Assembly: GCF_016859125.1 (NCBI RefSeq)
Contig: NZ_CP069338.1
Span: 5,023,501 to 5,087,500, forward strand
DNA from: Archangium violaceum
GTDB lineage: Bacteria > Myxococcota > Myxococcia > Myxococcales > Myxococcaceae
Direction of reading: 5' to 3'
Length of the DNA stretch: 64,000 bases
Shown here in pieces: positions 1 to 64,000 of this stretch. The position numbers were made by a program, and so were the translations under genes. Numbering within the stretch: the stretch's first letter is position 1; each line of letters begins with the position of its first letter. The notes below the pieces were generated by a model that saw only the letters and a program-made list of their open reading frames with translations, was not told the origin of the DNA and did not search any database.

Positions 1-594
1 TCCGCCGGACCGATCTTCATCGAGAATGGCACCGGTGCGTCGCCGCCTCCGGCGAGGATCGGTTCGAGCGATCCCGAGTCGGCGCTGATCCTGTTCGACT
101 CGAGCGAGCTCCAGGATGGAACCCGATGGTCGGCGCGCTGGCTCAAGCCCTCGGAGGGCCTCGCGGTCGGCATGCCCTTCGAGGTGGCGGCCAACCTGAC
201 GAGCAGTCCGTCTCCCCGGCTGATTCCGCTGCTGGATGGCGAGCTCGGGCTGCGGGCCGGAGAGGTCTGGCTGGGTCGGTTCCGGCCATTCCAGAAGCAG
301 TTGCTGCTCGCCGCGCCGTGGCTCGCCGTACAGCCTGGGTACGAGGTCGCGCCGATCGGCACCGGGCGTGGGTACGGCCTGTTCTCGCCCGGCGGCGACT
401 TCGCATGCATGAACTTCCTGGTGGTGCGCACGCCAACGGGGGAGGTTTGCGGAGAAGTGGTGCTCCCGACGCCCCCACCCCCGTGTCAGGAGTCGTCGAT
501 TCGGGTGACGCGCGTGGGGACGCTGCTCCAGTTCGCGCCGTTCTTCTCGGAGCCGGGGAGCCGGATCCGGTGGTGGAGCGGGCTGCTGGATTGA
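1..594 (+). CDS. C-terminal part of an unrecognised protein (5' end outside window)
   Basis: The reading frame is open from the first base to a TGA at 592-594, giving at least 197 residues with strong GC-third-position bias, so this is the end of a real gene whose start lies upstream. The visible part contains a line of aliphatic beta-strand-like segments (around GELGLRAGEVWLGRF and QLLLAAPWLAV), a proline run near the end and a final FFSEPGSRIRWWSGLLD. No catalytic motif, signal or membrane segment is visible in this portion. I do not recognise the family. It is on the same strand as the NUDIX gene that follows after 149 bases, with no obvious terminator between. Confidence 0.7.
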   Translation, partial: SAGPIFIENGTGASPPPARIGSSDPESALILFDSSELQDGTRWSARWLKPSEGLAVGMPFEVAANLTSSPSPRLIPLLDGELGLRAGEVWLGRFRPFQKQLLLAAPWLAVQPGYEVAPIGTGRGYGLFSPGGDFACMNFLVVRTPTGEVCGEVVLPTPPPPCQESSIRVTRVGTLLQFAPFFSEPGSRIRWWSGLLD

Positions 595-743
595 AGCGGC
601 CGGGCTGCTGCATTGCGCTGCTGCTCGCGGGGCTCACCGACGTGGACGCCTCCCTCACCAGGGGCGTCATGTTCGCGGTGGTGGGTGGGTGGAACTTCGC
701 CGCTGGCCGTTGCTCGTGTTCGGTGCCACCCTGGAGGTGGCCC

Positions 744-1283
744 ATGAGCATCGAGACGATCTCTTCGAGGGAAGTCTACCGGAACCGCTGGATGACCGTG
801 CGCGAGGACACCCTCCGCAGGCAGGACGGCACGAGCGGCATCTACGGTGTCGTCCACAAGCCGGACTTCGCGCTCGTCATCCCCTACGAGGACGGCGCGT
901 TCCATCTGGTGGAGCAGTACCGCTACCCCGTGAAGGAACGCTCCCTGGAGTTCCCCCAGGGCTCCTGGGAGGAGCGGGCGGACGCGCCGCCCGAGACTCT
1001 CGCCGCGGGCGAGCTCCAGGAAGAGACCGGGCTGGTGGCCGGGCGCATGACGTACCTCGGTCACCTCTTCAACGCGCCTGGATACTCGACGCAGGGCATG
1101 CACGTCTTCCTCGCGGAGGAGCTGTCCTCGGGCCCCCAGCGCCTGTCCCCCGAGGAGAGCGACCTGGTGGTCACCCGCGTCACGGTCGAGGAGTTCGAGG
1201 CGCTCGTCCTCGCGGGACGCATCAAGGATGCGTCCAGCGTCTCGGCCTACGGCCTGCTGCGCATGAAGAAGCGCCTGCCCTGA
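744..1283 (+). CDS. NUDIX hydrolase (ADP-ribose pyrophosphatase-like)
   Basis: A 179-residue protein that probably hydrolyses nucleoside diphosphates linked to another moiety, such as ADP-ribose or a nucleotide sugar, in the cytoplasm. The fold signature is PQGSWEE followed by GELQEETGL at about residues 72-99. This is a Nudix box in which the usual arginine of REUxEExGU is replaced by glycine, while the metal-binding EE pair is kept. The loop before it is two residues longer than the 23-residue consensus. The start at 744 was chosen because GGAGGTGG lies just before it and the residues upstream in the frame look non-coding. Substrate cannot be read from the sequence. The gene stands alone and converges with the gene on the opposite strand. 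Confidence 0.85.
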   Translation: MSIETISSREVYRNRWMTVREDTLRRQDGTSGIYGVVHKPDFALVIPYEDGAFHLVEQYRYPVKERSLEFPQGSWEERADAPPETLAAGELQEETGLVAGRMTYLGHLFNAPGYSTQGMHVFLAEELSSGPQRLSPEESDLVVTRVTVEEFEALVLAGRIKDASSVSAYGLLRMKKRLP

Positions 1284-1294
1284 ACGCCTCGCAC

Positions 1295-3100
1295 TCACTC
1301 GCCGAGAAGGATGGCTTCCAACTCCGGGTCCTCGGCTTCATCCGAGACGAGGGGGTTGGAGTCGTCCGGATCGAACCCGTAGATGGAGTAGCCCGGGGGA
1401 ACGGGGCCATCGTTGTGGCACATCACGACGCGAGGAGGAGCACCCACACCATCGCCGTCGTTGTCCGGGTAGAGGACGCGCCAGAGGTAGAGGGCGGGGT
1501 TGGTGTCGTCGCAGTCGTTGCCGGATGCGGTGGAGGCGTAGGGAGGAGGCAGCGTCGAGCCCGTGCACACCTCGCCGGTGGTGGACGCGGTGCGGCCGTC
1601 ACCATCGGCATCCACGTACGCGTAGGCGAGATTCCGCCAGCGTAGAGCGTCATCCGGGGCGCAGTCGGAGCCCTGGAGCGAGTAGCCCGTGGGCAAGGCG
1701 CCGTCCGTGCAGAAGGACTCCACGCTTCCGGCACCCACGCCATCCCCGTCCGCATCCGCGTAGGCCTGGAAGCCCTGGTACACGTCCGCGCGGGAGTCGT
1801 CGCAGTCGTTGCCCCGGGAGGTGTTCGTGTAGCCCGCGGGCAGACTGGCACCGACGCAGAGGGAGCCGCCGGCGGCCACGGTGAAGGAGTCTCCGTCGGC
1901 ATCGCGGTACTGGTAGGTGAGGCCCTGCCAGAGCGAGGCGTCCTCGGGCGCGCAGTCCGTGCCCTTGTCCGAATAGCCGGACGGCCGCGTGGGGCCCGCG
2001 CAGAGCGCCACGCTGGAGCCCGCGCCCACGCCGTCATGGTCCGTGTCCGGGAAGAGGTTCCAGGCGACGCGCGCCGCCGCGTTGGTGTCATCGCAGTCGG
2101 TGGGGCCGCTGGACCAGGTGGCGTATCCGCTCGGGAGGGAGGAGCCGCTACACACCTGCCCCCATGAGGGCACCCAGGCTCCGTCCCCATCCGCGTCACG
2201 GTAGGAATAGGACTGCATCTCCGAGCGATACCTGTCCTCCGGAGCACAGTCGCCCGCGGTCCGGACGTAGCCGGGCTCCGGATACGAACCGGAGCAGCGC
2301 TGTTCCACTGGCTCGCTGCCCACGGTGTCACGGTCGACGTCGGGGTACAGGTCGAGCCACTGCCACCGATCCGCGCGAGTGTCATCGCAGTCGGTCTGAG
2401 CGGCGGGCTCGAGACGGTAGCCCGTTGGCAGCACTCCATTGCCACCACACACCGTGCCCTCCTCGGGCACGGTGGCTCCATCCCCGTCCGCGTCCCGGAA
2501 GCGGTAGCTGACCTGCTTGAAGCGCGAGGCGTCTCGGGGCTCGCAGTCCGTTGCCGCCTCGAAGGTGCCCGGAGGCAACGTGGCGCCGACGCAGCGCCGC
2601 ACGGGCTCGCCGCCTCCGAAGCCATCCTTGTCCTCGTCCGTGAACAGCATGCGCTCGGCCCACACCGCCGGGTTCGAGTCGTCGCAATCGTTCCCGCCCG
2701 GGGTCTGCGTGTAGCCCGTCAGCTCCGTGCCGACACACGCGGTGACGAGGGGGCCCGTGCCCACTCCGTCCTGGTCGGTATCGGCGTAGTAGGGCCCCTC
2801 CAGCGTCCGCCACCGCTTGGAGTCCTGGGGCGCGCAGTCGCCTGCCTGGGCCGCGGCGGTCGAGGGCAGGTCCTTCCCGGCACAGACCCAGATCAGCTCG
2901 CCGCTTCCATACCCGTCCTTGTCCGCATCGTCATAGGCCTGCACCCGCTTCCACCGCAGGGCGGAGTTGGAGTCGCAGTCCTCGCCGTTCACGACTCCGT
3001 CCCCGTCCGCGTCCTCGTTCGCTCCCGTACCATCCCCACCACAGCCGAGCTGGACGCCGCCCAGCGTCAGCGCGAGCGCCAACCACATCCATCGCGTCAT
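1295..3100 (-). CDS. MopE-like lipoprotein with about eleven Ca2+/metal-binding loops
   Basis: A roughly 600-residue secreted lipoprotein. The N-terminus is a signal peptide ending in VQLGCGG (lipobox). The mature part consists of about eleven imperfect repeats, each with an acidic DxDxDG-type loop (DADKDGYG, DTDQDGVG, DEDKDGFG, DADGDGVG, DNDGDGVG and others) followed by a conserved cysteine and a DCDD(S/T)N or DCAPED turn. This is the pattern of the MopE-type putative metal-binding motif seen in Myxococcota and Methylococcus proteins, where the loops are thought to bind calcium. The two cysteines per unit suggest disulfide-braced repeats outside the cell. ATG 3100 is preferred over GTG 3112 because the ribosome-binding GGAGGGG lies between them. 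Ligand and partner are unknown. Confidence 0.85.
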   Translation of the reverse strand: MTRWMWLALALTLGGVQLGCGGDGTGANEDADGDGVVNGEDCDSNSALRWKRVQAYDDADKDGYGSGELIWVCAGKDLPSTAAAQAGDCAPQDSKRWRTLEGPYYADTDQDGVGTGPLVTACVGTELTGYTQTPGGNDCDDSNPAVWAERMLFTDEDKDGFGGGEPVRRCVGATLPPGTFEAATDCEPRDASRFKQVSYRFRDADGDGATVPEEGTVCGGNGVLPTGYRLEPAAQTDCDDTRADRWQWLDLYPDVDRDTVGSEPVEQRCSGSYPEPGYVRTAGDCAPEDRYRSEMQSYSYRDADGDGAWVPSWGQVCSGSSLPSGYATWSSGPTDCDDTNAAARVAWNLFPDTDHDGVGAGSSVALCAGPTRPSGYSDKGTDCAPEDASLWQGLTYQYRDADGDSFTVAAGGSLCVGASLPAGYTNTSRGNDCDDSRADVYQGFQAYADADGDGVGAGSVESFCTDGALPTGYSLQGSDCAPDDALRWRNLAYAYVDADGDGRTASTTGEVCTGSTLPPPYASTASGNDCDDTNPALYLWRVLYPDNDGDGVGAPPRVVMCHNDGPVPPGYSIYGFDPDDSNPLVSDEAEDPELEAILLGE

Positions 3101-3133
3101 GCTCCCCTCCACTTGTCCGTGTCCGAGGTGTGA

Positions 3134-3499
3134 TCAGCGGCGGATGAGGCGGCAGCCTCTCAGTTCCTTGGGCTCCCAGTCGTTGAGGTAGCGCACCTCG
3201 AGCAGGTACTGGCCGGGCTTGCTCATGGAGATGAGCGACAGGCGCTCGCACGTGCGTAGGCGCTCGCCGTAATTCTGGTACGAGTAGTCGGCACCGAACT
3301 CGAGAGTCCGGGGGGTTGACTCTCCCCGGACGATGCCGGTGAGCGAAACACGATTGTTATAGTCCGAGTAGATCGTCCCGTAGTCATCCACCGTCTCGAA
3401 GATGGTGACCTCATCGGATGTGGACTGCGCCGCGGCAAGGGTCAGCGGCGACAGCGTGAGCAGGAGCGTGGCGGCGGAAGCGAGCGTCTTGAGCGTCAT
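3134..3499 (-). CDS. Small secreted hypothetical protein
   Basis: A 121-residue protein that I do not recognise. It starts with a clear Sec signal peptide (hydrophobic core ATLLLTLSPLTLAAAQ, probable cleavage after AAA). The mature part of about 95 residues has two cysteines (in RTCERL and RGCRLI) that could form a disulfide, and alternating hydrophobic residues suggesting a small beta fold. The ending GQYLLEVRYLNDWEP resembles a domain that reports force or sugar binding, but no family can be named. The ATG at 3499 is preceded by a GGGGGG tract. It lies 33 bases upstream of the MopE-like gene on the same strand, so the two may be co-transcribed as a secreted pair. Confidence 0.65.
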   Translation of the reverse strand: MTLKTLASAATLLLTLSPLTLAAAQSTSDEVTIFETVDDYGTIYSDYNNRVSLTGIVRGESTPRTLEFGADYSYQNYGERLRTCERLSLISMSKPGQYLLEVRYLNDWEPKELRGCRLIRR

Positions 3500-3664
3500 G
3501 ATGGTGGGTCCCCCCCATTGGGTGTGTTCGCGCTCCCTCACCCCGGCCTGGGAGGAAGCGGAGCGCTTCCTATACTCCAGGTCCGAGTGCCACCGCGAGC
3601 AGTTCACCAAGGCCCACATCCAGCGGAATGTTGCAGGCCTGGGTGTCGCGATGGATGTGGCGGA

Positions 3665-5242
3665 CTACAGCTTGCCCGCGCCGACGTTCGCCAGGATCGC
3701 GGCCTTGGCGTCGTCCGCCGTCTTCAGTGTGTAGCCATAGGGCGGCGTCCAGAGGTTGGCCACCGGGATTCCGTCACAGCCCTGCAACTCCACGTCGATC
3801 GTCGCCGTCATGGGCTTGCCCGCGTCGTCCTTGTTGCTGATGAAGCGGGCCCCCCTGCTGCGGAAGCTCACCCCCTTGCCATGATCGACCACCAGCTTGC
3901 CGCAGACCTCCTTCGGCTTCAGGGTCTTCATGTTGTAGTAGTTGTTCTCGGCCAGGATGTCGGCCTTGTAGCCCACGCCGATCGCGCTCTCGAACTTGAC
4001 GTCAGACGCGGCCGCGCCGGGGGGGAGGGTGCCATTGGCGACGCTCGGCCTGGTGTCGCCCGTCACCAGGTTGTTGTAGATGTGCACCTGGCCATAGCGC
4101 ACGCGCGGCGTCCGGCTGTTCACGCCTTCCCAGTGGTTTCCGGTGAAGGTGACATGGAGACGGCCTTCATCGCTCCACTGCCGCCCGGCATCGCTGTTGC
4201 CCACCAGGCTCATCTTGCCGTGCACGGTGAAATGGCTGTTGGAGATGGTGACGTAATCGGAGCCACGCACCACGTCCAGGCCTCCGTCATGGCGGGTATC
4301 CGAGGACAGGGACGAAGGCGTCGGCAGATCCGTCAGGGTGATGTGGTCGATCCAGACATTCTGCGCCCAGGAGACGCAGATGCCGTCGGCATAGGCATTG
4401 GCCGAATCCTCCGGGTTCACGTCCCACATGACGTCGATGGCCAGGTTGCGGACGATGACGTTGCGCGTCCAACCCGGGAAGGTGTCCGGGTTCTTGCCCG
4501 CGGCCACCCAGGCCTTGAAATCCACCTCGAAGTTGCCGTTCTCGTTGCCGATCAGGAGCTGCGTACCGGAAATCCTGGCGGGTCTGCCATTCGCGTCGTT
4601 GATTCCCACGAGCGTGGTGTTGGACGGAATGAAGAGGGAGCCACCGCTCTTCAGATCGTCGAAGCTGGTGTACTCCCGGAACACGCCCCCATCCACCCGG
4701 AAGTCGATGTGCCCGACGACCCGGATGATCTTGGGCTCGTTCCGGGCCTCGCGGATGGCATTGACCAGCTGCTCCTTGGTGAAGACGGTGTAGATCCGGT
4801 TGGCCGCCGCCGAGGAGCCGCCGGTGACCAGCACCTGGCGATGCGTGCCAGCCGCTCCGTTGCGCGCCCAGGCGTGCCAGCCTTCCAGGGGGGCCGTCTC
4901 GCGCTCGAAGGTCAGCACGCCGCCCGTTGGATCACTCGTGGCCGGCACGATGTTCGGGACCACCGGCGCGGGCTTGTAATTGGACGGATCATGGCCGCTC
5001 TCCGTCTCGACCGGAGCACTGTAGGTCCGGGTCCCGGCCTTCGGCAGCAACAGAGGTGCCGTGGTATCCGTCAGGGTCTTCGCGTCGATCACCGCGGCGG
5101 GCGCGGCCACGGCCGCCAGTGAGCCGGTGGTCATGAGAGGGCTCGTGACGGAACCGTCATCACCTCCACAGGCCGCCATCAGCGCTACCGCCAGAAACAC
5201 CGTCGAAGACGTCATTCCCTTCTTCTTGGATTCCACTTTCAT
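3665..5242 (-). CDS. Pectate lyase family 1 (PelC-type), secreted lipoprotein
   Basis: A 525-residue extracellular polysaccharide lyase of the PL1 right-handed beta-helix type, expected to cleave polygalacturonate by beta-elimination with calcium. The N-terminus has a signal with a cysteine after ALMAA, followed by a low-complexity linker. Family motifs are present in order: YADGICVSWAQNVWIDHITL (calcium/active-site strand), GGLDVVRGSDYVTISNS, and RTPRVRYGQVHIYNN with the catalytic arginine region. The coil then continues to the C-terminus. The start 5242 was chosen because it begins the signal peptide; the frame extends upstream without sense. The gene is monocistronic, preceded by an AT-rich region at 5330-5380. 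Pectate lyases in myxobacteria serve plant-debris feeding; that role is inference. Confidence 0.88.
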   Translation of the reverse strand: MKVESKKKGMTSSTVFLAVALMAACGGDDGSVTSPLMTTGSLAAVAAPAAVIDAKTLTDTTAPLLLPKAGTRTYSAPVETESGHDPSNYKPAPVVPNIVPATSDPTGGVLTFERETAPLEGWHAWARNGAAGTHRQVLVTGGSSAAANRIYTVFTKEQLVNAIREARNEPKIIRVVGHIDFRVDGGVFREYTSFDDLKSGGSLFIPSNTTLVGINDANGRPARISGTQLLIGNENGNFEVDFKAWVAAGKNPDTFPGWTRNVIVRNLAIDVMWDVNPEDSANAYADGICVSWAQNVWIDHITLTDLPTPSSLSSDTRHDGGLDVVRGSDYVTISNSHFTVHGKMSLVGNSDAGRQWSDEGRLHVTFTGNHWEGVNSRTPRVRYGQVHIYNNLVTGDTRPSVANGTLPPGAAASDVKFESAIGVGYKADILAENNYYNMKTLKPKEVCGKLVVDHGKGVSFRSRGARFISNKDDAGKPMTATIDVELQGCDGIPVANLWTPPYGYTLKTADDAKAAILANVGAGKL

Positions 5243-5348
5243 GAGGTCCTGTCTCTCTTTGAGAAAGCAGTCGTTGTTCCCGAGTGGGGGCGCGCCAATC
5301 CCAGGGCACTCCAAGCAGCAGCGCGAGGAGTGATGGCGCATTTGTTTT

Positions 5349-5361
5349 ATATCTGGGATAT
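5349..5361. promoter_or_regulatory. Short palindrome in AT-rich region upstream of pectate lyase
   Basis: ATATC-TGG-GATAT is a perfect inverted repeat inside the only clearly AT-rich stretch upstream of the pectate lyase gene, about 107 bases before its start. It could be an operator or part of the promoter; nothing in the sequence names the regulator. Confidence 0.3.
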
Positions 5362-5406
5362 CACGAATTACACATGTTTCTTGGTGTGGGATGGTTTTTC
5401 CACGGG

Positions 5407-5514
5407 ATGAAACTCCGGGCCAGCCAACTGCTCGGCGACATGGGTGACACGGCCGCCGTGGAGCGCTGGCTGCTGGAGCAGGACGCCGCGCGCGCCACCA
5501 CGGGCCCCCACTGA
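5407..5514 (+). pseudogene. Possible C-terminal gene scrap
   Basis: A short frame reading from MKLRASQLLGDMGDT to a stop at 5514 has coding-like base use (35 codons) but no ribosome-binding site, sits in a region of gene debris and cannot fold as a recognised domain. It may be the tail of a lost helical-repeat gene. The upstream sequence 5243-5406 is AT-rich and shows no coding signal. Low certainty. Confidence 0.25.
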
Positions 5515-5585
5515 GCGCGACAGACACGCCCCCACCCCCACCCACGGCGAGCAGACCGTTGAAGTCCTGTCTGGTAGAGGAGGCC

Positions 5586-6080
5586 ATGGACACCTACGAG
5601 CCCTTCCTCTCCTCGGACTCGCCCTGGCCGCGGGCTTCCTCATCGGCCAGGAGCGCGAGTATTCGGCGCCGGATCCGCGCGAGGGCCGGGAATCCTTCCT
5701 CGGCGGCTCGCGCACCTACCCGCTGGTGTCGCTGGCGGGAGCGGCCTCGGTGCTGGTGGCGCGCCAGTTCGGCCCGTGGTTGATGCTGCTGTCGCTCGCG
5801 GCGCTGGGGGCGTTGCTGGTGGTGTCCTATGCGGGAGACGTGCGGCAGGGCCGCTCGCACGGGCTCTCCTCGGAGGTGTCGCTGCTGCTCAGCTACCTGC
5901 TGGGGCGCTCGCGCTGACGCAGGGGGTGCTCGAGCCCACGCGGGTGAAGGTGCTGGTGGTGGCGGGCCTCACGGTGGTGGCCACCACGCTGCTGTCCATG
6001 AAGCCGGCGCTGCATGTCTTCCTCGGCCGGCTGCAGCGGCGGGACGTGTCGGCCGGAGTGCTGGCCTGGAGCACCTTCTC
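5586..6080 (+). pseudogene. Frameshifted and truncated MgtC/DUF4010-like membrane protein
   Basis: The start MDTYEPFLS at 5586 matches the usual beginning of MgtC-N/DUF4010 membrane proteins. The coding sense then jumps frame near 5607 to GLALAAGFLIGQERE, with the family pattern of a first helix ending in GxERE, and runs through helices SLAGAASVLVARQFG and LMLLSLAALGALLVVSYAG. At about 5913 it hits a stop (LLGRSR), but the sense continues in a third frame as ALALTQGVLEPTRVKVLVVAGLTVVATTLLSMKP. Each jump is explained by one missing base in a C-run or G-run. The frame then breaks at about 6080, where an unrelated coding segment begins, so only the N-terminal third of the family survives. Assembly error could explain the shifts but not the fused tail. 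Confidence 0.7.
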
Positions 6081-6308
6081 CAGTTGTCCTTCCAGGAGGG
6101 GCGCTACGAGGCCTCGTTCTCGAACTGGGGCGCCCGGTTCTCGTCCCAGGCGGTCCTCGGTTATCGCCATGACCTGTCCGATTCGTTCGGACTTTCCGCG
6201 CAGCTCGCCTTCCCGCTCACCCACATGCTCGGCGAGCTCTTCGACGGGGACACCGGGTTGCTCGCGGTCGGACTGGTGTGGAGGCCCGGAGGCGGGAAGG
6301 AACCCTAG
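6081..6308 (+). pseudogene. C-terminal fragment of a beta-barrel-like protein
   Basis: From about 6081 a different reading frame carries good coding sense: FQEGRYEASFSNWGARFSSQ, then AVLGYRHDLSDSFGLSAQLA and a tail ending GLLAVGLVWRPGG with a stop at 6306-6308. The alternating polar and hydrophobic residues and the VGLVW near-terminal strand resemble the last strands of an outer-membrane beta-barrel. It has no start of its own and is joined directly to the broken MgtC-like gene, so it looks like the remainder of a gene whose front was deleted. Confidence 0.5.
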
Positions 6309-6327
6309 CGGGGCTGTCGCTGGGCGT

Positions 6328-7485
6328 TCACGCGGCGGCGTTCATCGGGCGGATGTCGCGCGGCCTGCCCAGCCGCAGGGCCTCGCTCGCCGGTCCTTCG
6401 AGGTAGCGGGTGAAGAGGTCCAGGATGGTGCCGCGGGCGCTCCGGTCCGGCACGTAGAGGCGCTGCTCCGCTGGCCGATCGGGGAAACGGATGGCAACGG
6501 CGTCCGGCGGCGAGCCGTCCTCCGGGGAAACCTCCCGGAAACCCATGCGCGAGGCGAAGTCCGCCCAGTTCCCTCCGTCGGGAAGCAACGGGAAGCAGTG
6601 GAAGGAGCCATCACGGGACTCCGGGTAGAGGGTCAGCAGCAGCAGACCCGGCTTCACCGCGCCGAGCACCTCGTGGAGGACGGGGTGTCCGAAGATGGTG
6701 GGCCGCTGGAGGATGAGCGCCTGCTCCTGGAGGGCCAGCAGCACGTTGGCCTCATGGATGAGCTGGCGGCGACTGGCCTCGAGCGGCGTCCCCTGTACGT
6801 GCGGCCCCAACTCGCGGGTCTGGCGATAACGGGCGAATCCGGCGCGGATGAAGCCCAGCGAGTCGTCGAGCCGCTCGTCCGCGATGGCCTCGCCGAGGGC
6901 CTCCAGCCCGTTGCGACCCTCGGACTCCGCGCGGAGGAAGAGGTCGAAGGCGAAACCCAGCCGGTGGTACAGCTCGGTGTTGGCCTCCACGAGCGCCGAG
7001 CGGACGCGCCAGGTCACCTCGGTCAACCAGGGGCCGACGCTCATCAGCCGCCGCGCATCCACCAGCAGGGAGGAGGAGCCGGTGGAGTTGAGCCTCCGCA
7101 GCGCCGTCTGCCCGATGATGTTCAGGATCCGATCGGCGCGGGCACTGGCGAGGAAGCCCTGGAGGGCGCGGAGCTGACCGGCGGGAGAGGCGCTCCGGGT
7201 GCCGAAGGCGTACAGGAAGCTCTCGGTGCCGCGAATCCAGGAGCCCACCTCGCGGGTGGCGTACCGGGCGAAGGTCAGCCAGGTCGAGTAGGGCGTGCCT
7301 CCCAGGTAGCGCAGCAGGGAGGCGTCGAGCTCCTGGTAGGTGGCGATGATGTGGGCATTGGCGCGGACGCCACACAGGCCCCCGTGGCCTGGCCGCCACT
7401 CACGTGCCGGCCTCAGGTCGGGCAGCGCCATCGCGGGGTGGAGGAAGACGGAGTGGGGAAGGGGATTGAGTCGCTCGGGCGGCAT
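6328..7485 (-). CDS. Conserved-looking hypothetical protein
   Basis: A 385-residue protein I do not recognise. It lacks a signal peptide or membrane segments and is rich in alpha-helix, with a central region full of leucine/alanine heptads (DERLDDSLGFIRAGFARYRQ) and a C-terminal third that could be an alpha/beta domain (AVKPGLLLLTLYPE). The segment HIIATYQELDASLLRYLGG near residue 45 is the most distinctive stretch. Base composition matches the surrounding chromosome and the frame is uninterrupted, so it is very probably expressed. It runs convergent with the gene debris at 5.6-6.3 kb and divergent from the GlxA-type regulator, with which it may share the 160-base upstream space. Confidence 0.65.
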   Translation of the reverse strand: MPPERLNPLPHSVFLHPAMALPDLRPAREWRPGHGGLCGVRANAHIIATYQELDASLLRYLGGTPYSTWLTFARYATREVGSWIRGTESFLYAFGTRSASPAGQLRALQGFLASARADRILNIIGQTALRRLNSTGSSSLLVDARRLMSVGPWLTEVTWRVRSALVEANTELYHRLGFAFDLFLRAESEGRNGLEALGEAIADERLDDSLGFIRAGFARYRQTRELGPHVQGTPLEASRRQLIHEANVLLALQEQALILQRPTIFGHPVLHEVLGAVKPGLLLLTLYPESRDGSFHCFPLLPDGGNWADFASRMGFREVSPEDGSPPDAVAIRFPDRPAEQRLYVPDRSARGTILDLFTRYLEGPASEALRLGRPRDIRPMNAAA

Positions 7486-7646
7486 CCGCGTGTGCCTCGC
7501 TTCGGGGAAGGAGAAAAGTCACCGGTCCCAATGGAGCCCGAGGGGGGCGGATGTGATGGACGAGGGCGCGGCGGGCCGGGCGTCATGGCCTGAAATGTCC
7601 GGTCTCTGTCCGGAATGTGTGTGGGAACCGGTGCCGCACCCTCTCT

Positions 7647-8672
7647 ATGCTGCCGGGCATGCCGTCCTCCCGTTCTCTCCGGAGCATCGGAGCCGCCGCG
7701 TCCGCCCGTGCCCGGCATGTCGTGGTGCTCCTCCTGCCGCACGTCCACCTGCAGGACCTGGCCGGACCTGTCCAGGTGCTCTTCGAGGCCAACGGCTTCG
7801 GCGCGGACTACCGGCTGCGCTACTGCGCGCGGACTCCCGAGCTTCCTTCCGCGCAGGGACTGGTCTTCGCACGGCTGGAGCCGCTGCCCGACCCGCGCGG
7901 GCTGGACCTGGTGCTGGTTCCCGGCATCGACTCGCGCGCGCTGGACTCGCCAGGCGCGGCGGTGCCGGTGGCATGGCTGCGCGAGGCCCATGCCGCGGGC
8001 GCGCGGGTGGCGTCCATCTGCACCGGCGCCTTCGCCCTCGCGCAGGCGGGGCTGCTCGACGGCAGGTCATGCGCCACCCACTGGAAGCTCTGTGAGTTGC
8101 TCCAGCGCCGCCACGCGGAGGTGAAGGTGCTGGCGGACCGGCTCTTCGTGAAGGACGGCTCCGTCATCACCAGCGCGGGCGTGACGTCCGGCATCGACAT
8201 GGCGCTGTCCCTGGTCCAGGAGGACTACGGCCCGCTGGTGGTGGCGCGCGTCGCGAGGGAGATGGTCGTCTACCACCGGCGCGACGGGGAGCAGCGGCAG
8301 ACGTCCGTGTTCCTCGAGTACCGCACGCACCTGAGCCACGGCGTCCACAAGGTGCAGGACTGGATCGTGTCCAACCCGCGCGAGCACGCCACGCTGCCGC
8401 GCCTGGCGAGGCTGGCCGCGATGAGCCCGCGCAACCTCACGCGCGCCTTCCGGCAGGCGACCGGCATCAGCGTGAAGGACTTCTCGCGGCGCGTCCGCCT
8501 GGAGGTGGCCGCCCACCTGCTGGAGGACCCGGAGGCCCGGGTGGAGAGCGTCGCCACTCACTGTGGCTTCAAGGATGCGCGCCAGCTTCGCCGCCTCTGG
8601 AAGGAGGCTCATGGCGTGAGCCCCGCGCGGTGGAAGGCCGGGCGTCAGCGGACGCAGTCAGCGCCCCGATAG
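7647..8672 (+). CDS. GlxA-family transcriptional regulator (DJ-1/PfpI + AraC HTH)
   Basis: A regulator of about 341 residues with an N-terminal DJ-1/PfpI-like alpha/beta domain (HVVVLLLPHVHLQDLAGPVQ to about residue 190, including the nucleophile-elbow sequence ASICTGAFALAQAG) and a C-terminal AraC double helix-turn-helix. Typical AraC signatures are LARLAAMSPRNLTRAFRQATG and VATHCGFKDARQLRRLW. Members of this type usually activate nearby genes in response to a small ligand sensed by the DJ-1 domain. The start is uncertain: ATG at 7617, 7647 or 7659 all fit and none has a strong ribosome site. The next gene, 21 bases downstream, encodes an exported DJ-1 protein and is the obvious candidate target or partner. 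Confidence 0.88.
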   Translation: MLPGMPSSRSLRSIGAAASARARHVVVLLLPHVHLQDLAGPVQVLFEANGFGADYRLRYCARTPELPSAQGLVFARLEPLPDPRGLDLVLVPGIDSRALDSPGAAVPVAWLREAHAAGARVASICTGAFALAQAGLLDGRSCATHWKLCELLQRRHAEVKVLADRLFVKDGSVITSAGVTSGIDMALSLVQEDYGPLVVARVAREMVVYHRRDGEQRQTSVFLEYRTHLSHGVHKVQDWIVSNPREHATLPRLARLAAMSPRNLTRAFRQATGISVKDFSRRVRLEVAAHLLEDPEARVESVATHCGFKDARQLRRLWKEAHGVSPARWKAGRQRTQSAPR

Positions 8673-8693
8673 CGGGGCAGGAGTGGGAAGATC

Positions 8694-9818
8694 ATGAAGC
8701 ACCTCGCGGTGGGCTGGATGCTCGCGGTGCCGCTGTTCCTCGTCGTCACGCCGGCCTCGGCCGCCGCGGAGTCACAGCCTCGTCGCGCGGGCTATACGCG
8801 CAACGTGGCCATCGTCCTCTATGAGGGAGTGGAGTTGCTCGACTTCGCCGGCCCCGGAGAGGTGTTCGCGGCGGCGGCCCACCAGTCCATGCAGGGCGAC
8901 GCGCACGCCTTCCGCGTCTACACCGTCGCGAAGTCCAGGGCGCCGCTGACCAGTCAGGGCTTCGTCAAGGTGACGCCGGACTTCACGCCCGAGGACGCGC
9001 CCGTGCCGGATGTCCTCGTCATCCCCGGCGGCGACACCGGTGTGGTGCTGGAGGACGCGGCGTACTCGAAGTGGCTCGCGAAGACAGCGGCGGGCGCCGA
9101 GGTGGCCCTGACCGTCTGCACCGGGGCCCTGGTGCTGGGCAAGGCGGGGATGCTCGACGGGCTGGACGTGACGACGTTCAACAACGCCATCGACTCGCTC
9201 CAGCGGATGGCGCCGAAGGCGCGGGTCCACCGCGGGCGCCGCTTCATCGACAACGGGCGCATCGTCACCACCGCGGGCGTGTCCGCCGGCATCGACGGCT
9301 CGCTGCACGTCGTGGCGCGCCTGCTGGGCCTGCGCGTGGCCGAGCAGACGGCACGCTACATGGAGTACCGCTGGACGCCGGAGCCGCACCTCGTCGGCGG
9401 CTACACGCTGCTCAACCCGAGCCTCGATGACCGGGGCCGCGCCCACCAGCAGGCGGAGATTCTGGGGGCCGAGAAGAACTGGGCGGCGGCGGCGAAGGCC
9501 TACCGGGAGCTGGCGGCCTCCAATGCCTCGGACGCGACGGCCTGGTACCGGCTCGGGCAGGTGCTGCTGGCGTCGAAGGACTACGACGGGGCCATCGAGG
9601 CCTCGCTGCGTGCCGCCTCCGCGAAGTCGTACCAGGTGAACGCGCTCTACAACGCCGCCTGTGGCTACTCGCTCAAGGCGGACGCGGGCCGCGCGCTGGA
9701 GTACCTGGGGAAGGCCATCGACGCCGGGCTCGAGGGCTCGTGGGCGCTGAGCGATCCCCACCTGGAGCACGCGCGCAAGGACCCGCGCTTCCAGAAGCTG
9801 GCCGCTCGCCTGCGGTAG
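8694..9818 (+). CDS. Exported DJ-1/PfpI-family protein with C-terminal TPR-like domain
   Basis: A 374-residue protein beginning with a Sec signal peptide (core AVPLFLVVTPASAAA). Residues about 35-220 form a DJ-1/PfpI domain resembling isonitrile hydratase and GlxA sensor domains: VAIVLYEGVELLDFAGPGEV, VLVIPGGDTG, and the nucleophile cysteine in TVCTGALVLGKAG. From about residue 255 the sequence becomes helical repeats with AWYRLGQVLLASKDYDGAIE and ALYNAACGYSLKADAGRALE, the A/W-x-x-L-G-x pattern of tetratricopeptide repeats. An exported DJ-1 fused to TPRs is unusual; the TPR part presumably binds another envelope protein. It follows the GlxA regulator by 21 bases on the same strand and is probably co-transcribed. 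Substrate unknown. Confidence 0.85.
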   Translation: MKHLAVGWMLAVPLFLVVTPASAAAESQPRRAGYTRNVAIVLYEGVELLDFAGPGEVFAAAAHQSMQGDAHAFRVYTVAKSRAPLTSQGFVKVTPDFTPEDAPVPDVLVIPGGDTGVVLEDAAYSKWLAKTAAGAEVALTVCTGALVLGKAGMLDGLDVTTFNNAIDSLQRMAPKARVHRGRRFIDNGRIVTTAGVSAGIDGSLHVVARLLGLRVAEQTARYMEYRWTPEPHLVGGYTLLNPSLDDRGRAHQQAEILGAEKNWAAAAKAYRELAASNASDATAWYRLGQVLLASKDYDGAIEASLRAASAKSYQVNALYNAACGYSLKADAGRALEYLGKAIDAGLEGSWALSDPHLEHARKDPRFQKLAARLR

Positions 9819-9897
9819 GCGGCGGCTCACTCTCTTGCGCGGCCAGTCCGTCCTGCTGCCGCACGAACTGGCCGCGAGGCAGTACCATGAGCAGCCC

Positions 9898-10275
9898 ATG
9901 AGTCTGCTTGTGTCCGTGTACCGAAAGAAAGCGTCCGGAGACATGGAGGACGTCGAGCTGCAACCAGGGCCTGGAGGCGAGCCTTCGCTCTTCGGGGGCG
10001 AGCAATGCCGCACGACATTGTGGGGAGCGCCTTTCACCCGGGCCCTTGGCCTCGCGCTCCTGCCCAGCCTCGCCGAAAGGGACATCTACGCGACGGGAGA
10101 GGACCTCCGCCTGCTTCGGCGAGAAGCAGAGCTCCTGCTGCGGAGGCGTGCTGAGCTCGCCCGAGCCACCGGCTACGACGAGGACTACATCGAGTTCCGC
10201 CTGCAGAACCTCCTACGTGCTATTGCGCAGGCCGAGGCAATCGAGGGGGAAGCAGGCTGGGTGTACGTCTGGTAG
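9898..10275 (+). CDS. Hypothetical protein, 125 residues
   Basis: Begins MSLLVSVYRKKASGDMEDVE and ends AEAIEGEAGWVYVW. The first half looks like beta-strands and a glycine-rich turn; the second half holds a charged helical hairpin (LRLLRREAELLLRRRAELAR). The size, the lone position and the N-terminal strand plus helix are reminiscent of myxobacterial immunity-type or contact-dependent proteins, but I cannot name the family and no toxin gene is adjacent. ATG 9898 is taken as start because the residues before it read as non-coding; no strong ribosome site is visible. Confidence 0.5.
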   Translation: MSLLVSVYRKKASGDMEDVELQPGPGGEPSLFGGEQCRTTLWGAPFTRALGLALLPSLAERDIYATGEDLRLLRREAELLLRRRAELARATGYDEDYIEFRLQNLLRAIAQAEAIEGEAGWVYVW

Positions 10276-10413
10276 TTCGGCTGAGCGCTCGGACATCACT
10301 CCTGCCCGCGGCCGACTGTGGGTGTTGACTGTAGGTGTCAGACAACTCGTGGGCGGAGCAGGTAGACTTACCACCACCCCCTGGGCGCGGCGGGACTGAG
10401 CGGAGAGAGACAA

Positions 10414-10929
10414 ATGAAAAAACACGACCCGCGACACGGCCACCTGGCCGAGGTCTGGGGCGATACGGTCGATCTGCGGCACCTGGCGTGGTCCATCGCC
10501 ATCGGTCTCGTCGTCAGCCTGGCCTGCTTCCTTCTGGCCAGCCATCTCCTGGCGGACCGGGTCGGCAGTGCCGCGCTCGCACGTGCCTACGCGATGCTGG
10601 CGGGGCTGGCCGGCTGCGTTCTGTCCGGCGTCATCTGCGGCGCACTGTTCCCTCCCAAGCGCGAGGTGGTGGAGGACGGGGCGGCCGATCCGTCGTGGCG
10701 CCAGGAGGTGCTGAACGAGCTTGCCGCGCAGTCCGGCGGACTCGGAGCAGTTGCCGAGCTGCCGCCCTCGGTGGTGAGCGAGATGAAGGCGCTGCACCTC
10801 TACGAACTGTTCGCGACCTCCCAGCCGACCGTGCCTGACGCCGCCGTGGCCTCTTCCGGGATCGCCCCGTCGGCACGAGCCAGGGAGCCGGGGATGCCCC
10901 AGGTCGCACTTCCGACGACGGAGGAGTGA
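10414..10929 (+). CDS. Small membrane protein, probable TctB-like partner of the following permease
   Basis: A 171-residue protein with two transmembrane helices at about residues 25-47 (WSIAIGLVVSLACFLLASHL) and 58-80 (AMLAGLAGCVLSGVICGALF), followed by a soluble, acidic and proline/alanine-rich C-terminal tail of about 85 residues. It starts after GGAGAGAGAC and its TGA overlaps the ATG of the TctA-like gene by one base, so translation is coupled. In tripartite tricarboxylate transporters the small membrane component TctB has four helices; this one has only two, so TctB identity is inference from position. A cytoplasmic regulatory role of the tail is equally possible. Confidence 0.65.
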   Translation: MKKHDPRHGHLAEVWGDTVDLRHLAWSIAIGLVVSLACFLLASHLLADRVGSAALARAYAMLAGLAGCVLSGVICGALFPPKREVVEDGAADPSWRQEVLNELAAQSGGLGAVAELPPSVVSEMKALHLYELFATSQPTVPDAAVASSGIAPSARAREPGMPQVALPTTEE

Positions 10930-12317
10930 TGGTGCAAGCGGACCTCCTGAACCAGATCCTGGTCGCCGCGGGCATGGGGCTGCTCGGTGCGGTGGTGTTC
11001 ACCGCCATTGGATTGATCTCCGGGACCGACGAGACGACGACGCTTGCTCCGCCGACCCTGCTGGTCGCTCTGCTGGGCGTGCCGCCCGCGGGCGTCTTCA
11101 CCTTCTTCCTGGCCGGAGCGGTCGCCAAACACATGACGCATGCGGTCCCCACCGCTCTGCTCGGCATTCCCGGCGACACCACCGCCATTCCACTGCTGCA
11201 GGACGCCAACATCCTGCGCAATCTCGGCGTGCCGCACATCGCGCTGCGCAAGATGGTGTCCGGAGGGCTCATCGCCGCCTTCCTGGCGGTGCCGCTGGCG
11301 GTGTCGTTCGCCGTCCTGCTCGCGCCCTTCGGGGACATCATCTCGAAGTCGGCGCCGTGGATCTTCATGACGGCCGCGGTGCTGATCGCCTACCTGTCTG
11401 GCGGCCGTTGGGCGTCCGTGGTCACGCTGGTGCCCTTCGTCCTCGTCATCGTGGCGCTGCAGGCGTTCACGGCCAGCCGTGGCGTCAAGCTCAGCGTGAG
11501 CTACTTCCTCGGAATCGCCATCGGCCCGCTGGTGGCCGACCTGTTCTCGGTGCTCTCCCCGATCGAGGGTCCGCGCATGCGACGCGACCGCGTCCGGACG
11601 TTCTCGCTGGCTCCGGATGTCAAGAGTTGGTCGGGTTATTTCCCCAACCCGTTCAAGGTGCTCGATGCCACCCAGACCCGCTGGACGCTCGCCGCCGCGG
11701 CGGTGTCGAGCGCCACGTTCGTGTTCAGCCCGGTGGCGATGACGGTGGTGATGGGCGAGGCCGTGGGCTCGCGCATCAAGCATGCGTATCACCGTCTGAC
11801 CACCGTGCTGGCCGCGCGCAACGGAGTGACCGAGGCCACCTACATCGCCGAAGTGCTGATTCCGCTGATCGCCTTCGGTCTGCCCTTGAGTCCGGTGGCG
11901 GCCGGCCCGGCGGCGCCGCTGTTCAACGCACCTCCCCGGTTCACGGTGGATACCGCCACCGGGCAGACGCACAACCTGCACGACCTGCTCGGTCACTGGG
12001 AGTTTCTGGGTTACGGCATGCTGGCCGTGGTGCTGGCGGCACTGGTGTCCTACCCGTTCGCCATGAACCATGCGCGGCGGGCGGCGCTGTTCGTCTCGCG
12101 CAAGGTGAGCCACGAGGCCATCATCGCCACCTTCGTCGGTCTGATCATCGTCATCAGCGTCTGGGAAGGCCAGGTCCTGGGGCTGCTGGTGATCCTGACG
12201 ATGGGACTGCTCGGCGGGCTGTTGTCGCGCACCCTCGGATTCAACACGGGCGTGCAGTTCATGGGCTACTACACCGCGGTGCTCACCGTGCCCGCGTTGC
12301 TCAAGCTGTTCACGTGA
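10929..12317 (+). CDS. Tripartite tricarboxylate transporter permease (TctA-like)
   Basis: A 462-residue integral membrane protein with about ten to twelve hydrophobic helices, of the TctA family (large permease subunit that uses an ion gradient to import carboxylates captured by a periplasmic receptor). The early glycine-rich helix GMGLLGAVVFTAIGLISG and the motif TALLGIPGDTTAIPLLQDAN match the family's signature loop, which usually reads GLPG; here it is GIPGD. A second signature occurs later as AEVLIPLIAFGLPLSPVAAG. The ribosome site GGAGGAG precedes ATG 10929. No receptor subunit of the TctC type is nearby, so it may use a receptor encoded elsewhere or work in another way. Substrate is unknown. 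Confidence 0.8.
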   Translation: MVQADLLNQILVAAGMGLLGAVVFTAIGLISGTDETTTLAPPTLLVALLGVPPAGVFTFFLAGAVAKHMTHAVPTALLGIPGDTTAIPLLQDANILRNLGVPHIALRKMVSGGLIAAFLAVPLAVSFAVLLAPFGDIISKSAPWIFMTAAVLIAYLSGGRWASVVTLVPFVLVIVALQAFTASRGVKLSVSYFLGIAIGPLVADLFSVLSPIEGPRMRRDRVRTFSLAPDVKSWSGYFPNPFKVLDATQTRWTLAAAAVSSATFVFSPVAMTVVMGEAVGSRIKHAYHRLTTVLAARNGVTEATYIAEVLIPLIAFGLPLSPVAAGPAAPLFNAPPRFTVDTATGQTHNLHDLLGHWEFLGYGMLAVVLAALVSYPFAMNHARRAALFVSRKVSHEAIIATFVGLIIVISVWEGQVLGLLVILTMGLLGGLLSRTLGFNTGVQFMGYYTAVLTVPALLKLFT

Positions 12318-12340
12318 GGCTTGCCACTGGCACATGCTTG

Positions 12341-12565
12341 ATGAGCACATCGAAAGAGTCACTCGTGCACAAGGGCGGTGAGCCCGTGGGAAACCGGTTC
12401 TTCCTCCAGCGGCAGGGGGACCGGGGAGCTGACCTCGCCACCCTGCCCCAGGGCCTCCAGGTGTTGGGAGGCCTCGAGGAGGTCCAGGAGCTCGTCCGCC
12501 ACCTCGAGACGGAGGGCTGCGTCTCCACTCGCGGAGACACCGTGAGCCTGATGCTCAAGGGGTAG
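12341..12565 (+). CDS. Small hypothetical ORF
   Basis: A 74-codon frame (MSTSKESLVHKGGEPVG to DTVSLMLKG) with strong C/G bias in third positions, which the two other frames and the opposite strand lack. The C-terminal part, with LPQGLQVLGGLEEVQELVRHL, is predicted to be helical. There is no ribosome-binding site, so it may be a leftover gene end rather than an independent gene. It lies in the gap between the transporter and the oppositely oriented oxygenase. Confidence 0.3.
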   Translation: MSTSKESLVHKGGEPVGNRFFLQRQGDRGADLATLPQGLQVLGGLEEVQELVRHLETEGCVSTRGDTVSLMLKG

Positions 12566-12614
12566 GCTTCGTCCAAGCGGGCCTCTCTCGTCAGGCGTGA
12601 GCCGGCCCAGCACC

Positions 12615-13367
12615 TCATCGAGCGTCGTGGAAGATGATGCCCACCGTGTGGCGCTGACCGGAGCGTAGCCGGCTCACCCCATGCCGCATGTTGACGCGGT
12701 AGTACCCACGTGTTCCCTTCACCGGCCGGTGGTGCACCGGGAAGATGACGCCGTCACCCTGCCGCAGCGGCACCACCTCCGCGCGGGACTGCATGCGGGG
12801 CCGCTGCTCCGTGAGCACGAACTCGCCACCCGTGAAGTCCTCCTCCGGCACCGACAGGAGGAAGGCGGCCTGTAGCGGGAAGACGTGCTCCCCATACAGG
12901 TCCTGGTGGAGGCAGTTGTAGTCACCCTCGCCGTAGCGCAGGAGCAGCGGCGTCGGCCGTGTCTGCCCGGCCGCGTGGCAGCGCTCGAGGAACGCCGCGT
13001 GCGCGTCCGGGTAGCGCACGTCGAGGCCCATCGCCTCGTTCCAGCGGTTCGCGATGCCCACCAGCGGTGGGTACAGCGCCGTCCGGAGCCGCGAGACGAC
13101 ATCTGGCAGCGGCCAGGCGAAGTACTTGTACTCCCCACGACCGAAGCCGTGCCGCGCCATGACCACCCGGCTGCGGAACAGCGCGTCCGACGGATAGCAC
13201 TCCGCCAATCCCAGACACTCCGCCGGTGAGAGCAGCCCGCCCACGGTGGCATGGCCGTGCGTGTCCAGGTCCGTGGCGATGCGCTCCCAGTCGAGCGCCG
13301 CCACACGCTCCGGGAGGCCAGGGGCCCTGCTGCGGCGAACGGCGGCGGTGCTTGCTCCGGAAACCAT
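12615..13367 (-). CDS. 2-oxoglutarate/Fe(II) oxygenase (prolyl hydroxylase-like)
   Basis: A 250-residue cytosolic oxygenase of the 2OG-Fe(II) dioxygenase fold. The metal site reads CLHQDLYG (His154 and Asp156 with the chosen start) with the distal histidine in PVHHRPVKG (about 212-213) and a 2-oxoglutarate-binding arginine in YYRVNMRHG. LLLRYGEGDYN is the strand before the metal motif. The reaction is hydroxylation of a protein or small molecule using O2 and 2OG; the substrate cannot be deduced. ATG 13367 is chosen because GGGAG precedes it at good spacing and upstream residues derive from an unrelated remnant. It is transcribed toward the transporter and sits beside an accessory zone. Confidence 0.83.
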   Translation of the reverse strand: MVSGASTAAVRRSRAPGLPERVAALDWERIATDLDTHGHATVGGLLSPAECLGLAECYPSDALFRSRVVMARHGFGRGEYKYFAWPLPDVVSRLRTALYPPLVGIANRWNEAMGLDVRYPDAHAAFLERCHAAGQTRPTPLLLRYGEGDYNCLHQDLYGEHVFPLQAAFLLSVPEEDFTGGEFVLTEQRPRMQSRAEVVPLRQGDGVIFPVHHRPVKGTRGYYRVNMRHGVSRLRSGQRHTVGIIFHDAR

Positions 13368-13441
13368 GAGGTGCTCCCTTTCGAGTTCCCACCGTGGGAG
13401 ATGCCGCATCCGTCCCACGAGAGCGACCCGGAAGTTGCGAC

Positions 13442-13672
13442 GACCTCGAAGTTCCCATGGGTCAGCTCCACGCCTGAGCTTCCGCGTTTCCTCGGGTGGC
13501 TGAACGACTGGTCGGATGCCGCCGCACGGGCCATCGGCTTCCCGGACCCGGCTCGCGATGCGGAGCTGCTCTCACGGACGCGCCGCTCGACCTGGACAAC
13601 CCCTCGCACCTGGAAGCGCTCCTGCGGTCCTATGAGCGCTTCCCTGATATTGGTGGGCGCTCAGCCCCTTGA
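13442..13672 (+). pseudogene. Broken DUF5953-like immunity gene fragment 1
   Basis: The conceptual sequence STPELPRFLGWLNDWSD, AAARAIGFPDPARDAELLS, followed after a frame change by DAPLDLDNPSHLEALLRSY and ERFPDIGGRSAP, matches the last third of the intact gene at 19244-20002 nearly residue for residue. About 35 bases that encode the GGWVVRLT region are missing, which shifts the frame; the stop position (13670-13672) matches the intact C-terminus. Nothing before the conserved part is convincing, so only a 3' stump remains. It lies just upstream of the oxygenase on the opposite strand. Low-level similarity may extend back to about 13372. Confidence 0.8.
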
Positions 13673-13811
13673 TGCGACCCGCTCCTCTTTGCCAATCGGG
13701 AGAGGCGCTCATTCAAGGCAAGGGCTACGAGAGGAAAGCGGAGTCCGCCGACTCCGCCGACTCGTCTGATCGCCCTTGTTCAACACCCTCTGAAGGAAGC
13801 TCGAGGAGCGA

Positions 13812-14168
13812 CTAGAGATCGTCGTCCTGCGGGTTTCCATAAATTCGGGTGACTTGAACTTTCAAGGATTCTCCTTCTGGCATGCTCCAGCGCGCCAACC
13901 ACTCAGGAGTCCACCGGTCCGGTGCTTTCTCGGCGTAGAACTCAATCGTTGGTTTGCCTACATGAGGAGGCATGCTTGGGTTCGAGGTGTGCGCGCGAAC
14001 CGCATCACCACCGCCCGCGATGGTCGCCGCTGTAGTCGAGCGAAGCTCGCCTTTGTCTAGGATTGAGAGGAGACCACCTTTGTTCAGCTGGTGGTAGTAC
14101 GGGCCGTGTTTATAGCTTGGCGTTGTGCACAACCGCGCCCACAGGCTCTGTATCCTTGATGCCCTCAT
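13812..14168 (-). CDS. Small protein with ADP-ribosyltransferase-toxin-like pattern
   Basis: A 118-residue protein. YHQLNKGGLLSILDKGELRS is the kind of opening helix-strand seen in ADP-ribosyltransferase-fold toxin domains (a His/Tyr followed by x-x-G-x-x-x-I-L-x-x-G-x-L); KPTIEFYAEKAP further on would be the second beta element. A match to this fold is my inference from pattern only. The start at 14168 is unusually well supported: AGGAGG lies six bases upstream. Composition is clearly less GC-rich than its neighbours (many A/T third positions), which with the surrounding debris suggests horizontal transfer. There is no signal peptide, so it could be a detached toxin domain or a cargo delivered by another protein. 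The region 13673-13811 holds nothing identifiable. Confidence 0.5.
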   Translation of the reverse strand: MRASRIQSLWARLCTTPSYKHGPYYHQLNKGGLLSILDKGELRSTTAATIAGGGDAVRAHTSNPSMPPHVGKPTIEFYAEKAPDRWTPEWLARWSMPEGESLKVQVTRIYGNPQDDDL

Positions 14169-14275
14169 GACGCCTCCTAACCGCCCTCTAGAGAGAACAG
14201 GGGTTGATGCTACAGGAGATTGATGCGCACATGAGGATACACGAAAGGTCGCCAGTAATCGAGAGGATGCGCTTG

Positions 14276-14656
14276 TCAAGGCAGCTGGTCAGGGTGGTCA
14301 GACGATTCGTTGGGGAGGCGGACGCTTGGCGAGCTCCAACCAGCAGCCCCCGTTGTGCTCCACCTCGGCTCGGTTGGGCTTGCAGGCGCCTTCGCCTGGT
14401 CGCTGAAAGGCTTCGCCGGCAGGGGATGGGCGATGCCCGCTGGGCTCTCGTCGCCGGTATCCACCAGCGTGGGCGCACGGCTCTCCTCCACTGCCTGTAC
14501 GGCCAACCCGCCGGCTTCGTGCTGCTCGCCCCGCTGGCTCTCGAGGTAGGCCCGCACGTTTCCATCCTCTTCATCACGCGAGCGAGCGCCTCGAACAACC
14601 CTGTCAGTAGCCCCAGCCCTCCCGAGGCTGGTGCCTGCTCCACCTCCAGCGCCACA
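14276..14656 (-). pseudogene. Possible degraded gene on the minus strand
   Basis: Coding-like sense appears as YVALEVEQAP and GLGLLTGLFEALARVMKRME in one frame at about 14550-14656, then shifts to RAYLESQRGEQHEAGGLAVQ and runs to a stop at 14276 in a second. The combined product would be the C-terminal half of a helical protein with no recognisable family. No start or ribosome-binding site is attached. The base composition is intermediate. I list it because it fills an otherwise featureless stretch, but it could be noise. Confidence 0.28.
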
Positions 14657-14659
14657 TAG

Positions 14660-14800
14660 GGGGAGGAAAAGCGCTTCCGCAGGTTGGGAGGGGTGGAGGA
14701 CCGCACGGTGGACGTGCGCCTCATCGCCGCCACGCACCAGGACCTGGCCGAAGCGGTGCGGGCACATCGCTTCCGCGGAGACCTCTACTTCCGCATCACG
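14660..14800 (+). pseudogene. Internal fragment of a sigma-54 activator AAA+ domain
   Basis: Forty-seven codons after an in-frame TAG at 14657 read EEKRFRRLGG, then VDVRLIAATHQDL and RFRGDLYFRIT. These are the hallmark sequences of NtrC-type enhancer-binding proteins (RRLGG, Walker-B-adjacent VDVRxIAAT, and REDLYYRL near sensor 1), so this is a piece of a Walker-type AAA+ activator gene. Neither the flanking AAA+ motifs nor the DNA-binding end is present. It was cut off abruptly at the end of the lipoprotein gene on the other strand, with which it overlaps by 16 bases. Confidence 0.75.
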
Positions 14801-16122
14801 GGCTCAACGGGAGCCACTGTCGTTCCCTCGACCGACGGCGAGTGCGAGATGCGGATGGCCGGGTCATCCACGCGCGTGCCGTCCCTCCTCAGGCGGGTGC
14901 CGAGGATGACCTGGAAGGGGGGCTCGTCGACGGTGGGCGCACCGCCGTAGGCCATGAAGTACTTCCCACTCCCGAAGACCACGTCCTGGTCGACCTCGCG
15001 GACGAACTCGCCACCCGAGAGCAGGAAGCCATCCGGCGTGGCCACCGTGCCATGGGGCCTCACGAGATTGCCCCGAATGGTGGTGGAGCCGCGGTCCGGG
15101 GCCAGCCGGCTCCAGGTGGCGAGCACCCACTGCCCGTCGTAGGCGAGGGCGGGAATGATGTCATCGCCAGGTCCGATGGAAAGGGGGAAGCCATCGGGGT
15201 CGGGCACGGAACCATCGAGCCTCACCCGCGTTCCGAAGATGTCCCGGGGGCCGTTGCGCGAGTCGCTCCACGCGACGAGGAAGCCCCGCTTCGTCCCGAC
15301 CACGTCCATGAAGGTCTGGTCGCCGGGCGAATCCGACACGCGGATGCCGTCCGGATCGAGCACCCGCCCATCGGACCTCACACGGGAGGCGAGCAGCTTG
15401 AATCCGCCGAAGCGAGCGTCGCTCCAGACGACGAGGAAGTGGTTGTTGGTCCAGGCCGCCGAGATGCCGAACGAGGAGACAGCCTCCGCGGGAGACGAGA
15501 TGGTGAGCTCCTGGGTGCCAAGGCCCGTGTCATCGGTCCTCAGGAGGGCGCCGCGGACACTCCCGGGGTCCGCGAAGTCGAGCCAGGCCACCAGGCACTG
15601 GCGCCACGCACAGGCGAGAGCGGGCGCTGGAGCCGGGCTGCCGAAGATGTCCGCGATGGGGAGGGGCGGGCTGTCCACCACCGTGCCATCGCGCTCCACC
15701 CGGACCAGGAACAGTGAGAACTGTCCCTGCCAGACGACGAGGAATTGTCCGCCATCGAAGGCGACGGCGGGGTCCCCAGCCTCGACCTCGGGGGCGGGAT
15801 TGAGCCGGAGGGCCTCCGGGTCGAGCAGCCTGCCGTGCTTCGACACTCGCGCGGCGTAGAGCTGGCCGGGACGGCCCACGTCGCGCCAGACCACGAGGAA
15901 CTGATTCCCATCCGAGGCCACCACGGACCCGGAGGCGAAGGACGGCTCGGACCAGGTGGGCGCGGGGCTCGGTCCGCCGCCGTCGTCCTGCATGGCGGAG
16001 ACGGACTCCTCCCGCGCCTCTTCCTCCGGAGGCTCCGGTGCCACACCGCACGCGGCGAGCGCGAGCGCTCCCAATAACAAACACGTCCAGCCCCACCGCG
16101 AGGCCTGCGTCCTGGAATTCAT
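14785..16122 (-). CDS. Large lipoprotein with repeated FLVVW motifs (beta-propeller-like)
   Basis: A 445-residue lipoprotein: the signal core TCLLLGALALAAC ends in a lipobox cysteine, followed by a Glu/Pro-rich linker. The mature chain contains at least six repeats with the motif G-x-x-FLVVW followed by a charged turn (QFLVVWRDVG, QFLVVWQGQF, HFLVVWSDAR, GFLVAWSDSR, WVLATWSRLA), each joined to a next strand with RVRxDGxVxDPDG. This is how beta-propeller or kelch-like surface proteins appear. Function, such as binding a sugar or protein outside the cell, is not visible. Start at 16122 begins the signal. The last few residues overlap a foreign gene fragment, so the present C-terminus may have been shaped by that recombination. 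Confidence 0.75.
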   Translation of the reverse strand: MNSRTQASRWGWTCLLLGALALAACGVAPEPPEEEAREESVSAMQDDGGGPSPAPTWSEPSFASGSVVASDGNQFLVVWRDVGRPGQLYAARVSKHGRLLDPEALRLNPAPEVEAGDPAVAFDGGQFLVVWQGQFSLFLVRVERDGTVVDSPPLPIADIFGSPAPAPALACAWRQCLVAWLDFADPGSVRGALLRTDDTGLGTQELTISSPAEAVSSFGISAAWTNNHFLVVWSDARFGGFKLLASRVRSDGRVLDPDGIRVSDSPGDQTFMDVVGTKRGFLVAWSDSRNGPRDIFGTRVRLDGSVPDPDGFPLSIGPGDDIIPALAYDGQWVLATWSRLAPDRGSTTIRGNLVRPHGTVATPDGFLLSGGEFVREVDQDVVFGSGKYFMAYGGAPTVDEPPFQVILGTRLRRDGTRVDDPAIRISHSPSVEGTTVAPVEPVMRK

Positions 16123-16304
16123 CAGGCAACTCCTCTGTGTGAGGGCAAGCTCCGTCTCGCGAGACGCGGGAACAATGCCCCCCCCAGGTGATGCGCGAGC
16201 GCCTCCTGACGGACGGAGCCATCACCCTTCGGGAGACGTCACGCCCGCCTGCCCGGAGGGGGCTCCGGCGGGAGGGAAGGGATGTCAGAAGTCGACGTGC
16301 TTCT

Positions 16305-16426
16305 CGATGCTGAACGACTGCTCAGCCGCTGCCGCACGGGCCACCGGTTTCCCGGATCCGGTCCTCGATGCGGAGCTGCTCTCCCGGGCGTGGCGCACCG
16401 CGACGGGCGGGTGGGTCGTTCGCTCC
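16305..16426 (+). pseudogene. Broken DUF5953-like immunity gene fragment 2
   Basis: About 40 codons (MLNDCSAAAARATGFPDPVL then DAELLSRAWRTATGGWVV) match the region LNYWSDAAARAIGFPDP to TATGGWVV of the intact gene at 19244-20002. It begins and ends abruptly; the residues beyond (RSSAHGFAASR) are unrelated. Unlike fragment 1 it keeps the GGWVV part, so the two fragments arose from separate events. It lies between the large lipoprotein and bioY. The interval 16123-16304 and 16427-16564 shows nothing else coding. Confidence 0.75.
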
Positions 16427-16564
16427 TCTGCTCATGGTTTCGCTGCGAGTCGGTAGAAGTCCAGGCTCGCACCTGCATCGCCATCCATTGGGGATTCGTT
16501 GAGACAGAGCTAGAGCGAACCCTTTTCTCGCGGTGTTGGCTGCATCACCGGGGCAGGCGCACCT

Positions 16565-17158
16565 TCATGGCTCGCGAAGCCGTACGAGCCTCCAGGCGAG
16601 GGGCATCCCCAGGCCGGCGATGGCGGCCTTGAGCAGCCCACCGGGGAGAAAGGGCAGGAAGCCCTTGTGGAGGGCCGTGGAGAGGTCGAGTGGGGCCGCC
16701 ACGCAGAGCCAGGGCACGCCGATGGCCAGGATGACGAGCTGGCCAGTGAGGAAGAGCGGGACGGCCTTCCACGGCAGCCTGTCGAAGCCGTACCGGGCCG
16801 CGAGACCCACGAGGAAGGCCGCGGGGATGAAGCCCACCAGGTAGCCGCCAGTCGGCCCGAACACCTGAGCCCAGCCGCTGGCCCCCTTGGAGTAGAACGG
16901 CAGCCCCACCGCTCCGAGCAGGACGTAGGCGAGCTGCCCTGCCATGCCCCGCACGGGCCCGAGCGCGGCGGCCGTGAGGACGACAGCGAGCGTCTGGCCC
17001 GTGATGGGCACCGGGGAGCCCGGCACCGCGATGGCGACCTGCGCGAGCAACGCGGTGAACAGCGCGGCGCCGAGCACGAGCGCCCCATCATGAATGCGCG
17101 TGCGTGCGAAGACGTCGGCCAGGACGCGAGGCGGTGGCGAACCGGTGCCCACGCTCAA
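16565..17158 (-). CDS. bioY: Biotin transporter BioY (ECF substrate-binding component)
   Basis: A 197-residue membrane protein with about six helices, the S-component that captures biotin for uptake. The family signature VFGPTGGYLVGF is present near residue 110, preceded by GSPVPITGQTLAVVLTAAALG, the well-conserved first loop of BioY, and AYVLLGAVGLPFY. No EcfA or EcfT genes are adjacent, so it either works with a shared energy module encoded elsewhere or as a solitary transporter. The start at 17158 would be TTG (GGTGGGA upstream); GTG at 17152 is the alternative. The gene is read alone on this strand, with a long hairpin 137-184 bases upstream. Confidence 0.9.
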   Translation of the reverse strand: MSVGTGSPPPRVLADVFARTRIHDGALVLGAALFTALLAQVAIAVPGSPVPITGQTLAVVLTAAALGPVRGMAGQLAYVLLGAVGLPFYSKGASGWAQVFGPTGGYLVGFIPAAFLVGLAARYGFDRLPWKAVPLFLTGQLVILAIGVPWLCVAAPLDLSTALHKGFLPFLPGGLLKAAIAGLGMPLAWRLVRLREP

Positions 17159-17294
17159 GGCCGTCCCACCTGGGAGGAGTGCGAGCAGCGGGACGACGTG
17201 GAGGGGGGCGGAGACACGGAGCGATGCTCAGCGAGGTCGCGCTCCGATGCAAGACGCAGCCTCAACGTCGGTGAGTGGCCTTCCCTGTGAGCGC

Positions 17295-17342
17295 CGAGGA
17301 CCTCCGCCGAGTGGAGACAGCTCCACGCGCCGGAGGTCCTCG
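17295..17342. repeat. Long perfect nested hairpin upstream of bioY
   Basis: CGAGGACCTCCG at 17295 and its exact complement CGGAGGTCCTCG at 17331 form a 12-bp stem. Inside, GTGGAG (17311) and CTCCAC (17321) form a 6-bp stem around ACAG. The two stems are separated by symmetric 4-base bulges, for a total of 48 bases. There is no T-run. It could be a terminator for the fragment to its right, a cis-acting RNA structure for bioY or a REP-like repeat. Between 17159 and 17294 nothing else is visible. Confidence 0.6.
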
Positions 17343-17419
17343 TTCGCGTCACGGACGCGTCACCTCATGGCGGGGTGCGACTACCCGCCGTTGATGACGA
17401 ACGGGAGGGAGGGTTCACG

Positions 17420-17508
17420 TCACGGGTTGAAGTAGGTGAGCGCCGGGGTCTCGAAATTGACTCCGTCCGAGGAGGACGTCACGAACAGCGGGAGAAGGGC
17501 ACGGAGCG
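17420..17508 (-). pseudogene. C-terminal fragment of a lost gene
   Basis: On the minus strand a reading frame gives ALRALLPLFVTSSSDGVNF and ETPALTYFNP followed by a stop at 17420-17422, about 29 codons with coding-like base use. The SSDGVNF(E)TPALTYF pattern resembles the last strand of secreted beta-sheet proteins, but no start remains: the PadR gene ends directly at its left boundary (17509). It looks like the tail of a gene whose body was replaced by PadR. Confidence 0.35.
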
Positions 17509-18084
17509 CTATTGAGGACGCTTCGTGTCGTCTGCCATCACATACTCACCTGACTCCAGTCGTTGGAGCAGCGCTTTGGTCCAGCGTGCCGTCGCGGCAA
17601 TTCCTCCGCTCCACAGCTCGAGCAGGTCCTGGGTGTGTGGCGGTTGGTCGCGGTGGGGAAACATCGGAACCATCTTCTCCAATCCGACACTGATCTCCGT
17701 GGCTCGGCGATGCTGTTCTTTCAACAGGCGGATGACGTGTTGACGCGGCAGTGTCTGCATGAATGCGACCCCCGCCCCGAGCTCCTCCCACTCGATGCTC
17801 GACAATGCAGCGTCGAGGAGCTCACGAAACTCGGCTTCGCCCTCCTGGGTCAGCGCATAGAGCGTTCTGCCCGGCCCCTCGGTGCTCTCCTCCACGCCGG
17901 CGGCTCGGAGCTTCCCCTCCTTCGTGAGCTGCTTGAGCGCATGGTAGATGGATCCAGGCTTGACACGGGTCCAGGTGTCGACCCTCCAGGTGACGAGCTC
18001 GCGATGCACGGCATAGCCATGCGCCGCCCGTCCACGCATCTGAATGACGCCCAGCACGAGAAGTCTCACCACCGATATGGCCAT
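17509..18084 (-). CDS. PadR-family transcriptional regulator
   Basis: A 191-residue DNA-binding repressor of the PadR/MarR-like winged-helix type. The N-terminal domain reads LLVLGVIQMRGRAAHGYAVH then VKPGSIYHALKQLTKEGKL (recognition helix) and GPGRTLYALTQEGEAEF (wing), and is followed by a helical C-terminal domain typical of subfamily 1 PadR proteins, probably for dimerisation. Ligands are usually phenolics or antibiotics but none can be inferred. The start ATG 18084 has GGAGAC upstream. The hydrolase gene diverges 241 bases away, and an imperfect 22-bp palindrome between them is a likely operator, so PadR probably controls itself and the hydrolase. Confidence 0.88.
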   Translation of the reverse strand: MAISVVRLLVLGVIQMRGRAAHGYAVHRELVTWRVDTWTRVKPGSIYHALKQLTKEGKLRAAGVEESTEGPGRTLYALTQEGEAEFRELLDAALSSIEWEELGAGVAFMQTLPRQHVIRLLKEQHRRATEISVGLEKMVPMFPHRDQPPHTQDLLELWSGGIAATARWTKALLQRLESGEYVMADDTKRPQ

Positions 18085-18145
18085 CACCCGTCTCCTGTCG
18101 CCTGCGCGGCCCGCTCGCCAGCAGCGCGGTCTCCGAGCATGTCAC

Positions 18146-18161
18146 TAGTCTAACTTGACTA
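18146..18161. promoter_or_regulatory. Palindrome between padR and hydrolase genes (candidate PadR operator)
   Basis: TAGTC-TAACTT-GACTA is a perfect inverted repeat; extended to 18143-18164 it reads CA-x-TAGTC..GACTA-x-TG with one mismatch per side. It lies 62 bases upstream of the PadR start and 165 bases upstream of the hydrolase start, as expected for a divergent operator. The sequence differs from the known ATGT-N8-ACAT consensus, so PadR binding is inferred only from position. Confidence 0.5.
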
Positions 18162-18325
18162 CTGGGGCCCGGGCGTTATAGGTGGCTGTACTCAAGTTTG
18201 AATACCGGAGGGAGCAGGGCTGCTCCCTCGCCGGGGTTTCGGGGAAGCAATCCGCCTTCGGGCGAGGTGATGTGGAAACGAGTGCGCATCAACCGGTGGC
18301 GCTCTCGAGCCAGGAGGTCACGCAA

Positions 18326-19180
18326 ATGACTGAGGCGAGGTTGCATGACGGAAGCATCATCGAGTTTGAGGTCCACGGTGAGGGGCCAACCCTGCTGCTG
18401 CCGGTCAATCCGCGGCCGGTCGAAGGCCCGCGGGCCGAGCAGATGCGGAAGTACGGTGCCGATCCGGCCCTGGGCCACTCCCTCATCAAGGGCCTGAGCA
18501 CCGCCTTTCGAGTGGTCGCCGTCGACTATGAGGGGCATATCCTGCGCACTCCGAAGCCGGACACGTTGACGCCGGTCAACGTCGTCACGGACCTCCTCTC
18601 CGTGGCCGATGCCGCGGGAGCGGAGCGATTCGCCTACTATGGGTACTCATGGCTTGCCATGATCGGGATGCAACTCGCCATCCGGACCGGCCGCCTGTCG
18701 GCACTCGTCATGGGCGGATTCCCGCCGCTCAACGGGCCCTACGCGGAAATGCTTCGGGTCACCACCGCGGCCCACGAGATGGCGAGCGCTGCTCAGAGCT
18801 CGCGGGAAGCGGATGACTCCGAATGGTCGTCCGTGGCTTTGTCGCGGGAGCAGACTCGGCAGTTTGTCACCCTCTATCAGGCGCTGCAGGGATTCGACGA
18901 CAGGGCCGCCCAATCGCGGTTCACGTGTGCCCGCCTCTGCTTCGTGGGCTCGGCGGACGAGATGCGGTACGGCAAGAACTGGGGCGATGTCCACGTGAGC
19001 CTGGCGGGCCCGATCGTGAACGGACGAGCACAACTGGAAGAGCTCGGCTGGGATGTGCGAGTGCTCGAGGGGCTCAATCACATGCAGGCCATGCAGGCGA
19101 CGCAGGTCGTGCCCATCATCCGTCCGTGGCTGGAGACCCGCATGGGCAGCGCGGGCCCGGCCGCTTCTCTGGCCCGGTGA
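18326..19180 (+). CDS. Alpha/beta-hydrolase fold protein
   Basis: A 284-residue enzyme. HGEGPTLLLPVNPRPVEGP near residue 20 is the oxyanion-hole loop, FAYYGYSWLAMIGMQLA near 110 is the nucleophile elbow (G-x-S-x-x with Ser after Tyr), VVAVDYEGH is the strand before the acid/cap region and GLNHMQAM holds the probable catalytic histidine near 256. The elbow lacks the second glycine of the GxSxG motif (leucine in its place). AGGAGG stands eight bases before ATG 18326, so the start is secure. The substrate class is open; the PadR regulator diverging from it suggests an inducible detoxification function. Confidence 0.8.
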   Translation: MTEARLHDGSIIEFEVHGEGPTLLLPVNPRPVEGPRAEQMRKYGADPALGHSLIKGLSTAFRVVAVDYEGHILRTPKPDTLTPVNVVTDLLSVADAAGAERFAYYGYSWLAMIGMQLAIRTGRLSALVMGGFPPLNGPYAEMLRVTTAAHEMASAAQSSREADDSEWSSVALSREQTRQFVTLYQALQGFDDRAAQSRFTCARLCFVGSADEMRYGKNWGDVHVSLAGPIVNGRAQLEELGWDVRVLEGLNHMQAMQATQVVPIIRPWLETRMGSAGPAASLAR

Positions 19181-19243
19181 CACGGTTTCACGAACCAGGA
19201 TTCGGTCTATTCGAGAATGGGCCAATGCAGAGCGGTGCCGGTC

Positions 19244-20002
19244 TCAAGGGGTGGAGCGCCCGCCGATCTCCGGGAAGCGTGCGTAGGCCCGTTTGAGCGC
19301 GTCCAGGTGGGCGGGGTTGTCCAGGTCGAGCGGCGCATCGGTGAGCCTGACAACCCACCCGCCCGTCGCGGTACGCCGTGAGCGCGAGAGCAGGTCCGCG
19401 TCGCGGGCGGGGTCCGGAAAGCCGATGGCCCGTGCGGCAGCATCCGACCAGTAGTTCAGCCACCCGAGGAAGTGCGGAATCTCAGGCGCGGGGATGTCCC
19501 ATGGGAGTTTGAGCGAGGGCAGCCCTTTAGGCGGAACATGCGGATCATCCCCCGGGTGGCGAAACTGCTGCGCCACTGTCTCGGCCACCCCATCCGGATC
19601 CATGTGTCCCCAGATCGCGCGAGCGCCCTCCGCTACGGCTTCCAGCGCATCCACTGCCGCCGCAATACCTGCTTCGTCGTGTGGCAGCCTCGCGTGGACT
19701 TCAAAGTGTGGCGTCATGTCTGCGGCAAGGCCTCTCGCATTCTCCCATCCGGTAAGCGTCACGACGCGATTCTCGTCGTCATTGCAGAGGAACGGAAACC
19801 CGTTGTCTGTCCTGTCTGTCGCGACCCACTCATCACGGTGAGGCAATGCAATGAGGTCGTCCCTTTCAGAAGTCGTCCACCCCAGCCGCAAGCCGGGAAC
19901 CGCGCGCTCCATTCCATGGACGATGGCAAGAGGGCGCCCATCGTCGTCCACAAGCGCAGGTGCGTAGACGGTAAGGTGTAAAGATTTTTGTATGGATGCC
20001 AT
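19244..20002 (-). CDS. DUF5953-like protein, probable immunity to the upstream toxin
   Basis: A 252-residue soluble protein, beginning MASIQKSLHLTVYAPALVDD and continuing with GMERAVPGLRLGWTTSERDD and a C-terminal domain with EIPHFLGWLNYWSDAAARAI and GFPDPARDADLLSRSRR. From memory this matches the DUF5953 family, which I know only from myxobacteria. No catalytic motif is visible. It starts one base after the stop of the toxin-like gene, so it is translationally linked, the typical order for a toxin and its immunity protein. Two fragments of closely related genes lie at 13.4 and 16.3 kb. Immunity function is inference from this arrangement; the DUF number is from memory. Confidence 0.7.
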   Translation of the reverse strand: MASIQKSLHLTVYAPALVDDDGRPLAIVHGMERAVPGLRLGWTTSERDDLIALPHRDEWVATDRTDNGFPFLCNDDENRVVTLTGWENARGLAADMTPHFEVHARLPHDEAGIAAAVDALEAVAEGARAIWGHMDPDGVAETVAQQFRHPGDDPHVPPKGLPSLKLPWDIPAPEIPHFLGWLNYWSDAAARAIGFPDPARDADLLSRSRRTATGGWVVRLTDAPLDLDNPAHLDALKRAYARFPEIGGRSTP

Positions 20003-20003
20003 C

Positions 20004-21008
20004 TCAGCACCAATCCATGACGACAACTTTGAGGGTGCGGTCTAGTTTGAACAACACGGCTTTGTGCGCGGCGCTTTTGACGCCGACGATGAAGTTATAC
20101 CCACACTGTCTGGCGAGCCTGTCCTCGCGTTGTAATTCCGGCAACTTCACTCTAGCAAGAAAGTCCTGGGACCGAGACGAGTGCTTGTCGAAGTCATCCG
20201 TTTTGACGTCCCACAGCGTGCGCGTGGCCAGTTGCAGCGCGTCGAAGTTCTTCCCATTCACGAACACATCCCAACCGGGGAAGCTGTTGCTCGGCATCAG
20301 GTCGGCGCATTTGTTGTGCGGGTCATTTCCGCCCAAGTGCTTCACCGGAACGGGCTTGCATCTCGGGTCGTCTTCCTCCACGAGGACGGACGCGTGCTGC
20401 TTCTGCGGCGAGGGCTCCCGGGCCGCTGCTTTCGCCGGACGAGGCTGGGCCTCGAGTTCCACCATGCGCTGCCGCGAGGACTCCGAGACGTCCCGCAGCC
20501 GTGCCTCGAACTCCCGTTGAGCGTCGACCCAGGGCGGGCGGCGGTCGATCTCCGGCCCGGCGGTGCTGGAGGGATAGAGCAGGACGAGGACCGCGAGCAA
20601 CGGGCCCACTCGGGGGAGCGCTTCAGCCAACGTCCCGGCGCGTCCAGCCTGGGCGAGGCCCTCGGCGCCCCTCGCCACCTCGGCGGCTTGCCCGCTCGTC
20701 CTCGCGACGCGGGAGAAGTGCTCGAAGGCGCGTTCCGCTGCGGTGAGCTTGCGGTCCAACTGTTCCCACTGATGCGGCTCGATGTCTTTGCGTGCCCGAG
20801 ACAGTAGTGCCCTGGCCTTGTCCAGGTCCGCCTTTCCAATCCACGACCGTTCCGGTGTCGGCTCCATCGGCGCGGAAACGAGCCGGATGCGCGGGCCCGA
20901 AGTGGGAGTCGACGCGAAGGCGTGGGGACGTGGCATCGACCGCGGGGTGGGCGCGCTAGCGCAGGCGGTGAGCAGCAACAGGAGCGCGCTCCAAGTGCGC
21001 AAGCGCAT
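20004..21008 (-). CDS. Lipoprotein toxin with nuclease-like tail (DUF6310-like)
   Basis: A 334-residue protein. The N-terminus is a signal with lipobox LLLLLTACAS. It is followed by a Pro/Ser linker, a helical region (residues about 60-130, KADLDKARALLSRARKDI), a hydrophobic helix (RVGPLLAVLVLLYPS) and a Glu/Ala-rich hinge. The C-terminal 100 residues read GWDVFVNGKNFDALQLATRT then LWDVKTDDFDKH and CGYNFIVGVKSAAHKAVLF. F-D-A-L..D-V-K-T fits the D-x(n)-(D/E)-x-K core of PD-(D/E)xK restriction-type nucleases, the pattern of the DUF6310 tail as I recall it. It ends next to its presumed immunity gene. ATG 21008 or GTG 21014 are both possible starts; neither has a good ribosome site. Confidence 0.7.
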   Translation of the reverse strand: MRLRTWSALLLLLTACASAPTPRSMPRPHAFASTPTSGPRIRLVSAPMEPTPERSWIGKADLDKARALLSRARKDIEPHQWEQLDRKLTAAERAFEHFSRVARTSGQAAEVARGAEGLAQAGRAGTLAEALPRVGPLLAVLVLLYPSSTAGPEIDRRPPWVDAQREFEARLRDVSESSRQRMVELEAQPRPAKAAAREPSPQKQHASVLVEEDDPRCKPVPVKHLGGNDPHNKCADLMPSNSFPGWDVFVNGKNFDALQLATRTLWDVKTDDFDKHSSRSQDFLARVKLPELQREDRLARQCGYNFIVGVKSAAHKAVLFKLDRTLKVVVMDWC

Positions 21009-21139
21009 CGTCACGCGCTTTCATCAAGCGAGGGGGCAGGCTCAAGTTAGAGGCTGCACACGGGGGAACGGCGTGGGACGGGACGGGAGGAGGGAACCCA
21101 AGGAAGATCAAGGCGATAGCAGGTAGCTGCGCGTCCTGT

Positions 21140-21187
21140 TGAGGGCTTTCTATCGCCCTGCCCACGGGTTCGAATCCCGTCGGGTGT
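21140..21187 (+). other. tRNA 3'-end-like remnant (candidate attachment site)
   Basis: CCACGGGTTCGAATCCCGT is a canonical T-arm: 5-bp stem ACGGG/CCCGT around TTCGAAT. It is followed by CGGGTGT, where an acceptor-stem 3' strand would be, and preceded by GGGCTTTCTATCGCCC, which resembles an anticodon arm with an 8-base loop. No matching 5' half of a tRNA is present upstream, so this is not a functional gene. It lies exactly between the accessory zone and tyrA, the usual position of an integration scar. Confidence 0.5.
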
Positions 21188-22242
21188 TACTTCTTCGTCT
21201 GCTGGGCGCGCCGGGAGAAGCGGAGGATGGCGCGGAAGATGGCCTCCATGCCCTCCGGGTCCACTCCCAGCTCGGTGGCCCAGGCCCGGCGCGTGGCGAT
21301 CACCGCATCTTCTCGGGCCGGGTCCGGTACCGGCGTGCCCGCCTGGGCCTTGGCGTGAAGGGCTCGCCTGGCCAGCTCGGCTCGCCGGGCCAGCAGTTCC
21401 ACCAGGTCGTGGTCGAGCTGGTCGATGAGCTCGCGGGTCTCCTTGAGCTCCGGCAGCCCCGTTTCGAGCGCCGGCAATTCCATGCTTGGCGTGTCCGGCG
21501 TGGCGGCCTCGGGTGGTATCGCCTCGAGCTCCTGGTGAATGGCCTCGAGCGCATGAAGCAGGTGCCCGCGCGCCTCTCTCGCGAAGGGGTTCTCGTGCTG
21601 GATGGCGGTGAAGAGGTGCCCCGCGTCCGAGCGCACGGTCTCGATGGTGCGCGACAGCGCCTTGAAGCTCGCGGGCGCGAAGGGCACGTCCACTCCCGAG
21701 CCCGCGTCCACCATCCCCTTGGCCACGAAGAAGGTCAGCGCGTGCGTGTGCGCCATCACCCGGTCATGGCCCTCGGGCGTCTGCTCGATGATCTCGCAGC
21801 CCAGCCGCTCGTAGAAGGCGCGGGCCTCGCGGGCCGCCTCCGGGTAGAGCGGGTTGGGGCAGACCACGACGCGCAAGGGGCGCTCGGCCATGGCCAGGCT
21901 GAGCGGACCGAAGAGCGGATGGGTCCCCACCCACGGCACCCGGGTTCCGAGCACCTCGTTCATGGCCTGCACGGGCTTCACCTTCACGCTGCCCACGTCC
22001 AGCACGAGCTGCTCCGGGCGCAGGTGGGGGAGCATCGCCTCGAGCACCTCCCTCATCCTCGGAACCGGCACGGCCACCACGACTCGCGTGGCCCCGGTGA
22101 GCAGCTCTCGCATCGAGCCGGCTCGACGGGCCCCTGGGACGTCCGCCACCGGATCCAGCGCCCGGTAGTCGATGCCCGCCTCCTCCAACAGCGAGCCGAG
22201 CGCGCGGCCAAAGCGTCCGTATCCAATGATGGCGACCGTCAT
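21187..22242 (-). CDS. tyrA: Prephenate dehydrogenase / chorismate mutase fusion
   Basis: A 351-residue bifunctional enzyme of tyrosine synthesis, comparable to the T-protein but in reverse domain order. Residues 1-250 are the NAD-dependent dehydrogenase: VAIIGYGRFGRALGSLL (dinucleotide-binding GxGxxG), RVVVAVPVPRMREVLE, LDVGSVK and the conserved WVGTHPLFGPL catalytic segment. Residues about 262-350 are an AroQ-type chorismate mutase (LKETRELIDQLDHDLVELLARRAELARRA and GVDPEGMEAIFRAILRFSRR). The start ATG 22242 has GGGAG upstream. It follows the U32 gene by 24 bases and is probably co-transcribed with it, although no functional link is known. Confidence 0.9.
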   Translation of the reverse strand: MTVAIIGYGRFGRALGSLLEEAGIDYRALDPVADVPGARRAGSMRELLTGATRVVVAVPVPRMREVLEAMLPHLRPEQLVLDVGSVKVKPVQAMNEVLGTRVPWVGTHPLFGPLSLAMAERPLRVVVCPNPLYPEAAREARAFYERLGCEIIEQTPEGHDRVMAHTHALTFFVAKGMVDAGSGVDVPFAPASFKALSRTIETVRSDAGHLFTAIQHENPFAREARGHLLHALEAIHQELEAIPPEAATPDTPSMELPALETGLPELKETRELIDQLDHDLVELLARRAELARRALHAKAQAGTPVPDPAREDAVIATRRAWATELGVDPEGMEAIFRAILRFSRRAQQTKK

Positions 22243-22266
22243 GACTCCCACTCTACCTGAGAGGGT

Positions 22267-24882
22267 CTAGCCGCGTTTCGTCTCCGGGACCTGGCTCAGC
22301 ACCTGCATCGTGCCTCGCGTGACGCCGAACTGCTCGTGCACCGCCGCTCGCCGCACCGCCTCGGACGGCGGAATCCTTCCGGCCAGCAGCTCCTGGTAGG
22401 CCGTCAGCACGCGGGTGGCCTCCTCCCGGGACTCGCGGACGAACTCGACCCGGAAGCGCTTCACCCCGCGCGCCAGCAGCTTCGGCACCAGCGAGGCCGC
22501 GCTCTGTGCCTGCGCGTTGAACACCGTGTTGCGGCAACCCACGTCCACGATGACCGGGTGCTCCAGCCCGATGCGGTCCCTCAGTGAGATCTGGTGCTTC
22601 TCGCACGGCCGGCCGCAGCTCCGGTAGTCGCGCCCGCTCGAGAGCGTGTGCGAGTACACGCAGTGCTCCGTGTGGAACGTGGCGATGTGGTGGTGCAGCG
22701 CCACGGCGAAGCGGTGCGCCGGTACGTGCTCCAGCAGCGAGAAGAGCTGCGTCTCGTCCAGGTCGTGCGAGAAGGTGAGCGTGTCCAGCCCTATCCCCAG
22801 CAGGTACGCCGCCGTCACCGAGTTGGTCACGTTGAGCGAGAAGTCCCCGTGCAGCACCGGGCGCGGCTGGCCGGCGGGGCGCTCCAGGAAGTGCATCATC
22901 GCGCCCCAGTGGCGCACCAGCACCGCGTCCGGACGCAGCTTGTCCAGGCGCGCGTCGTAGCCCTCCTCGCCCGGCTTCTGCACTCGCACCGTGGCGATCG
23001 TCACGCGCAGCCCCGCAGCCCGCGCCCGCTCCACCGCGCGCTGCAGGCCCACCATCTCCATCCAGTCCAGCTCCACCTCGCGCAGGCCCGCCGCGATGAC
23101 GGCCTCCAGCTGCGCGTCGTTGCGGCACAGCGGCAGCAGGCGCGGGGTGTCCTCGGCCGGCATCTCGGGCACGCGCTCCAGCAGCGAGGCGCGCACCTGC
23201 TCCAGCACCGGCTTCTCCTCCACCGTGCGCTTGGGGCCTCGTTCCACCGCCGCGGTCAGCTCGGCCACGAGGTCTCGGCGCAGGGCCTTGAGCTCGGAGA
23301 CGGGCAGGTGCAGGCCCGGCGCCAGCTCCGTGCAGTCCAGCCGCGCCAGCGTGAAGGGCGTGCCTCCCATGGCGCCCAGCTTGTCGCGCAGCAGGGCCTC
23401 GTCCAGGCCCTTGCCCTTCGAGGGAGCGAGCGGCGTCTGGCCCGTGGCCGTGCTCTCGTGTCCCCAGGCGCTCGCGTGGAGGCGCAGCGGGGTGCCCTCG
23501 GCTCCGGAGACCTTCAGCGTGAGCGGGATGCGGCCCTCGGGCTCGCCGTGGGAGAGCAGGCTCTCCGTGTGGCGCGCCAGCGACGGGTCGCTGTTGAGCC
23601 ACACGCGCTGGCCCGGTGCCACCCGTCCCAGGTCCGGTCCCGGGTGGCCGAAGCCCAGCACCCAGCCGTTGCCCTTGCGGTCCACGCGGAAGATGGGGCC
23701 TCCGGGCTCGTGCTTGTCCTCGGGGGCTCCCGCGTCGAAGACGACTCCCATGCCCGGACGCGGATCCACGGCCGCCGGTGTGGGCTCGTTGCCCGCGAGC
23801 GGAGAGGACACCTGTCCGTTGGGGGCCTCGGGGCGCGCTTCGCCCAGGCCGAGGCCTCCAGTCCACGGACGCTCATCCGGCGTGACGACGACCTCCTTGC
23901 CGGACACCGAGCGCACGCGGCCGAGGTACAGGCCCCGGTGCTTGGGGAAGCGGCCCTCGACGAGCGTCTGGTGGTCCGAGCCCGCGAGGAAGCCATTCGA
24001 GAAGCCGCGGCTGTACGTGAGGGACATGGCGGCCAGGTCCTTCTCGAGCTGGCGCTCATCCGGCTTGCCCTCGAGAATTCCTTCCACCCACCGCCGGTAG
24101 CCCTGCACCGTGGTCGTCACGTACTGCGGACCCTTCAGGCGGCCTTCAATCTTCAGGCTGTGGACGCCGATGTCGATCAGCTCGGGCACGGCGCGCACGC
24201 CGGCCAGGTCCTTGGGGCTGAGCAGGTACCTCACGTCGCCCAGATCGCGCGTCTGGTGGTCCACCACCAGGTCATACGGCAGGCGGCAGGACTGGGCGCA
24301 CTGGCCCCGGTTCGCCGAGCGTCCGCCCCAGGCCTCGCTGGTGAGGCACTGGCCGCTCCAGGACATGCAGAGCGCGCCGTGGATGAAGACCTCCAGCTCC
24401 ATGTCCGTCTGCCCGGCGAGCCGGCGAATCTCCGTGGTGGAGAGCTCGCGGGGGACGACGACGCGGGTGATGCCCAGGGCCCGGGCGAAGCGGATGCCCT
24501 CGGCGCTGGAGACGGTCATCTGCGTGGAGGCGTGCAGCTCCAGCTGGGGGCAGATGGCGCGCGCCAGCAGGGCGATGGCCGGGTCCTGGATGATGAGGGC
24601 ATCCACGCCCGACTCGGCCACCCGGCGGAGGATGCGCTCCACCACGGGCAGCTCGGGCTCGAAGACGAGCGTGTTGAGCGTCACGTAGGCGCGCGCTCCG
24701 GCCCGGTGGACGACGGCCATCGTCTCGGGGAGGCGAGCGAGCGAGAAGTTGTCGGCGCGGGCGCGGGCATTGAAGCCCTCGTCCAGCCCGAAATAGACGG
24801 CGTCCGCTCCGCTGGCGAGCGCGGCGCGCAGGGATTCGAGGTCGCCCGCGGGGGCGAGGATTTCAGGACGGCGGGGAGGCAT
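22267..24882 (-). CDS. U32 family peptidase, probable 23S rRNA hydroxylation protein (RlhA-like)
   Basis: An 871-residue protein of the U32/YegQ-RlhA type with a large inserted domain (DUF3656-like), unusually long for the family (E. coli RlhA is about 650 residues). The N-terminal TIM-barrel starts with EILAPAGDLESLRAALASGA and contains VVVPRELSTTEI, SGQCLTSEAWGGRSANRGQC (the conserved cysteine cluster for an Fe-S or metal site) and KIEGRLK. The C-terminal part repeats a related barrel with HGDFSLNVTNS and RSCGRPCEKH, also carrying cysteines. RlhA hydroxylates C2501 of 23S rRNA in E. coli; the same role here is likely but not proven. The start ATG 24882 begins the first strand. Confidence 0.88.
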   Translation of the reverse strand: MPPRRPEILAPAGDLESLRAALASGADAVYFGLDEGFNARARADNFSLARLPETMAVVHRAGARAYVTLNTLVFEPELPVVERILRRVAESGVDALIIQDPAIALLARAICPQLELHASTQMTVSSAEGIRFARALGITRVVVPRELSTTEIRRLAGQTDMELEVFIHGALCMSWSGQCLTSEAWGGRSANRGQCAQSCRLPYDLVVDHQTRDLGDVRYLLSPKDLAGVRAVPELIDIGVHSLKIEGRLKGPQYVTTTVQGYRRWVEGILEGKPDERQLEKDLAAMSLTYSRGFSNGFLAGSDHQTLVEGRFPKHRGLYLGRVRSVSGKEVVVTPDERPWTGGLGLGEARPEAPNGQVSSPLAGNEPTPAAVDPRPGMGVVFDAGAPEDKHEPGGPIFRVDRKGNGWVLGFGHPGPDLGRVAPGQRVWLNSDPSLARHTESLLSHGEPEGRIPLTLKVSGAEGTPLRLHASAWGHESTATGQTPLAPSKGKGLDEALLRDKLGAMGGTPFTLARLDCTELAPGLHLPVSELKALRRDLVAELTAAVERGPKRTVEEKPVLEQVRASLLERVPEMPAEDTPRLLPLCRNDAQLEAVIAAGLREVELDWMEMVGLQRAVERARAAGLRVTIATVRVQKPGEEGYDARLDKLRPDAVLVRHWGAMMHFLERPAGQPRPVLHGDFSLNVTNSVTAAYLLGIGLDTLTFSHDLDETQLFSLLEHVPAHRFAVALHHHIATFHTEHCVYSHTLSSGRDYRSCGRPCEKHQISLRDRIGLEHPVIVDVGCRNTVFNAQAQSAASLVPKLLARGVKRFRVEFVRESREEATRVLTAYQELLAGRIPPSEAVRRAAVHEQFGVTRGTMQVLSQVPETKRG

Positions 24883-25029
24883 GCTGCCTCACATAACACG
24901 CCCCCACCGGCCCGGCGTCCCTCTCTGGCGGGGCTGTCCGGGGGAGCCCGCTTCCATGCCCGGCGGGGGCTCGGGGCCGGAATTCCGCGGAGTCTTGCGA
25001 GGGAGCCGTCCTGCTGCGACGCTCCTCCC

Positions 25030-25806
25030 ATGGACCAGGCGATCGAGCGCGTCATCGCGCATCTCTCCCGTGCCCGCAGTGTGCTGTTCATCACGGGCGC
25101 TGGAATCTCAGCGGAGTCGGGTGTCCCCACCTACCGCGGCATCGGAGGGCTCTACAACGGCAAGACCACCGACGAGGGCCTGCCCATCGAGGTGGCGCTC
25201 TCGGGGAGCATGTTCCGGCGCCGGCCCGAGCTGACGTGGAATCACATCCACCAGATTGAGCGCGCCTGCCGGGGGGCGACCTTCAACCGCGCCCATGAAA
25301 TCCTGGCGCGCTTCGAGGAGTGCTTCGAGCGCTGCTGGGTGCTCACGCAGAACGTCGACGGCTTCCACCGGGCGGCGGGCTCGAGGAACGTCATCGACAT
25401 CCACGGTGACATCCACGAGCTGCGCTGCACGCAGTGCTCCTTCACCGAGCGCGTGGTGGATTACTCGAGCCTGGAGCCGTGTCCGAACTGCCCGCAATGT
25501 GGCGCGCTGCTGCGCCCCGAGGTCGTGCTCTTCGAGGAGATGCTGCCGCAGATGAAGGTGATGCGCCTCCAGCAGGAGCTCGCGACGGGCTTCGACGTGG
25601 TGTTCTCCATCGGGACCTCGAGCCTGTTCCCCTATATCGACGGGCCCGTGCTCGAGGCGATCGCGCGCAAGCGTCCGACCGTGGAGATCAACCCGGGGAG
25701 CACCGACCTGTCGGAGGTGGTCGACGTGAAGCTCCAGATGGGCGCGGTGGCCGCCTGCGAGGCCTTGTGGGCCGCGCGCGACCGGTGGATGCCTCAGCGC
25801 GGGTAG
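25030..25806 (+). CDS. cobB: Sir2-type NAD-dependent protein deacylase
   Basis: A 258-residue sirtuin. FITGAGISAESGVPTYRG is the NAD-binding loop, TQNVDGFHRAAG the second NAD motif, and the catalytic histidine is in IDIHGDIHEL. The structural zinc site is CTQCSF...CPNCPQCG: two Cys-x2-Cys pairs. VVFSIGTSSLFPY and INPGSTDLS follow. It removes acetyl (and possibly succinyl) groups from lysines with NAD. The presence of Tyr and Arg residues of the class III pattern is not clear, so the acyl preference is open. The start at 25030 is the first ATG with coding sense; the stop overlaps the convergent aminotransferase gene by 13 bases. Confidence 0.9.
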   Translation: MDQAIERVIAHLSRARSVLFITGAGISAESGVPTYRGIGGLYNGKTTDEGLPIEVALSGSMFRRRPELTWNHIHQIERACRGATFNRAHEILARFEECFERCWVLTQNVDGFHRAAGSRNVIDIHGDIHELRCTQCSFTERVVDYSSLEPCPNCPQCGALLRPEVVLFEEMLPQMKVMRLQQELATGFDVVFSIGTSSLFPYIDGPVLEAIARKRPTVEINPGSTDLSEVVDVKLQMGAVAACEALWAARDRWMPQRG

Positions 25807-27032
25807 CGCTCGCGGACGAAGGCCTCCAGCCGATCGAAGGCGGTGGTGAGGATGTCCTCCGGGGGGAGGAAGACCACCCGGAAGTGGGTGGTGCCGGCCT
25901 TCTGCCCGAAGCCGCTGCCGTGGACGAACAGCACGCCCGTGGTGCGCAGCAGCGACAGGACGAAGTCCTCGTCGTTCAGCACGCCGGGCAGCTGGATGCG
26001 GGGCATGGCGTAGAACGCGGCGGCGGGCTCCACCACGGACAGGCCGGGGATGGCGTTGATGCGGCGCACCATCAGGTCGCGCCGGGAGCGCAGCCGCTTC
26101 ATCATCTCCGGGATGTGGTCCTGCGGCCCGTCCAGCGCGGGCGCGATGGCGTACTGCTGCGGGGCCGGACCGCACAGCCGCGCATCCGCCAGCCGCATCA
26201 CCGCGCTCTTGAGCTCCGGCATCAGGTGCGCGTTGTTGAAGACGAGCCATCCCACCCGCCAGCCACACGCCAGGTACGCCTTGGACATGCCGCTGAAGGT
26301 GATGATGGGCACGTCCGTCGCGAGCGACGCGGCGGGCACGTGCGGCTTGTCCTTGTCGTAGAGGAGCTTGTCGTAGATCTCATCCGACAGCACCACCAGC
26401 CCTCGCCGCCGGGCGATCTCCAGCAGGTCCTCCAGCACCTTCCGCTCGAGCACCGCGCCCGTGGGGTTGTTGGGGTTGCACAGCAGGATGGCGCGGGTGC
26501 CGGGCGTGCACAGCGCGTCGATCTCCTCCAGGTCCAGCGACCAGCCGTTCTCCTCGTCGAGCGAGTAGGGCACGCCCTGGGCGCTCAGCCTGGCCATGAG
26601 CGCGTTGTAGAGCGGGTAGCCGGGGCAGGGCAGGAGCACGCGCTCCCCGGGCTCCAGCAGCGCCGTGAGGGCCAGATCGAGCGCCTCGCTGGCCCCCGTG
26701 GAGACCACCACGTCCGCGGGCGTGACACCGGGGATGCCGTTGCGTTGGGCCTCTCGGGCGATGGCCTCGCGCGCCTCCGGGATTCCCGCCGAGGGTGCAT
26801 AGCCGTTGTGCCCGTCCCGCATCGCCCGGTGGACCGCTTCGATCAGGTGCGGCGGGGTCCGGAAGTCGAACTTCAGCGGATCGCCGATGTTCAGGTAGAG
26901 GATCTCCCGTCCCTGCGCCTCCAGGCGGCTCGCTTCGGCCACGACGTTGCGGATGGCGTATCGGACATTCTCGATGTGCTTGGCAGGGCGGACCACGAAA
27001 GCCTCGGTGTTGGGCGGAGTCTTCCTTATCAC
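25794..27032 (-). CDS. alaA: Alanine-type aminotransferase (class I/II, PLP-dependent)
   Basis: A 412-residue pyridoxal-phosphate enzyme, most like the AlaA/AlaT alanine transaminases that convert pyruvate and glutamate to alanine. STGASEALDLALTALL is the cofactor phosphate loop, LCNPNNPTGAVLERK a family signature, SDEIYDKLLYD carries the Asp/Tyr contacts, SGMSKAYLACGWRVGW holds the Schiff-base lysine, and GTTHFRVVFL holds the substrate-carboxylate arginine. GTG 27032 is preferred over the distal ATG 27149 because GGAGGGAG lies upstream and the extra N-terminal residues would be encoded by palindromic DNA. The palindromic pair at 27091-27131 likely regulates it. Confidence 0.88.
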   Translation of the reverse strand: MIRKTPPNTEAFVVRPAKHIENVRYAIRNVVAEASRLEAQGREILYLNIGDPLKFDFRTPPHLIEAVHRAMRDGHNGYAPSAGIPEAREAIAREAQRNGIPGVTPADVVVSTGASEALDLALTALLEPGERVLLPCPGYPLYNALMARLSAQGVPYSLDEENGWSLDLEEIDALCTPGTRAILLCNPNNPTGAVLERKVLEDLLEIARRRGLVVLSDEIYDKLLYDKDKPHVPAASLATDVPIITFSGMSKAYLACGWRVGWLVFNNAHLMPELKSAVMRLADARLCGPAPQQYAIAPALDGPQDHIPEMMKRLRSRRDLMVRRINAIPGLSVVEPAAAFYAMPRIQLPGVLNDEDFVLSLLRTTGVLFVHGSGFGQKAGTTHFRVVFLPPEDILTTAFDRLEAFVRERYPR

Positions 27033-27090
27033 CGCGGCTCGCGCTCCCTCCGGAGCCTCTCGTGGAGACCGACTCGGGTGGGTGGGTGGA

Positions 27091-27131
27091 CTGTCCTGGA
27101 CCAGGACAGGGGTGTCCTGGTTCGGGACACC
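27091..27131. promoter_or_regulatory. Two tandem TGTCC-N7-GGACA palindromes
   Basis: CTGTCCTGGACCAGGACAG (27091-27109) is a perfect 9-bp-arm palindrome and GGTGTCCTGGTTCGGGACACC (27111-27131) has 7-bp arms. Both contain TGTCC, seven bases, then GGACA, and both spacers begin TGG. The centres are about 21 bases apart, two helix turns. They lie 59-99 bases upstream of the aminotransferase GTG and look like a dimer-of-dimers operator. Confidence 0.65.
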
Positions 27132-27195
27132 GTTGCGCGTGCCTCCCAAAGGCTCGGAACTCCAACGGATTCATGTGGAACTGTCAGGGTTCTTT

Positions 27196-27216
27196 ACATT
27201 CTCGATTCTTGAATGT
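27196..27216. promoter_or_regulatory. ACATTC-N9-GAATGT inverted repeat
   Basis: A perfect 6-bp inverted repeat with nine bases between, in a locally AT-rich patch (TTTACATTCTCG). It lies in the 460-base space between the aminotransferase and the RND operon and could be a second operator or part of a promoter for either side. Confidence 0.35.
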
Positions 27217-27355
27217 GGAGCATTGACGCACCATGTCTGAAAAGCGGCCCTAATCATATCGAGGGGTTGGGCTCTGGCATGGAGCGTGCTCTAGGGAGCC
27301 CTACACCGTGACATGACCCGTCAACTCCTCCTCCTCTGACGGTTCGATGTGGTGC

Positions 27356-27402
27356 GCGGCGGGCGATCCTTTGCCAGAGGGAACGCCCGCCGCTGTTTTT
27401 TT
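27356..27402 (+). terminator. Strong intrinsic terminator upstream of the RND operon
   Basis: GCGGCGGGCG (27356-27365) and CGCCCGCCGC (27384-27393) form a perfect 10-bp stem with an 18-base loop, followed by TGTTTTTTTG. This is a textbook Rho-independent terminator for plus-strand transcription, yet no plus-strand gene ends nearby: Sir2 ends 1.5 kb upstream. It lies 93 bases before the first efflux gene. Confidence 0.8.
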
Positions 27403-27494
27403 GTTCGGGCGCACCCCCGGCGCGCCGTAGCTGACGCCCTTGTCATCTTCGCGTCAGCTTCGTGCCCGCTCGTGTCCCTAGAAGTCGTGGGCAC

Positions 27495-28667
27495 ATGGTT
27501 CCGAACGAACAACGCTCCCGTGGCTCCTGGGCCAGGAAGCTCGGTCTTCTCGCCGTCATCGTGCTCGCCGTCGCCGCTGTCTGGTGGTGGCTCGGCGGTA
27601 CCTCGAAGCCACGCACGGCGGCGGGGCCGCCGACCGTCCCGGTGGTCGTGGAGCAGGTCTCCCGCCGCGACATTCCCCACCTCATTCGTGGCATCGGCAC
27701 CGTCCAGTCGCTCCACAGTGTCGTGGTCCGTACACAGGTGGATGGCCTCCTCACCGAGCTCGCCTTCAAGGAAGGACAGCGGGTCAACCGGGGCGATCTG
27801 CTCGCCCGCATCGACGACCGCGCGATCGTCGCCGAGGTCGAGCAGGCCCGTGCCGAGAAGGCTCGCAACGAGGCGCAACTCCACGCCGCGCGGATCGACC
27901 TCGAGAGATACGGCAACCTCGTTCGTGACGAGGCGATCTCTCGCCAGGCGGTGGATCAACAGAAGGCCCAGGTCGCGCAGCTCGAGGCGACCCTGCGCGC
28001 CAATGAGGCGACCCTCGCCGCGGCCCAGGTCCGGCTGTCGTATACGCGCATCACCTCGCCGGTCACCGGGCGGGTCGGCCTGCGTCGCGTCGACCCCGGC
28101 AACGTCGTCCGCACGTCCGATGCCCAGGGGCTCGTCACCGTCACCCAGATCGATCCCATCGCGGTGGTCTTCTCCCTGCCCCAGGAGGAGCTTCCGCGGC
28201 TCCAGGCCCTGCTGCGAGAGCCGGCCGCCGCGCCCGTGACCGCGTTCGATCGCGCCGGAGGGGCCGTGCTGGCCGAGGGACGCCTGACGATGATCGACAA
28301 CCAGATCGATCCCACGACGGGCACCATTCCCCTCAAGGCGGAGTTTCCCAATGCCGAGGGCACGCTCTGGCCGGGCCAGTTCGTCACTGTCGAGCTCAAG
28401 GCTGGCGAGAGCCAGGGCGCCACCGTCGTCTCGGCGCGCGCCGTCCAGCGGGGACTGCAGGGCTCGTTCGTGTTTCGTGTCGATGAGTCCAAGGCCACCG
28501 TCGTTCCCGTCACCGTGGCCTATGCGGACGATGAGCTCGCCGTCGTGACGTCGGGGGTGGCACCGGGCGACACGGTGGTCAGCGATGGGCACTCACGCCT
28601 CAAGGCGGGGAGCGCGGTGAAGATCTCCCCACCCGCTGGCGGGGCCGCCAAAGGAGCGTCCCGGTGA
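27495..28667 (+). CDS. RND efflux system, periplasmic adaptor (MFP/HlyD family)
   Basis: A 390-residue adaptor of the MdtA/MexA type. It begins with a transmembrane anchor (LGLLAVIVLAVAAVWWWLGG, residues about 13-33), then the barrel-sandwich strand VVRTQVDGLLTELAFKEGQR, VNRGDLLARIDDR, a coiled-coil hairpin (EVEQARAEKARNEAQLHAAR), a second lipoyl half SYTRITSPVTGRVG, and a beta-barrel and membrane-proximal domain (RLTMIDNQIDPTTGTIPLKA, GQFVTVEL). It should connect the RND pump to the outer-membrane channel. ATG 27495 is used as start because the previous ATG lies in non-coding sequence. First gene of a five-gene operon whose members overlap by 1-4 bases. Confidence 0.92.
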   Translation: MVPNEQRSRGSWARKLGLLAVIVLAVAAVWWWLGGTSKPRTAAGPPTVPVVVEQVSRRDIPHLIRGIGTVQSLHSVVVRTQVDGLLTELAFKEGQRVNRGDLLARIDDRAIVAEVEQARAEKARNEAQLHAARIDLERYGNLVRDEAISRQAVDQQKAQVAQLEATLRANEATLAAAQVRLSYTRITSPVTGRVGLRRVDPGNVVRTSDAQGLVTVTQIDPIAVVFSLPQEELPRLQALLREPAAAPVTAFDRAGGAVLAEGRLTMIDNQIDPTTGTIPLKAEFPNAEGTLWPGQFVTVELKAGESQGATVVSARAVQRGLQGSFVFRVDESKATVVPVTVAYADDELAVVTSGVAPGDTVVSDGHSRLKAGSAVKISPPAGGAAKGASR

Positions 28668-31600
28668 TTCATTCCAATCGCGGCATCTCCAGTTGGTTCG
28701 TGGTCCGTCCGGTCGCCACGGCCCTGCTCACGGTGGGCATCCTCCTCCTCGGCTTCTTCGCCTACCCGCGCCTGCCGGTCGCTCCGCTCCCTGAGGCGGA
28801 GTTCCCGACGATCCAGATCAGCGCGAACCTGCCCGGCGCGAGCGCCGAGACCATGGCCTCCGCCGTGGCGACGCCCCTGGAGGTCCAGTTCAGCGCCATC
28901 CCCGGCATCACGGAGATGACGTCGACGAGCGCCCTCGGTACGACCTCCATCACCCTGCAGTTCGACCTCGAGAAGAGCATCGACACCGCGGCCCAGGAGG
29001 TACAGGCCGCGATCAACGCCGCCTCCGGCCGTCTCCCGTCGGAGATGCCGAACATGCCCACCTGGCGGAAGGTCAACCCGAACGACAGCCCCATCTTCGT
29101 CCTGCGCGTCCAGTCGGACCTGATGCCTCTCACCCAGCTCAGTGACATCGCGGAGACGCAGCTCGCACGGCAGCTCAGCCAGATCTCCGGTGTGGCGGAG
29201 ATCAACCTGACCGGCCAGCAACGTCCCGCCCTGCGCATCCAGGCGTCGCCCGCGCGGCTGGCGTCCCAGGGACTGACGCTCGCGGACATTCGCACGGCGG
29301 TGCAGGCGGCGAGCGTCAACCAGGCGAAGGGCGCCCTCTTCGGTGATACCCGCGTCTCGACGCTCTCGACCAATGATCAGATCTTCCGCCCCGAGGACTA
29401 TGACGACCTCATCGTCGCCTACCGCGACGGCGCGCCGGTCCGTCTCCGTGACGTCGCGCGGGTGAGCGCGGGCGCGGAGAACGACTACGTCCAGGCCTGG
29501 CAGAACGGCAAGCCAGGGCTCAACTTCATCATCCGCCGCCAGCCGGGTGCGAACATCGTCGAGACCGCCGACCGGATTCGAGAGGCCCTCCCTCGTCTCG
29601 CGGAGCAGCTCCCCGCGAGCGTCGAGATCGACATCCTCAATGATCGCACGCGGACGATCCGCTCCTCGCAGCACGAGGTCCAGCTCACCCTCGTCATCAC
29701 GGTCGCCCTCGTGGTCCTGATCATGGGGCTCTTCCTGCGGCAGGTGTCGGCCACGCTCATCGTCGGCGCGGTGCTCCTGGTGGCCCTGGTCTCGACCTTC
29801 GCCGCGATGTACGTGCTCGGCTTCAGCTTGAACAACCTCACGCTGGTGGCGCTCGTCATCGCCGTGGGCTTCGTCGTGGACGACGCGATCGTCGTGGTGG
29901 AGAACATCCACCGGCATCTCGAGGCCGGGATGGACCAGCGGGAGGCGGCCCTCGCCGGCTCCGCGGAGATCGGCTTCACGGTCATGTCGATCAGCCTCTC
30001 GCTCATCGCTGCGTTCATCCCGCTGCTGTTCATGGGGGGCGTCGTCGGGCGCCTGTTCAGCGAGTTCGCGATGACGGTGACGGCGGCGATCCTCTTGTCG
30101 GTGGTGGCGTCGCTGACGCTCGCGCCGATGCTCGCGGCGCGGTTCATGAAGCCTCTGTCCCATGGCCATGACGGCTCGGGGGGTGGGTTCGCGAAGCGCC
30201 TCATCGACGCGTATGACCGGACCCTGAAGTGGGCGTTGGAGCATCAGCGGCTCACCCTGCTCGGCTTCGGGCTGGCACTGGCCGCCGCCGTCGCCAGCTA
30301 TGTGTATGTCCCCAAGGGGTTCTTCCCGGTGCAGGATACGGCCTTCGTCCTGGGCACGACCCAGGCGGCGCAGGACATCTCGTACGAGGACATGATCGCC
30401 AAACACGCCGCGCTCGCGGAGATCGTCGCGCAGGATCCGGCGGTGCAGGAGTACGCGAACGCCGTGGGGGCCACGGGCGGCAGTCAGAGCACTTCCAGTG
30501 GCCGCTTCTGGATCGTCCTCAAGGATCGCTCGGACCGGGATGTCTCGGTCTCCGAGTTCATCGACCGGCTGCGGCCGAAGCTCGCCCAGGTGCCCGGCAT
30601 CATGCTCTACCTCCGCGCGGCGCAGGACATCAACCTCGGTGGTGGCCCCGCTCGCGCGCAGTACACGTATGCGCTGAAGAGCAGCGACGGCGCCATGCTG
30701 TCCGAATGGGCGGAGACGCTCACGGCGAAGCTCGCCCAGCTCCCGCAGCTCCGCGACGTGTCGAACGACCAGCAGCTCGGCGCCAGCGTGACCCGTCTCA
30801 CGATCGATCGGGCCGCGGCGGCTCGTTTCGGCATCTCGGCCCGCGATATCGACCAGGCGCTCTACGACGCCTTCGGGCAACGGCAGATCAACGAATACCA
30901 GACGGAGGTCAACCAGTACCGGGTGATCCTCGAGATCGACAAGCAGCAGCGAGGCACCTCGCAGAGCCTCGCCTACCTCTACATCCGGTCACCCCGGACG
31001 GGCGAGGTGGTGCCCCTCTCCGCGGTCGCGAAGCTCGAGCCCCTGACGACGGGACCCCTGTCCATCAGCCACAACGGCATGTTCCCGTCCGTGAACATCT
31101 CCTTCAACCTGGCGCCGGGTTCGGCGCTCGGAGATGCGGTCGCGGCCATCGAGCAGGCCGAGGCGGAGATCGGAATGCCCGCCGCGATCACCCGCAACTT
31201 CCAGGGCACCGCGCGCGGCTTCCAGGACTCCCTGGCGAGCCAGCCGTTCCTGATCCTCGCCGCGCTCCTCGCGGTCTACATCATCCTCGGCGTCCTCTAT
31301 GAGAGCTTCGTGCACCCGCTGACGATCCTCTCGACCCTTCCCTCGGCGGGGCTCGGCGCGATCCTCCTCCTCTGGGTGATGGGGCACGACTTCTCGGTGA
31401 TGGCGATGATTGGCATCGTGCTCCTCATTGGCATCGTGAAGAAGAACGGCATCCTCATGGTCGACTTCGCGCTCGACGCACAACGGACGCGTGGGTTGTC
31501 GCCTCGTGAGGCGGTCTATGAGGCCTGTCTGGTCCGCTTCCGGCCCATCATGATGACGACGCTCGCCGCGCTCCTCGGCGGCATTCCCCTCATGCTGGGC

Positions 31601-31762
31601 TTCGGCACCGGGGCCGAGCTCCGGCAGCCATTGGGTATCGCGATCGTGGGCGGCCTGCTCGTCAGCCAGGTCCTGACGCTCTATTCGACGCCCGTCGTGT
31701 ACCTGGCGCTCGATCGTCTCTTCACGGAACTGCCCAAGCCCTCGGAACTGGAGGCGACGTGA
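28664..31762 (+). CDS. RND efflux pump, inner-membrane permease
   Basis: A 1032-residue proton-driven exporter of the hydrophobe/amphiphile RND class, close in organisation to MdtB/MdtC. Two repeated halves each carry six helices and a large periplasmic domain. The proton relay is visible as VVDDAIVVVENI with Asp406 and Asp407 in the fourth helix of the first half. The second half has the matching helix MVDFALDAQRTRG with the MIGIVLLIGIVKKNG loop that precedes it. It starts with GTG at 28664, overlapping the adaptor gene by four bases. Members of this class usually export drugs, bile-salt-like or siderophore compounds; substrate cannot be read here. Confidence 0.93.
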   Translation: MIHSNRGISSWFVVRPVATALLTVGILLLGFFAYPRLPVAPLPEAEFPTIQISANLPGASAETMASAVATPLEVQFSAIPGITEMTSTSALGTTSITLQFDLEKSIDTAAQEVQAAINAASGRLPSEMPNMPTWRKVNPNDSPIFVLRVQSDLMPLTQLSDIAETQLARQLSQISGVAEINLTGQQRPALRIQASPARLASQGLTLADIRTAVQAASVNQAKGALFGDTRVSTLSTNDQIFRPEDYDDLIVAYRDGAPVRLRDVARVSAGAENDYVQAWQNGKPGLNFIIRRQPGANIVETADRIREALPRLAEQLPASVEIDILNDRTRTIRSSQHEVQLTLVITVALVVLIMGLFLRQVSATLIVGAVLLVALVSTFAAMYVLGFSLNNLTLVALVIAVGFVVDDAIVVVENIHRHLEAGMDQREAALAGSAEIGFTVMSISLSLIAAFIPLLFMGGVVGRLFSEFAMTVTAAILLSVVASLTLAPMLAARFMKPLSHGHDGSGGGFAKRLIDAYDRTLKWALEHQRLTLLGFGLALAAAVASYVYVPKGFFPVQDTAFVLGTTQAAQDISYEDMIAKHAALAEIVAQDPAVQEYANAVGATGGSQSTSSGRFWIVLKDRSDRDVSVSEFIDRLRPKLAQVPGIMLYLRAAQDINLGGGPARAQYTYALKSSDGAMLSEWAETLTAKLAQLPQLRDVSNDQQLGASVTRLTIDRAAAARFGISARDIDQALYDAFGQRQINEYQTEVNQYRVILEIDKQQRGTSQSLAYLYIRSPRTGEVVPLSAVAKLEPLTTGPLSISHNGMFPSVNISFNLAPGSALGDAVAAIEQAEAEIGMPAAITRNFQGTARGFQDSLASQPFLILAALLAVYIILGVLYESFVHPLTILSTLPSAGLGAILLLWVMGHDFSVMAMIGIVLLIGIVKKNGILMVDFALDAQRTRGLSPREAVYEACLVRFRPIMMTTLAALLGGIPLMLGFGTGAELRQPLGIAIVGGLLVSQVLTLYSTPVVYLALDRLFTELPKPSELEAT

Positions 31763-33147
31763 TGCGCCGGCCCCTGAGCTTCATTGCCCTGCTCGTTGTC
31801 ACCAGCTGCGCGAGCTCGACCGCGCCGACGCTTCGTCCCTCCGAGCTCCAGGCGGAGTGGGAGGGGGCTCCCTCATCGGCTCCCAGCTCGCCAGTCGACG
31901 CGGCGTGGTGGCGGTCGTTCGGCGATCCGGTGCTCGATGAGCTGATCGCCATGGCCGAGCAGCGGAACCTGGATCTGCGCATCGCCGATGCGCGAATCCG
32001 CGAGGCACGCGCGCTGCGTGAGGGGTCGCGGGCAGTGCTCTTCCCCCAGCTCAACGGCACCGCGGGGATCAGCAGCGGCCGGACCGCGATGCTCAACGCG
32101 GAACGGACTGCCGCCACGGTCGGCGTCGAGGCCAGCTGGGAGGTCGACGTTTTCGGGCGTCTGCGCAACGAGGCTCGCGCCGCGGATGCGGTCTGGACCG
32201 CGACCGTGGCCGTGCGCGATGGGGTGCGGCTCGCGCTGGTCGCCGAGGTGGCACGGGCCTACCTGGAGTACCGCCTCTATCGCACCCAGCACACCATCGC
32301 CGAGGCGAACGCGAAGGCCGCGGAGGAGACGCTTCGGATCGCTCGGGCGCGGTTCGAGCAGGGGGTCTCCAGCCGCCTCGACGTCGAGCGCACCCTCACG
32401 GCCCTGGGTGAGACTCGCGCCCGCGTCGCGCAGATCGTGGAGCTCGCCGAGTCCTCGCGCCACCGCCTCGTCTTGCTTCTCGCCACGACTCCGGCTGAAC
32501 TCGGGGGAGTGCTCCCCGAAACCGGCACCCTCCCGAGCGCGAGCGCGGTCGGCGTGCTCCTCGCGCCCACGGAAGTCATCAACCAGCGGCCCGATGTCCG
32601 CGCGGCGGAGGCCCAGCTGCTCGCGGCGGTCGCCCGGCGCGAGGCGGCGGAGGCCCTCCGTTATCCCCGCATCACCCTCGCGAGCATGCTCGGACTCCAG
32701 AGTGGCACCGAGGTGACCGCCTTCCTGTCGGGTGGCTCCCTGCTCTGGTCGCTCGGTGCGAACCTGCTCGCGCCCCTCCTCGACTTCGGACGCATTCGCG
32801 CCACGATCGACGCCGCGGACGCGAGACAGGAGCAGGCCTATCTGAGCTATGAGCTGACCGCGCGCGCCGGACTTCAGGAGGTCCAGACGGCGCTCATCCT
32901 CTACACCCAGGGAGAGAGCCGGCGGAGCGAGCTCGCCGCCGCCACCGAGTCGGCACGCAGGGCCGCCGGGCTCGCGCGCCGGCAGTACGCGGAGGGGACG
33001 CTTTCGTTGCTGGAGGTCCTCGACGCCGAGCGCACCCTCTACGCGCTCGAGCTGCAGGCGGTGCAGGCGACCGCGGATGTGTCGCTGCGCCTCGTACGCC
33101 TCTACCAGACCATGGGACTCATGCCCCCGAACCAGGAGACGGCATGA
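31762..33147 (+). CDS. Outer-membrane efflux lipoprotein (NodT/TolC family)
   Basis: A 461-residue outer-membrane channel of the NodT type. The signal [15 protein letters not shown] provides a lipobox cysteine, then [19 protein letters not shown] and [20 protein letters not shown] open the coiled-coil barrel; this is repeated in the second half ([39 protein letters not shown]). The trimer would form the tunnel for the preceding pump. ATG 31762 overlaps the pump's TGA by one base. Together with the adaptor and pump it makes a complete tripartite exporter in a single operon. Confidence 0.92.
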
Positions 33148-33830
33148 AGCTGCTCATCGTCGAGGACGAGGCGAAGACGGCCGAGTACCTGCATCGAGGC
33201 CTCAACGAGCAGGGGTATACGGTCGACGTGGCGCGGACCGGGCCGGACGGGCATGCCCTGGCCCTGTTGCACGACTATGACGTGATCGTCCTCGACGTGA
33301 TGCTCCCGGAGATGGACGGCTTCGCCGTGCTCCGGGCCATTCGCATGCGCAAGCAGACGCCGGTGATCATGCTCACCGCGCGGGATCGGATCGATGACCG
33401 GGTCCATGGGCTCCGAGAAGGGGCGGATGACTACCTCGTCAAGCCGTTCTCCTTTCTCGAGCTCGTCGCGCGCTTGCAGGCGGTGACCCGTCGCGGTCGC
33501 GCGCAGGAGCCGACACAGCTGCGGATTGGTGACCTCGAGATCGATCTCCTCAGCCGGAAGGCCTACCGGGCCGGGAGCCGGCTCGAATTGACCGCGAAGG
33601 AGTTCGCCCTGCTCGCACTGCTTGCCCGGCGTGAAGGGCAGATCCTCTCGAAGACCATGATCGCCGAGCAGGTCTGGGACATGAACTTCGACAGCCATAC
33701 GAACGTCGTCGAGGTCGCCATCAAGCGCCTGCGGGCCAAGGTCGACGGGCCCCATGAGCGCAAGCTCCTCCATACCATTCGCGGCATGGGGTACGTGCTC
33801 GAGGCGCGCGGCGACGAGGAGGCATCATGA
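33144..33830 (+). CDS. OmpR/CusR-family response regulator
   Basis: A 228-residue two-component regulator. The receiver domain has the acidic pocket (IVEDEAKT), the phosphorylation aspartate in [13 protein letters not shown] at residue 51, the conserved Thr in [12 protein letters not shown] and Lys in [14 protein letters not shown]. The C-terminal winged-helix domain includes [17 protein letters not shown] and [18 protein letters not shown], then [12 protein letters not shown]. It closely resembles CusR/CopR regulators that respond to metals. ATG 33144 overlaps the channel gene by four bases and its own end overlaps the kinase by four, so it is clearly part of the efflux operon and probably activates it. 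Confidence 0.93.
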
Positions 33831-35212
33831 AGGCATCCATCGCCACACGGCTGGCCGTGATGTTCGCGGTGGCCTCGCTCGGGGTCTTCTCGTTGGTGGG
33901 GTTCGCCCTGCGGCATGTGCTGCAGCGCGAGCTGGACCGCCACCAACTCAGCGAGGTGAACACCCGGCTCGAGTACGTGAGCATGACGGTCAACCGTCAC
34001 GGCACCACGGAGGGGTGGAAGGTCGTGCGCTCGAAGCTCGACACGCTCACGCCCAGCGATGGCAGCGTGCGGTATTGGGTCCTGGGTCCCGACCCGCGAT
34101 TCGAGTACGGCGACGCGCCGATGGTGCTCCGCGAACGGTTGCGTACCCAGGCGGATGGGCCGTTCGAGATCGAGTTGGAGGGCCGTGTGATGCGGGCGAC
34201 CGTACGGTCCATCGCGCCGAAGGAGCAGCGTCCCGTGGTCATGCTCGTCACGGCGTTGGATTCGGCGAGGTTCCGCGACACGCTGGACGCCTTCGCCGGG
34301 GCGCTCGTCGCGCTCTGCCTCGCGGGGGCCGCGCTCGTCGTGCTGCTCGGCCATCGCATCGCCAAGGTCGGGCTCGCGCCGCTGAGCAGCCTGTCCCAGG
34401 AGGCCCAGTCCCTCAGCCCGCGCGACCTGTCGCAGCGGCTGCGGCTCTCGCCCCTGCCGCGTGAGCTCGCGGACCTGGTCTCCTCGTTCAACGGTGCGCT
34501 CGACCGGGTGGAGCGTGCGTATGCCCAGCTCGAGGGGTTCAACGCCGACGTGGCCCATGAGCTCCGCACACCGCTCGCGAACCTCATCGGCCAGACGCAG
34601 GTCGCGCTGGCGAAGGAGCGGACCGCGCCACAGCTCGAGGAGGTCCTGCTATCGAACCTCGAGGAGCTCGAGCGCCTGCGGGCGATCGTCAACGACATGC
34701 TCTTCCTCGCTCGTGCGGACCAGGGAGAGACGGCGCCCAACCGGGTCCCCGCCTCCGCGGCGGGGGAGGTCTCGAAGACGGTCGAGTTCCTCGAGGCCCT
34801 CATCGAGGACGCGGGGGTCTCGGTGCGAGTGGATGGGGATGCCCACGCGTCTTTCGAGCGCTCCCTGTTCCGGCGTGCCGCCAGCAACCTGCTCCTCAAT
34901 GCCGTCGAGCACTCCGAGCGCGGCGCGGAGATCGTCGTGGCCATCGCGCAACAGGCGTCCGAGGTGCGCATCGCCGTGACGAACCCGGGTGAGCCCATTC
35001 CGGAGCAGCACCTGGGGCGGCTGTTCGATCGCTTCTACCGGGTCGACGGCTCGCGCCGGAACAGCCGGAACAACCACGGCCTCGGTCTGTCGATCGTGAA
35101 GGCCGTGGCCAAGATGCACGGCGGCACCGTCTTCGTGACGAGCACGGGAGGCCGCAACACGGTGGGGTTCACCCTCGCGGATGTCCCACCGATCACGGCT
35201 CCTCATCTCTGA
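33827..35212 (+). CDS. Sensor histidine kinase (CusS-like)
   Basis: A 461-residue membrane kinase. Helix 1 is at about residues 8-28 ([20 protein letters not shown]), a periplasmic sensor of about 120 residues follows, and helix 2 is at about 157-176 ([18 protein letters not shown]). A HAMP linker ([19 protein letters not shown]) leads to the H-box [13 protein letters not shown] with phosphorylated His244, then N-box [12 protein letters not shown], and the ATP lid [19 protein letters not shown]. It phosphorylates the regulator encoded just upstream. The periplasmic part lacks obvious histidine- or methionine-rich metal sites, so the signal need not be copper or silver even though the pair resembles CusRS. 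It is the last gene of the operon, next to the hairpin. Confidence 0.92.
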
Positions 35213-35220
35213 TGAATATT

Positions 35221-35241
35221 CCCTCTCCCCTCGGGAGAGGG
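35221..35241. terminator. Hairpin between the two convergent efflux operons
   Basis: CCCTCTCCC-CTC-GGGAGAGGG is a perfect 9-bp inverted repeat in the 37-base gap between convergent genes (35212 and 35250). It lacks a T-run on either strand. This sequence type (CCCTCTCCC..GGGAGAGGG) recurs in many genomes as a REP-like palindrome, so it may be both a two-way terminator and a dispersed repeat. Confidence 0.6.
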
Positions 35242-35249
35242 GAAGGGGC

Positions 35250-38200
35250 TCAGGCCGGGTGCGGTGTCTGTCCATCTCCGCCCGGCGCCGTGGGCGGCGG
35301 TGTCCCGTGCTTGTGCCGCTTGAGCAGCTTCGTGCGCGCCAGTTCCACCAACGTGTACAGCACGGGGATGAAGATGAGGTTCACGAAGGTGGACAGCAGC
35401 ATGCCGCCGAACACCGCCGTGCCCAGCGACTTGCGCGAGGCGGCGCCCGCGCCCGAGGCCAGCACCAGTGGCACCACGCCCAGCAGGAAGGCGAAGGACG
35501 TCATCAGGATGGGCCGCAGTCGCGTGTCCGCCGCCTGGATGGCCGCGTCCACCACGCTCTTGCCCTGGTGCCGCAGTTGCTCGGCGAACTCCACGATGAG
35601 CACCGCGTTCTTGCTGGACAGGCCCACGAGCATCACCAGACCCACCTGGCAGAAGACGTCATTGGCCAGCCCGCGCAGGTTCTGCAACCCCAGCGCTCCC
35701 AGGATGGCCACCGGCACGGCCAGCATGATGACGAAGGGCAGGGCGAAGCTCTCGTACTGCGCCGACAGCACCAGGAAGACGAAGATGATGCCCAGGCCGA
35801 AGATGAGCAGCACCTTGCCCGACGCCTGCTTCTGCTCGAGCGACAGGCCCGTCCACTCGAAGGTGTAGCCCGCGGGCAGCGCCTGGCGGGCGACGGCCTC
35901 CATGGCCTCCAGCGCCTGTCCCGTGCTGACGCCGGGCGCGCCCTGGCCGTTGATGGTGGCCGAGCGGAACAGGTTGTAGTGCTGGATGTTCTGCGCGGTG
36001 GTGACGGGCTCCACCTTCACCAGGCTCTCCAGCGGCACCATGTCGCCCTGGGCCGAGCGCACGTAGAAGGCGGAGATGTCCCTGGGCTCGTCTCGGAAGG
36101 GCGTGGCCGCCTGTACGTAGACGCGGTAGACGCGGTTGGCGAAGGTGAAGTCGTTCACGTACTGGCTGCCCATGTAGACCTGCAGCGTGGAGTAGAGCGT
36201 GTCCAGCGACACGCCGAGCGCCTTGGCCTTCTCCCGGTCCACCGACACGTTGAACAGTGGGGTGTTGGCCGTGAAGGAAGAGAAGACGCTGCGCAGGTCC
36301 GGTGACTGGTTGGCCCGTGCCGCGAGCTGCTGCGTGGCCGCCGCCAGCTCCTCCAGTGTGTGGTTGCCCGCCTGGTCCTCCAGGACGAACTCGAAGCCAC
36401 CCACGCTGCCCACGCCGCGGATGGTGGGGGGCTGGAAGGCCAGCACCCGTGCTCCGGGGATGGCGGCGAACGGTCCTCGCAGCCGGTTCACCAGACCCGC
36501 CACGCTCTGCTCCGCTTCCTCGCGCTCTTCCCAGGGGGCGAGGTTGACGAAGAGGACGCCGTAGTTGGGGCCGGAGCCCAGCACCGAGAAGCCGCCCACG
36601 GTGAAGATGTCCTTCACCTCCTTCTGCTGGCGCAGCACCTCCTCGGCCTGGATGAGCACCCGCCGCGTGTAGTCCAGGGACGTGCCCTCCGGACCCTGGA
36701 TGGCGACGATGAGGTAGCCCTGGTCCTCCTCGGGGATGAAGCCCGTGGGGGTGACGCGGTAGAGCACCGCGGTGATGCCCAGGAACACCACGAAGACGCC
36801 CAGCACCACCCACCGGGCGGTGGGCCCCAGCAGCTTGCCCAGGAAGCGCGCGTAGCCGCTCCGGAAGCGCTCCATGCCCTGGTCCACCCAGCGGAAGACG
36901 CGCCACTTCTGGCCCTCGTGGGGCCGCAGCAGCCGGGCGCACAGGGCGGGTGACAGCGTGAGGGCCACCAGGGCCGACAGGCTGATGGAGAAGGCGAGGG
37001 TGAGCGCGAACTGCCGGTAGATGGAGCCCGTGGTGCCCGGGAAGAAGGCCACCGGGACGAACACCGCGGAGAGCACCAGCGCGATCGCCACCAGCGCGCT
37101 CGCCACCTGCTTCATGCTCCGGTGGGTCGCCTCGCGCGCGTTCAGGTTCTCCTCCGCCATGAGGCGCTCGACGTTCTCGATGACCACGATGGCGTCGTCC
37201 ACGACCAGACCCGTGGCCAGCGTCAGGCCGAACAGCGTCAGCGTGTTGATGGAGAAGCCGAACGCGCTCACGAAGGCGAAGGTGCCCACCAGCGACACCG
37301 GCAGCGTCGTGGCCACCACGAGCATGCTGCGCCAGCCGTGCAGGAAGATGAAGATGACGAGGACGACCAGCGCGATGGCCTCGAGCAGCGTGTGCAGCAC
37401 CTCGTTGATGGACTCCTCCACCGCCTGCGTGGTGTCGAAGGCCCGCTCGTAGACCATGCCCGGCGGGAAGTTGGCCGAGAGCCGCTCCAGCTCGGCCACC
37501 ACCCCCTCGCGCACGTCCAGCGCGTTGGAGCCGGGGAGCTGGAAGATGCCCAGGCCCACCGCGTCGCGGCCGTTGAAGCGCAGGAGTTGGTTGTAGTTCT
37601 CCGCCCCCAGCTCCACCCGGCCGATGTGCTTCACCTGCACCAGCGAGCCGTCCTCGCCGCGCTGCACCACGATGTCCCCGAACTGCTCCGGCGTGGAGAG
37701 CTGGCCGAGCACCTGCACGTTGATTTGATATGACTGTCCCTGGGGCGCGGGGGGCTGGCCCACCTGGCCCGCGGCCACCTGCACGTTCTGCTCGCGCAGG
37801 GCGTTCACCACGTCCTGCGCCGTGAGGCCCCGGCTCGACAGCTCCGTGGGGTCCAACCACAGCCGCATGGCGAAGCGGCGCTCGCCGAAGATGCGCACGT
37901 CGCCCACGCCCTGCACTCGCAGCAGCGCGTCGCGGATGTAGACGTCCGCGTAGTTGCTGAGGAAGCCCGTGTCGTAGCGCCCTTCCTTGTCATACAGACC
38001 GAAGGACATGAGCAGCTGCGACTGCGTCTTGTTGATGGTGATGCCCAGCGCGTTCACCTCGGCGGGCAGCCGCGCCGAGGCGGTGGCCACCCGGTTCTGC
38101 ACGTCCACCGCGGCGACGTCCAGGTCCCGCTCCGGCTCGAAGGTGACGGTGATGCTGCTGGTGCCGTTGTTGCTGCTGGTGGAGGAGATGTAGCGCATGC

Positions 38201-38423
38201 CCTCCAGGCCGTTGAGCTGTCGCTCCAGCACCGTCGTCACCGCGCTCTCCACCACCTCGGCGGAGGCCCCGATGTAGTTGGCCGTCACCGTCACCTGGGG
38301 CGCGGCGAGGTTGGGGTACTGCTCGACCGGCAGGCTGGGAATGGAGATGGCTCCCACCAGCGTGATGAGGATGGAGATGACGCTGGCGAGGATGGGCCGG
38401 CGGATGAAGGTATCGGTGAACAT
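35250..38423 (-). CDS. RND efflux pump, inner-membrane permease (HAE1/MexF-AcrB type)
   Basis: A 1057-residue AcrB-type pump. It begins MFTDTFIRRPILASVISILI, the classic HAE1 start, followed by a beta-domain with QYPNLAAPQVTV, LEGMRYISSTSSNNGTSSIT and NKTQSQLLMSFGLYD. The fourth helix has the proton-relay GLVVDDAIVVIENVERLM, the seventh region a PTGFIPEEDQGYLIVAIQGP, and the second-half helices include LVGLSSKNAVLIVEFAEQL. The drug-binding porter domains are complete. It is third in the operon TolC-MFP-RND, six bases after the adaptor. The substrate is unknown; HAE1 pumps usually act on toxic organics. Confidence 0.94.
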   Translation of the reverse strand: MFTDTFIRRPILASVISILITLVGAISIPSLPVEQYPNLAAPQVTVTANYIGASAEVVESAVTTVLERQLNGLEGMRYISSTSSNNGTSSITVTFEPERDLDVAAVDVQNRVATASARLPAEVNALGITINKTQSQLLMSFGLYDKEGRYDTGFLSNYADVYIRDALLRVQGVGDVRIFGERRFAMRLWLDPTELSSRGLTAQDVVNALREQNVQVAAGQVGQPPAPQGQSYQINVQVLGQLSTPEQFGDIVVQRGEDGSLVQVKHIGRVELGAENYNQLLRFNGRDAVGLGIFQLPGSNALDVREGVVAELERLSANFPPGMVYERAFDTTQAVEESINEVLHTLLEAIALVVLVIFIFLHGWRSMLVVATTLPVSLVGTFAFVSAFGFSINTLTLFGLTLATGLVVDDAIVVIENVERLMAEENLNAREATHRSMKQVASALVAIALVLSAVFVPVAFFPGTTGSIYRQFALTLAFSISLSALVALTLSPALCARLLRPHEGQKWRVFRWVDQGMERFRSGYARFLGKLLGPTARWVVLGVFVVFLGITAVLYRVTPTGFIPEEDQGYLIVAIQGPEGTSLDYTRRVLIQAEEVLRQQKEVKDIFTVGGFSVLGSGPNYGVLFVNLAPWEEREEAEQSVAGLVNRLRGPFAAIPGARVLAFQPPTIRGVGSVGGFEFVLEDQAGNHTLEELAAATQQLAARANQSPDLRSVFSSFTANTPLFNVSVDREKAKALGVSLDTLYSTLQVYMGSQYVNDFTFANRVYRVYVQAATPFRDEPRDISAFYVRSAQGDMVPLESLVKVEPVTTAQNIQHYNLFRSATINGQGAPGVSTGQALEAMEAVARQALPAGYTFEWTGLSLEQKQASGKVLLIFGLGIIFVFLVLSAQYESFALPFVIMLAVPVAILGALGLQNLRGLANDVFCQVGLVMLVGLSSKNAVLIVEFAEQLRHQGKSVVDAAIQAADTRLRPILMTSFAFLLGVVPLVLASGAGAASRKSLGTAVFGGMLLSTFVNLIFIPVLYTLVELARTKLLKRHKHGTPPPTAPGGDGQTPHPA

Positions 38424-38429
38424 GTGCTC

Positions 38430-39656
38430 TCACCTGCCTCCGTCCGGACCCGTGCCCGCGTCCCCGGTACCCCCAGGGCCCGCGCCGCCCGTGCCCGCGT
38501 CCGCGGCGCCGCCCACGCCCTGGCCCTCGCCCTGGGGCTGCCGCACTGGCTTGGGCTGGATGGGCTGGCCATCCCGGATGGCCTGCAGCGAGCCGACGAT
38601 GACCTGCGTCCCTTCCTCCAGGCCCTCGAGGAGCTCGTAATGATTGTCCTGGAGCTCGCCCACGTTGATCGGCCGGCGCTGCGCGATGGTGGCACCCCCA
38701 TCGGCCTGTGCCGCCACCATGGCGAAGAACTGGCTGCTCTGCTGCGTCACCGCGTAGGTGGGCAGCCGCAGCGACTCGCGCGTGTCGTACACCACCTGGA
38801 CGTGCACCAACTGGCCCGGGCGCAGCCCCACCGTGTTGTCGAAGGCGGCCTTGAGCTCCACCAACTGCGTGCGCGTGTTGGGCGTGGGGGACACGAAGAA
38901 GACGGGGGCGCTCACCACCGGCCTGCCCTCGTCGTTCAGCACCTCCACCAGCGTGCTTCCCACCTCCACCTGCGCGGCGCGCTCCGGCGGCACCGCGATG
39001 GAGACCTCCAGCGCCTCGCCCTGGTTCACGCTCGTCAGCGCTGTCTGCGGGGTGACGTAATCGCCCACCTTCACGGGGATGTCGCCCACCACGCCCTCGA
39101 AGGGCGCCTGCACCCGGTAGAAGCCGAGCTCCACCTGCTCCGACCGGAGCTGGGCCTCCGCCGAGCGAGCACTGGCCTCGGCCGCCGTCGCCTGGGCCAC
39201 CGCCTGCTCATAGTCCTGACGGCTCATGAGGCCCTCGCGCAGGAGTTGCTCGGCGCGCTCGCGGGTGTTCCGGGCGAACTCCCGCTGGGCCAGGGCAGAT
39301 CTGCGTTGGGCCTGGGCGCTCTGCACGCTGGCCTGCTCGCGCCTCGGGTCCACCTCCAGCAGCGCCTGCCCCCGCTTCACCTGCTCGCCGGGCTTCACCG
39401 TGATGCGCTGCACGTACCCGGCCACCTGGGGATAGACGGTGATGCTGCGGCGGGAGATGAGCGTTCCCAGGTACTCCCCGGTGTCTCGCACCGGTCCCGG
39501 TCTCAGCTCCATCACCTCCACCGCCATCGGCTGTCCGGCCCCCGGCCCTCCGGGTCCTCCCTGCTGCGGGCCTTGTTTGCCATTGGAGCCCTGGCACCCG
39601 GCCAGCACGAGGGCCACCCACCACATCCCCCTCACTCCCTGCCTCACCAGTCGCAT
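38430..39656 (-). CDS. RND efflux system adaptor lipoprotein (MFP family)
   Basis: A 408-residue adaptor anchored by lipid: MWWVALVLAGCQGSNGK carries the lipobox. YLGTLISRRSITVYPQVAGY then VQRITVKPGEQVKRGQALLE is the first lipoyl half, EQASVQSAQAQRRSALAQRE the coiled coil, FYRVQAPFEGVVGDIPVKVG the second lipoyl half, and PNTRTQLVELKAAFDNTVGL the membrane-proximal barrel. A long Gly/Ala/Thr-rich tail (GVGGAADAGTGGAGPGGTG) follows and looks like disordered, low-complexity sequence. The start overlaps the TolC-like gene by 13 bases; ATG 39626 is an alternative. It bridges the channel and the pump encoded next. Confidence 0.92.
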   Translation of the reverse strand: MRLVRQGVRGMWWVALVLAGCQGSNGKQGPQQGGPGGPGAGQPMAVEVMELRPGPVRDTGEYLGTLISRRSITVYPQVAGYVQRITVKPGEQVKRGQALLEVDPRREQASVQSAQAQRRSALAQREFARNTRERAEQLLREGLMSRQDYEQAVAQATAAEASARSAEAQLRSEQVELGFYRVQAPFEGVVGDIPVKVGDYVTPQTALTSVNQGEALEVSIAVPPERAAQVEVGSTLVEVLNDEGRPVVSAPVFFVSPTPNTRTQLVELKAAFDNTVGLRPGQLVHVQVVYDTRESLRLPTYAVTQQSSQFFAMVAAQADGGATIAQRRPINVGELQDNHYELLEGLEEGTQVIVGSLQAIRDGQPIQPKPVRQPQGEGQGVGGAADAGTGGAGPGGTGDAGTGPDGGR

Positions 39657-41050
39657 GCTGCCTCCGCGAGGAATGCCTCCATCCGCGCCTGGAACAACTG
39701 GAACTCACTCACCACCAGATTCAGCTCCGCCTGCCGCAGCGCCGCCGCGGACACCACCAGGTCCTGGCTCGTCCCGGCGCCCACCTCGAAGGCGCGGCGG
39801 GTGAGCCGGTCATTCTCCGCGGCGAGCTCGCGCGCCCGGGCGGCGATCTCCCGCTCCGCCCGCGCCACGTCCACCTCTCGCTGTGTCTGCGTCACCTCCA
39901 CCGATGCCGCGCGCTGCCGCGACACCACCTCCTGGCGGATCGCTTCCTCCTGGGCCCGGGCCTGCTGCACGAGCGCCCCGCGCCCGCCGCCCGCGTAGAG
40001 GGGCACGGAGAGCACCGCGCCGATGTTCCACACGGGCACCCGCGCGAAGCCGGGATCCACCGTGAGGGCCAGCGCGGTGCTCTGCGCATCCAGCGTGGGC
40101 CAATACTGCGCCTGGGCCGCCGACACGTTGCGCTCGGCCGCTTCCAGGCGTGCGCGCGCCGCCGCCACGTCCGCCCGGGCCTCCACACCTTCCACCCTGC
40201 GGCACTCCTGCTGGCCGCGTTGCAGCAGCTCCTCCAGGGAGACGCCGCGCGAGAGTCCCACCGGCTGCTCCTGTCCCAGCACCAACCCCAGCGTATCCCG
40301 CGCCTGCCGCAGCGACTCGTCCCCGGACACCACCGCCAGGCGCGCCGACTCCGCGTCCTGTCGCAGGCGGATGACGTCCAGCTGGGTTCCCGCGCCCAGC
40401 TCCAGCCTCCGCTGGGCGAGCGCCAGCCGCTCCAGGGCCGAGCGCAGGTTGACGCGATTCACCTCGGAGAGCCGCTCGGAGGAAGCCACCCGCGCCAGCG
40501 CCCGGGCCAGGGCTCCGGTGAGCTGGCGCCGCGTTTCGTCCAGGGACAGCTCGGCGGCGCGGCGCGAGGCATTCGCCGAGCGCAGGGACTGGATGGCCCG
40601 CAGGTTGAACAAGGGCACGGCGGCCGTCAGGACGGCCGTGCCCAGCGGCGAGGTGGTCCCGCCCGTTGCTCCGGTGCCTCCGCCGATTCCCCCGCCGACT
40701 CCTCCTCCTCCAAGGACGGGCGTCGAGTCCGGGTCGAGCACGTTGTATTGGACGGAGACCGAGCCATTGAGGGCGGGCAGCAGTCCGGCGAGTGCCGCGC
40801 GCCGCTGGCCCGCGGCGGCCTCCACCTGGGCCAGCGCGACGCGCAGGTCCGTGGAGCGTTGGCGAAGCAACTCGAACGCCTCATCCCAGGAGCCCACCTG
40901 CACCGGCGCGGGTGGGAGGGACGCCAGCAACAGGTCGGAGACCTCGGGTTGGAAGGGCTGGATGGCGGTGGGAGGTTCCGCTTGGGCCAGCGTCGCTCCA
41001 GCGGGAGTGCTGGCATTCCAGAGCTGGGCTGTGAGCAGGAGGGCGATCAT
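39644..41050 (-). CDS. TolC-family outer-membrane channel
   Basis: A 468-residue outer-membrane factor with a signal peptide (MIALLLTAQLWNASTPAGAT). The family pattern is clear: AFELLRQRSTDLRVALAQVE and AAAGQRRAALAGLLPALNG, with a Gly-rich loop (GGGVGGGIGGGTGATGG) in the extracellular part, a second repeat RLEAAERNVSAAQAQYWPTL, and LVVSAAALRQAELNLVVSEFQ at the end. The trimer would form the channel for the operon's pump. ATG 41050 marks the signal peptide; upstream residues of the frame are not protein-like. First gene of the operon TolC-MFP-RND, so the promoter lies in the 41.05-41.23 kb gap. Confidence 0.88.
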   Translation of the reverse strand: MIALLLTAQLWNASTPAGATLAQAEPPTAIQPFQPEVSDLLLASLPPAPVQVGSWDEAFELLRQRSTDLRVALAQVEAAAGQRRAALAGLLPALNGSVSVQYNVLDPDSTPVLGGGGVGGGIGGGTGATGGTTSPLGTAVLTAAVPLFNLRAIQSLRSANASRRAAELSLDETRRQLTGALARALARVASSERLSEVNRVNLRSALERLALAQRRLELGAGTQLDVIRLRQDAESARLAVVSGDESLRQARDTLGLVLGQEQPVGLSRGVSLEELLQRGQQECRRVEGVEARADVAAARARLEAAERNVSAAQAQYWPTLDAQSTALALTVDPGFARVPVWNIGAVLSVPLYAGGGRGALVQQARAQEEAIRQEVVSRQRAASVEVTQTQREVDVARAEREIAARARELAAENDRLTRRAFEVGAGTSQDLVVSAAALRQAELNLVVSEFQLFQARMEAFLAEAACDW

Positions 41051-41130
41051 GGGCAGGCAGCCCACAGTGGTGCTCGCCCCGTTCGTTTGCCTTCTAAATG
41101 AGTACGCCCATGACACAGCAAGACATTGGA

Positions 41131-41150
41131 AGTGCTCTCCAACGAGCACT
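41131..41150. promoter_or_regulatory. AGTGCT-N8-AGCACT palindrome upstream of the TolC operon
   Basis: A perfect 6-bp inverted repeat with an 8-base spacer, 81-100 bases before the operon start at 41050. A partial copy (GCGAGCACTCC) recurs near 41206. It is a good candidate for a TetR- or LysR-type operator; no regulator gene of that type is adjacent. Confidence 0.45.
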
Positions 41151-41232
41151 CTCAACAGCCGAGAGTGGGACGGGCACGGTTGGACGGGGGAGTTGCCCGA
41201 AAGCGAGCACTCCGGACTTCACACTTCGGACT

Positions 41233-41775
41233 TCAGGAGGAGGAGGCCGTCCGCTCCGGCTCCTTCGACGGCAGGGGTTGGCCGAGGCAGTCGGTGCCCG
41301 GAGCGGGCGCGCGGGTGGAGCGGGGCCGGTACTCCCAATGCCACGGCTCCGAGGGCACCGTGCGCCGGAAGCCATGAAGGCACGCGTTGGCCTCGAGCCA
41401 CCGATAGGTGGGGGTGTCCTCGTCCCCCACGACGATGTCCACCGCGAGGCCTCGCTGGTGGTTGGAGCGGCCGGGGCGCGCCGCCTGGGGGCCGAGGCCC
41501 ATGCGATAGCGCTCGTACAGCAGGCGTTGCTGCCGGCGGGTGCGGTAGCCGCTGTTCACCCAGAGCCGGATGCCCTCGGCGCGGGCCGCCGTGGACATCC
41601 GCAGGAAGGCGGCCGCGGCGTCACGGCGCAGCGACTCGCCGCCCGGGAGGGTGACGAGCTGCTTCGACGGGGGCTTGGTCCGTTTGCGTTTCGGCTGTGC
41701 ACCGGGCGAGAGGCCAGGCATGAGCAGGCACACGAGAGCGAGCAGGAGGCTCCAGCGGAGCCGCGGGAACGGCAT
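41233..41775 (-). CDS. D-alanyl-D-alanine carboxypeptidase, VanY-type (M15)
   Basis: A 180-residue secreted peptidase. A signal peptide (LLLALVCLLMPGLSPGAQ) is followed by the M15 zinc-peptidase core: RLWVNSGYRTRRQQRLLYE, SNHQRGLAVDI (the SxHxxGxAxD zinc motif) and EPWHWEYR (final ligand and catalytic acid). It should remove the terminal D-Ala of peptidoglycan stem peptides. Length matches short VanY-type enzymes. The tail (about 25 residues, RSTRAPAPGTDCLGQPLP) is extra. No vancomycin-resistance genes are nearby, so this is cell-wall maintenance or predatory lysis, an inference. Confidence 0.88.
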   Translation of the reverse strand: MPFPRLRWSLLLALVCLLMPGLSPGAQPKRKRTKPPSKQLVTLPGGESLRRDAAAAFLRMSTAARAEGIRLWVNSGYRTRRQQRLLYERYRMGLGPQAARPGRSNHQRGLAVDIVVGDEDTPTYRWLEANACLHGFRRTVPSEPWHWEYRPRSTRAPAPGTDCLGQPLPSKEPERTASSS

Positions 41776-41981
41776 GGGCAGTTCCTGTCGAGGGGGCAGG
41801 ACAGGGTGCTCTCACATTCATTCCCGAAATGCGAGCAGGCCGCCAGGCAGGCGCCGAGCGGTCCGCTGGCTTCGAACGGGAGGGACCGGGTGGGGCTGAG
41901 TGGCTCGTCCGTTCGCCTGCCCCGTGACGTTACTTGGGTGTACGGTTTACAGCGTTCTGCCTCTTCCCTGGAGACCCGCCC

Positions 41982-43169
41982 ATGAGTGGCCGCCCCAACT
42001 TGATGACACCCGAGCTGAAGGCGAACCCCTTTCATCTGTACGCGGAGCTGCGCCGCAATGCTCCCGTGAGCCAGGTGGACCCGGGTGGCATGTGGGCCGT
42101 CGCTCGCTACGAGGAGGGGATGTTCGTGCTCAAGAACCCGCGGCTCTTCTCCTCGGCGGGTTTCGGGCTGGCGACCAACCCACCGTGGCTGGGCGGCAAC
42201 CCCGCGTCGCGGTCGATCAGCGCGATGGATCCTCCCCAGCACGGGCGGCTGCGGACGCTCATCAACCCCGCCTTCACTTCCGCGGCGGTCAACCGGATGG
42301 AGCCGCGCGTGCGCGCCTTCGCCCGGGAGGTCGTCGCCCGGCTGCCCCTGGGGAGCCCGGTGGACATGGTCCCGGCCTTCGCGCTGCCCGTGCCCGCGTT
42401 CGTGCTCGGCAACCTGCTGGGGCTGGACGCCTCACTGCACTCTCAGCTCAAGCACTGGGCGGACCAGCTCACCAGCGTCACCGCCATCCGTCCGGATGAG
42501 ACCGAGCGCCAGGAGCCGGTGCGTCGGGCCGTCGCGGACGTGAAGCGCTACTTCGGCGAGGTGGTGGAGCACCGCCGGCGCGAGCCCGGCGAGGACCTGG
42601 TGAGCGACCTGCTCCGGGCCCGGGTGGAGGGCGAGGCCCTCACGGACGATGAAATCATGGCCTTCCTGTTCCTGATGCTGCTGGGCGGGCTGGAGACGAC
42701 GGTGCAACTGCTGGGGTTGTGCGTCCTGGCGCTGATGGAGCACCCGGACGTGATGGCGCGGGTGCGCGCGGATCGCTCGCTCATCCCCCGCTTCGTCGAG
42801 GAGGTGCTGCGCACCGGTGCACCGGGCCACGGGCTGCTGCGGGTGACCACGGAGGAGGTGGAGTTGGGGGGCGTCCGCCTGCCCAAGGGGGCGCCGGTGG
42901 TGGTGCTGCTGGGCTCGCTCTGCCGGGACGAGGCGTTGTTCCCGAACGGAGATCGCTTCGACATCGACCGGCCCGCCTCGCAGCTGCCCTTCGGCCATGG
43001 CCCGCACTTCTGCATCGGTGCGCTGCTCGCGCGGATGGAGGCGCGGCTGGCCGTGGAGGCGCTGCTGGAGCGGTGCGGTGGGGTATCGCCGGGGTCGGAG
43101 CCGGTGGTGTGGCACCGCTCGATGGTGGTGCGCGGGCCCTCGTCGATTCCCGCGGTGCTGCACCCGTGA
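41982..43169 (+). CDS. Cytochrome P450
   Basis: A 395-residue bacterial P450 monooxygenase. The I-helix motif is LLGGLETTVQLLG, the K-helix ExxR is FVEEVLRTG, and the heme-binding loop is FGHGPHFCIGALLARM with the axial cysteine. IDRPASQLPFGHG precedes it. Length and features match soluble class I enzymes that need a ferredoxin and reductase, neither of which is in the window. It could hydroxylate a fatty acid, terpene or polyketide; nothing narrows this. Start ATG 41982 has GGAG upstream. The preceding gap holds TACTTGGGTGTACGGTTTAC, which may contain the promoter. Confidence 0.92.
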   Translation: MSGRPNLMTPELKANPFHLYAELRRNAPVSQVDPGGMWAVARYEEGMFVLKNPRLFSSAGFGLATNPPWLGGNPASRSISAMDPPQHGRLRTLINPAFTSAAVNRMEPRVRAFAREVVARLPLGSPVDMVPAFALPVPAFVLGNLLGLDASLHSQLKHWADQLTSVTAIRPDETERQEPVRRAVADVKRYFGEVVEHRRREPGEDLVSDLLRARVEGEALTDDEIMAFLFLMLLGGLETTVQLLGLCVLALMEHPDVMARVRADRSLIPRFVEEVLRTGAPGHGLLRVTTEEVELGGVRLPKGAPVVVLLGSLCRDEALFPNGDRFDIDRPASQLPFGHGPHFCIGALLARMEARLAVEALLERCGGVSPGSEPVVWHRSMVVRGPSSIPAVLHP

Positions 43170-43263
43170 TGAAATCATGATGAAGAGCGTGTCCCCGCAT
43201 GATGCTCGGCGCGCGGGTGCTGCTGGATGATGGCCAGGTCTCGTTGATGGAGGTGGCCTCGCA

Positions 43264-43617
43264 ATGACTCGCACTCCCCGCACCGTCTCCCGCTGGAGTC
43301 TCTGGCCGGACAGGAAGGACGTGGCGGAGGCCTCCAGCCTGGGCGCCATGGATGGTCCGGCGGCGCTCGCCGCCAGTGCGGCCCTCCGGGAAGTCATCCA
43401 GTCGTTCGGCCCCCAGAGTGACGTCTTCGCCCAATGCTCGAGCCCCGCGGAGGCGCTGGACGTCCGGGTCTTCAAGTGGCGCGAGCTGTACTACGTCACC
43501 GTGGACGAGCGGTTCGACAGGTGTGGGGGAGCGAGGACCCGGTTTCCAGGCTGGTTCGAGTCCTACGCCGTGTCTCCCGCTGGCGAGGTGCTCGCGCGTC
43601 GCGGCGACAGCCGTTGA
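43264..43617 (+). CDS. Hypothetical protein, 117 residues
   Basis: MTRTPRTVSRWSLWPDRKDV to GEVLARRGDSR. Three cysteines (FAQCSS, FDRCGG) and a middle segment RVFKWRELYYVTVDERFDRC that looks like two beta-strands, with VSPAGEVLARR as a last strand, suggest a small alpha/beta domain. I do not recognise it and see no signal peptide. Its ATG overlaps the stop of a 22-codon frame at 43199-43267, which has no other support. Confidence 0.5.
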   Translation: MTRTPRTVSRWSLWPDRKDVAEASSLGAMDGPAALAASAALREVIQSFGPQSDVFAQCSSPAEALDVRVFKWRELYYVTVDERFDRCGGARTRFPGWFESYAVSPAGEVLARRGDSR

Positions 43618-43660
43618 GCGTCCTTGGAGGGGACCTGCCGGGCTCGGGCCCGGGGGGGAT

Positions 43661-43696
43661 GTTGACAGCGACAACTTTGGTGTTTACGTTGTCAAC
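43661..43696 (+). promoter_or_regulatory. Consensus-like promoter embedded in twin palindromes
   Basis: TTGACA (43662-43667), 17 bases, TACGTT (43685-43690) is a near-ideal -35 box with a fair -10. Two similar 15-base palindromes lie over these boxes: GTTGACAGCGACAAC at 43661-43675 and GTTTACGTTGTCAAC at 43682-43696, spaced 21 bases start to start. This is the arrangement expected for a TetR-type repressor blocking both elements, 50-80 bases upstream of the GTG start of the next gene. No TetR gene is in the window. Confidence 0.65.
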
Positions 43697-43742
43697 ATCA
43701 GGCGCGGCGGTGACACGTGCGCGCGCTCCACCGAGGTGGTTC

Positions 43743-44195
43743 GTGAATGAAGAGCTGATCCTGAAGGTGCTGAACGTTCCGGTGCTGCTGGGCTGGCTGT
43801 CGATGGTGCTGGCGCCCCGGGCGCGCGTGACGCGGTGGTTCTTGGAGAGCGACGTGCTGCCCCTGGGCATCGGGGTGCTGTACCTGGCGCTGGTCGCGCC
43901 CCACCTGCCGGGCCTGCTGCGTGAGTTCGACACGCTGGCGCACATCGACGTGGCGCTCCATCGCCCCGGAATGCTGCTGGCGGGGTGGATCCACTACCTC
44001 GCGTTCGACTTCCTGGTGGGCAGGGTGGTGCTCGCGGATGCCCAGCGCCGGGGCATCCCGCATCTGCTCATCGTGCCGTGCCTGTTGATGACCTTCATGC
44101 TGGGACCGGTGGGCTACCTGGCCTACGCGGTCGTCCGGTTGGTGTCGCGCCGCTTCCGCTCGGCCGTGGCCCCGCTCCCCGTTCCCGGCACCTGA
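43743..44195 (+). CDS. ABA4-like (DUF4281) membrane protein
   Basis: A 150-residue protein with four hydrophobic helices. NEELILKVLNVPVLLGWLSM opens it; GVLYLALVAPHLPGLL, AGWIHYLAFDFLVGRVVLAD and LIVPCLLMTFMLGPVGYLAY follow. The GWIHYLAFDFLVGR and GPVGYLAY motifs identify the ABA4/DUF4281 family, first known from plant neoxanthin synthesis but widespread in bacteria with unknown role. GTG 43743 is preferred because GAGGTGG lies before it. It is 36 bases ahead of the eight-helix membrane protein and behind the tightly regulated promoter, so the two form a small regulated operon. Confidence 0.75.
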   Translation: MNEELILKVLNVPVLLGWLSMVLAPRARVTRWFLESDVLPLGIGVLYLALVAPHLPGLLREFDTLAHIDVALHRPGMLLAGWIHYLAFDFLVGRVVLADAQRRGIPHLLIVPCLLMTFMLGPVGYLAYAVVRLVSRRFRSAVAPLPVPGT

Positions 44196-44231
44196 GCTCC
44201 GTTTCCCTCCTCGCCATTCCTGGAGAACCCC

Positions 44232-45197
44232 ATGTCCAAGACCTCCGCCTCGTCCTCGCCGCGCGCCCTCTGGAGTCGAGCCTGGGCCCTCTCGCCGGCC
44301 CTCGCCCTCGGCACCGGGGTGATGCTCCTCGGTGCCCTGCTCTCCGCGGCCGGGCTCGTCCTCGACTCGCGCCAGTTGTTGGGCGAGTCCCTCTGGCTGA
44401 AGCCGCTGAAGTTCTACGTCTCGCTGGCCCTCTACAACGCCACCGTCCTGTACTTCCTCGGCTTCCTTCACGAGCGCCAGCGGTTCGTGCGCGTCGTGGG
44501 CAACATCCTGTCCGTGTGCGGCGCGCTCGAGATGGTGGCCATCACGCTCCAGGCGGCGCGCGGGGTGCGCAGCCACTTCAATATCGCGACGCCGTTCGAC
44601 GCCGCCGTCTTCTCGAGCATGGGGATCGTCATCACGGTGCTGTGGGGGACGATGATGGTGCTCGCCTTCGTGCTGCTGCGGACGAAGCTCGAGGATCGCC
44701 CCCTGGCCTCGGCGCTGCGCGTGGGGCTGGTGGTGGGGGTGTTGGGGGCGGGGCTGGGGTACTTCATGACGTCGCCGCGCGCCGAGCAGGTCGCGAGCAT
44801 GAAGGACGGCGCGCCGGTGGAGTCGGGCTCGCACACCTTCGGTGGGAAGGATGGGGGCCCGGGCCTGCCGCTCGTCGGCTGGAGCACCACGGCGGGAGAC
44901 ATGCGGCCGGCGCACTTCCTCGGGCTGCACGGCATGCAGGTGCTGCCCGTGCTCGCGGTGCTGCTCGCGCGGCGGCGGTCCCTGTCCGAGTCCCGTCGCC
45001 TGGCCCTGGTCCGGGCCGCGGGGGTGGCCTACGTGGGCCTGACGGGGGTGCTCGCGCTCCAGGCCCTGCGCGGCCTGCCCCTCCTCCAGTGGGACGCGAC
45101 CGGTATCGCGAGCCTGGCGGTGGTGGCCCTGGCGAGCCTCGCCACGTTCGCGGCGAGCCCCGCGCGCAAGCTCGTGCTGGGGGCTCAGCCCACCTGA
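44232..45197 (+). CDS. Eight-helix integral membrane protein of unknown function
   Basis: A 321-residue protein with about eight transmembrane helices, such as LALGTGVMLLGALLSAAGLV, FYVSLALYNATVLYFLGFL, FSSMGIVITVLWGTMMVLAF and FLGLHGMQVLPVLAVLLA. Loop residues ESLWLKPLKFY, RSHFNIATPFDA and GGPGLPLVGWSTTAGDMRPA are conserved-looking. The HGMQ histidine and the Asn/His pair could bind a ligand or heme; this is speculation. I have seen such proteins beside ABA4-like genes in other bacteria but cannot name the family. A good GGAG precedes ATG 44232. It overlaps the convergent MshEN gene by 13 bases. Confidence 0.65.
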   Translation: MSKTSASSSPRALWSRAWALSPALALGTGVMLLGALLSAAGLVLDSRQLLGESLWLKPLKFYVSLALYNATVLYFLGFLHERQRFVRVVGNILSVCGALEMVAITLQAARGVRSHFNIATPFDAAVFSSMGIVITVLWGTMMVLAFVLLRTKLEDRPLASALRVGLVVGVLGAGLGYFMTSPRAEQVASMKDGAPVESGSHTFGGKDGGPGLPLVGWSTTAGDMRPAHFLGLHGMQVLPVLAVLLARRRSLSESRRLALVRAAGVAYVGLTGVLALQALRGLPLLQWDATGIASLAVVALASLATFAASPARKLVLGAQPT

Positions 45198-46228
45198 CGC
45201 AGTGCCGTGCGGCCGGCCTGCACCTGTTCACGGACCGCGTCGATCAACAGGTCCGAGCGCAGGGGCCCGGAGAGGAAGGCCCGCGCACCCAGGGCCCGCG
45301 CCCGCTCCTCGTCACGCACCCGGCCCGCCAGCAGCAGCCGCGCCCGGAGCCCCCGCCGCTTCACGCTCTCCACCGACTGCAGCGGTGCCAGGACCACCGC
45401 GCACTCGCTCGCGTTCCGCACGTCCTCGGTGCGAGCCACCCGCGTCCGCAGCCCCTCGTCCTCCAGCAGCTTCAACAATCCACGGGTCGCCTTGACGCCC
45501 CAGCCGTACACCCAGACGTCCGGTGCGGGCTCCACCTCGGGCCTCGAGGCCAGCGAGGGCCTGGACGCCACCTCCACCCGCGGCATCTCCGGCTCGGTGG
45601 GACGGGCATGGGTCGGGAGCTCCTCCGTCAGCGGCGTCATCACGGGCAGGCCACCCTGCTCGACGGTGGAGGCCAGGACACCGCCCTGCACCATCATCAG
45701 GTACTCGGCGCGATCCGTCACCAGCGGCAGGTGTTCATCCGCCTCGGGGAGGGGAATCGGCTCCACCGGGCGCCGCGCGCCGATCAGATGGGGGTAGTAG
45801 AGCCGCTCGAGGGCCTGGGAGATGGCGGCATCGGTCGCCAGCAGCGTCACCACCCGCGCCTTGCCGGTCACGTGCGCCACCTCATCCATGGACGGGAGAT
45901 GGGCCGGGGCCGCGGTGGCCACCACCAACACCGAGTCGCGAGGTCCCTCCAGCCGGAGGGGGATGACCCGGTAGGCTTCCGCCACCTGCACGGGCAGCAC
46001 GTCCACCAGCCGGGGATCCAACAGCTCCGCGTCCAGATCCACCGTCGGGAGTTGCACCTGACTGGCCAGGACGTCGAGCACCTGGTGCGCGGTGCAGAAG
46101 CCCATGTCCACCACCACCTGCCCCAGGGGCACGCCCCACTTGTTGTGGATTCCCAGCGCCGCACGCAGCTGCAGCTCGTCCAGGAGTCCGTTCTCCCGAA
46201 GCAGGTCACCCAGTCGTTTCTTCCGCAT
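45185..46228 (-). CDS. MshEN-domain protein with degenerate receiver-like C-terminus
   Basis: A 347-residue protein. The N-terminal part (MRKKRLGDLLRENGLLDELQ, LQLRAALGIHNKWGVPLGQV, VLASQVQLPTVDLDAELLD and VLPVQVAEAYRVIPLRLEG) matches the MshEN or GspE-N domain known to bind cyclic-di-GMP in PilB/MshE ATPases; LGDLL and the hydrophobic pattern are conserved. Residues about 225-345 (DVWVYGWGVKATRGLLKLLE, AVVLAPLQSVESVKRRGLRA, GARAFLSGPL) resemble a receiver or Rossmann domain lacking the phosphorylation site. There is no ATPase domain, so it is likely a standalone c-di-GMP effector; that is inference. Start 46228 was chosen by AGAGGG upstream. Confidence 0.7.
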   Translation of the reverse strand: MRKKRLGDLLRENGLLDELQLRAALGIHNKWGVPLGQVVVDMGFCTAHQVLDVLASQVQLPTVDLDAELLDPRLVDVLPVQVAEAYRVIPLRLEGPRDSVLVVATAAPAHLPSMDEVAHVTGKARVVTLLATDAAISQALERLYYPHLIGARRPVEPIPLPEADEHLPLVTDRAEYLMMVQGGVLASTVEQGGLPVMTPLTEELPTHARPTEPEMPRVEVASRPSLASRPEVEPAPDVWVYGWGVKATRGLLKLLEDEGLRTRVARTEDVRNASECAVVLAPLQSVESVKRRGLRARLLLAGRVRDEERARALGARAFLSGPLRSDLLIDAVREQVQAGRTALRQVG

Positions 46229-46413
46229 CGTCGCGCCCTCTGGAGGTGTGCTCCGTCCCATTGCGCGCGGCGTGCCAGGCCTGGAGGGCCCCAGAGCGCC
46301 AGAAATCTCCCTGTTTTCAGTGGGTTGGCTCGGCCAGGAGCACGAGCGGGGCGGTGACGGGACTCACCACCTGGTGACGGGGGTCACCACCGGCCCGAGC
46401 CCGCAAAGCCGAA

Positions 46414-46446
46414 GGGCCGGCCCCGCTTGAAGCGGAGGACCGGCCC
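46414..46446 (-). terminator. Hairpin downstream of the amphipathic-protein gene
   Basis: GGGCCGG-C-CCCGCTT with its complement AAGCGG..CCGGCCC around GA forms a strong stem with one bulge. It lies 36 bases beyond the end of the minus-strand gene at 46482. The following minus-strand sequence is not T-rich, so termination may be partial. Confidence 0.5.
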
Positions 46447-46481
46447 CGAGGACTCCAGGCACTCTCGCGAGCTCGCGAGGA

Positions 46482-46937
46482 TTAGGCGGCGTAGCGCGCG
46501 GCCAGGGCTTCGGCCTGAGCGGAGGAGAACACCTCCTGCAGGTTGTGCGTGACGCTCGCGCCGACATCCTTGTTGGCGAACGCGCCGACCTTCTCCGCGG
46601 TCTGCTTCACCGCCTCGGCGAAGTCGGCCAGCTGGCTGACCTTGGGGGCCAGCTTCTTGGCGAACTCGAAGATGGAGCCGAGGTTGCCCTTGGAGATCAG
46701 CGACAGGGCACCGTCGATGGCCTTCTCCGCGAAGGGCTTGATCATGTTGCCCAGGTTGAACGGGAGCTTGTCCAGCAGACCGCCCGCGGCCTGCTTCACG
46801 AATCCGCTCAGGGCCTCCTGGGGGGACTGGAGGATCTTCACGGCCTTGCCCGCGATATCCGCCACCTTGCCCGCGAACTCACCGACCTTCTTCGCCGCGT
46901 TGCTGATCGCGTTGGTGATGCCCTTGATGAAACCCAT
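46482..46937 (-). CDS. Amphipathic helical protein, 151 residues
   Basis: MGFIKGITNAISNAAKKVGE, FAGKVADIAGKAVKILQSPQ, EALSGFVKQAAGGLLDKLPF and so on: nearly the whole chain is short, Gly/Ala/Lys-rich amphipathic helices with few acidic residues early on and almost no aromatic residues. The base composition is slightly lower in GC than neighbours (Lys/Asn/Ile codons). This is not a signal-peptide protein. It resembles pore-forming or membrane-associated helical proteins and could be a bacteriocin-like or structural assembly protein, but no family is recognised. The hairpin at 46414 follows. It begins 127 bases from the next gene. Confidence 0.6.
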   Translation of the reverse strand: MGFIKGITNAISNAAKKVGEFAGKVADIAGKAVKILQSPQEALSGFVKQAAGGLLDKLPFNLGNMIKPFAEKAIDGALSLISKGNLGSIFEFAKKLAPKVSQLADFAEAVKQTAEKVGAFANKDVGASVTHNLQEVFSSAQAEALAARYAA

Positions 46938-47064
46938 GACAGACCTCTTTGTGCTGGAGAGAGAGAAGTGGACGCCCGTGTTGCTCGAGGCTTCAGAAGG
47001 ATTCTCGGGGGAGGCGAATAAAGGTTGCGTGATCCCGATTTTTTCGTGCCCCCCTTCCGAAGGG

Positions 47065-47517
47065 CTAGCCGCGGGGGACGCTGCTCTTCTTGATCTGGTC
47101 CATCAAATCCTGGCGCGTGGAGGCATCCTCGGGCGCGGAGGGGACGACGCCGTTGGCGGGCACCTCGGTGACGGGACCCTTCCGGCCGGCGGCCCCGGCG
47201 GCGTCGAAGCCCGACTTGCGGTACTGGGAGCCCGGCTCCAGGTCTCCGCTGACGACGGCGGCGAACAGATCATGGACGCCCTTCTCGTCCATGGGCTCAT
47301 AGCCGGTGGCGCGCAGGTCGGCCTCGTCGGCCACTTCGAACACCGGCTTCTTCTCCGGGTGCTGGAGGTAGTCGAGGACCTTCTCCACGTAGGCCGGCAG
47401 CTCCATGTTGACGGCCTTGGCGATGCGCGCGGTGTCAGGATCCTTCATCAGCTCCGCGCGGATCTCCTCGATGGGGCGCTTGAGGGCACGCTTCTTTCCG
47501 GAAGTCTCCTGCGACAT
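47065..47517 (-). CDS. Hypothetical protein with conserved-looking helical N-terminus
   Basis: A 150-residue soluble protein: MSQETSGKKRALKRPIEEIR, AELMKDPDTARIAKAVNMEL and PAYVEKVLDYLQHPEKKPVF form the first, mostly helical part; the C-terminal third is Gly/Pro/Ala-rich and probably disordered. The segment FEVADEADLRATGYEPMD may be a short strand-turn. I cannot name the family. ATG 47517 starts the chain, and the neighbour 46482-46937 is read in the same direction 127 bases downstream, so they may be co-expressed. Confidence 0.55.
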   Translation of the reverse strand: MSQETSGKKRALKRPIEEIRAELMKDPDTARIAKAVNMELPAYVEKVLDYLQHPEKKPVFEVADEADLRATGYEPMDEKGVHDLFAAVVSGDLEPGSQYRKSGFDAAGAAGRKGPVTEVPANGVVPSAPEDASTRQDLMDQIKKSSVPRG

Positions 47518-47691
47518 GTCTTTACGCTCCCCCTTGAACAGGGCGGTCGGATGGATGCGGACAGTCTAGCCAGAAACTTCCGGAACGCGAAAAGAGGGGG
47601 ATTCGCGTTGTCCCGGAACCCGCGCGCGCTGTGAGCACGCGGGCCCGGGGTGTTGCACGGCGGCGCGAGGAGCAGCGTCGCCGGAGGGGGC

Positions 47692-48615
47692 TCACGGCGT
47701 GCCGTTCACGTTCGCGGGGCCATACACCCCGTCGTAATTGCCGGAGACGCTCCGGATGAACGTGTTGGCCTCGACCTCGAAGGACTGCGCGGTGGGGTAG
47801 CCCTCCGCGTCCAACTTCCCGGAGAAGGGAACGCTCTCGTTCATCTGGATCATGAAGGTGGGGCCCCACATGTGCATGTTGCTGAACTGGACGAAGCCCT
47901 CCGGAGTGGCCCTCAGGGAGAAGGAGAACGGCACGTCCCTCATGGACGCGGCGACGCGCTCCAGCAGCGCGGAGGGAGCCCCCCCGAACTGGAGGGTGAG
48001 GGGGGGGTGGGCATCCACCGACAACTCCTTCCACGACGACCAGTTGTTCTTGTTGAGCGTGGCCGACTCGAAGCTGATGACGAAGGGGATGCTCTGGCCC
48101 ACCAGCTCATCGAAGACGCTCGGCCCACTGGTCGGGTCCTCGCGCTGGGTGAAGTGGAGGGTCCCGGAGAGCCAACCCCCGTTGTCCACCTTGATGCCCA
48201 CGCTCGCGTCGCCATTCCCGGGCACCTTGAACAGGAAGCGAACCTCGGTCAGCTCCTCCTTGGTCACGGAGAACGGCAGGGGGTTGGGAGAGATCATCTG
48301 CGCGGGCACGGGAGTCCCGGGCGCGTCCGTGCTCTCCAGGTGCCAGGGGCCCTTGAGCTCGATGGTGTAGGAACCGGCCAGCAGCGTCGTGTGCACCATC
48401 TCCGCCGACGTGTCCGTGAGGGTGACCGTCTGCGGCCCGGTGATGTCGAACGTCGCCCCCACCAGCCGGTAGAGCTTGCCATCCGGAGACGGCGAGACCA
48501 GCGGAAGCCGCAGCGTGCCCGCCGCCTGCTGCTCCACGTCCATCACTCCGCTCTGCCCACCACAAGCCACCACCAGGAGTGCGAGGACATACGCCCCGGT
48601 ATTCCAAAGTCGCAC
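47692..48615 (-). CDS. Secreted lipoprotein of unknown function
   Basis: A 307-residue lipoprotein: GAYVLALLVVACGGQ gives the signal and lipobox. The mature chain is beta-rich, with TLRLPLVSPSPDGKLYRLVG, FDITGPQTVTLTD, and later strands KVPGNGDASVGIKVDNGGWL and LTLQFGGAPSALLERVAASM. It may be a two-domain beta-sandwich of the kind seen in surface adhesins. No catalytic residues stand out. GTG 48615 is the start; AAGGA is seven bases upstream. No family is recognised. It lies alone before the AEC transporter, which diverges. Confidence 0.6.
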   Translation of the reverse strand: MRLWNTGAYVLALLVVACGGQSGVMDVEQQAAGTLRLPLVSPSPDGKLYRLVGATFDITGPQTVTLTDTSAEMVHTTLLAGSYTIELKGPWHLESTDAPGTPVPAQMISPNPLPFSVTKEELTEVRFLFKVPGNGDASVGIKVDNGGWLSGTLHFTQREDPTSGPSVFDELVGQSIPFVISFESATLNKNNWSSWKELSVDAHPPLTLQFGGAPSALLERVAASMRDVPFSFSLRATPEGFVQFSNMHMWGPTFMIQMNESVPFSGKLDAEGYPTAQSFEVEANTFIRSVSGNYDGVYGPANVNGTP

Positions 48616-48769
48616 GAATATTCCTTTGAGGAAGGAATCTCGTACCCTATAGAGGCGGTCAGATTCTTGTCAAATGAGAGGGGGCCGCCCTCTCGGGGCG
48701 TTCCGCGGCCACACGCGATGTTCTGGTGCTCCCTCCGGATTTACAGCACAAGGCGCGGAGGAGATCCTC

Positions 48770-49672
48770 GTGAGTCAGCTCGTTGGACTGCTCGCCGCCA
48801 GCCTCATCCTCGGAGCCATCGCCCGGCGCAGCGGCCGCTTCCCGGAGCAGACGGCGCTGGCGCTCAACGCCTACGTCCTCAACGTGGCGCTGCCCGCGCT
48901 GGTGCTGCGCTCGGTGCACCGGCTGACGCTCGTCCCCGAACTGCTCGTCGCCGCCGTCACGCCCTGGCTCGTCTTCGGCGGCGCGTGGCTCTTCTTCCGC
49001 GCGGTGGGCCCGCGGTTGGGCTTCACGCCCCAGACGGTGGCGGCGCTCGTCCTCACCGGTGGGTTGAGCAACACCGCGTTCGTGGGCCTGCCGCTCATCG
49101 AGGGTCTCATGGGCCGCGAGGGGCTGCAGGTGGCGGTGGTCATTGATCAGCTCGGCTCGTTCCTCGCGTTGGGGACGGTGGCCACGCTGTTCGCCGCGCG
49201 CGCCGCCGCGAAGGATGCCCGGCCGAAGACGCTGCTGAAGAAGGTGCTGGGCTTTCCCCCCTTCATCGCGCTGGTGATCGCCTTCCTCCTGCACCCGTGG
49301 AACTGGCCCGCCTGGGTGGACGTGGTGCTCGGCCGGCTGGGAGACCTGCTCACCCCGCTCGCGCTCTTCTCGGTGGGCTTCCAGCTCCGGTTCTCACAGG
49401 TGAAGGGCCGGGTGCGCGCGCTCGTGCTGGGACTTGGCTACAAGCTGGCGCTCGCTCCACTCACCATCGCGCTGTTGCTGCTGGCGGTGCCCGGCATGAG
49501 CCGTCTCACCTTCGACGTCTCCGTGCTCCAGGCCGCCATGGCTCCCATGGTCACTGGAGCCATCCTCGCCGCGGACAACGGCCTGGACCCCGAGCTCTCC
49601 GCCCTCATGGTGGGGCTGGGCATTCCCCTGTCGTTCGCCACGGTGCCTTGCGCCCTGTGGCTCCTGCATTGA
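48770..49672 (+). CDS. AEC-family transporter (auxin-efflux-carrier type)
   Basis: A 300-residue permease with about ten helices. It opens with GLLAASLILGAIARRSGRF, then NAYVLNVALPALVLRSVHRL (the family's first motif with NxxxxxLPALxL), GGLSNTAFVGLPLIEGLMG, GDLLTPLALFSVGFQLRFSQ (the 6th-helix region) and later VLQAAMAPMVTGAILAADNG. AEC proteins transport organic acids such as malate or malonate, or amino acid derivatives; the cargo is unknown. GTG 48770 is chosen as start because of GGAGGAG at -13 to -7. Confidence 0.85.
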   Translation: MSQLVGLLAASLILGAIARRSGRFPEQTALALNAYVLNVALPALVLRSVHRLTLVPELLVAAVTPWLVFGGAWLFFRAVGPRLGFTPQTVAALVLTGGLSNTAFVGLPLIEGLMGREGLQVAVVIDQLGSFLALGTVATLFAARAAAKDARPKTLLKKVLGFPPFIALVIAFLLHPWNWPAWVDVVLGRLGDLLTPLALFSVGFQLRFSQVKGRVRALVLGLGYKLALAPLTIALLLLAVPGMSRLTFDVSVLQAAMAPMVTGAILAADNGLDPELSALMVGLGIPLSFATVPCALWLLH

Positions 49673-49755
49673 GTGCTGGCGGGGGTTCAACGAGTATCCG
49701 CTCCGAGGGACGCGCGGCTCCGTGAGGAGGGGCCCGGCTCGGAGCTTCCTGCTGC

Positions 49756-49971
49756 CTACGCGAACGCCTTCGTGGCGTAGGAGATCTCCAGTCCTCCCCT
49801 GTGCATGCGCAGCCGCGTGCGCGACAGCCAGTGGCAGTGAGGGCAGTAGCTGTGCGAGCCACTTCCCGGCGTACTGCGGATGGTGACCGCGCCACCACAC
49901 AGCACGCAGCCCTCGGGCAGAGTGAATTCGGAAACGGTGTCACCCGTGTTCTTCTCGGTCGATGCGTTCAT
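49756..49971 (-). CDS. Small zinc-ribbon protein
   Basis: A 71-residue protein with two Cys-x2-Cys pairs: GCVLCGGAV and SYCPHCHWL, spaced by about 21 residues, forming a classic zinc ribbon. The rest (TRLRMHRGGLEISYATKAF) is a short beta-rich tail with basic residues that could contact nucleic acid. ATG 49971 has GAAGGGG upstream. A regulator or nucleic-acid-binding role is plausible but unproven. Confidence 0.7.
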   Translation of the reverse strand: MNASTEKNTGDTVSEFTLPEGCVLCGGAVTIRSTPGSGSHSYCPHCHWLSRTRLRMHRGGLEISYATKAFA

Positions 49972-50182
49972 GCCCCTTCACGTAACGCAGCAATCCGCGC
50001 CCACAAGTCGCCGGGCCTGCTTTTCGTGCACCCTCGGAGGGCAGGCAGGCAGGCGGGCCTGTAGCTCCTCCCGTCCCTCGCCCCCTTGTTCACGGCCACA
50101 CACCGCAACCCGTCGTGTTCAGGCGTTCCCGTTGGCACGCCGCTTTCAAGGGAGACGGCGTTCCAGGAGGGGAAGGGTGGGT

Positions 50183-50416
50183 ATGGAGATCTCTCGAATC
50201 ACGCTTCGCCGACATCGGAAGAGCTGGGGCGTGGAGGTGACCCTCGGGGAAGGAGAGGTACGGCGCTATCGCTACGGCAGTGAGGCGCAGGCACGCTACT
50301 TCGCGGCCGTCTTCGAGCTCGGACCGCGTTGGCTGCCTCCGGTGTCGCGGCGGAGCCAGCGGCGCTCCCGGGCCGGGGGCCCCTCCGTCGAGCGGGCAGC
50401 GAGCGGGCCCGCGTAG
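50183..50416 (+). CDS. Short hypothetical protein, 77 residues
   Basis: MEISRITLRRHRKSWGVEVT to SVERAASGPA: highly basic, with beta-rich N-terminus (GVEVTLGEGEVRRYRYGSEA) and an Arg/Ser/Pro tail that looks disordered. The start ATG 50183 follows AGGAGGGGAAGG, so it is a well-initiated small gene. The first half could be a tiny SH3-like or ribosome/DNA-contacting fold; not recognised. Confidence 0.45.
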   Translation: MEISRITLRRHRKSWGVEVTLGEGEVRRYRYGSEAQARYFAAVFELGPRWLPPVSRRSQRRSRAGGPSVERAASGPA

Positions 50417-50494
50417 CTCACCCGGGGCCCGGGCATCCTCCGGCCCCGCGTGGGGGTTCCGGAGAGGCTTCGCACCTGCTAGGAGTCACGTCTC

Positions 50495-50782
50495 ATGAGC
50501 AAGAGCAACTACACGCCCCGGCCCAATCGCGAGCCCATCACCCGTGAGTCGGATCCGGCCGGCCGCTGGTCCTCGAAGTTCCCGGACATGATTGGCTACA
50601 AGAGCCAGGGCGGCGGCATGGTGCCCGCCGACTATGGTTGGAACACCAACCCCAAGCAGTGGCAGGAGGAGATGACGCCGGAGACGCTCGCCACCGAGTA
50701 CCGGAACCTGGTGATTCCGCGCCTCCCCGTGACCGCTGCCGCTCCCGCGCTGCCCGAGAGCGCCAAGCCCGAGTCCAAGTAG
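50495..50782 (+). CDS. Small hypothetical protein, 95 residues
   Basis: MSKSNYTPRPNREPITRESD to PALPESAKPESK. It contains several Pro/Gly-rich and aromatic stretches (WSSKFPDMIGYKSQGGGM, DYGWNTNPKQWQEEM) and ends in a Pro/Ser tail; a compact fold is not evident. AGGAGTC stands ahead of ATG 50495. I do not recognise the family. No function can be proposed. Confidence 0.5.
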   Translation: MSKSNYTPRPNREPITRESDPAGRWSSKFPDMIGYKSQGGGMVPADYGWNTNPKQWQEEMTPETLATEYRNLVIPRLPVTAAAPALPESAKPESK

Positions 50783-50955
50783 TCAGCCCTCCCCGTGGCG
50801 TTTGTCGCAGTGCGGCGTCACGGAGGAGTGACAGCGGGGAGTTGGATGGGAAGTGTGGGCGTGTGTTCAGTCCGTGCAGCCAGGCTTGCACCGCGACGCG
50901 CCGCCCACCCCCCTCGGCTTGATGCGGCCGTGAAAACCATGTAGCCCGGCGGCCG

Positions 50956-52209
50956 ATGTCCGCACTCGCCCCTTCCTCCCCTGAGCACCCCGTGGGGTCT
51001 CCTCCCCAGGTCTCGTTCGACAACACGGCCATCGCCTTCGCCACCAAGAGCGATGCGCAGATGCGCAAGGCACACCTGCTCTTCTCCTCGTTGGAGCAGC
51101 CGTTGCTGGTGCGCGCCGGCATTCCCCTGTCGGCCTGGCTGCTGCGCATCGGCTTTCCCGGTGTCCGGTTGGTCGTGAAGCACACCGTCTTCGAGCACTT
51201 CTGCGGAGGCGAGAGCATTCAGGAGTGCGATGCGGCCATCGAGATGCTGGGACGTTTTGGGGTCCAATCGATTCTCGATTACAGCGTGGAGGGGGAGAAG
51301 TCCGAGGCCGGCTTCGATGCCACCACGCGCGAGACGCTCGCCACCATCGAGTGGGCGGCGACCCATCCGCACATTCCCTTCAGCGTCTTCAAGGTGACGG
51401 GCCTGGCGCGCTTCGGCCTGCTGGAGAAGCTCGGTGCGCGCGAGTCGCTCAGCGCCGACGAGCAGGCCGAATGGGAGCGGGTGCGCGAGCGCGTGCTGCG
51501 CATCTGCCAGCGCGCCCATGAGCTGGGCGTGCGCATCTTCATCGACGGCGAGGAGACGTGGATCCAGGACGTCATCGACGGCCTGGGAGAGGAGATGATG
51601 GCCCGCTTCAACCGGGAGCGGCCCCTCGTCTACAACACCTACCAGATGTACCGGACCGCGAGCCTGGGCAACCTGCGCGCGGCGCTGGAGCGGGCCAGGA
51701 GCAAGGGGTACTTCCTCGGCGCCAAGCTGGTGCGTGGCGCGTACATGGAGAAGGAGCGGCAGCGCGCGAAGGAGCGCGGCTACGCGGATCCGATCCAACC
51801 GGACAAGGCCGCCACCGACGCCGACTATGACCGTGCCGTGCTGTTCTGCCTGGAGCACCTCGACCGGATGGCGCTCTGCGCCGGCACGCACAACGAGGCC
51901 AGCTGCCAGCTGCTGATGCAGGAGCTCGGCCGGCGCGGCATCGCCGCGAATGATCCGCGCGTCTTCTTCAGCCAGCTCTATGGGATGAGCGACAACATCT
52001 CGTTCAACCTGGCGAAGGCTGGCTACAACGTCGCCAAGTACCTGCCCTATGGACCGGTGCGCGCCGTGCTGCCGTACCTCATCCGTCGCGCGCAGGAGAA
52101 CAGCGCCATCGCGGGTCAGGGTGGGCGCGAGGCCCGGCTCATCCGCGGCGAGCTGCGGCGGCGCAAGCAGGCCAGGGCCCTGCTGGGTCCCGGTCAGCAG
52201 GCGCAGTGA
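50956..52209 (+). CDS. putA: Proline dehydrogenase (PutA-type FAD domain)
   Basis: A 417-residue flavin enzyme that oxidises proline to pyrroline-5-carboxylate. Signatures: VFEHFCGGESIQECDAAIEM, FSVFKVTGLARFGLLEKLGA, YFLGAKLVRGAYMEKERQRA (substrate-binding YLGAKLVRGAY-like motif), GTHNEASCQLLMQELGRRGI, FFSQLYGMSDNISFNLAKAG (FSQLYGM) and YGPVRAVLPYLIRRAQENSA. The P5C dehydrogenase half of PutA is absent, so the next step must be encoded elsewhere. The start MSALAPSSPEHP at 50956 is plausible. Its end overlaps a hairpin shared with the convergent ATP-grasp gene. Confidence 0.9.
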   Translation: MSALAPSSPEHPVGSPPQVSFDNTAIAFATKSDAQMRKAHLLFSSLEQPLLVRAGIPLSAWLLRIGFPGVRLVVKHTVFEHFCGGESIQECDAAIEMLGRFGVQSILDYSVEGEKSEAGFDATTRETLATIEWAATHPHIPFSVFKVTGLARFGLLEKLGARESLSADEQAEWERVRERVLRICQRAHELGVRIFIDGEETWIQDVIDGLGEEMMARFNRERPLVYNTYQMYRTASLGNLRAALERARSKGYFLGAKLVRGAYMEKERQRAKERGYADPIQPDKAATDADYDRAVLFCLEHLDRMALCAGTHNEASCQLLMQELGRRGIAANDPRVFFSQLYGMSDNISFNLAKAGYNVAKYLPYGPVRAVLPYLIRRAQENSAIAGQGGREARLIRGELRRRKQARALLGPGQQAQ

Positions 52210-52233
52210 GCGCGGTAGACGTGTCTACCGCGC
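52210..52233. terminator. Bidirectional hairpin terminator
   Basis: GCGCGGTAGAC and GTCTACCGCGC form a perfect 11-bp stem around GT, between the proline dehydrogenase stop and the ATP-grasp gene, whose stop codon lies inside the hairpin. No T-run; termination in both directions is probable by position. Confidence 0.6.
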
Positions 52234-53112
52234 GCGGGCCTTGTGGGCGATGGCGTCCGCCAGTCGCTCCACCGCGCGCGGTCCTCCCTGCCGGAGGAAG
52301 AGGTTGGGCTCGGTGATCTCCAACTCCATCAGCAGGAGCCCGCCCCGCTCGTCCCGCGCCACGTCCACCCGGGCGTAGAGCAGCTCGAAGCCGGTGGCGG
52401 CGAGGACCTGATGGGCGAAGGCGCGCTCGTCCTCGGCCGAGGGTGCTGGCTCCGCGGCGGTGGGATCGTACCCCGGCTCTCCCGATAGGGCCGCCGGCCG
52501 CTTGATGGCGTGGGTGTGCTCGCCACCCAGGAAGAGGATGGAGCGCTCGCCGTAGCTCTCCACCGAGGACAGGTAGGGCTGCACCATCATGTCCTTGAGC
52601 GGGAGGACGCGCTCCACCAGCGCCTGCGCGGCGGGGACATCCTGGGGCCCCCGGACCCGCACCGTGTCTCGAGCGCCCGCGGACACCGTCGGCTTCACCA
52701 CCGCATCGCTCCAGCCGCGCTCGGCGAGCAGCGCCTTCACGTCCACCGTCGAACCTCGCTCCAGCCATGTGGTGGGCACGATGGCCACGCCGCGCGCCTC
52801 GAGGTCACGCAGGTAGCCCTTGTGCGTGTTCCAGCGGAGCACCTCGGGCGGGTTCCACAGCGGGCAGCGAGCGCCAGCACGCTCGGCCCAGGTCACGAAT
52901 TCATCACGGCGCTTGTCCGAGTCCCAGGCGGTACGGATCAACGCGAGCCGGAAGTGGCTCCAGTCCACCGAGGGATCATCCCAGACGACAGGTCCCGCCC
53001 TCAGCCCCCGAGCGGCGAGCGCTTCGGCGAGGAGCGCCTCGTCGGGCAGACACTCGGGATAGGTGGACGCGGTGACGAGGGCGACGTCGAAGGAGCTCCA
53101 GTTCGCGGACAT
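52225..53112 (-). CDS. ATP-grasp domain protein (RimK/glutathione-synthase-like)
   Basis: A 295-residue ligase. DVALVTASTYPECLPDEALL starts the N-terminal domain. AVVKPTVSAGARDTVRVRG, a lysine-rich phosphate-binding loop, and LLLMELEITEPNLFL with the ExN metal-binding residues near the C-terminus are the ATP-grasp signatures. Such enzymes join a carboxylate to an amine, often building peptides or modified glutamates. Nothing shows the acceptor. Start ATG 53112 is preferred (the residues before it are not coding-like). It is the third gene of a row on this strand, 86 bases after the aminotransferase. Confidence 0.82.
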   Translation of the reverse strand: MSANWSSFDVALVTASTYPECLPDEALLAEALAARGLRAGPVVWDDPSVDWSHFRLALIRTAWDSDKRRDEFVTWAERAGARCPLWNPPEVLRWNTHKGYLRDLEARGVAIVPTTWLERGSTVDVKALLAERGWSDAVVKPTVSAGARDTVRVRGPQDVPAAQALVERVLPLKDMMVQPYLSSVESYGERSILFLGGEHTHAIKRPAALSGEPGYDPTAAEPAPSAEDERAFAHQVLAATGFELLYARVDVARDERGGLLLMELEITEPNLFLRQGGPRAVERLADAIAHKARAR

Positions 53113-53197
53113 GGGCGCTCTAGATAGCGCTCCGGTCGCGGCGCGCACGTGGAAATCGCTCGGACTCCGGGTTGACGTCCGAGCGGAATGCCCTGCC

Positions 53198-54406
53198 TCA
53201 GCGCTGGGCGGCGATGACCGCGCCGAGCCGGCGCATGCCCTCTTCGATCAGCTCCGGCGGGCGGTTGGAGTAGTTCAGGCGCATGAACTCACCGCGCGGC
53301 GTGCCGGCGAAGAAGGGAGAGCCGGGCACGAAGGCGACGCGCTTGTCGAGCGCCAGCGGGAAGAGGACGTCCGCGCTCATGCCCCGCGGCAGCTCCACCC
53401 ACAGGAACATGCCACCATCCGGCTGCGTCCACCGGGTCCCCTCGGGCATGTGCTTCTCGAGCGAGGCGAGCATCGCCAGACACCGCTCTCCGTAGATGGC
53501 GCGCAGCCTGTCCAGGTTGGCGTTGTAGTCGAAGCGCGACAGCAGCCGCGCGGTGGCTCGCTGCGCGACCGTGGCGGTGTGCAGGTCCGCCGACTGCTTG
53601 GCGACGGTCAGGGTGCGGATGAGCTCGCGCGGCCCCACGGCCCAGCCGATACGCAGCCCGGGCGCCAGCGTCTTCGAGAACGTCCCCAGGGTGATGACCA
53701 CGCCCTCGTTGTCGAGCGAGGCCAACGAGGGCAGGTGCTCGCCCCGGAAGCGCAGCTCACCGTACGGGTTGTCCTCGAGGACGAGGATGCGGTGCTTCTG
53801 GGCGAAGCGCACGAGCGCGTGCCGGCGCGCCAGCGACAGGGTGGTGCCCTTCGGGTTCTGGAAGTTGGGGACCAGGTAGATGAGCTTGGGCTTGCGGCCG
53901 GCGACGAGCCGCTCCAGCTCCTCCACGCGCATGCCATCATCGTCGCTGCCCACGACGGCGAAGGAGGCCTCGTAGCCGCTGAAGGTCTGCAGCGCGGCGA
54001 GGTAGCTGGGGTCCTCCACGACCACCAGGTCGCCCGGATCCAGCATCACCTTGGCCACCAGGTCGATGCCCTGCTGCGAGCCGTTGGTGATGAGCACCTG
54101 ATCCGTCGCGGCGTGCAGACCGCGCTCGCCCAGGTGGGAGCAGATCCACTCGCGTAGGGGCCCGTAGCCCTCGGTGGTGCTGTACTGCAATGCGGCGCGG
54201 CCCTCCTCGGCGAAGACCTCGGCATGCGCCTGGGCGATCGCCTCCACCGGGAACAGCTCGGGCGCGGGAAGCCCTCCGGCGAAGGAGAGCACGTCGGGAC
54301 GCTCGGCCACCTTGAGGATCTCCCGCACGGCGGACGCCTTCATCCGCGACATGCGCTTGGCGAGCGGGAACGCCGCAGGGGCGGGAATGCTGACAGCCGC
54401 GGTCAT
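53198..54406 (-). CDS. PLP-dependent aminotransferase (2-aminoadipate/MocR-like)
   Basis: A 402-residue class I/II aminotransferase. The sequence starts with an unusual helix (LAKRMSRMKASAVREILKVA) and continues with FAGGLPAPELFPVEAIAQAH, TNGSQQGIDLVAKVMLDPGD, LGTFSKTLAPGLRIGWAVGP (Schiff-base lysine) and RGEFMRLNYSN (substrate arginine). This resembles LysN/2-aminoadipate transaminases and the C-terminal domain of MocR regulators without their HTH. Branched-chain or aromatic substrates are possible. It is two bases downstream of the Lrp-family gene on the same strand, so that regulator probably controls it. Confidence 0.87.
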   Translation of the reverse strand: MTAAVSIPAPAAFPLAKRMSRMKASAVREILKVAERPDVLSFAGGLPAPELFPVEAIAQAHAEVFAEEGRAALQYSTTEGYGPLREWICSHLGERGLHAATDQVLITNGSQQGIDLVAKVMLDPGDLVVVEDPSYLAALQTFSGYEASFAVVGSDDDGMRVEELERLVAGRKPKLIYLVPNFQNPKGTTLSLARRHALVRFAQKHRILVLEDNPYGELRFRGEHLPSLASLDNEGVVITLGTFSKTLAPGLRIGWAVGPRELIRTLTVAKQSADLHTATVAQRATARLLSRFDYNANLDRLRAIYGERCLAMLASLEKHMPEGTRWTQPDGGMFLWVELPRGMSADVLFPLALDKRVAFVPGSPFFAGTPRGEFMRLNYSNRPPELIEEGMRRLGAVIAAQR

Positions 54407-54408
54407 GG

Positions 54409-54879
54409 TCAGGCTCCTTTCAACACTTCGGGCGAGACGTGGACGTACGTCTCTTCCTTGATGGAGGACAGGACGATGGTGGTGTGAGTCCTTGTGACGC
54501 CAGAGATGGTCCGCAGCGTCTCCACCAGAAACGTGTCGAGCGTCTTCGTGTTCGAGGTCCGCACCTTGAGGATGTACGAATCCTGACCGGCGACGCGGTG
54601 CGCCTCGAGCACCTCGGGCATGGCCAGCACCTTCCTGGCGAACCCGTCGAAGTACTTCGGATGCTCGATGCTCACACCGATGAAGGCGGTGATGTCCTTG
54701 CCCAGCTTCGCCGCGTCCACGCGCGCCGCGTAGCCGGTGATGACTCCTCGCTCCTCGAGCTTGCGGATGCGCTCGGCCACCGCGGGCTGTGACAGCCCCA
54801 CCATCCGGGAGATCTCCAACTGCGTGGCGCGGCCGTCACGCTGCAGCAGGTCGACGATGCGATGGTCGAGTTCGTCCAT
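54409..54879 (-). CDS. Lrp/AsnC-family transcriptional regulator
   Basis: A 156-residue regulator: the N-terminal winged HTH (DHRIVDLLQRDGRATQLEIS, GLSQPAVAERIRKLEERGVI) and C-terminal RAM effector domain (DITAFIGVSIEHPKYFDGFA, VLEAHRVAGQDSYILKVRTS and GVTRTHTTIVLSSIKEET). The RAM domain usually binds an amino acid; here it is transcribed immediately upstream of the aminotransferase, so it likely senses that enzyme's substrate. A 14-bp palindrome at 54906-54919, 27-40 bases upstream, is a probable autoregulatory site. Confidence 0.9.
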   Translation of the reverse strand: MDELDHRIVDLLQRDGRATQLEISRMVGLSQPAVAERIRKLEERGVITGYAARVDAAKLGKDITAFIGVSIEHPKYFDGFARKVLAMPEVLEAHRVAGQDSYILKVRTSNTKTLDTFLVETLRTISGVTRTHTTIVLSSIKEETYVHVSPEVLKGA

Positions 54880-54905
54880 GGGCGCGAGGTAGGAGGCGGG
54901 GTGGC

Positions 54906-54919
54906 CTTATTTTTATAAG
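54906..54919. promoter_or_regulatory. CTTAT-TTTT-ATAAG palindrome before the Lrp gene
   Basis: A perfect AT-rich palindrome immediately upstream of the Lrp/AsnC gene, in the only AT-rich patch between the Lrp gene and the divergent lipoprotein gene; a TATAAA on the minus strand overlaps it. Lrp-family proteins prefer such sites, so autoregulation is plausible. The rest of 54920-55180 holds no further coding signal. Confidence 0.5.
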
Positions 54920-55180
54920 TCCGAAGGTTTGAACTCGAATAATATATATGTGTTCCGGGTCTCATGCAAGCGGGAGCAGGCAGACCGCCGAGCGCCTCTC
55001 GCGGGGGCTCGTCCGGGACCTTCGTTCGAGCCGGACGGCGGATGTCTATGACTTCGTGCGCACGGTGGGGGGATGCCCCGAGGTGATCGGGTGGGAAAGT
55101 GGAATTGCTCGGATTACCTGTCTGGCTTGTTTCGATCGATTTTGATTTGATCTTCTCCCCCCTTGCTTCGGAGCGTTTCC

Positions 55181-56479
55181 ATGCGTCGTCTGCTCTCGTC
55201 CCTCGTGATGATCTCCCTGCTGGGTTGTGGCGCGGACCTCATTTCAGAAGAGGAGGTCTCCCTCGAGGCAGGGGAGGCGGGGCTCGCGGCGCCCGTGCTC
55301 GCCAGCCCCAGGCAGGCCACGGTGGACCGGGCCATCGCCGCGCCGCTGGGGTGGTTCGGCGTCACCTCCACCGGGGAACGCTACTGCTCCAATTGCAATG
55401 GCCAGTCCATCATCCTCGCCATCGCGGCCTTCAAGGGGAACACGAGCGCCGACGCGAGGCTCCTGCAGCAGCTCCGCTACGTCATTGGCAACAACCGGGA
55501 GCCCTTCGCCAACGGCGGCTACATGGCGCAGCACGAGCGGATGATGACGGGCATGTTCGCGATCGCCAAACGCACCCCGCGCGTCTGGAATCAGCTCAGC
55601 GCCTCCGAGAGGACGAAGATCGATCTCATCATGAAGGCGACGCTGGTGGGCTCGGCCTATACGACCGCCGACAAGAGCAACGCGGGCGGCGCCACCCCCA
55701 CGGGCATCGACGGAGACACCAATCTCGACCGCGACTGGAACCCCAACTACCGCGAGGGCATGGTGGGCGCGATGCTCGTCTCCACGTTGTACCTGGGAGG
55801 CCGGACCGCGACGGACACGTTCCTCAACGGCTACAAGCACGCTTCCTTCGTGGCGCAGCTCTCGTCGGCGGGCCTCACCCGCCTGGCCTCGGTCTTCAAC
55901 ACGAACGTCAACAATCCGAGCGCGGGGGCTCCCAGCGCCGCCACCATCGAGAACGCCATCCGGGACTACCGCTACAAGGGCCTGGCGCTCGACAAGCTCT
56001 TCGACATCTACGTGCTGCTGGCGAACGACACGTTCAGCGCCACCGTGGATTGTGGCCTCAATGGGGGCACTGGGGTGGTGTTGAGCTCGGGCGAGCACTC
56101 GGGCTACCTGGTGGAGGGCTGCGCCCAGTTGCCCAACAAGGGCAAGGTGGGCCAGCTCAAGGAGTTCCATTCCAGCGACGCCAACGGCTCGCGCAGCTCC
56201 AGCACCTATGCCTATGACGGCCTCAAGCCGGACCTCATCAACCACGCGGTGCTGATGGCGTATGGGGCCATCCCCTCGGGCACCAGCACCACCACGGTGG
56301 TGAACCGCATCTCCGTGGGCGCGACGGATCTGTTCTTCAAGGTGTCCCACGGCTACCGCAACTACGCCAAGGGCAAGGACTACGGCGTCTACCAACTGCC
56401 GGCCACGGGCATCGGGAACGGCTTCGAGTTCAACCGCCCCCTCTGGGAGGACGTCATCGCTCCCGCGCACGGCCTCTGA
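55181..56479 (+). CDS. Secreted lipoprotein, unknown function (helical toroid-like)
   Basis: A 432-residue lipoprotein: LSSLVMISLLGCGADL is the signal and lipobox. The mature chain is largely helical and Ala/Asn/Gly-rich (TVDRAIAAPLGWFGVTSTGE, IILAIAAFKGNTSADARLLQ, IDLIMKATLVGSAYTTADKS, DRDWNPNYREGMVGAMLVST), with repeated pairs resembling the alpha/alpha-toroid of polysaccharide lyases and glycosidases, and CSNCNGQS as an early Cys pair. The C-terminus has HGYRNYAKGKDYGVYQLPAT. It may act on a polysaccharide, but no catalytic signature is recognised. ATG 55181 has GGAGCG upstream. It converges with the next gene on the other strand. Confidence 0.6.
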   Translation: MRRLLSSLVMISLLGCGADLISEEEVSLEAGEAGLAAPVLASPRQATVDRAIAAPLGWFGVTSTGERYCSNCNGQSIILAIAAFKGNTSADARLLQQLRYVIGNNREPFANGGYMAQHERMMTGMFAIAKRTPRVWNQLSASERTKIDLIMKATLVGSAYTTADKSNAGGATPTGIDGDTNLDRDWNPNYREGMVGAMLVSTLYLGGRTATDTFLNGYKHASFVAQLSSAGLTRLASVFNTNVNNPSAGAPSAATIENAIRDYRYKGLALDKLFDIYVLLANDTFSATVDCGLNGGTGVVLSSGEHSGYLVEGCAQLPNKGKVGQLKEFHSSDANGSRSSSTYAYDGLKPDLINHAVLMAYGAIPSGTSTTTVVNRISVGATDLFFKVSHGYRNYAKGKDYGVYQLPATGIGNGFEFNRPLWEDVIAPAHGL

Positions 56480-56492
56480 GGATGGATGCCAT

Positions 56493-57308
56493 TCATGGGG
56501 CCCGTTCGAGACGTCGGCCGCCGAAGGCATGGAGGGTTCTCGTGCCGGCGGTGAACCGTCCCGAGATTCGCGCGCCCCTGGGGACGACGAACTCCCGCCC
56601 GGCGCCGAGCTGGATGTCCATGCCATTGATGGTCAGCACGTAGCTGCCTTCCAGCACCACGAGGTACTCGTCGAAGTCGCGCCACTGCTCACCGGTATCC
56701 GCGTCGCTCTTCGCGTGGCAGAGGGTGAGCTGGGTGCCATCGGCGCCGTCGAACACGTAGGCCTCGACGCCAGGGAGGCGCAGCGAGCCCTCCGCGACGC
56801 GGTTCGCTGGACCCGCCAGGAAGGCGGGGAAGCTGCCGAGGCCGAAGCGCGCGGCGTACTCCGCGTTGAGTGCGGAGAAGCGCTCCTTGTCGAACCCGGC
56901 GGCGGGATTCCCGTCGACAGCCGCCTCCAGGTTGTCCAGGCAGAAGTGCCAGCCCGTGGCGTCGCGGGCGACGTTCGCGCGGTCAGCCGGGATGGTGGTG
57001 AAGACCAGCACGCAGCCCGTGCCCTCGGGCCGCAGCTCCCACCTCAGCAGGTCTCCTTCCCACGTGTATTCGAGGACGCGCGGCGGGTCGAACACCGAAA
57101 TCTTCCCGGTGCCAGGATCGCCTTCCTCGAAGAAGAAGCGCAGCTCGGCGCCGGCCTCGCGAGCACCCTCGATGCGCGCGGGGAACCAGTGGGCCAGTTC
57201 CTTGCTGTCCGTGAGCGCGCGCCAGACCTTCTCGGGCGGGTGGGCGAGGCGTCGCTCGAACCGGAGCTCGACACGATTGCCCCGGGTCGTCAGGGTTCCA
57301 TGCTTCAT
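56493..57308 (-). CDS. SRPBCC (AHSA1-like) and cupin fusion protein
   Basis: A 271-residue protein with two domains. Residues about 1-150 form an activator-of-Hsp90-type SRPBCC fold (VELRFERRLAHPPEKVWRAL, TDSKELAHWFPARI, RVLEYTWEGDLLRWEL and FTTIPADRANVARDATGWHF). Residues about 170-271 form a cupin barrel (LTLCHAKSDADTGEQWRDFD, EYLVVLEGSYVLTINGMDI, REFVVPRGARISGRFTAGTR). The two metal-ligand positions of the cupin are not evident. The gene overlaps the ArsR gene by four bases and has AGGAGG just before ATG 57308. It is likely to respond to the small molecule that releases ArsR; SRPBCC proteins often bind hydrophobic ligands. Confidence 0.8.
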   Translation of the reverse strand: MKHGTLTTRGNRVELRFERRLAHPPEKVWRALTDSKELAHWFPARIEGAREAGAELRFFFEEGDPGTGKISVFDPPRVLEYTWEGDLLRWELRPEGTGCVLVFTTIPADRANVARDATGWHFCLDNLEAAVDGNPAAGFDKERFSALNAEYAARFGLGSFPAFLAGPANRVAEGSLRLPGVEAYVFDGADGTQLTLCHAKSDADTGEQWRDFDEYLVVLEGSYVLTINGMDIQLGAGREFVVPRGARISGRFTAGTRTLHAFGGRRLERAP

Positions 57309-57658
57309 CGCTTCCTCCTTGGGGCCGGGCTCCGGCGGGTGGGGGCGGGCTCTTCGTCCGCCATGGTGTCCAGGTGGCGCTCCAGCGCGTCGAGCCGCCG
57401 GGACCACAGCTCGCGGTAGGGCGTGAGCCAGTCGTCCAGCTCCACCAGGGGCTCCGGACACAAGCGGTACAGCCGCCGCTGGGCGTCCTGCTCCACGTCC
57501 ACCAGCCGTGCATCCTTGAGCACGCGCAGGTGCTTGGACACGGTGGGCTGCGTCAGCCCGAGCCGGTCCACCAGCTCCCCAACGGGGCGGCGCCCCTCGC
57601 GGAGGAGGTCCAGGATGCGGCGGCGATTCGGCTCCGCCACGACTTCGAACGCGCTCAT
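57305..57658 (-). CDS. ArsR-family transcriptional regulator
   Basis: A 117-residue winged-helix repressor. MSAFEVVAEPNRRRILDLLR, EGRRPVGELVDRLGLTQPTV, SKHLRVLKDARLVDVEQDAQ and RRLYRLCPEPLVELDDWLTP match the DNA-binding part of the ArsR/SmtB family. Only one cysteine (LCPEP) is present, so classical arsenic/zinc sites are absent; this is the ArsR subtype regulated by non-metal ligands or by redox. The start 57658 has AAAGG upstream. An ATATGC-N8-GCATAT operator at 57669-57688 overlaps its promoter, and the SRPBCC-cupin gene follows in an overlapping operon. Confidence 0.9.
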   Translation of the reverse strand: MSAFEVVAEPNRRRILDLLREGRRPVGELVDRLGLTQPTVSKHLRVLKDARLVDVEQDAQRRLYRLCPEPLVELDDWLTPYRELWSRRLDALERHLDTMADEEPAPTRRSPAPRRKR

Positions 57659-57668
57659 CATGACCTTT

Positions 57669-57697
57669 ATATGCTAATCGAGGCATATGCCTGTCAA
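57669..57697 (-). promoter_or_regulatory. ArsR operator and promoter
   Basis: ATATGC-N8-GCATAT (57669-57688) is a perfect 6-bp inverted repeat, like the 12-2-12 operators of ArsR/SmtB repressors. On the minus strand TTGACA (57697-57692) is a consensus -35 box; with 17 bases of spacing the -10 would be GCATAT inside the palindrome. GGCATATGCC is itself a 10-base palindrome in the same spot. The site sits immediately before the ArsR start. Confidence 0.75.
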
Positions 57698-57764
57698 GGC
57701 ATGTCAGGGCGATGCGAGGCACCGCGCTCGAGCGGGGAGGCGGGCAGGGGCCCTCCCCCGCTTC

Positions 57765-58787
57765 TCAGCGGCGGCGCGCGGCGGGGGCGAGCGCCGGGTT
57801 CTCCCACCCCGCGTCGGCCGGGTTGATGTTCGTCCCGGGCGCGACGATCTCATCGATGCGGTCCAGCAACGCGCTGTCCAGCTCGAGGTCGGCGGCGCCG
57901 AGCTGTGATTCCAGCTGCTCCATCGTGCGGGGACCGATGATGGCCGAGGTCACGGCCGGGTGGTTGATGACGAAGGCGATGGCGAGGTGGACGAGCGACA
58001 TCCCCGCCGTATCGGCCAGCCGGCCCAGCGCATCGGCCGCCTCGAGCTTGCGCTGATTGACGGGCTGCGACAGGTCATAGCGGGCGGGCATGCGCGCGGC
58101 GCGCGGGGTGGAGGGAGGCGCCTCGCCCTTGCGCCACTTGCCGGACAGCCACCCGCCCGCGAGCGGACTCCAGGGGATGACTCCCATGCCGTGACGCTGG
58201 CAGGTGGGCAGGACGTCCGCCTCCACGCCTCGCACGAGCAGGGAGTAGGGCGGTTGTTCGCAGACGAAGCGCGTCAGGCCCCGCTCCCGTGCGGTCCATT
58301 GCGCCTCGACGATCTGCGACGCCGGGAAGGTCGAGGAGCCCACGTAGCGCACCTTGCCCTGGGTGACGAGGTCGCTCAGCGCCCCGAGCGTCTCCTCGAT
58401 GTCGGTGTCCGCCGAGGGCCGATGCACCTGGTAGAGGTCGATCCAATCCGTCCTCAGGCGGCGCAGGGACGCCTCGACCTCCTGGAAGATCCACCGGCGG
58501 GAGTTGCCCTGCTGGTTGGGGTCGTCCCCCATGGACGCATGGAACTTGGTGGCGAGAATCACCTTGTCGCGGCGGCCATCGGCCAGGGCCTTGCCGACGA
58601 TCTCCTCGGACTCCCCCCGCGAGTAGATATCCGCGGTGTCGATGAAGTTGATCCCCGCGTCGAGCGCCCGGTGGATGATCTTGATGCTGTCGTCGTGGTC
58701 CTGGTTGCCCCACTGACCGAACATCATGGCCCCGAGGCACAACGGACTCACACGGACGCCGGTCCGTCCAAGGATGCGGTAGTTCAT
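57765..58787 (-). CDS. Aldo/keto reductase
   Basis: A 340-residue NAD(P)H-dependent oxidoreductase with a TIM-barrel. Signature stretches: [40 protein letters not shown] with the catalytic Asp/Tyr pair, VILATKFHA (Lys), [17 protein letters not shown], containing the conserved histidine, and [19 protein letters not shown] near the end (cofactor binding). It reduces aldehydes or ketones, probably of sugar or lipid type; substrate unknown. The length is typical of the aryl-alcohol or YajO/AKR5-like family. The gene stands alone between two regulatory regions. Confidence 0.92.
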
Positions 58788-58999
58788 GTCTGGCTCCTCT
58801 TGAGGGTCCGGGGAGTGAAGGGCTCCAGGCCAGGGACCACAATGAAAGAGCCGCCGGATTGTTCACCAATCCTCGCCCGAGCTCCCGCGCCCGGCCCTCC
58901 GCCGGTTTTTATTGCCCGGAAATCATTTCCCGAGACGGCGCGGGATTTCCTCCCTCCCTCCCACAGGAAGGTCCTTTTCCAAGCGAGAGGAGGCAGTCC

Positions 59000-60712
59000 A
59001 TGGATGTACGTATGGCCGTACTGGGGGGGATTCTGTCACTGGCCGTGGGGTGTAGTGGCGCGAGCGGCGATGCGGTGGAGAACGCCGAGCTGAAGGGGGC
59101 CGACGAGACGGTACCCGCCCCCGAGCATGCCTTGAGCGGCTGTGTCTCCGCGCAGGCGAGGCTGGAGACGACCGCCCCGCTGAACCTGCGTCAGGGCCCC
59201 TCCACCGATGCGCCCATCCTCCTCACGCTGCCCGCGGGCGCCGAGCTGTCCCTGGCCGCCGAGCCCTGCCCCGACAACGGCTTCTACAAGGTGCGCTTTG
59301 GTGGCTTCGAGGGTTGGGCCTATGGGGCCTGGCTCGGCTCGGGCACCCTGAGCAGCGCGCTCTCCTCGGCCAATTCCCGTGACGATGCCATCGCCCGCGC
59401 CAGGGCGGGTGTTGGCTTTTCCTATTGGTGGGGCCACGGCCGGTTCCTTCCCCAGGGGCCTTCCAGCAGCACCCGGGGCTCGTGCGCCGGGAGCTGCCCG
59501 GATTGCTCGCACTCGGGCTCCTACGGTGGCGACTGCTCCGGCTACGCCGCCAAGGTATGGGTGGTGCCTTCAACCAACACCGATCTCACCAAGGACTCCC
59601 ACCCCTACAGCACCGCCGTCTTCAACACCGCGTACCACGGTTGGCACAACGTGCAGCTCGGCAGCATCCAGAAGGCCGATGCCCTGGTCTACAACAGTGG
59701 TGGCGCCGGCCACATCTTCATCTACGAGAAGGGAGACCCCTGGGGCAGCATGTATGCCTACGAGTGCCGCGGTTGCGCGGATGGCTGCGTCTATGGCCTG
59801 CGCAGGGCTGGCAGCGCCTACAAGGCGATCAGCCGTGACGGTATCCAGTCGTGCTCGGTGGGTGGGGCGATCCTGACGCGCTACAACGAGCTGGGTGGAG
59901 CCGGGGGCGTCCTGGGCTCGTGCACGACGAGTGAGATGACGACGCCGGACGGAGTGGGCCGCTACAACCACTTCCAGAATGGAAGCATCTACTGGACGCA
60001 GGAGACGGGGGCCTGGGACGTGCGTGGCCTCATCCGCGCGAAGTGGGAGGCATTGGGCTGGGAGAACGGAGTGCTGGGCTACCCGACGACGGGTGAGATG
60101 GTGACGCCGGACGGCGTGGGCCGCTACAACCACTTCCGCAAGGGTGGGGTGCTGGGCAGCATCTACTGGACGCAGGAGACGGGGGCCTGGGAGGTGCACG
60201 GCGTCATCCGCGACAAGTGGGCGGCGCTGGGCTGGGAGAAGAGTGTGCTGGGCTATCCGATCACGGACGAGATGAAGACGCCGGATGGCGTGGGCCGCTA
60301 CAACCACTTCCGCAAGGGCGGGGTGCTGGGCAGCATCTACTGGACGCCAGCGACGGGGGTCCACGAGGTGCACGGCGTCATCCGTGAGAAGTGGGCGGCG
60401 CTGGGCTGGGAGAACGGAGTGCTGGGCTACCCGATCACGGACGAGATGGTGACGCCGGATGGCGTGGGCCGCTACAACCACTTCCGCAAGGGAAACACCG
60501 AGGGCAGCATCTACTGGACGCCAGCGACGGGGGTCCACGCGGTGCACGGCGTCATCCGTGAGAAGTGGAAGGCACTGGGCTGGGAGACCGGCTCGCTGGG
60601 CTACCCGGTGTCAGATGAGTACCCCGTCGCCACTGGCCGTGAGAGTGAATTCCAGAAGGGCTTCATCACCTACTCCTCCTCCACCGGTGCCGTGTCGGTC
60701 CGGATGAAGTAG
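59000..60712 (+). CDS. NlpC/P60-like lipoprotein with SH3 domain and LGFP-type repeats
   Basis: A 570-residue secreted protein. The signal [13 protein letters not shown] has a lipobox. Residues about 45-110 form an SH3b domain ([31 protein letters not shown]). Residues about 120-300 contain [12 protein letters not shown] and [12 protein letters not shown], the Cys and His of an NlpC/P60-like cysteine peptidase; [13 protein letters not shown] has several extra cysteines. The C-terminal 270 residues are five repeats, each with [19 protein letters not shown] and [15 protein letters not shown] (LGFP-type), which in other bacteria bind cell-wall polymers. The enzyme probably cuts peptidoglycan peptides or toxin-linked amides. 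AGGAGGC precedes ATG 59000. Confidence 0.85.
59942..60622 (+). repeat. Tandem LGFP-encoding DNA repeats
   Basis: Within the lipoprotein gene, the sequence ACGCCGGA(C/T)GG recurs at 59942, 60104, 60278 and 60452, giving periods of 162, 174 and 174 bases (54, 58 and 58 codons). Repeats 2-4 are almost identical at DNA level, including synonymous positions, so they were recently duplicated or kept alike by recombination. The last unit diverges. Confidence 0.85.
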
Positions 60713-60726
60713 CGCGACAGCCGAAC

Positions 60727-61839
60727 ATGAAGACACGACAACGTCTTGGCCTCGTCTCCGCGGGAGTCCTCCTGGTCCTGGTGCTCGGAGTGGCACTCAT
60801 CTCCCGTCGTGGGAGTGCCTCCTCGAGCACCCGGACGGAGACCGGGGACACCTCCACGCGAGGTGCCTCCGGAGCCGGTCAACAGCTCACGTCCGGAGCC
60901 CGCGGCGCGGGTGTGGGGGGAGACCCGGGCCAGCCCCGCACGGAGCAGCCCAGGCCGGCGGGGGTGCTGGGCTCCTATGCGTGGGGCAGTGGCGAGGCGC
61001 AGCTCGGCCGTGACCGTCCCACCGAGGGCAATCCCACCGCGCCCATGTCCCTCACCTTCGACCAGGCGGGTAATGCCCTGGTGCTGGACCAGGTCAACGG
61101 GCGCCTCGTCCGGCTGGGGCCCGATGGCAACCCGCGTGACACCCTTCCCCTCACCGTCCAGTCAGCCCAGGACGTGGCCGTTGCTCGGGATGGCACCATC
61201 GCCGTGCTCGATCGGCTCGCCGACAAGACCATCGCCCTGCTCGATCCCTCGGGCAGGCCCATTGGCAATCTCCCCCTCGAGGGCAAGGGGCTGGAGCAGG
61301 GAGGCCTGAGCACCGGCCTCTTCGTGGACGGCGACTCCGTCTACGTGGAGGCCGAGCACGGCCCGCTCATCCGTGTGGGTGGTCTCGACGGCAGGTCAGA
61401 CACCGAGCGTCCCCAACTGCCGGGCCGTCCCTCCCGCGATGGCAAGGCCTTCCTGTCCGCCAACCTCGGCCCCCGGGGCGGGAACAAGGTGTACGTGCAC
61501 GCCGTCGAGCGCTCTTCACGCCAGCACCGCTTCTCCCGCGAGTACTCGCTCCCCCTGCCAGTACTCTCCATCCTGTTGTTGGACTCGGATGCCTCCGGCG
61601 TCATCTACCTGGCCGTATCGGGCGAGGTCCCCCACCCGCCGGAAGAGGTGCGGCCCGAGCACTGGGTGCGCCTGCTGTGTCTGGATCCGCTGGATGGTGC
61701 ACCGCTGGGCTCGGCGGACCTGCCCTCCAATCCCATGCCGGAGGAGACCTTCCGGGACTTCGCAGTGGCCGACGGCGGCGTCCTCTACTCCGTCCGCGCT
61801 CCTGAGGGCATGACGCTTCAGCGCTACACCTGCCGCTGA
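60727..61839 (+). CDS. Membrane-anchored beta-propeller-like protein
   Basis: A 370-residue protein with one N-terminal helix (LVSAGVLLVLVLGVALISRR), a Ser/Thr/Gly-rich linker of about 50 residues, and a C-terminal domain with NHL/propeller-type blades: MSLTFDQAGNALVLDQVNGR, DVAVARDGTIAVLDRLADKT, SGVIYLAVSGEVPH, and FRDFAVADGGVLYSVRA. The family is seen in myxobacteria in my memory but no function is known. It starts 14 bases after the NlpC/P60-like gene on the same strand, so the two are likely an operon; the start has no clear ribosome site. Confidence 0.65.
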   Translation: MKTRQRLGLVSAGVLLVLVLGVALISRRGSASSSTRTETGDTSTRGASGAGQQLTSGARGAGVGGDPGQPRTEQPRPAGVLGSYAWGSGEAQLGRDRPTEGNPTAPMSLTFDQAGNALVLDQVNGRLVRLGPDGNPRDTLPLTVQSAQDVAVARDGTIAVLDRLADKTIALLDPSGRPIGNLPLEGKGLEQGGLSTGLFVDGDSVYVEAEHGPLIRVGGLDGRSDTERPQLPGRPSRDGKAFLSANLGPRGGNKVYVHAVERSSRQHRFSREYSLPLPVLSILLLDSDASGVIYLAVSGEVPHPPEEVRPEHWVRLLCLDPLDGAPLGSADLPSNPMPEETFRDFAVADGGVLYSVRAPEGMTLQRYTCR

Positions 61840-61910
61840 AGCCCTGACGGTGGGCGGGGCCCTGCTTGCAATCGAATGAGTACCACCCCGCGCCATGAGA
61901 CGAGCCCTTC

Positions 61911-62138
61911 GTGCCCGGCGACCTGTACCACGTGTGCGCGCGCGCCGCGGGCGTGTTCACCTGGGGTGTGGGTCCGCATTCCGATCTGATCCACTTCTCC
62001 TATGCTGGCGCGGGACCGCGAGATCACCTCGCGGCCATCCGACGCAGCACCTACCCCCGGGAGAATGGACATGTTCGGAAAAATCGCCGCCGATGCCCTC
62101 GGCCTCAGCGACATCGGCTCGGTCATCGCCCCGACTGA
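61911..62138 (+). other. Possible small ORF or remnant with GTG start
   Basis: The frame PGDLYHVCARAAGVFTWGVG then PHSDLIHFSYAGAGPRDH has convincing coding sense for about 45 codons after an in-frame TGA, but no clear start other than GTG 61911 and an end that overlaps the PH-domain gene. It looks like the stump of a lost gene. The region 61840-61910 and the gap to 62071 shows nothing else. Confidence 0.25.
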
Positions 62139-62685
62139 TTACAACAAGGTGGACGCCGACGACTACGTGATGCACGAGGACCAGGAGAAGATCTTCTTCC
62201 TGATCAAGTCCAAGTCCGACGAGTACTGCTTCACCAACAAGGCGCTCATCCACCTCGATGGCACCAGTGCGGCCAGCAAGAAGCGCACGCTGCGCCGCTA
62301 CAACTACAGCGCCCACCCGGTCTCGCACGTGCTGCTCGAGACCGCCGGCAACATCGACATGGACGTGGAGATCAAGTTCAGCCTCGGCTCGAAGGACTTC
62401 TCCATCGACGTGCACAAGAAGCACCTCGAGCAGGTGAAGGACCTCTACAAGGCCCTGTTCCGCATTTCCGAGCTGATGCTGGAGAACGAAGTGGCGCTCG
62501 GCCACGCCAGGGCCAGCATCGAGGTCGCCTCCACCACCCTCGGTCGCGGTCAGGCGGGCTCCACGCCGCTCGTGGAGTCCTTCAAGGAGCTCAACCAGGC
62601 CGCCTTCGCGTGGCTCGTCGGCGCTCAGCAGAAATACGTCGTGAAGGATTTCGGCTCCGTGTTCGAGCGGTACATCAAGGCCTGA
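62071..62685 (+). CDS. PH-domain protein (YvbH-like)
   Basis: A 204-residue soluble protein with a bacterial pleckstrin-homology-like domain: MFGKIAADALGLSDIGSVI, DADDYVMHEDQEKIFFLIKS, SDEYCFTNKALIHLDGTSAA, SKKRTLRRYNYSAHPVSHVL and VEIKFSLGSKDFSIDVHKKH. The remaining 80 residues are helical. This is the YvbH-type PH family, whose role is unknown. ATG 62071 has GGGAG at -12; ATG 62065 two codons upstream is a second option. A stem-loop at 62702 follows its stop. Confidence 0.82.
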   Translation: MFGKIAADALGLSDIGSVIAPTDYNKVDADDYVMHEDQEKIFFLIKSKSDEYCFTNKALIHLDGTSAASKKRTLRRYNYSAHPVSHVLLETAGNIDMDVEIKFSLGSKDFSIDVHKKHLEQVKDLYKALFRISELMLENEVALGHARASIEVASTTLGRGQAGSTPLVESFKELNQAAFAWLVGAQQKYVVKDFGSVFERYIKA

Positions 62686-62701
62686 GGTCGTGAAACGAGA
62701 C

Positions 62702-62727
62702 CGGGCGGCGCCGGGAGGCGCTGCCCG
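62702..62727 (+). terminator. Hairpin after the PH-domain gene
   Basis: CGGGCGGCGCC and GGCGCTGCCCG pair over 11 bases with one mismatch around a GGGA loop, 17 bases after the PH-domain stop. There is no T-run, so it may terminate weakly. The rest of 62728-62957 shows no gene. Confidence 0.45.
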
Positions 62728-62957
62728 CGTAACGGCTTCGGGTCGGTGGTTGACGTCCCTCCGTGGAATAGTCCGTCCATCATGTACCGCCTGCTGGAAC
62801 GGGGACCTGGACGCTCCCACGAAGGATTCTTTGACGATTCTTGAGACGTGGAGCGGCGCGTCCCCTCCTCTGGATGAGCTCCCCTCGCACCGGTCTTCCG
62901 CGAGGCACGGAGCTACCCATCACACGCGCGTGAGCGTGACGAAGTCCGGAGGAATCG

Positions 62958-64000
62958 ATGAAGAACAGGCCAGGAATGGTCGTGCTCGCCGCCTCGCTGG
63001 CATTGGCGCAGGCCTGCGACACGAACGAGCAGCAGGACGCATCCGTGCTCCCCACCGCCGCGGTGGACGTGAAGGAGACGGAGACCGCCGCACGCGAGGA
63101 TGACTCCTTCGATGCGCTCTTCAAGGAGGCGGGCCAGGATTTCGACGTGCCGCCCGCGCTCCTCAAGGCCATCTCGTTCGTCCAGACGCGCTACCAGATG
63201 GTGGAGGGAGCCGAGGAGTTCGAGGGGCGCCCGGCCGCCTACGGGTTGATGGCGCTCTCGGGGGCGCAGCTCGAGGAGGGCGCGAAGCTGGCCGGCGTCA
63301 CGGTGGAGCAGGCCAGGACCGACGCGCGCTCCAACGTCCGTGCGGCGGCGGCGCTGCTGTCGCACCGCGCGGATGCGCTCCAGATCGACCGCACGCAGGC
63401 GGCGAAGTGGGCGCCAGCGGTGGGTGAGGTGTCCGGCATCCAGGATGAGGAAGGCCGTCGCAGCTTCGTTCACAACGAGGTCTTCCGGGTGGCCCGTCTG
63501 GGATTGGGGACGCTCTCGAAGGAGTGGGCCGCGAGTGGAGAGGGTCTGGCCGTGGAGGAGCTGGGGCAGCAGACCCAGGCGCTCGCTGGTCCGGACTACG
63601 CACCGGCCGTGTGGCGGCCCTCGCCCAATTACAACAGCCGCCCAATGGCTCCGCGCATGGTGGTCATCCACACCTGTGAGAGCGGCTACTCGGGGTGCTG
63701 GAGCTGGCTGACCAACAGCACCTCGCAGGTGAGCGCGCACTACGTGGTGCGGGAGGACGGCGGGGAGATCAGCCAGCTGGTGCGGGATGGGAGCCGGGCC
63801 TGGCACATCGGTGCCACCTACCAGTGCGGCAACAACAGCAACATGGAGTGCGCGCTGAACGGGAAGAGCTCCAACGACTTCACCATCGGCATCGAGCACG
63901 GAGGGTATGCGTCGCAGAAGACGTTCCCGGCGGCGCAGATCGACGCCTCGGCCCGGCTGCTGTGCGACATGACGCGTGACCACGGGATTCCCCGTGACCG
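62958..64000 (+). CDS. N-acetylmuramoyl-L-alanine amidase with transglycosylase-like front domain (3' end outside window)
   Basis: At least 347 residues; the reading frame is open to the window end. The signal (VVLAASLALAQAC) ends in a lipobox-like AQAC. Residues about 45-180 look like a lytic-transglycosylase fold (DVPPALLKAISFVQTRYQMV, GRPAAYGLMALSGAQLEEGA, and a downstream helical repeat), though no catalytic Glu is secure. From about residue 230 an Amidase_2 domain begins with YNSRPMAPRMVVIHTCESGY (zinc histidine in VVIHT) and continues with QVSAHYVVREDGGEISQLVR, DGSRAWHIG and FTIGIEHGGYASQKTFPAAQ. It should cleave peptidoglycan between sugar and peptide. GGAGGAAT precedes ATG 62958. Confidence 0.85.
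   Translation, partial: MKNRPGMVVLAASLALAQACDTNEQQDASVLPTAAVDVKETETAAREDDSFDALFKEAGQDFDVPPALLKAISFVQTRYQMVEGAEEFEGRPAAYGLMALSGAQLEEGAKLAGVTVEQARTDARSNVRAAAALLSHRADALQIDRTQAAKWAPAVGEVSGIQDEEGRRSFVHNEVFRVARLGLGTLSKEWAASGEGLAVEELGQQTQALAGPDYAPAVWRPSPNYNSRPMAPRMVVIHTCESGYSGCWSWLTNSTSQVSAHYVVREDGGEISQLVRDGSRAWHIGATYQCGNNSNMECALNGKSSNDFTIGIEHGGYASQKTFPAAQIDASARLLCDMTRDHGIPRD

Follow-up and report, generated by a model that had tools for sequence, protein, structure and literature searches.

A tandem of palindromic TGTCC-N7-GGACA boxes in the predatory soil bacterium Archangium is very probably the enhancer (upstream activating sequence, UAS) of an NtrC-type enhancer-binding protein (EBP) that drives a regulon of secreted hydrolases together with a new small RNA (sRNA), and not a switch of the adjacent aminotransferase gene. 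The stretch of DNA analyzed here, termed the window, comprises 64,000 nucleotides (G000:C1:5023501-5087500) of a single-contig genome of 12.68 Mb. It contains only two exact matches to TGTCC-N7-GGACA, the distal palindrome TGTCCTGGACCAGGACA (27092..27108) and the proximal palindrome TGTCCTGGTTCGGGACA (27113..27129), neither of which has an assigned strand. The palindromes are separated by 4 bp and their centres lie 21 bp, i.e. two helical turns, apart. These exact matches confirmed the description in the earlier note of two palindromes with identical arms and N7 spacing, about 21 bases apart on one face of the helix. Single palindromes with one mismatch were found in the window at the frequency expected by chance. 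An origin of the tandem itself from chance palindromes was rejected because of its conservation in six genomes and its spacing to a promoter.

The genome search for TGTCC-N7-GGACA proposed in the earlier note was informative for the tandem but not for the single pattern. The latter occurs at 35 places genome-wide versus 11 for the reversed control, and is nearly uninformative because about 20 of the 35 are copies of an unrelated dispersed GC-rich repeat with the core TGTCCGACWGTCGGACA. In contrast, the exact tandem TGTCS-N7-SGACA-N4-TGTCS-N7-SGACA is restricted to two loci in 12.68 Mb, the window locus and C1:480716-480753, both of which stand upstream of a sigma54-type promoter. The dispersed repeat, whose core lies inside flanking CCTCCGG and CCGGAGG arms, was seen at L001, L002, L006, L007, L009, L011, L012, L014, and L015 (positions 1501-1517) and was classed as a mobile or REP-like element.

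Sigma54 promoters carry a GG-N10-GC signature resembling TGGCACG-N4-TTGCW, and those activated by EBPs are preceded by a dyad UAS, usually in two copies, some 80-200 bp upstream. Both elements are present at the window locus, and protease genes show a matching geometry. The promoter TGGCATG-GAGC-GTGCT (TGGCATGGAGCGTGCT; 27275..27290, plus strand, GG at 27276-27277 and GC at 27288-27289) lies 146 bp downstream of the box and is directed away from the aminotransferase gene. In all six Archangium genomes the tandem is followed after 144-146 bp by a sigma54 promoter, TGGCAYG-N4-GTGCT, with identical core positions. Mean pairwise identity among the six loci was 1.00 in the sigma54 core and 0.94 in the palindrome arms, 0.60 between box and promoter, 0.54 in the N7 cores, and 0.20 towards the aminotransferase. 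In all six genomes the boxes remain linked to the sigma54 core and the RNA, although the flanking genes vary on both sides. Between the box and the sRNA promoter, an inverted repeat CTGACGCACCGGGTCAG is conserved in G001, G002, and G004 and degenerate in the window.

The RNA predicted downstream of this promoter spans about 100 nt (27301..27402, plus strand), with its 5'-end placed about 12 nt past the -12 GC element and its 3'-end at a T-run. Its first stem-loop (27304..27354, plus strand; predicted fold) exposes a 13-nt loop, ACUCCUCCUCCUC (27324-27336), that is complementary to Shine-Dalgarno sequences, and it is followed by a strong intrinsic terminator (GCGGCGGGCG..CGCCCGCCGC plus T7; 27356..27402, plus strand) conserved in all six genomes. 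Folding z-scores were -4.75, -4.09, and -4.32, the first being that of the window RNA, which folds 4.75 standard deviations below shuffled sequences. Three base pairs had changed on both sides versus 1.0 +/- 0.8 in shuffles. The loop core CCUCCUCCUC is identical in the copies of G000, G001, G002, and G004. G003 and G005 carry a shorter form with CUCCUC in this place (86-87 nt region, stem GGCCGU-CUCCUC-ACGGCC). An 8-codon ATG frame in the G000 RNA (MTRQLLLL) is not kept across the copies, since the loop of G001 carries a 2-nt deletion. With its own promoter, stable structure, intrinsic terminator, and no conserved reading frame, the predicted RNA shows these features of a trans-acting bacterial sRNA.

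Searches with the covariance model R1 gave clear matches to this RNA in each of the six Archangium genomes, strong ones in four of them, and only terminator-like chance matches in the other 90 genomes of the family. Weak R1 matches outside Archangium (L096-L108) were rejected as isolated terminators or coding sequence. Hence, the sRNA coupled to the box has so far been seen only in Archangium, although fast divergence could hide it elsewhere because the form in G003 and G005 is already shorter. An Rfam search of the window at the gathering threshold gave no match. The CUCCUCCUCCUC loop probably pairs with the Shine-Dalgarno regions of target mRNAs. A search of genome sites for extended complementarity to the loop yielded no convincing target, and predicted duplexes of the RNA with the 5' regions of five protease mRNAs were no better than those with shuffled sequences.

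The box is shared by genes for secreted proteases. A sequence-only model, R2, was trained on nine tandem sites, comprising the six sRNA loci and three protease loci of G000, and was searched in the genus, in the family, and with laxer filters in 35 chosen genomes of the family. The top-scoring R2 site in each of the six Archangium genomes is the sRNA tandem, which is among the sites that trained the model. Other matches in Archangium precede genes for M4 peptidases, S8 peptidases, M10/M12-like metzincins (Pfam Peptidase_M10/Astacin/M57), and one alpha/beta lipase-like protein. Beyond Archangium, the box precedes metzincins in at least four genera, as assigned by sequence likeness and, for one, tested with Pfam.

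At 23 of 28 box loci a sigma54-like promoter followed at a distance of 100-220 bp, versus 0.026 expected per locus from neighbouring sequence. This count is in part not independent because nine sites trained R2, although the model itself included no promoter and most protease cases lie outside its training set. The distances between box and promoter at these 23 loci were 157-159 bp (13 loci), 144-146 bp (8 loci), 132 bp, and 166 bp (one each). The values of 132, 145, and 158 bp on which they fall are spaced by about 13 bp and not by 10.5 bp. Five of the 28 box loci had no clear sigma54 site in the expected range; one of these is truncated where its contig ends, and others are single-palindrome or weaker sites. 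Among 24 further weak box matches, 14 were accompanied by a sigma54-like promoter, 12 of them before metzincin-like lipoproteins and 2 before another gene in genus g7. At the latter two loci (L260 and L270, positions 1501-1540, in G036 and G038), the box-like tandem and sigma54 promoter precede a non-protease gene that looks like the start of phosphoribosylformylglycinamidine synthase. Regulon promoters also share elements between box and sigma54 site, namely an AAnCC...TGGAAT...GGnTTT inverted repeat 15-45 bp past the box, followed by TGTNA and GTGGAGC/GCTCCAC. These were seen at about 27140-27240 of the window and at L018, L070, L071, L076, L066, and L068, and possibly mark the binding of another regulator or of a protein that bends DNA.

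Enhancers of NtrC-type EBPs are recognised by dyad sites in tandem that keep a constant distance to a sigma54 promoter. This arrangement leads us to infer an EBP that occupies the tandem, loops to the sigma54 polymerase, and switches on both the sRNA and the proteases. Two EBP dimers would sit next to each other on the same helical face of the tandem and assemble into an ATPase ring, and looping of the intervening approximately 145 bp would allow them to activate sigma54 RNA polymerase at 27275-27290. The product would be a small RNA that forms a unit of its own, is about 100 nt long, ends at 27402, and exposes the CUCCUCCUCCUC loop. Besides the secreted proteases (metzincin, thermolysin-like M4, and subtilisin-like S8), the same EBP would activate at least one lipase-like protein, so that the RNA may represent the post-transcriptional arm of an extracellular-digestion programme. 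About 58 EBPs are encoded in G000. A search for the EBP signature around the boxes and in the window found none, and no EBP gene stood next to any box locus. The earlier note had suggested looking for regulator genes that carry the same site, but as a sign of autoregulation the box was absent from each of the 59 EBP loci of G000 that were scanned. PilR was considered as a candidate for binding the box on account of what we take to be its TGTC half-site. At 14663-14800 the window contains a sigma54-activator domain fragment (PF00158 positions 118-163) in a 96-codon frame, which looks like a decayed EBP gene.

The earlier note had assigned the boxes to the adjacent aminotransferase gene (25794..26996, minus strand), implying dedicated nitrogen/alanine control if the product is an alanine aminotransferase. 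A dedicated regulator would then bind about 96 bp ahead of the start codon. We consider this very unlikely. The position upstream of the gene was correct, the boxes lying about 96 bp from a conserved GTG at 26996, where a conserved [GT]TG codon after GAGG forms the inferred start, and in the window genome, G001, and G004 the box indeed stands directly between aminotransferase and sRNA. However, a small reading frame in G002 and another gene in G003 and G005 separate the box from the aminotransferase, and in these three genomes box, promoter, and RNA remain together. In G080, which belongs to another genus, the tandem lies just upstream of the gene of a U32 peptidase, a neighbour of the window locus, without an aminotransferase in between; the contig ends ahead of the expected promoter. 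Furthermore, conservation is lacking in the sequence towards the aminotransferase (0.20), no sigma54-like promoter in the intergenic region of the window faces this gene, and the remaining box targets encode secreted proteases and have no link to nitrogen or alanine. The operator signature that had been called strong is thus a genuine and conserved predicted protein-binding signature, assigned to the wrong target: the motif was conserved in all six Archangium genomes, as the comparison of orthologues suggested in the earlier note had asked, but it tracks the divergent sigma54 promoter and sRNA and not the aminotransferase. The latter could still be affected secondarily. It resembles AlaA and tyrosine aminotransferases, and its best NCBIfam model is alanine aminotransferase (426.8 bits, under the cut-off of 534). 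A search with P0001 gave matches in Archangium, in one Archangiaceae MAG (L120), and mostly in Acidobacteriota, and was uninformative for the box; neither box nor sRNA was seen in L120.

Pxr of Myxococcus xanthus and relatives is an sRNA about 100 nt long that has a sigma54 promoter and is controlled by the NtrC-like regulator PxrR (Nla19) (PMC5568312, PMC5684412). It sits between nla19/pxrR and the orthologue of Mxan_1080, and multiple copies have been reported for Cystobacter (PMC5568312, PMC5684412). G000 harbours a pxr-like array of about five copies (L200:3688-5070, i.e. G000:C1:5535487-5536869, within L200 at C1:5531800-5537300), located downstream of an NtrC-type regulator gene that is likely the pxrR/nla19 orthologue. 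Each copy has a sigma54 promoter and a C7 run, which we take to be a feature of Pxr. We called the array pxr because it combines this run with an adjoining NtrC-type gene, a sigma54 promoter, and several copies as in Cystobacter. Like Pxr, the window RNA is a myxobacterial RNA of about 100 nt with a sigma54 promoter, an upstream enhancer region, stem-loops, and a terminator, and both the pxr promoter of G000 (TGGCATGGNGNGTGCT) and the terminator tail resemble its own. Nevertheless, it is very improbable that it is a diverged Pxr copy with boxes bound by PxrR. The pxr array with its C7 run and adjacent regulator lies at another locus, and the window RNA is found between aminotransferase and RND genes, has the CUCCUCCUCCUC loop instead of a C7 run, and has no regulator gene beside it. 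The boxes upstream of the array, which may be PxrR sites, are of the TGCAGATCTGCAA and CTGCAATGCAG type; the TGTCC tandem, common to the secreted proteases, is absent there. Beyond promoter and terminator, the loop and stem sequences align poorly. Hence, although promoter and terminator are similar, the window RNA falls outside the definition of Pxr because boxes and loop differ.

That the region controls the MdtABC-like RND efflux operon (periplasmic adaptor at 27498..28667, plus strand, continuing at 28664-31762 and 31759-33147), with the terminator as an attenuator in its leader, is extremely unlikely: the operon begins about 95 bp past the terminator in the same direction in the window genome, but in G001, G002, and G003 the next gene runs in the opposite direction and is the 3'-end of a different RND permease, which argues against a leader, while box, promoter, and RNA are retained there and terminator and T-run are conserved as the RNA end. 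The operon is thus a separate unit past the sRNA terminator and is not conserved as its 3' neighbour.

The EBP enhancer proposed here belongs to a kind of system that is already known. NmpR of M. xanthus acts at GCGCA-N5-TGCGC sites, with 14-15 nt between them, on oxygen-use genes (PMC11841059). In both cases two dyad-symmetric EBP sites stand upstream of a sigma54 promoter, but the window has TGTCC-N7-GGACA, only 4 bp between the sites, and a regulon of proteases and an sRNA. In the LuxO-Qrr system of the Vibrionaceae, two EBP sites likewise drive a sigma54-dependent sRNA, although the UAS is TTGCAWWWTGCAA, luxO is located beside qrr in most clades, and the role is in quorum sensing (PMC10162802). 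NfeR1 has a sigma70-type promoter and three anti-Shine-Dalgarno hairpins and blocks translation initiation (PMC10746234). It shares with alpha-r14 and the window RNA anti-Shine-Dalgarno loops of the CCUCCUCCC type, whereas the window RNA has a sigma54-type promoter and one such hairpin. The complementarity of its loop to Shine-Dalgarno sequences suggests that this RNA blocks translation initiation as NfeR1 does. Against the alpha-r14 model (Rfam RF02344) it scored 26.0 bits, mostly from loop and terminator and below the gathering score of 58.8. Qrr and alpha-r14/NfeR1 are functional analogues of the window RNA. In agreement with the earlier note, we found no characterised regulator described with a TGTCC-N7-GGACA box. 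The open-access literature held no description matching the motif, the RNA, the regulon, or a myxobacterial protease EBP, and subscription papers might differ; motif, regulon, and RNA thus appear to be undescribed.

The joint activation of digestive proteases in predatory myxobacteria seems to have been little described. An enhancer motif that recurs across the family, at a locked spacing from the sigma54 promoters of secreted proteases, offers a direct handle on their regulator. The window sRNA adds a second sigma54-driven RNA in myxobacteria beside Pxr, and suggests how an old regulon can acquire a new RNA, namely one that carries the same enhancer. We tentatively propose that one EBP fires the secreted-protease arsenal of predatory myxobacteria and, in Archangium, simultaneously an anti-Shine-Dalgarno sRNA by which translation is damped, either broadly for competing mRNAs or for the EBP. 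If true, a feed-forward or feedback loop would couple extracellular digestion to translation control, recently recruited onto a family-wide protease regulon.
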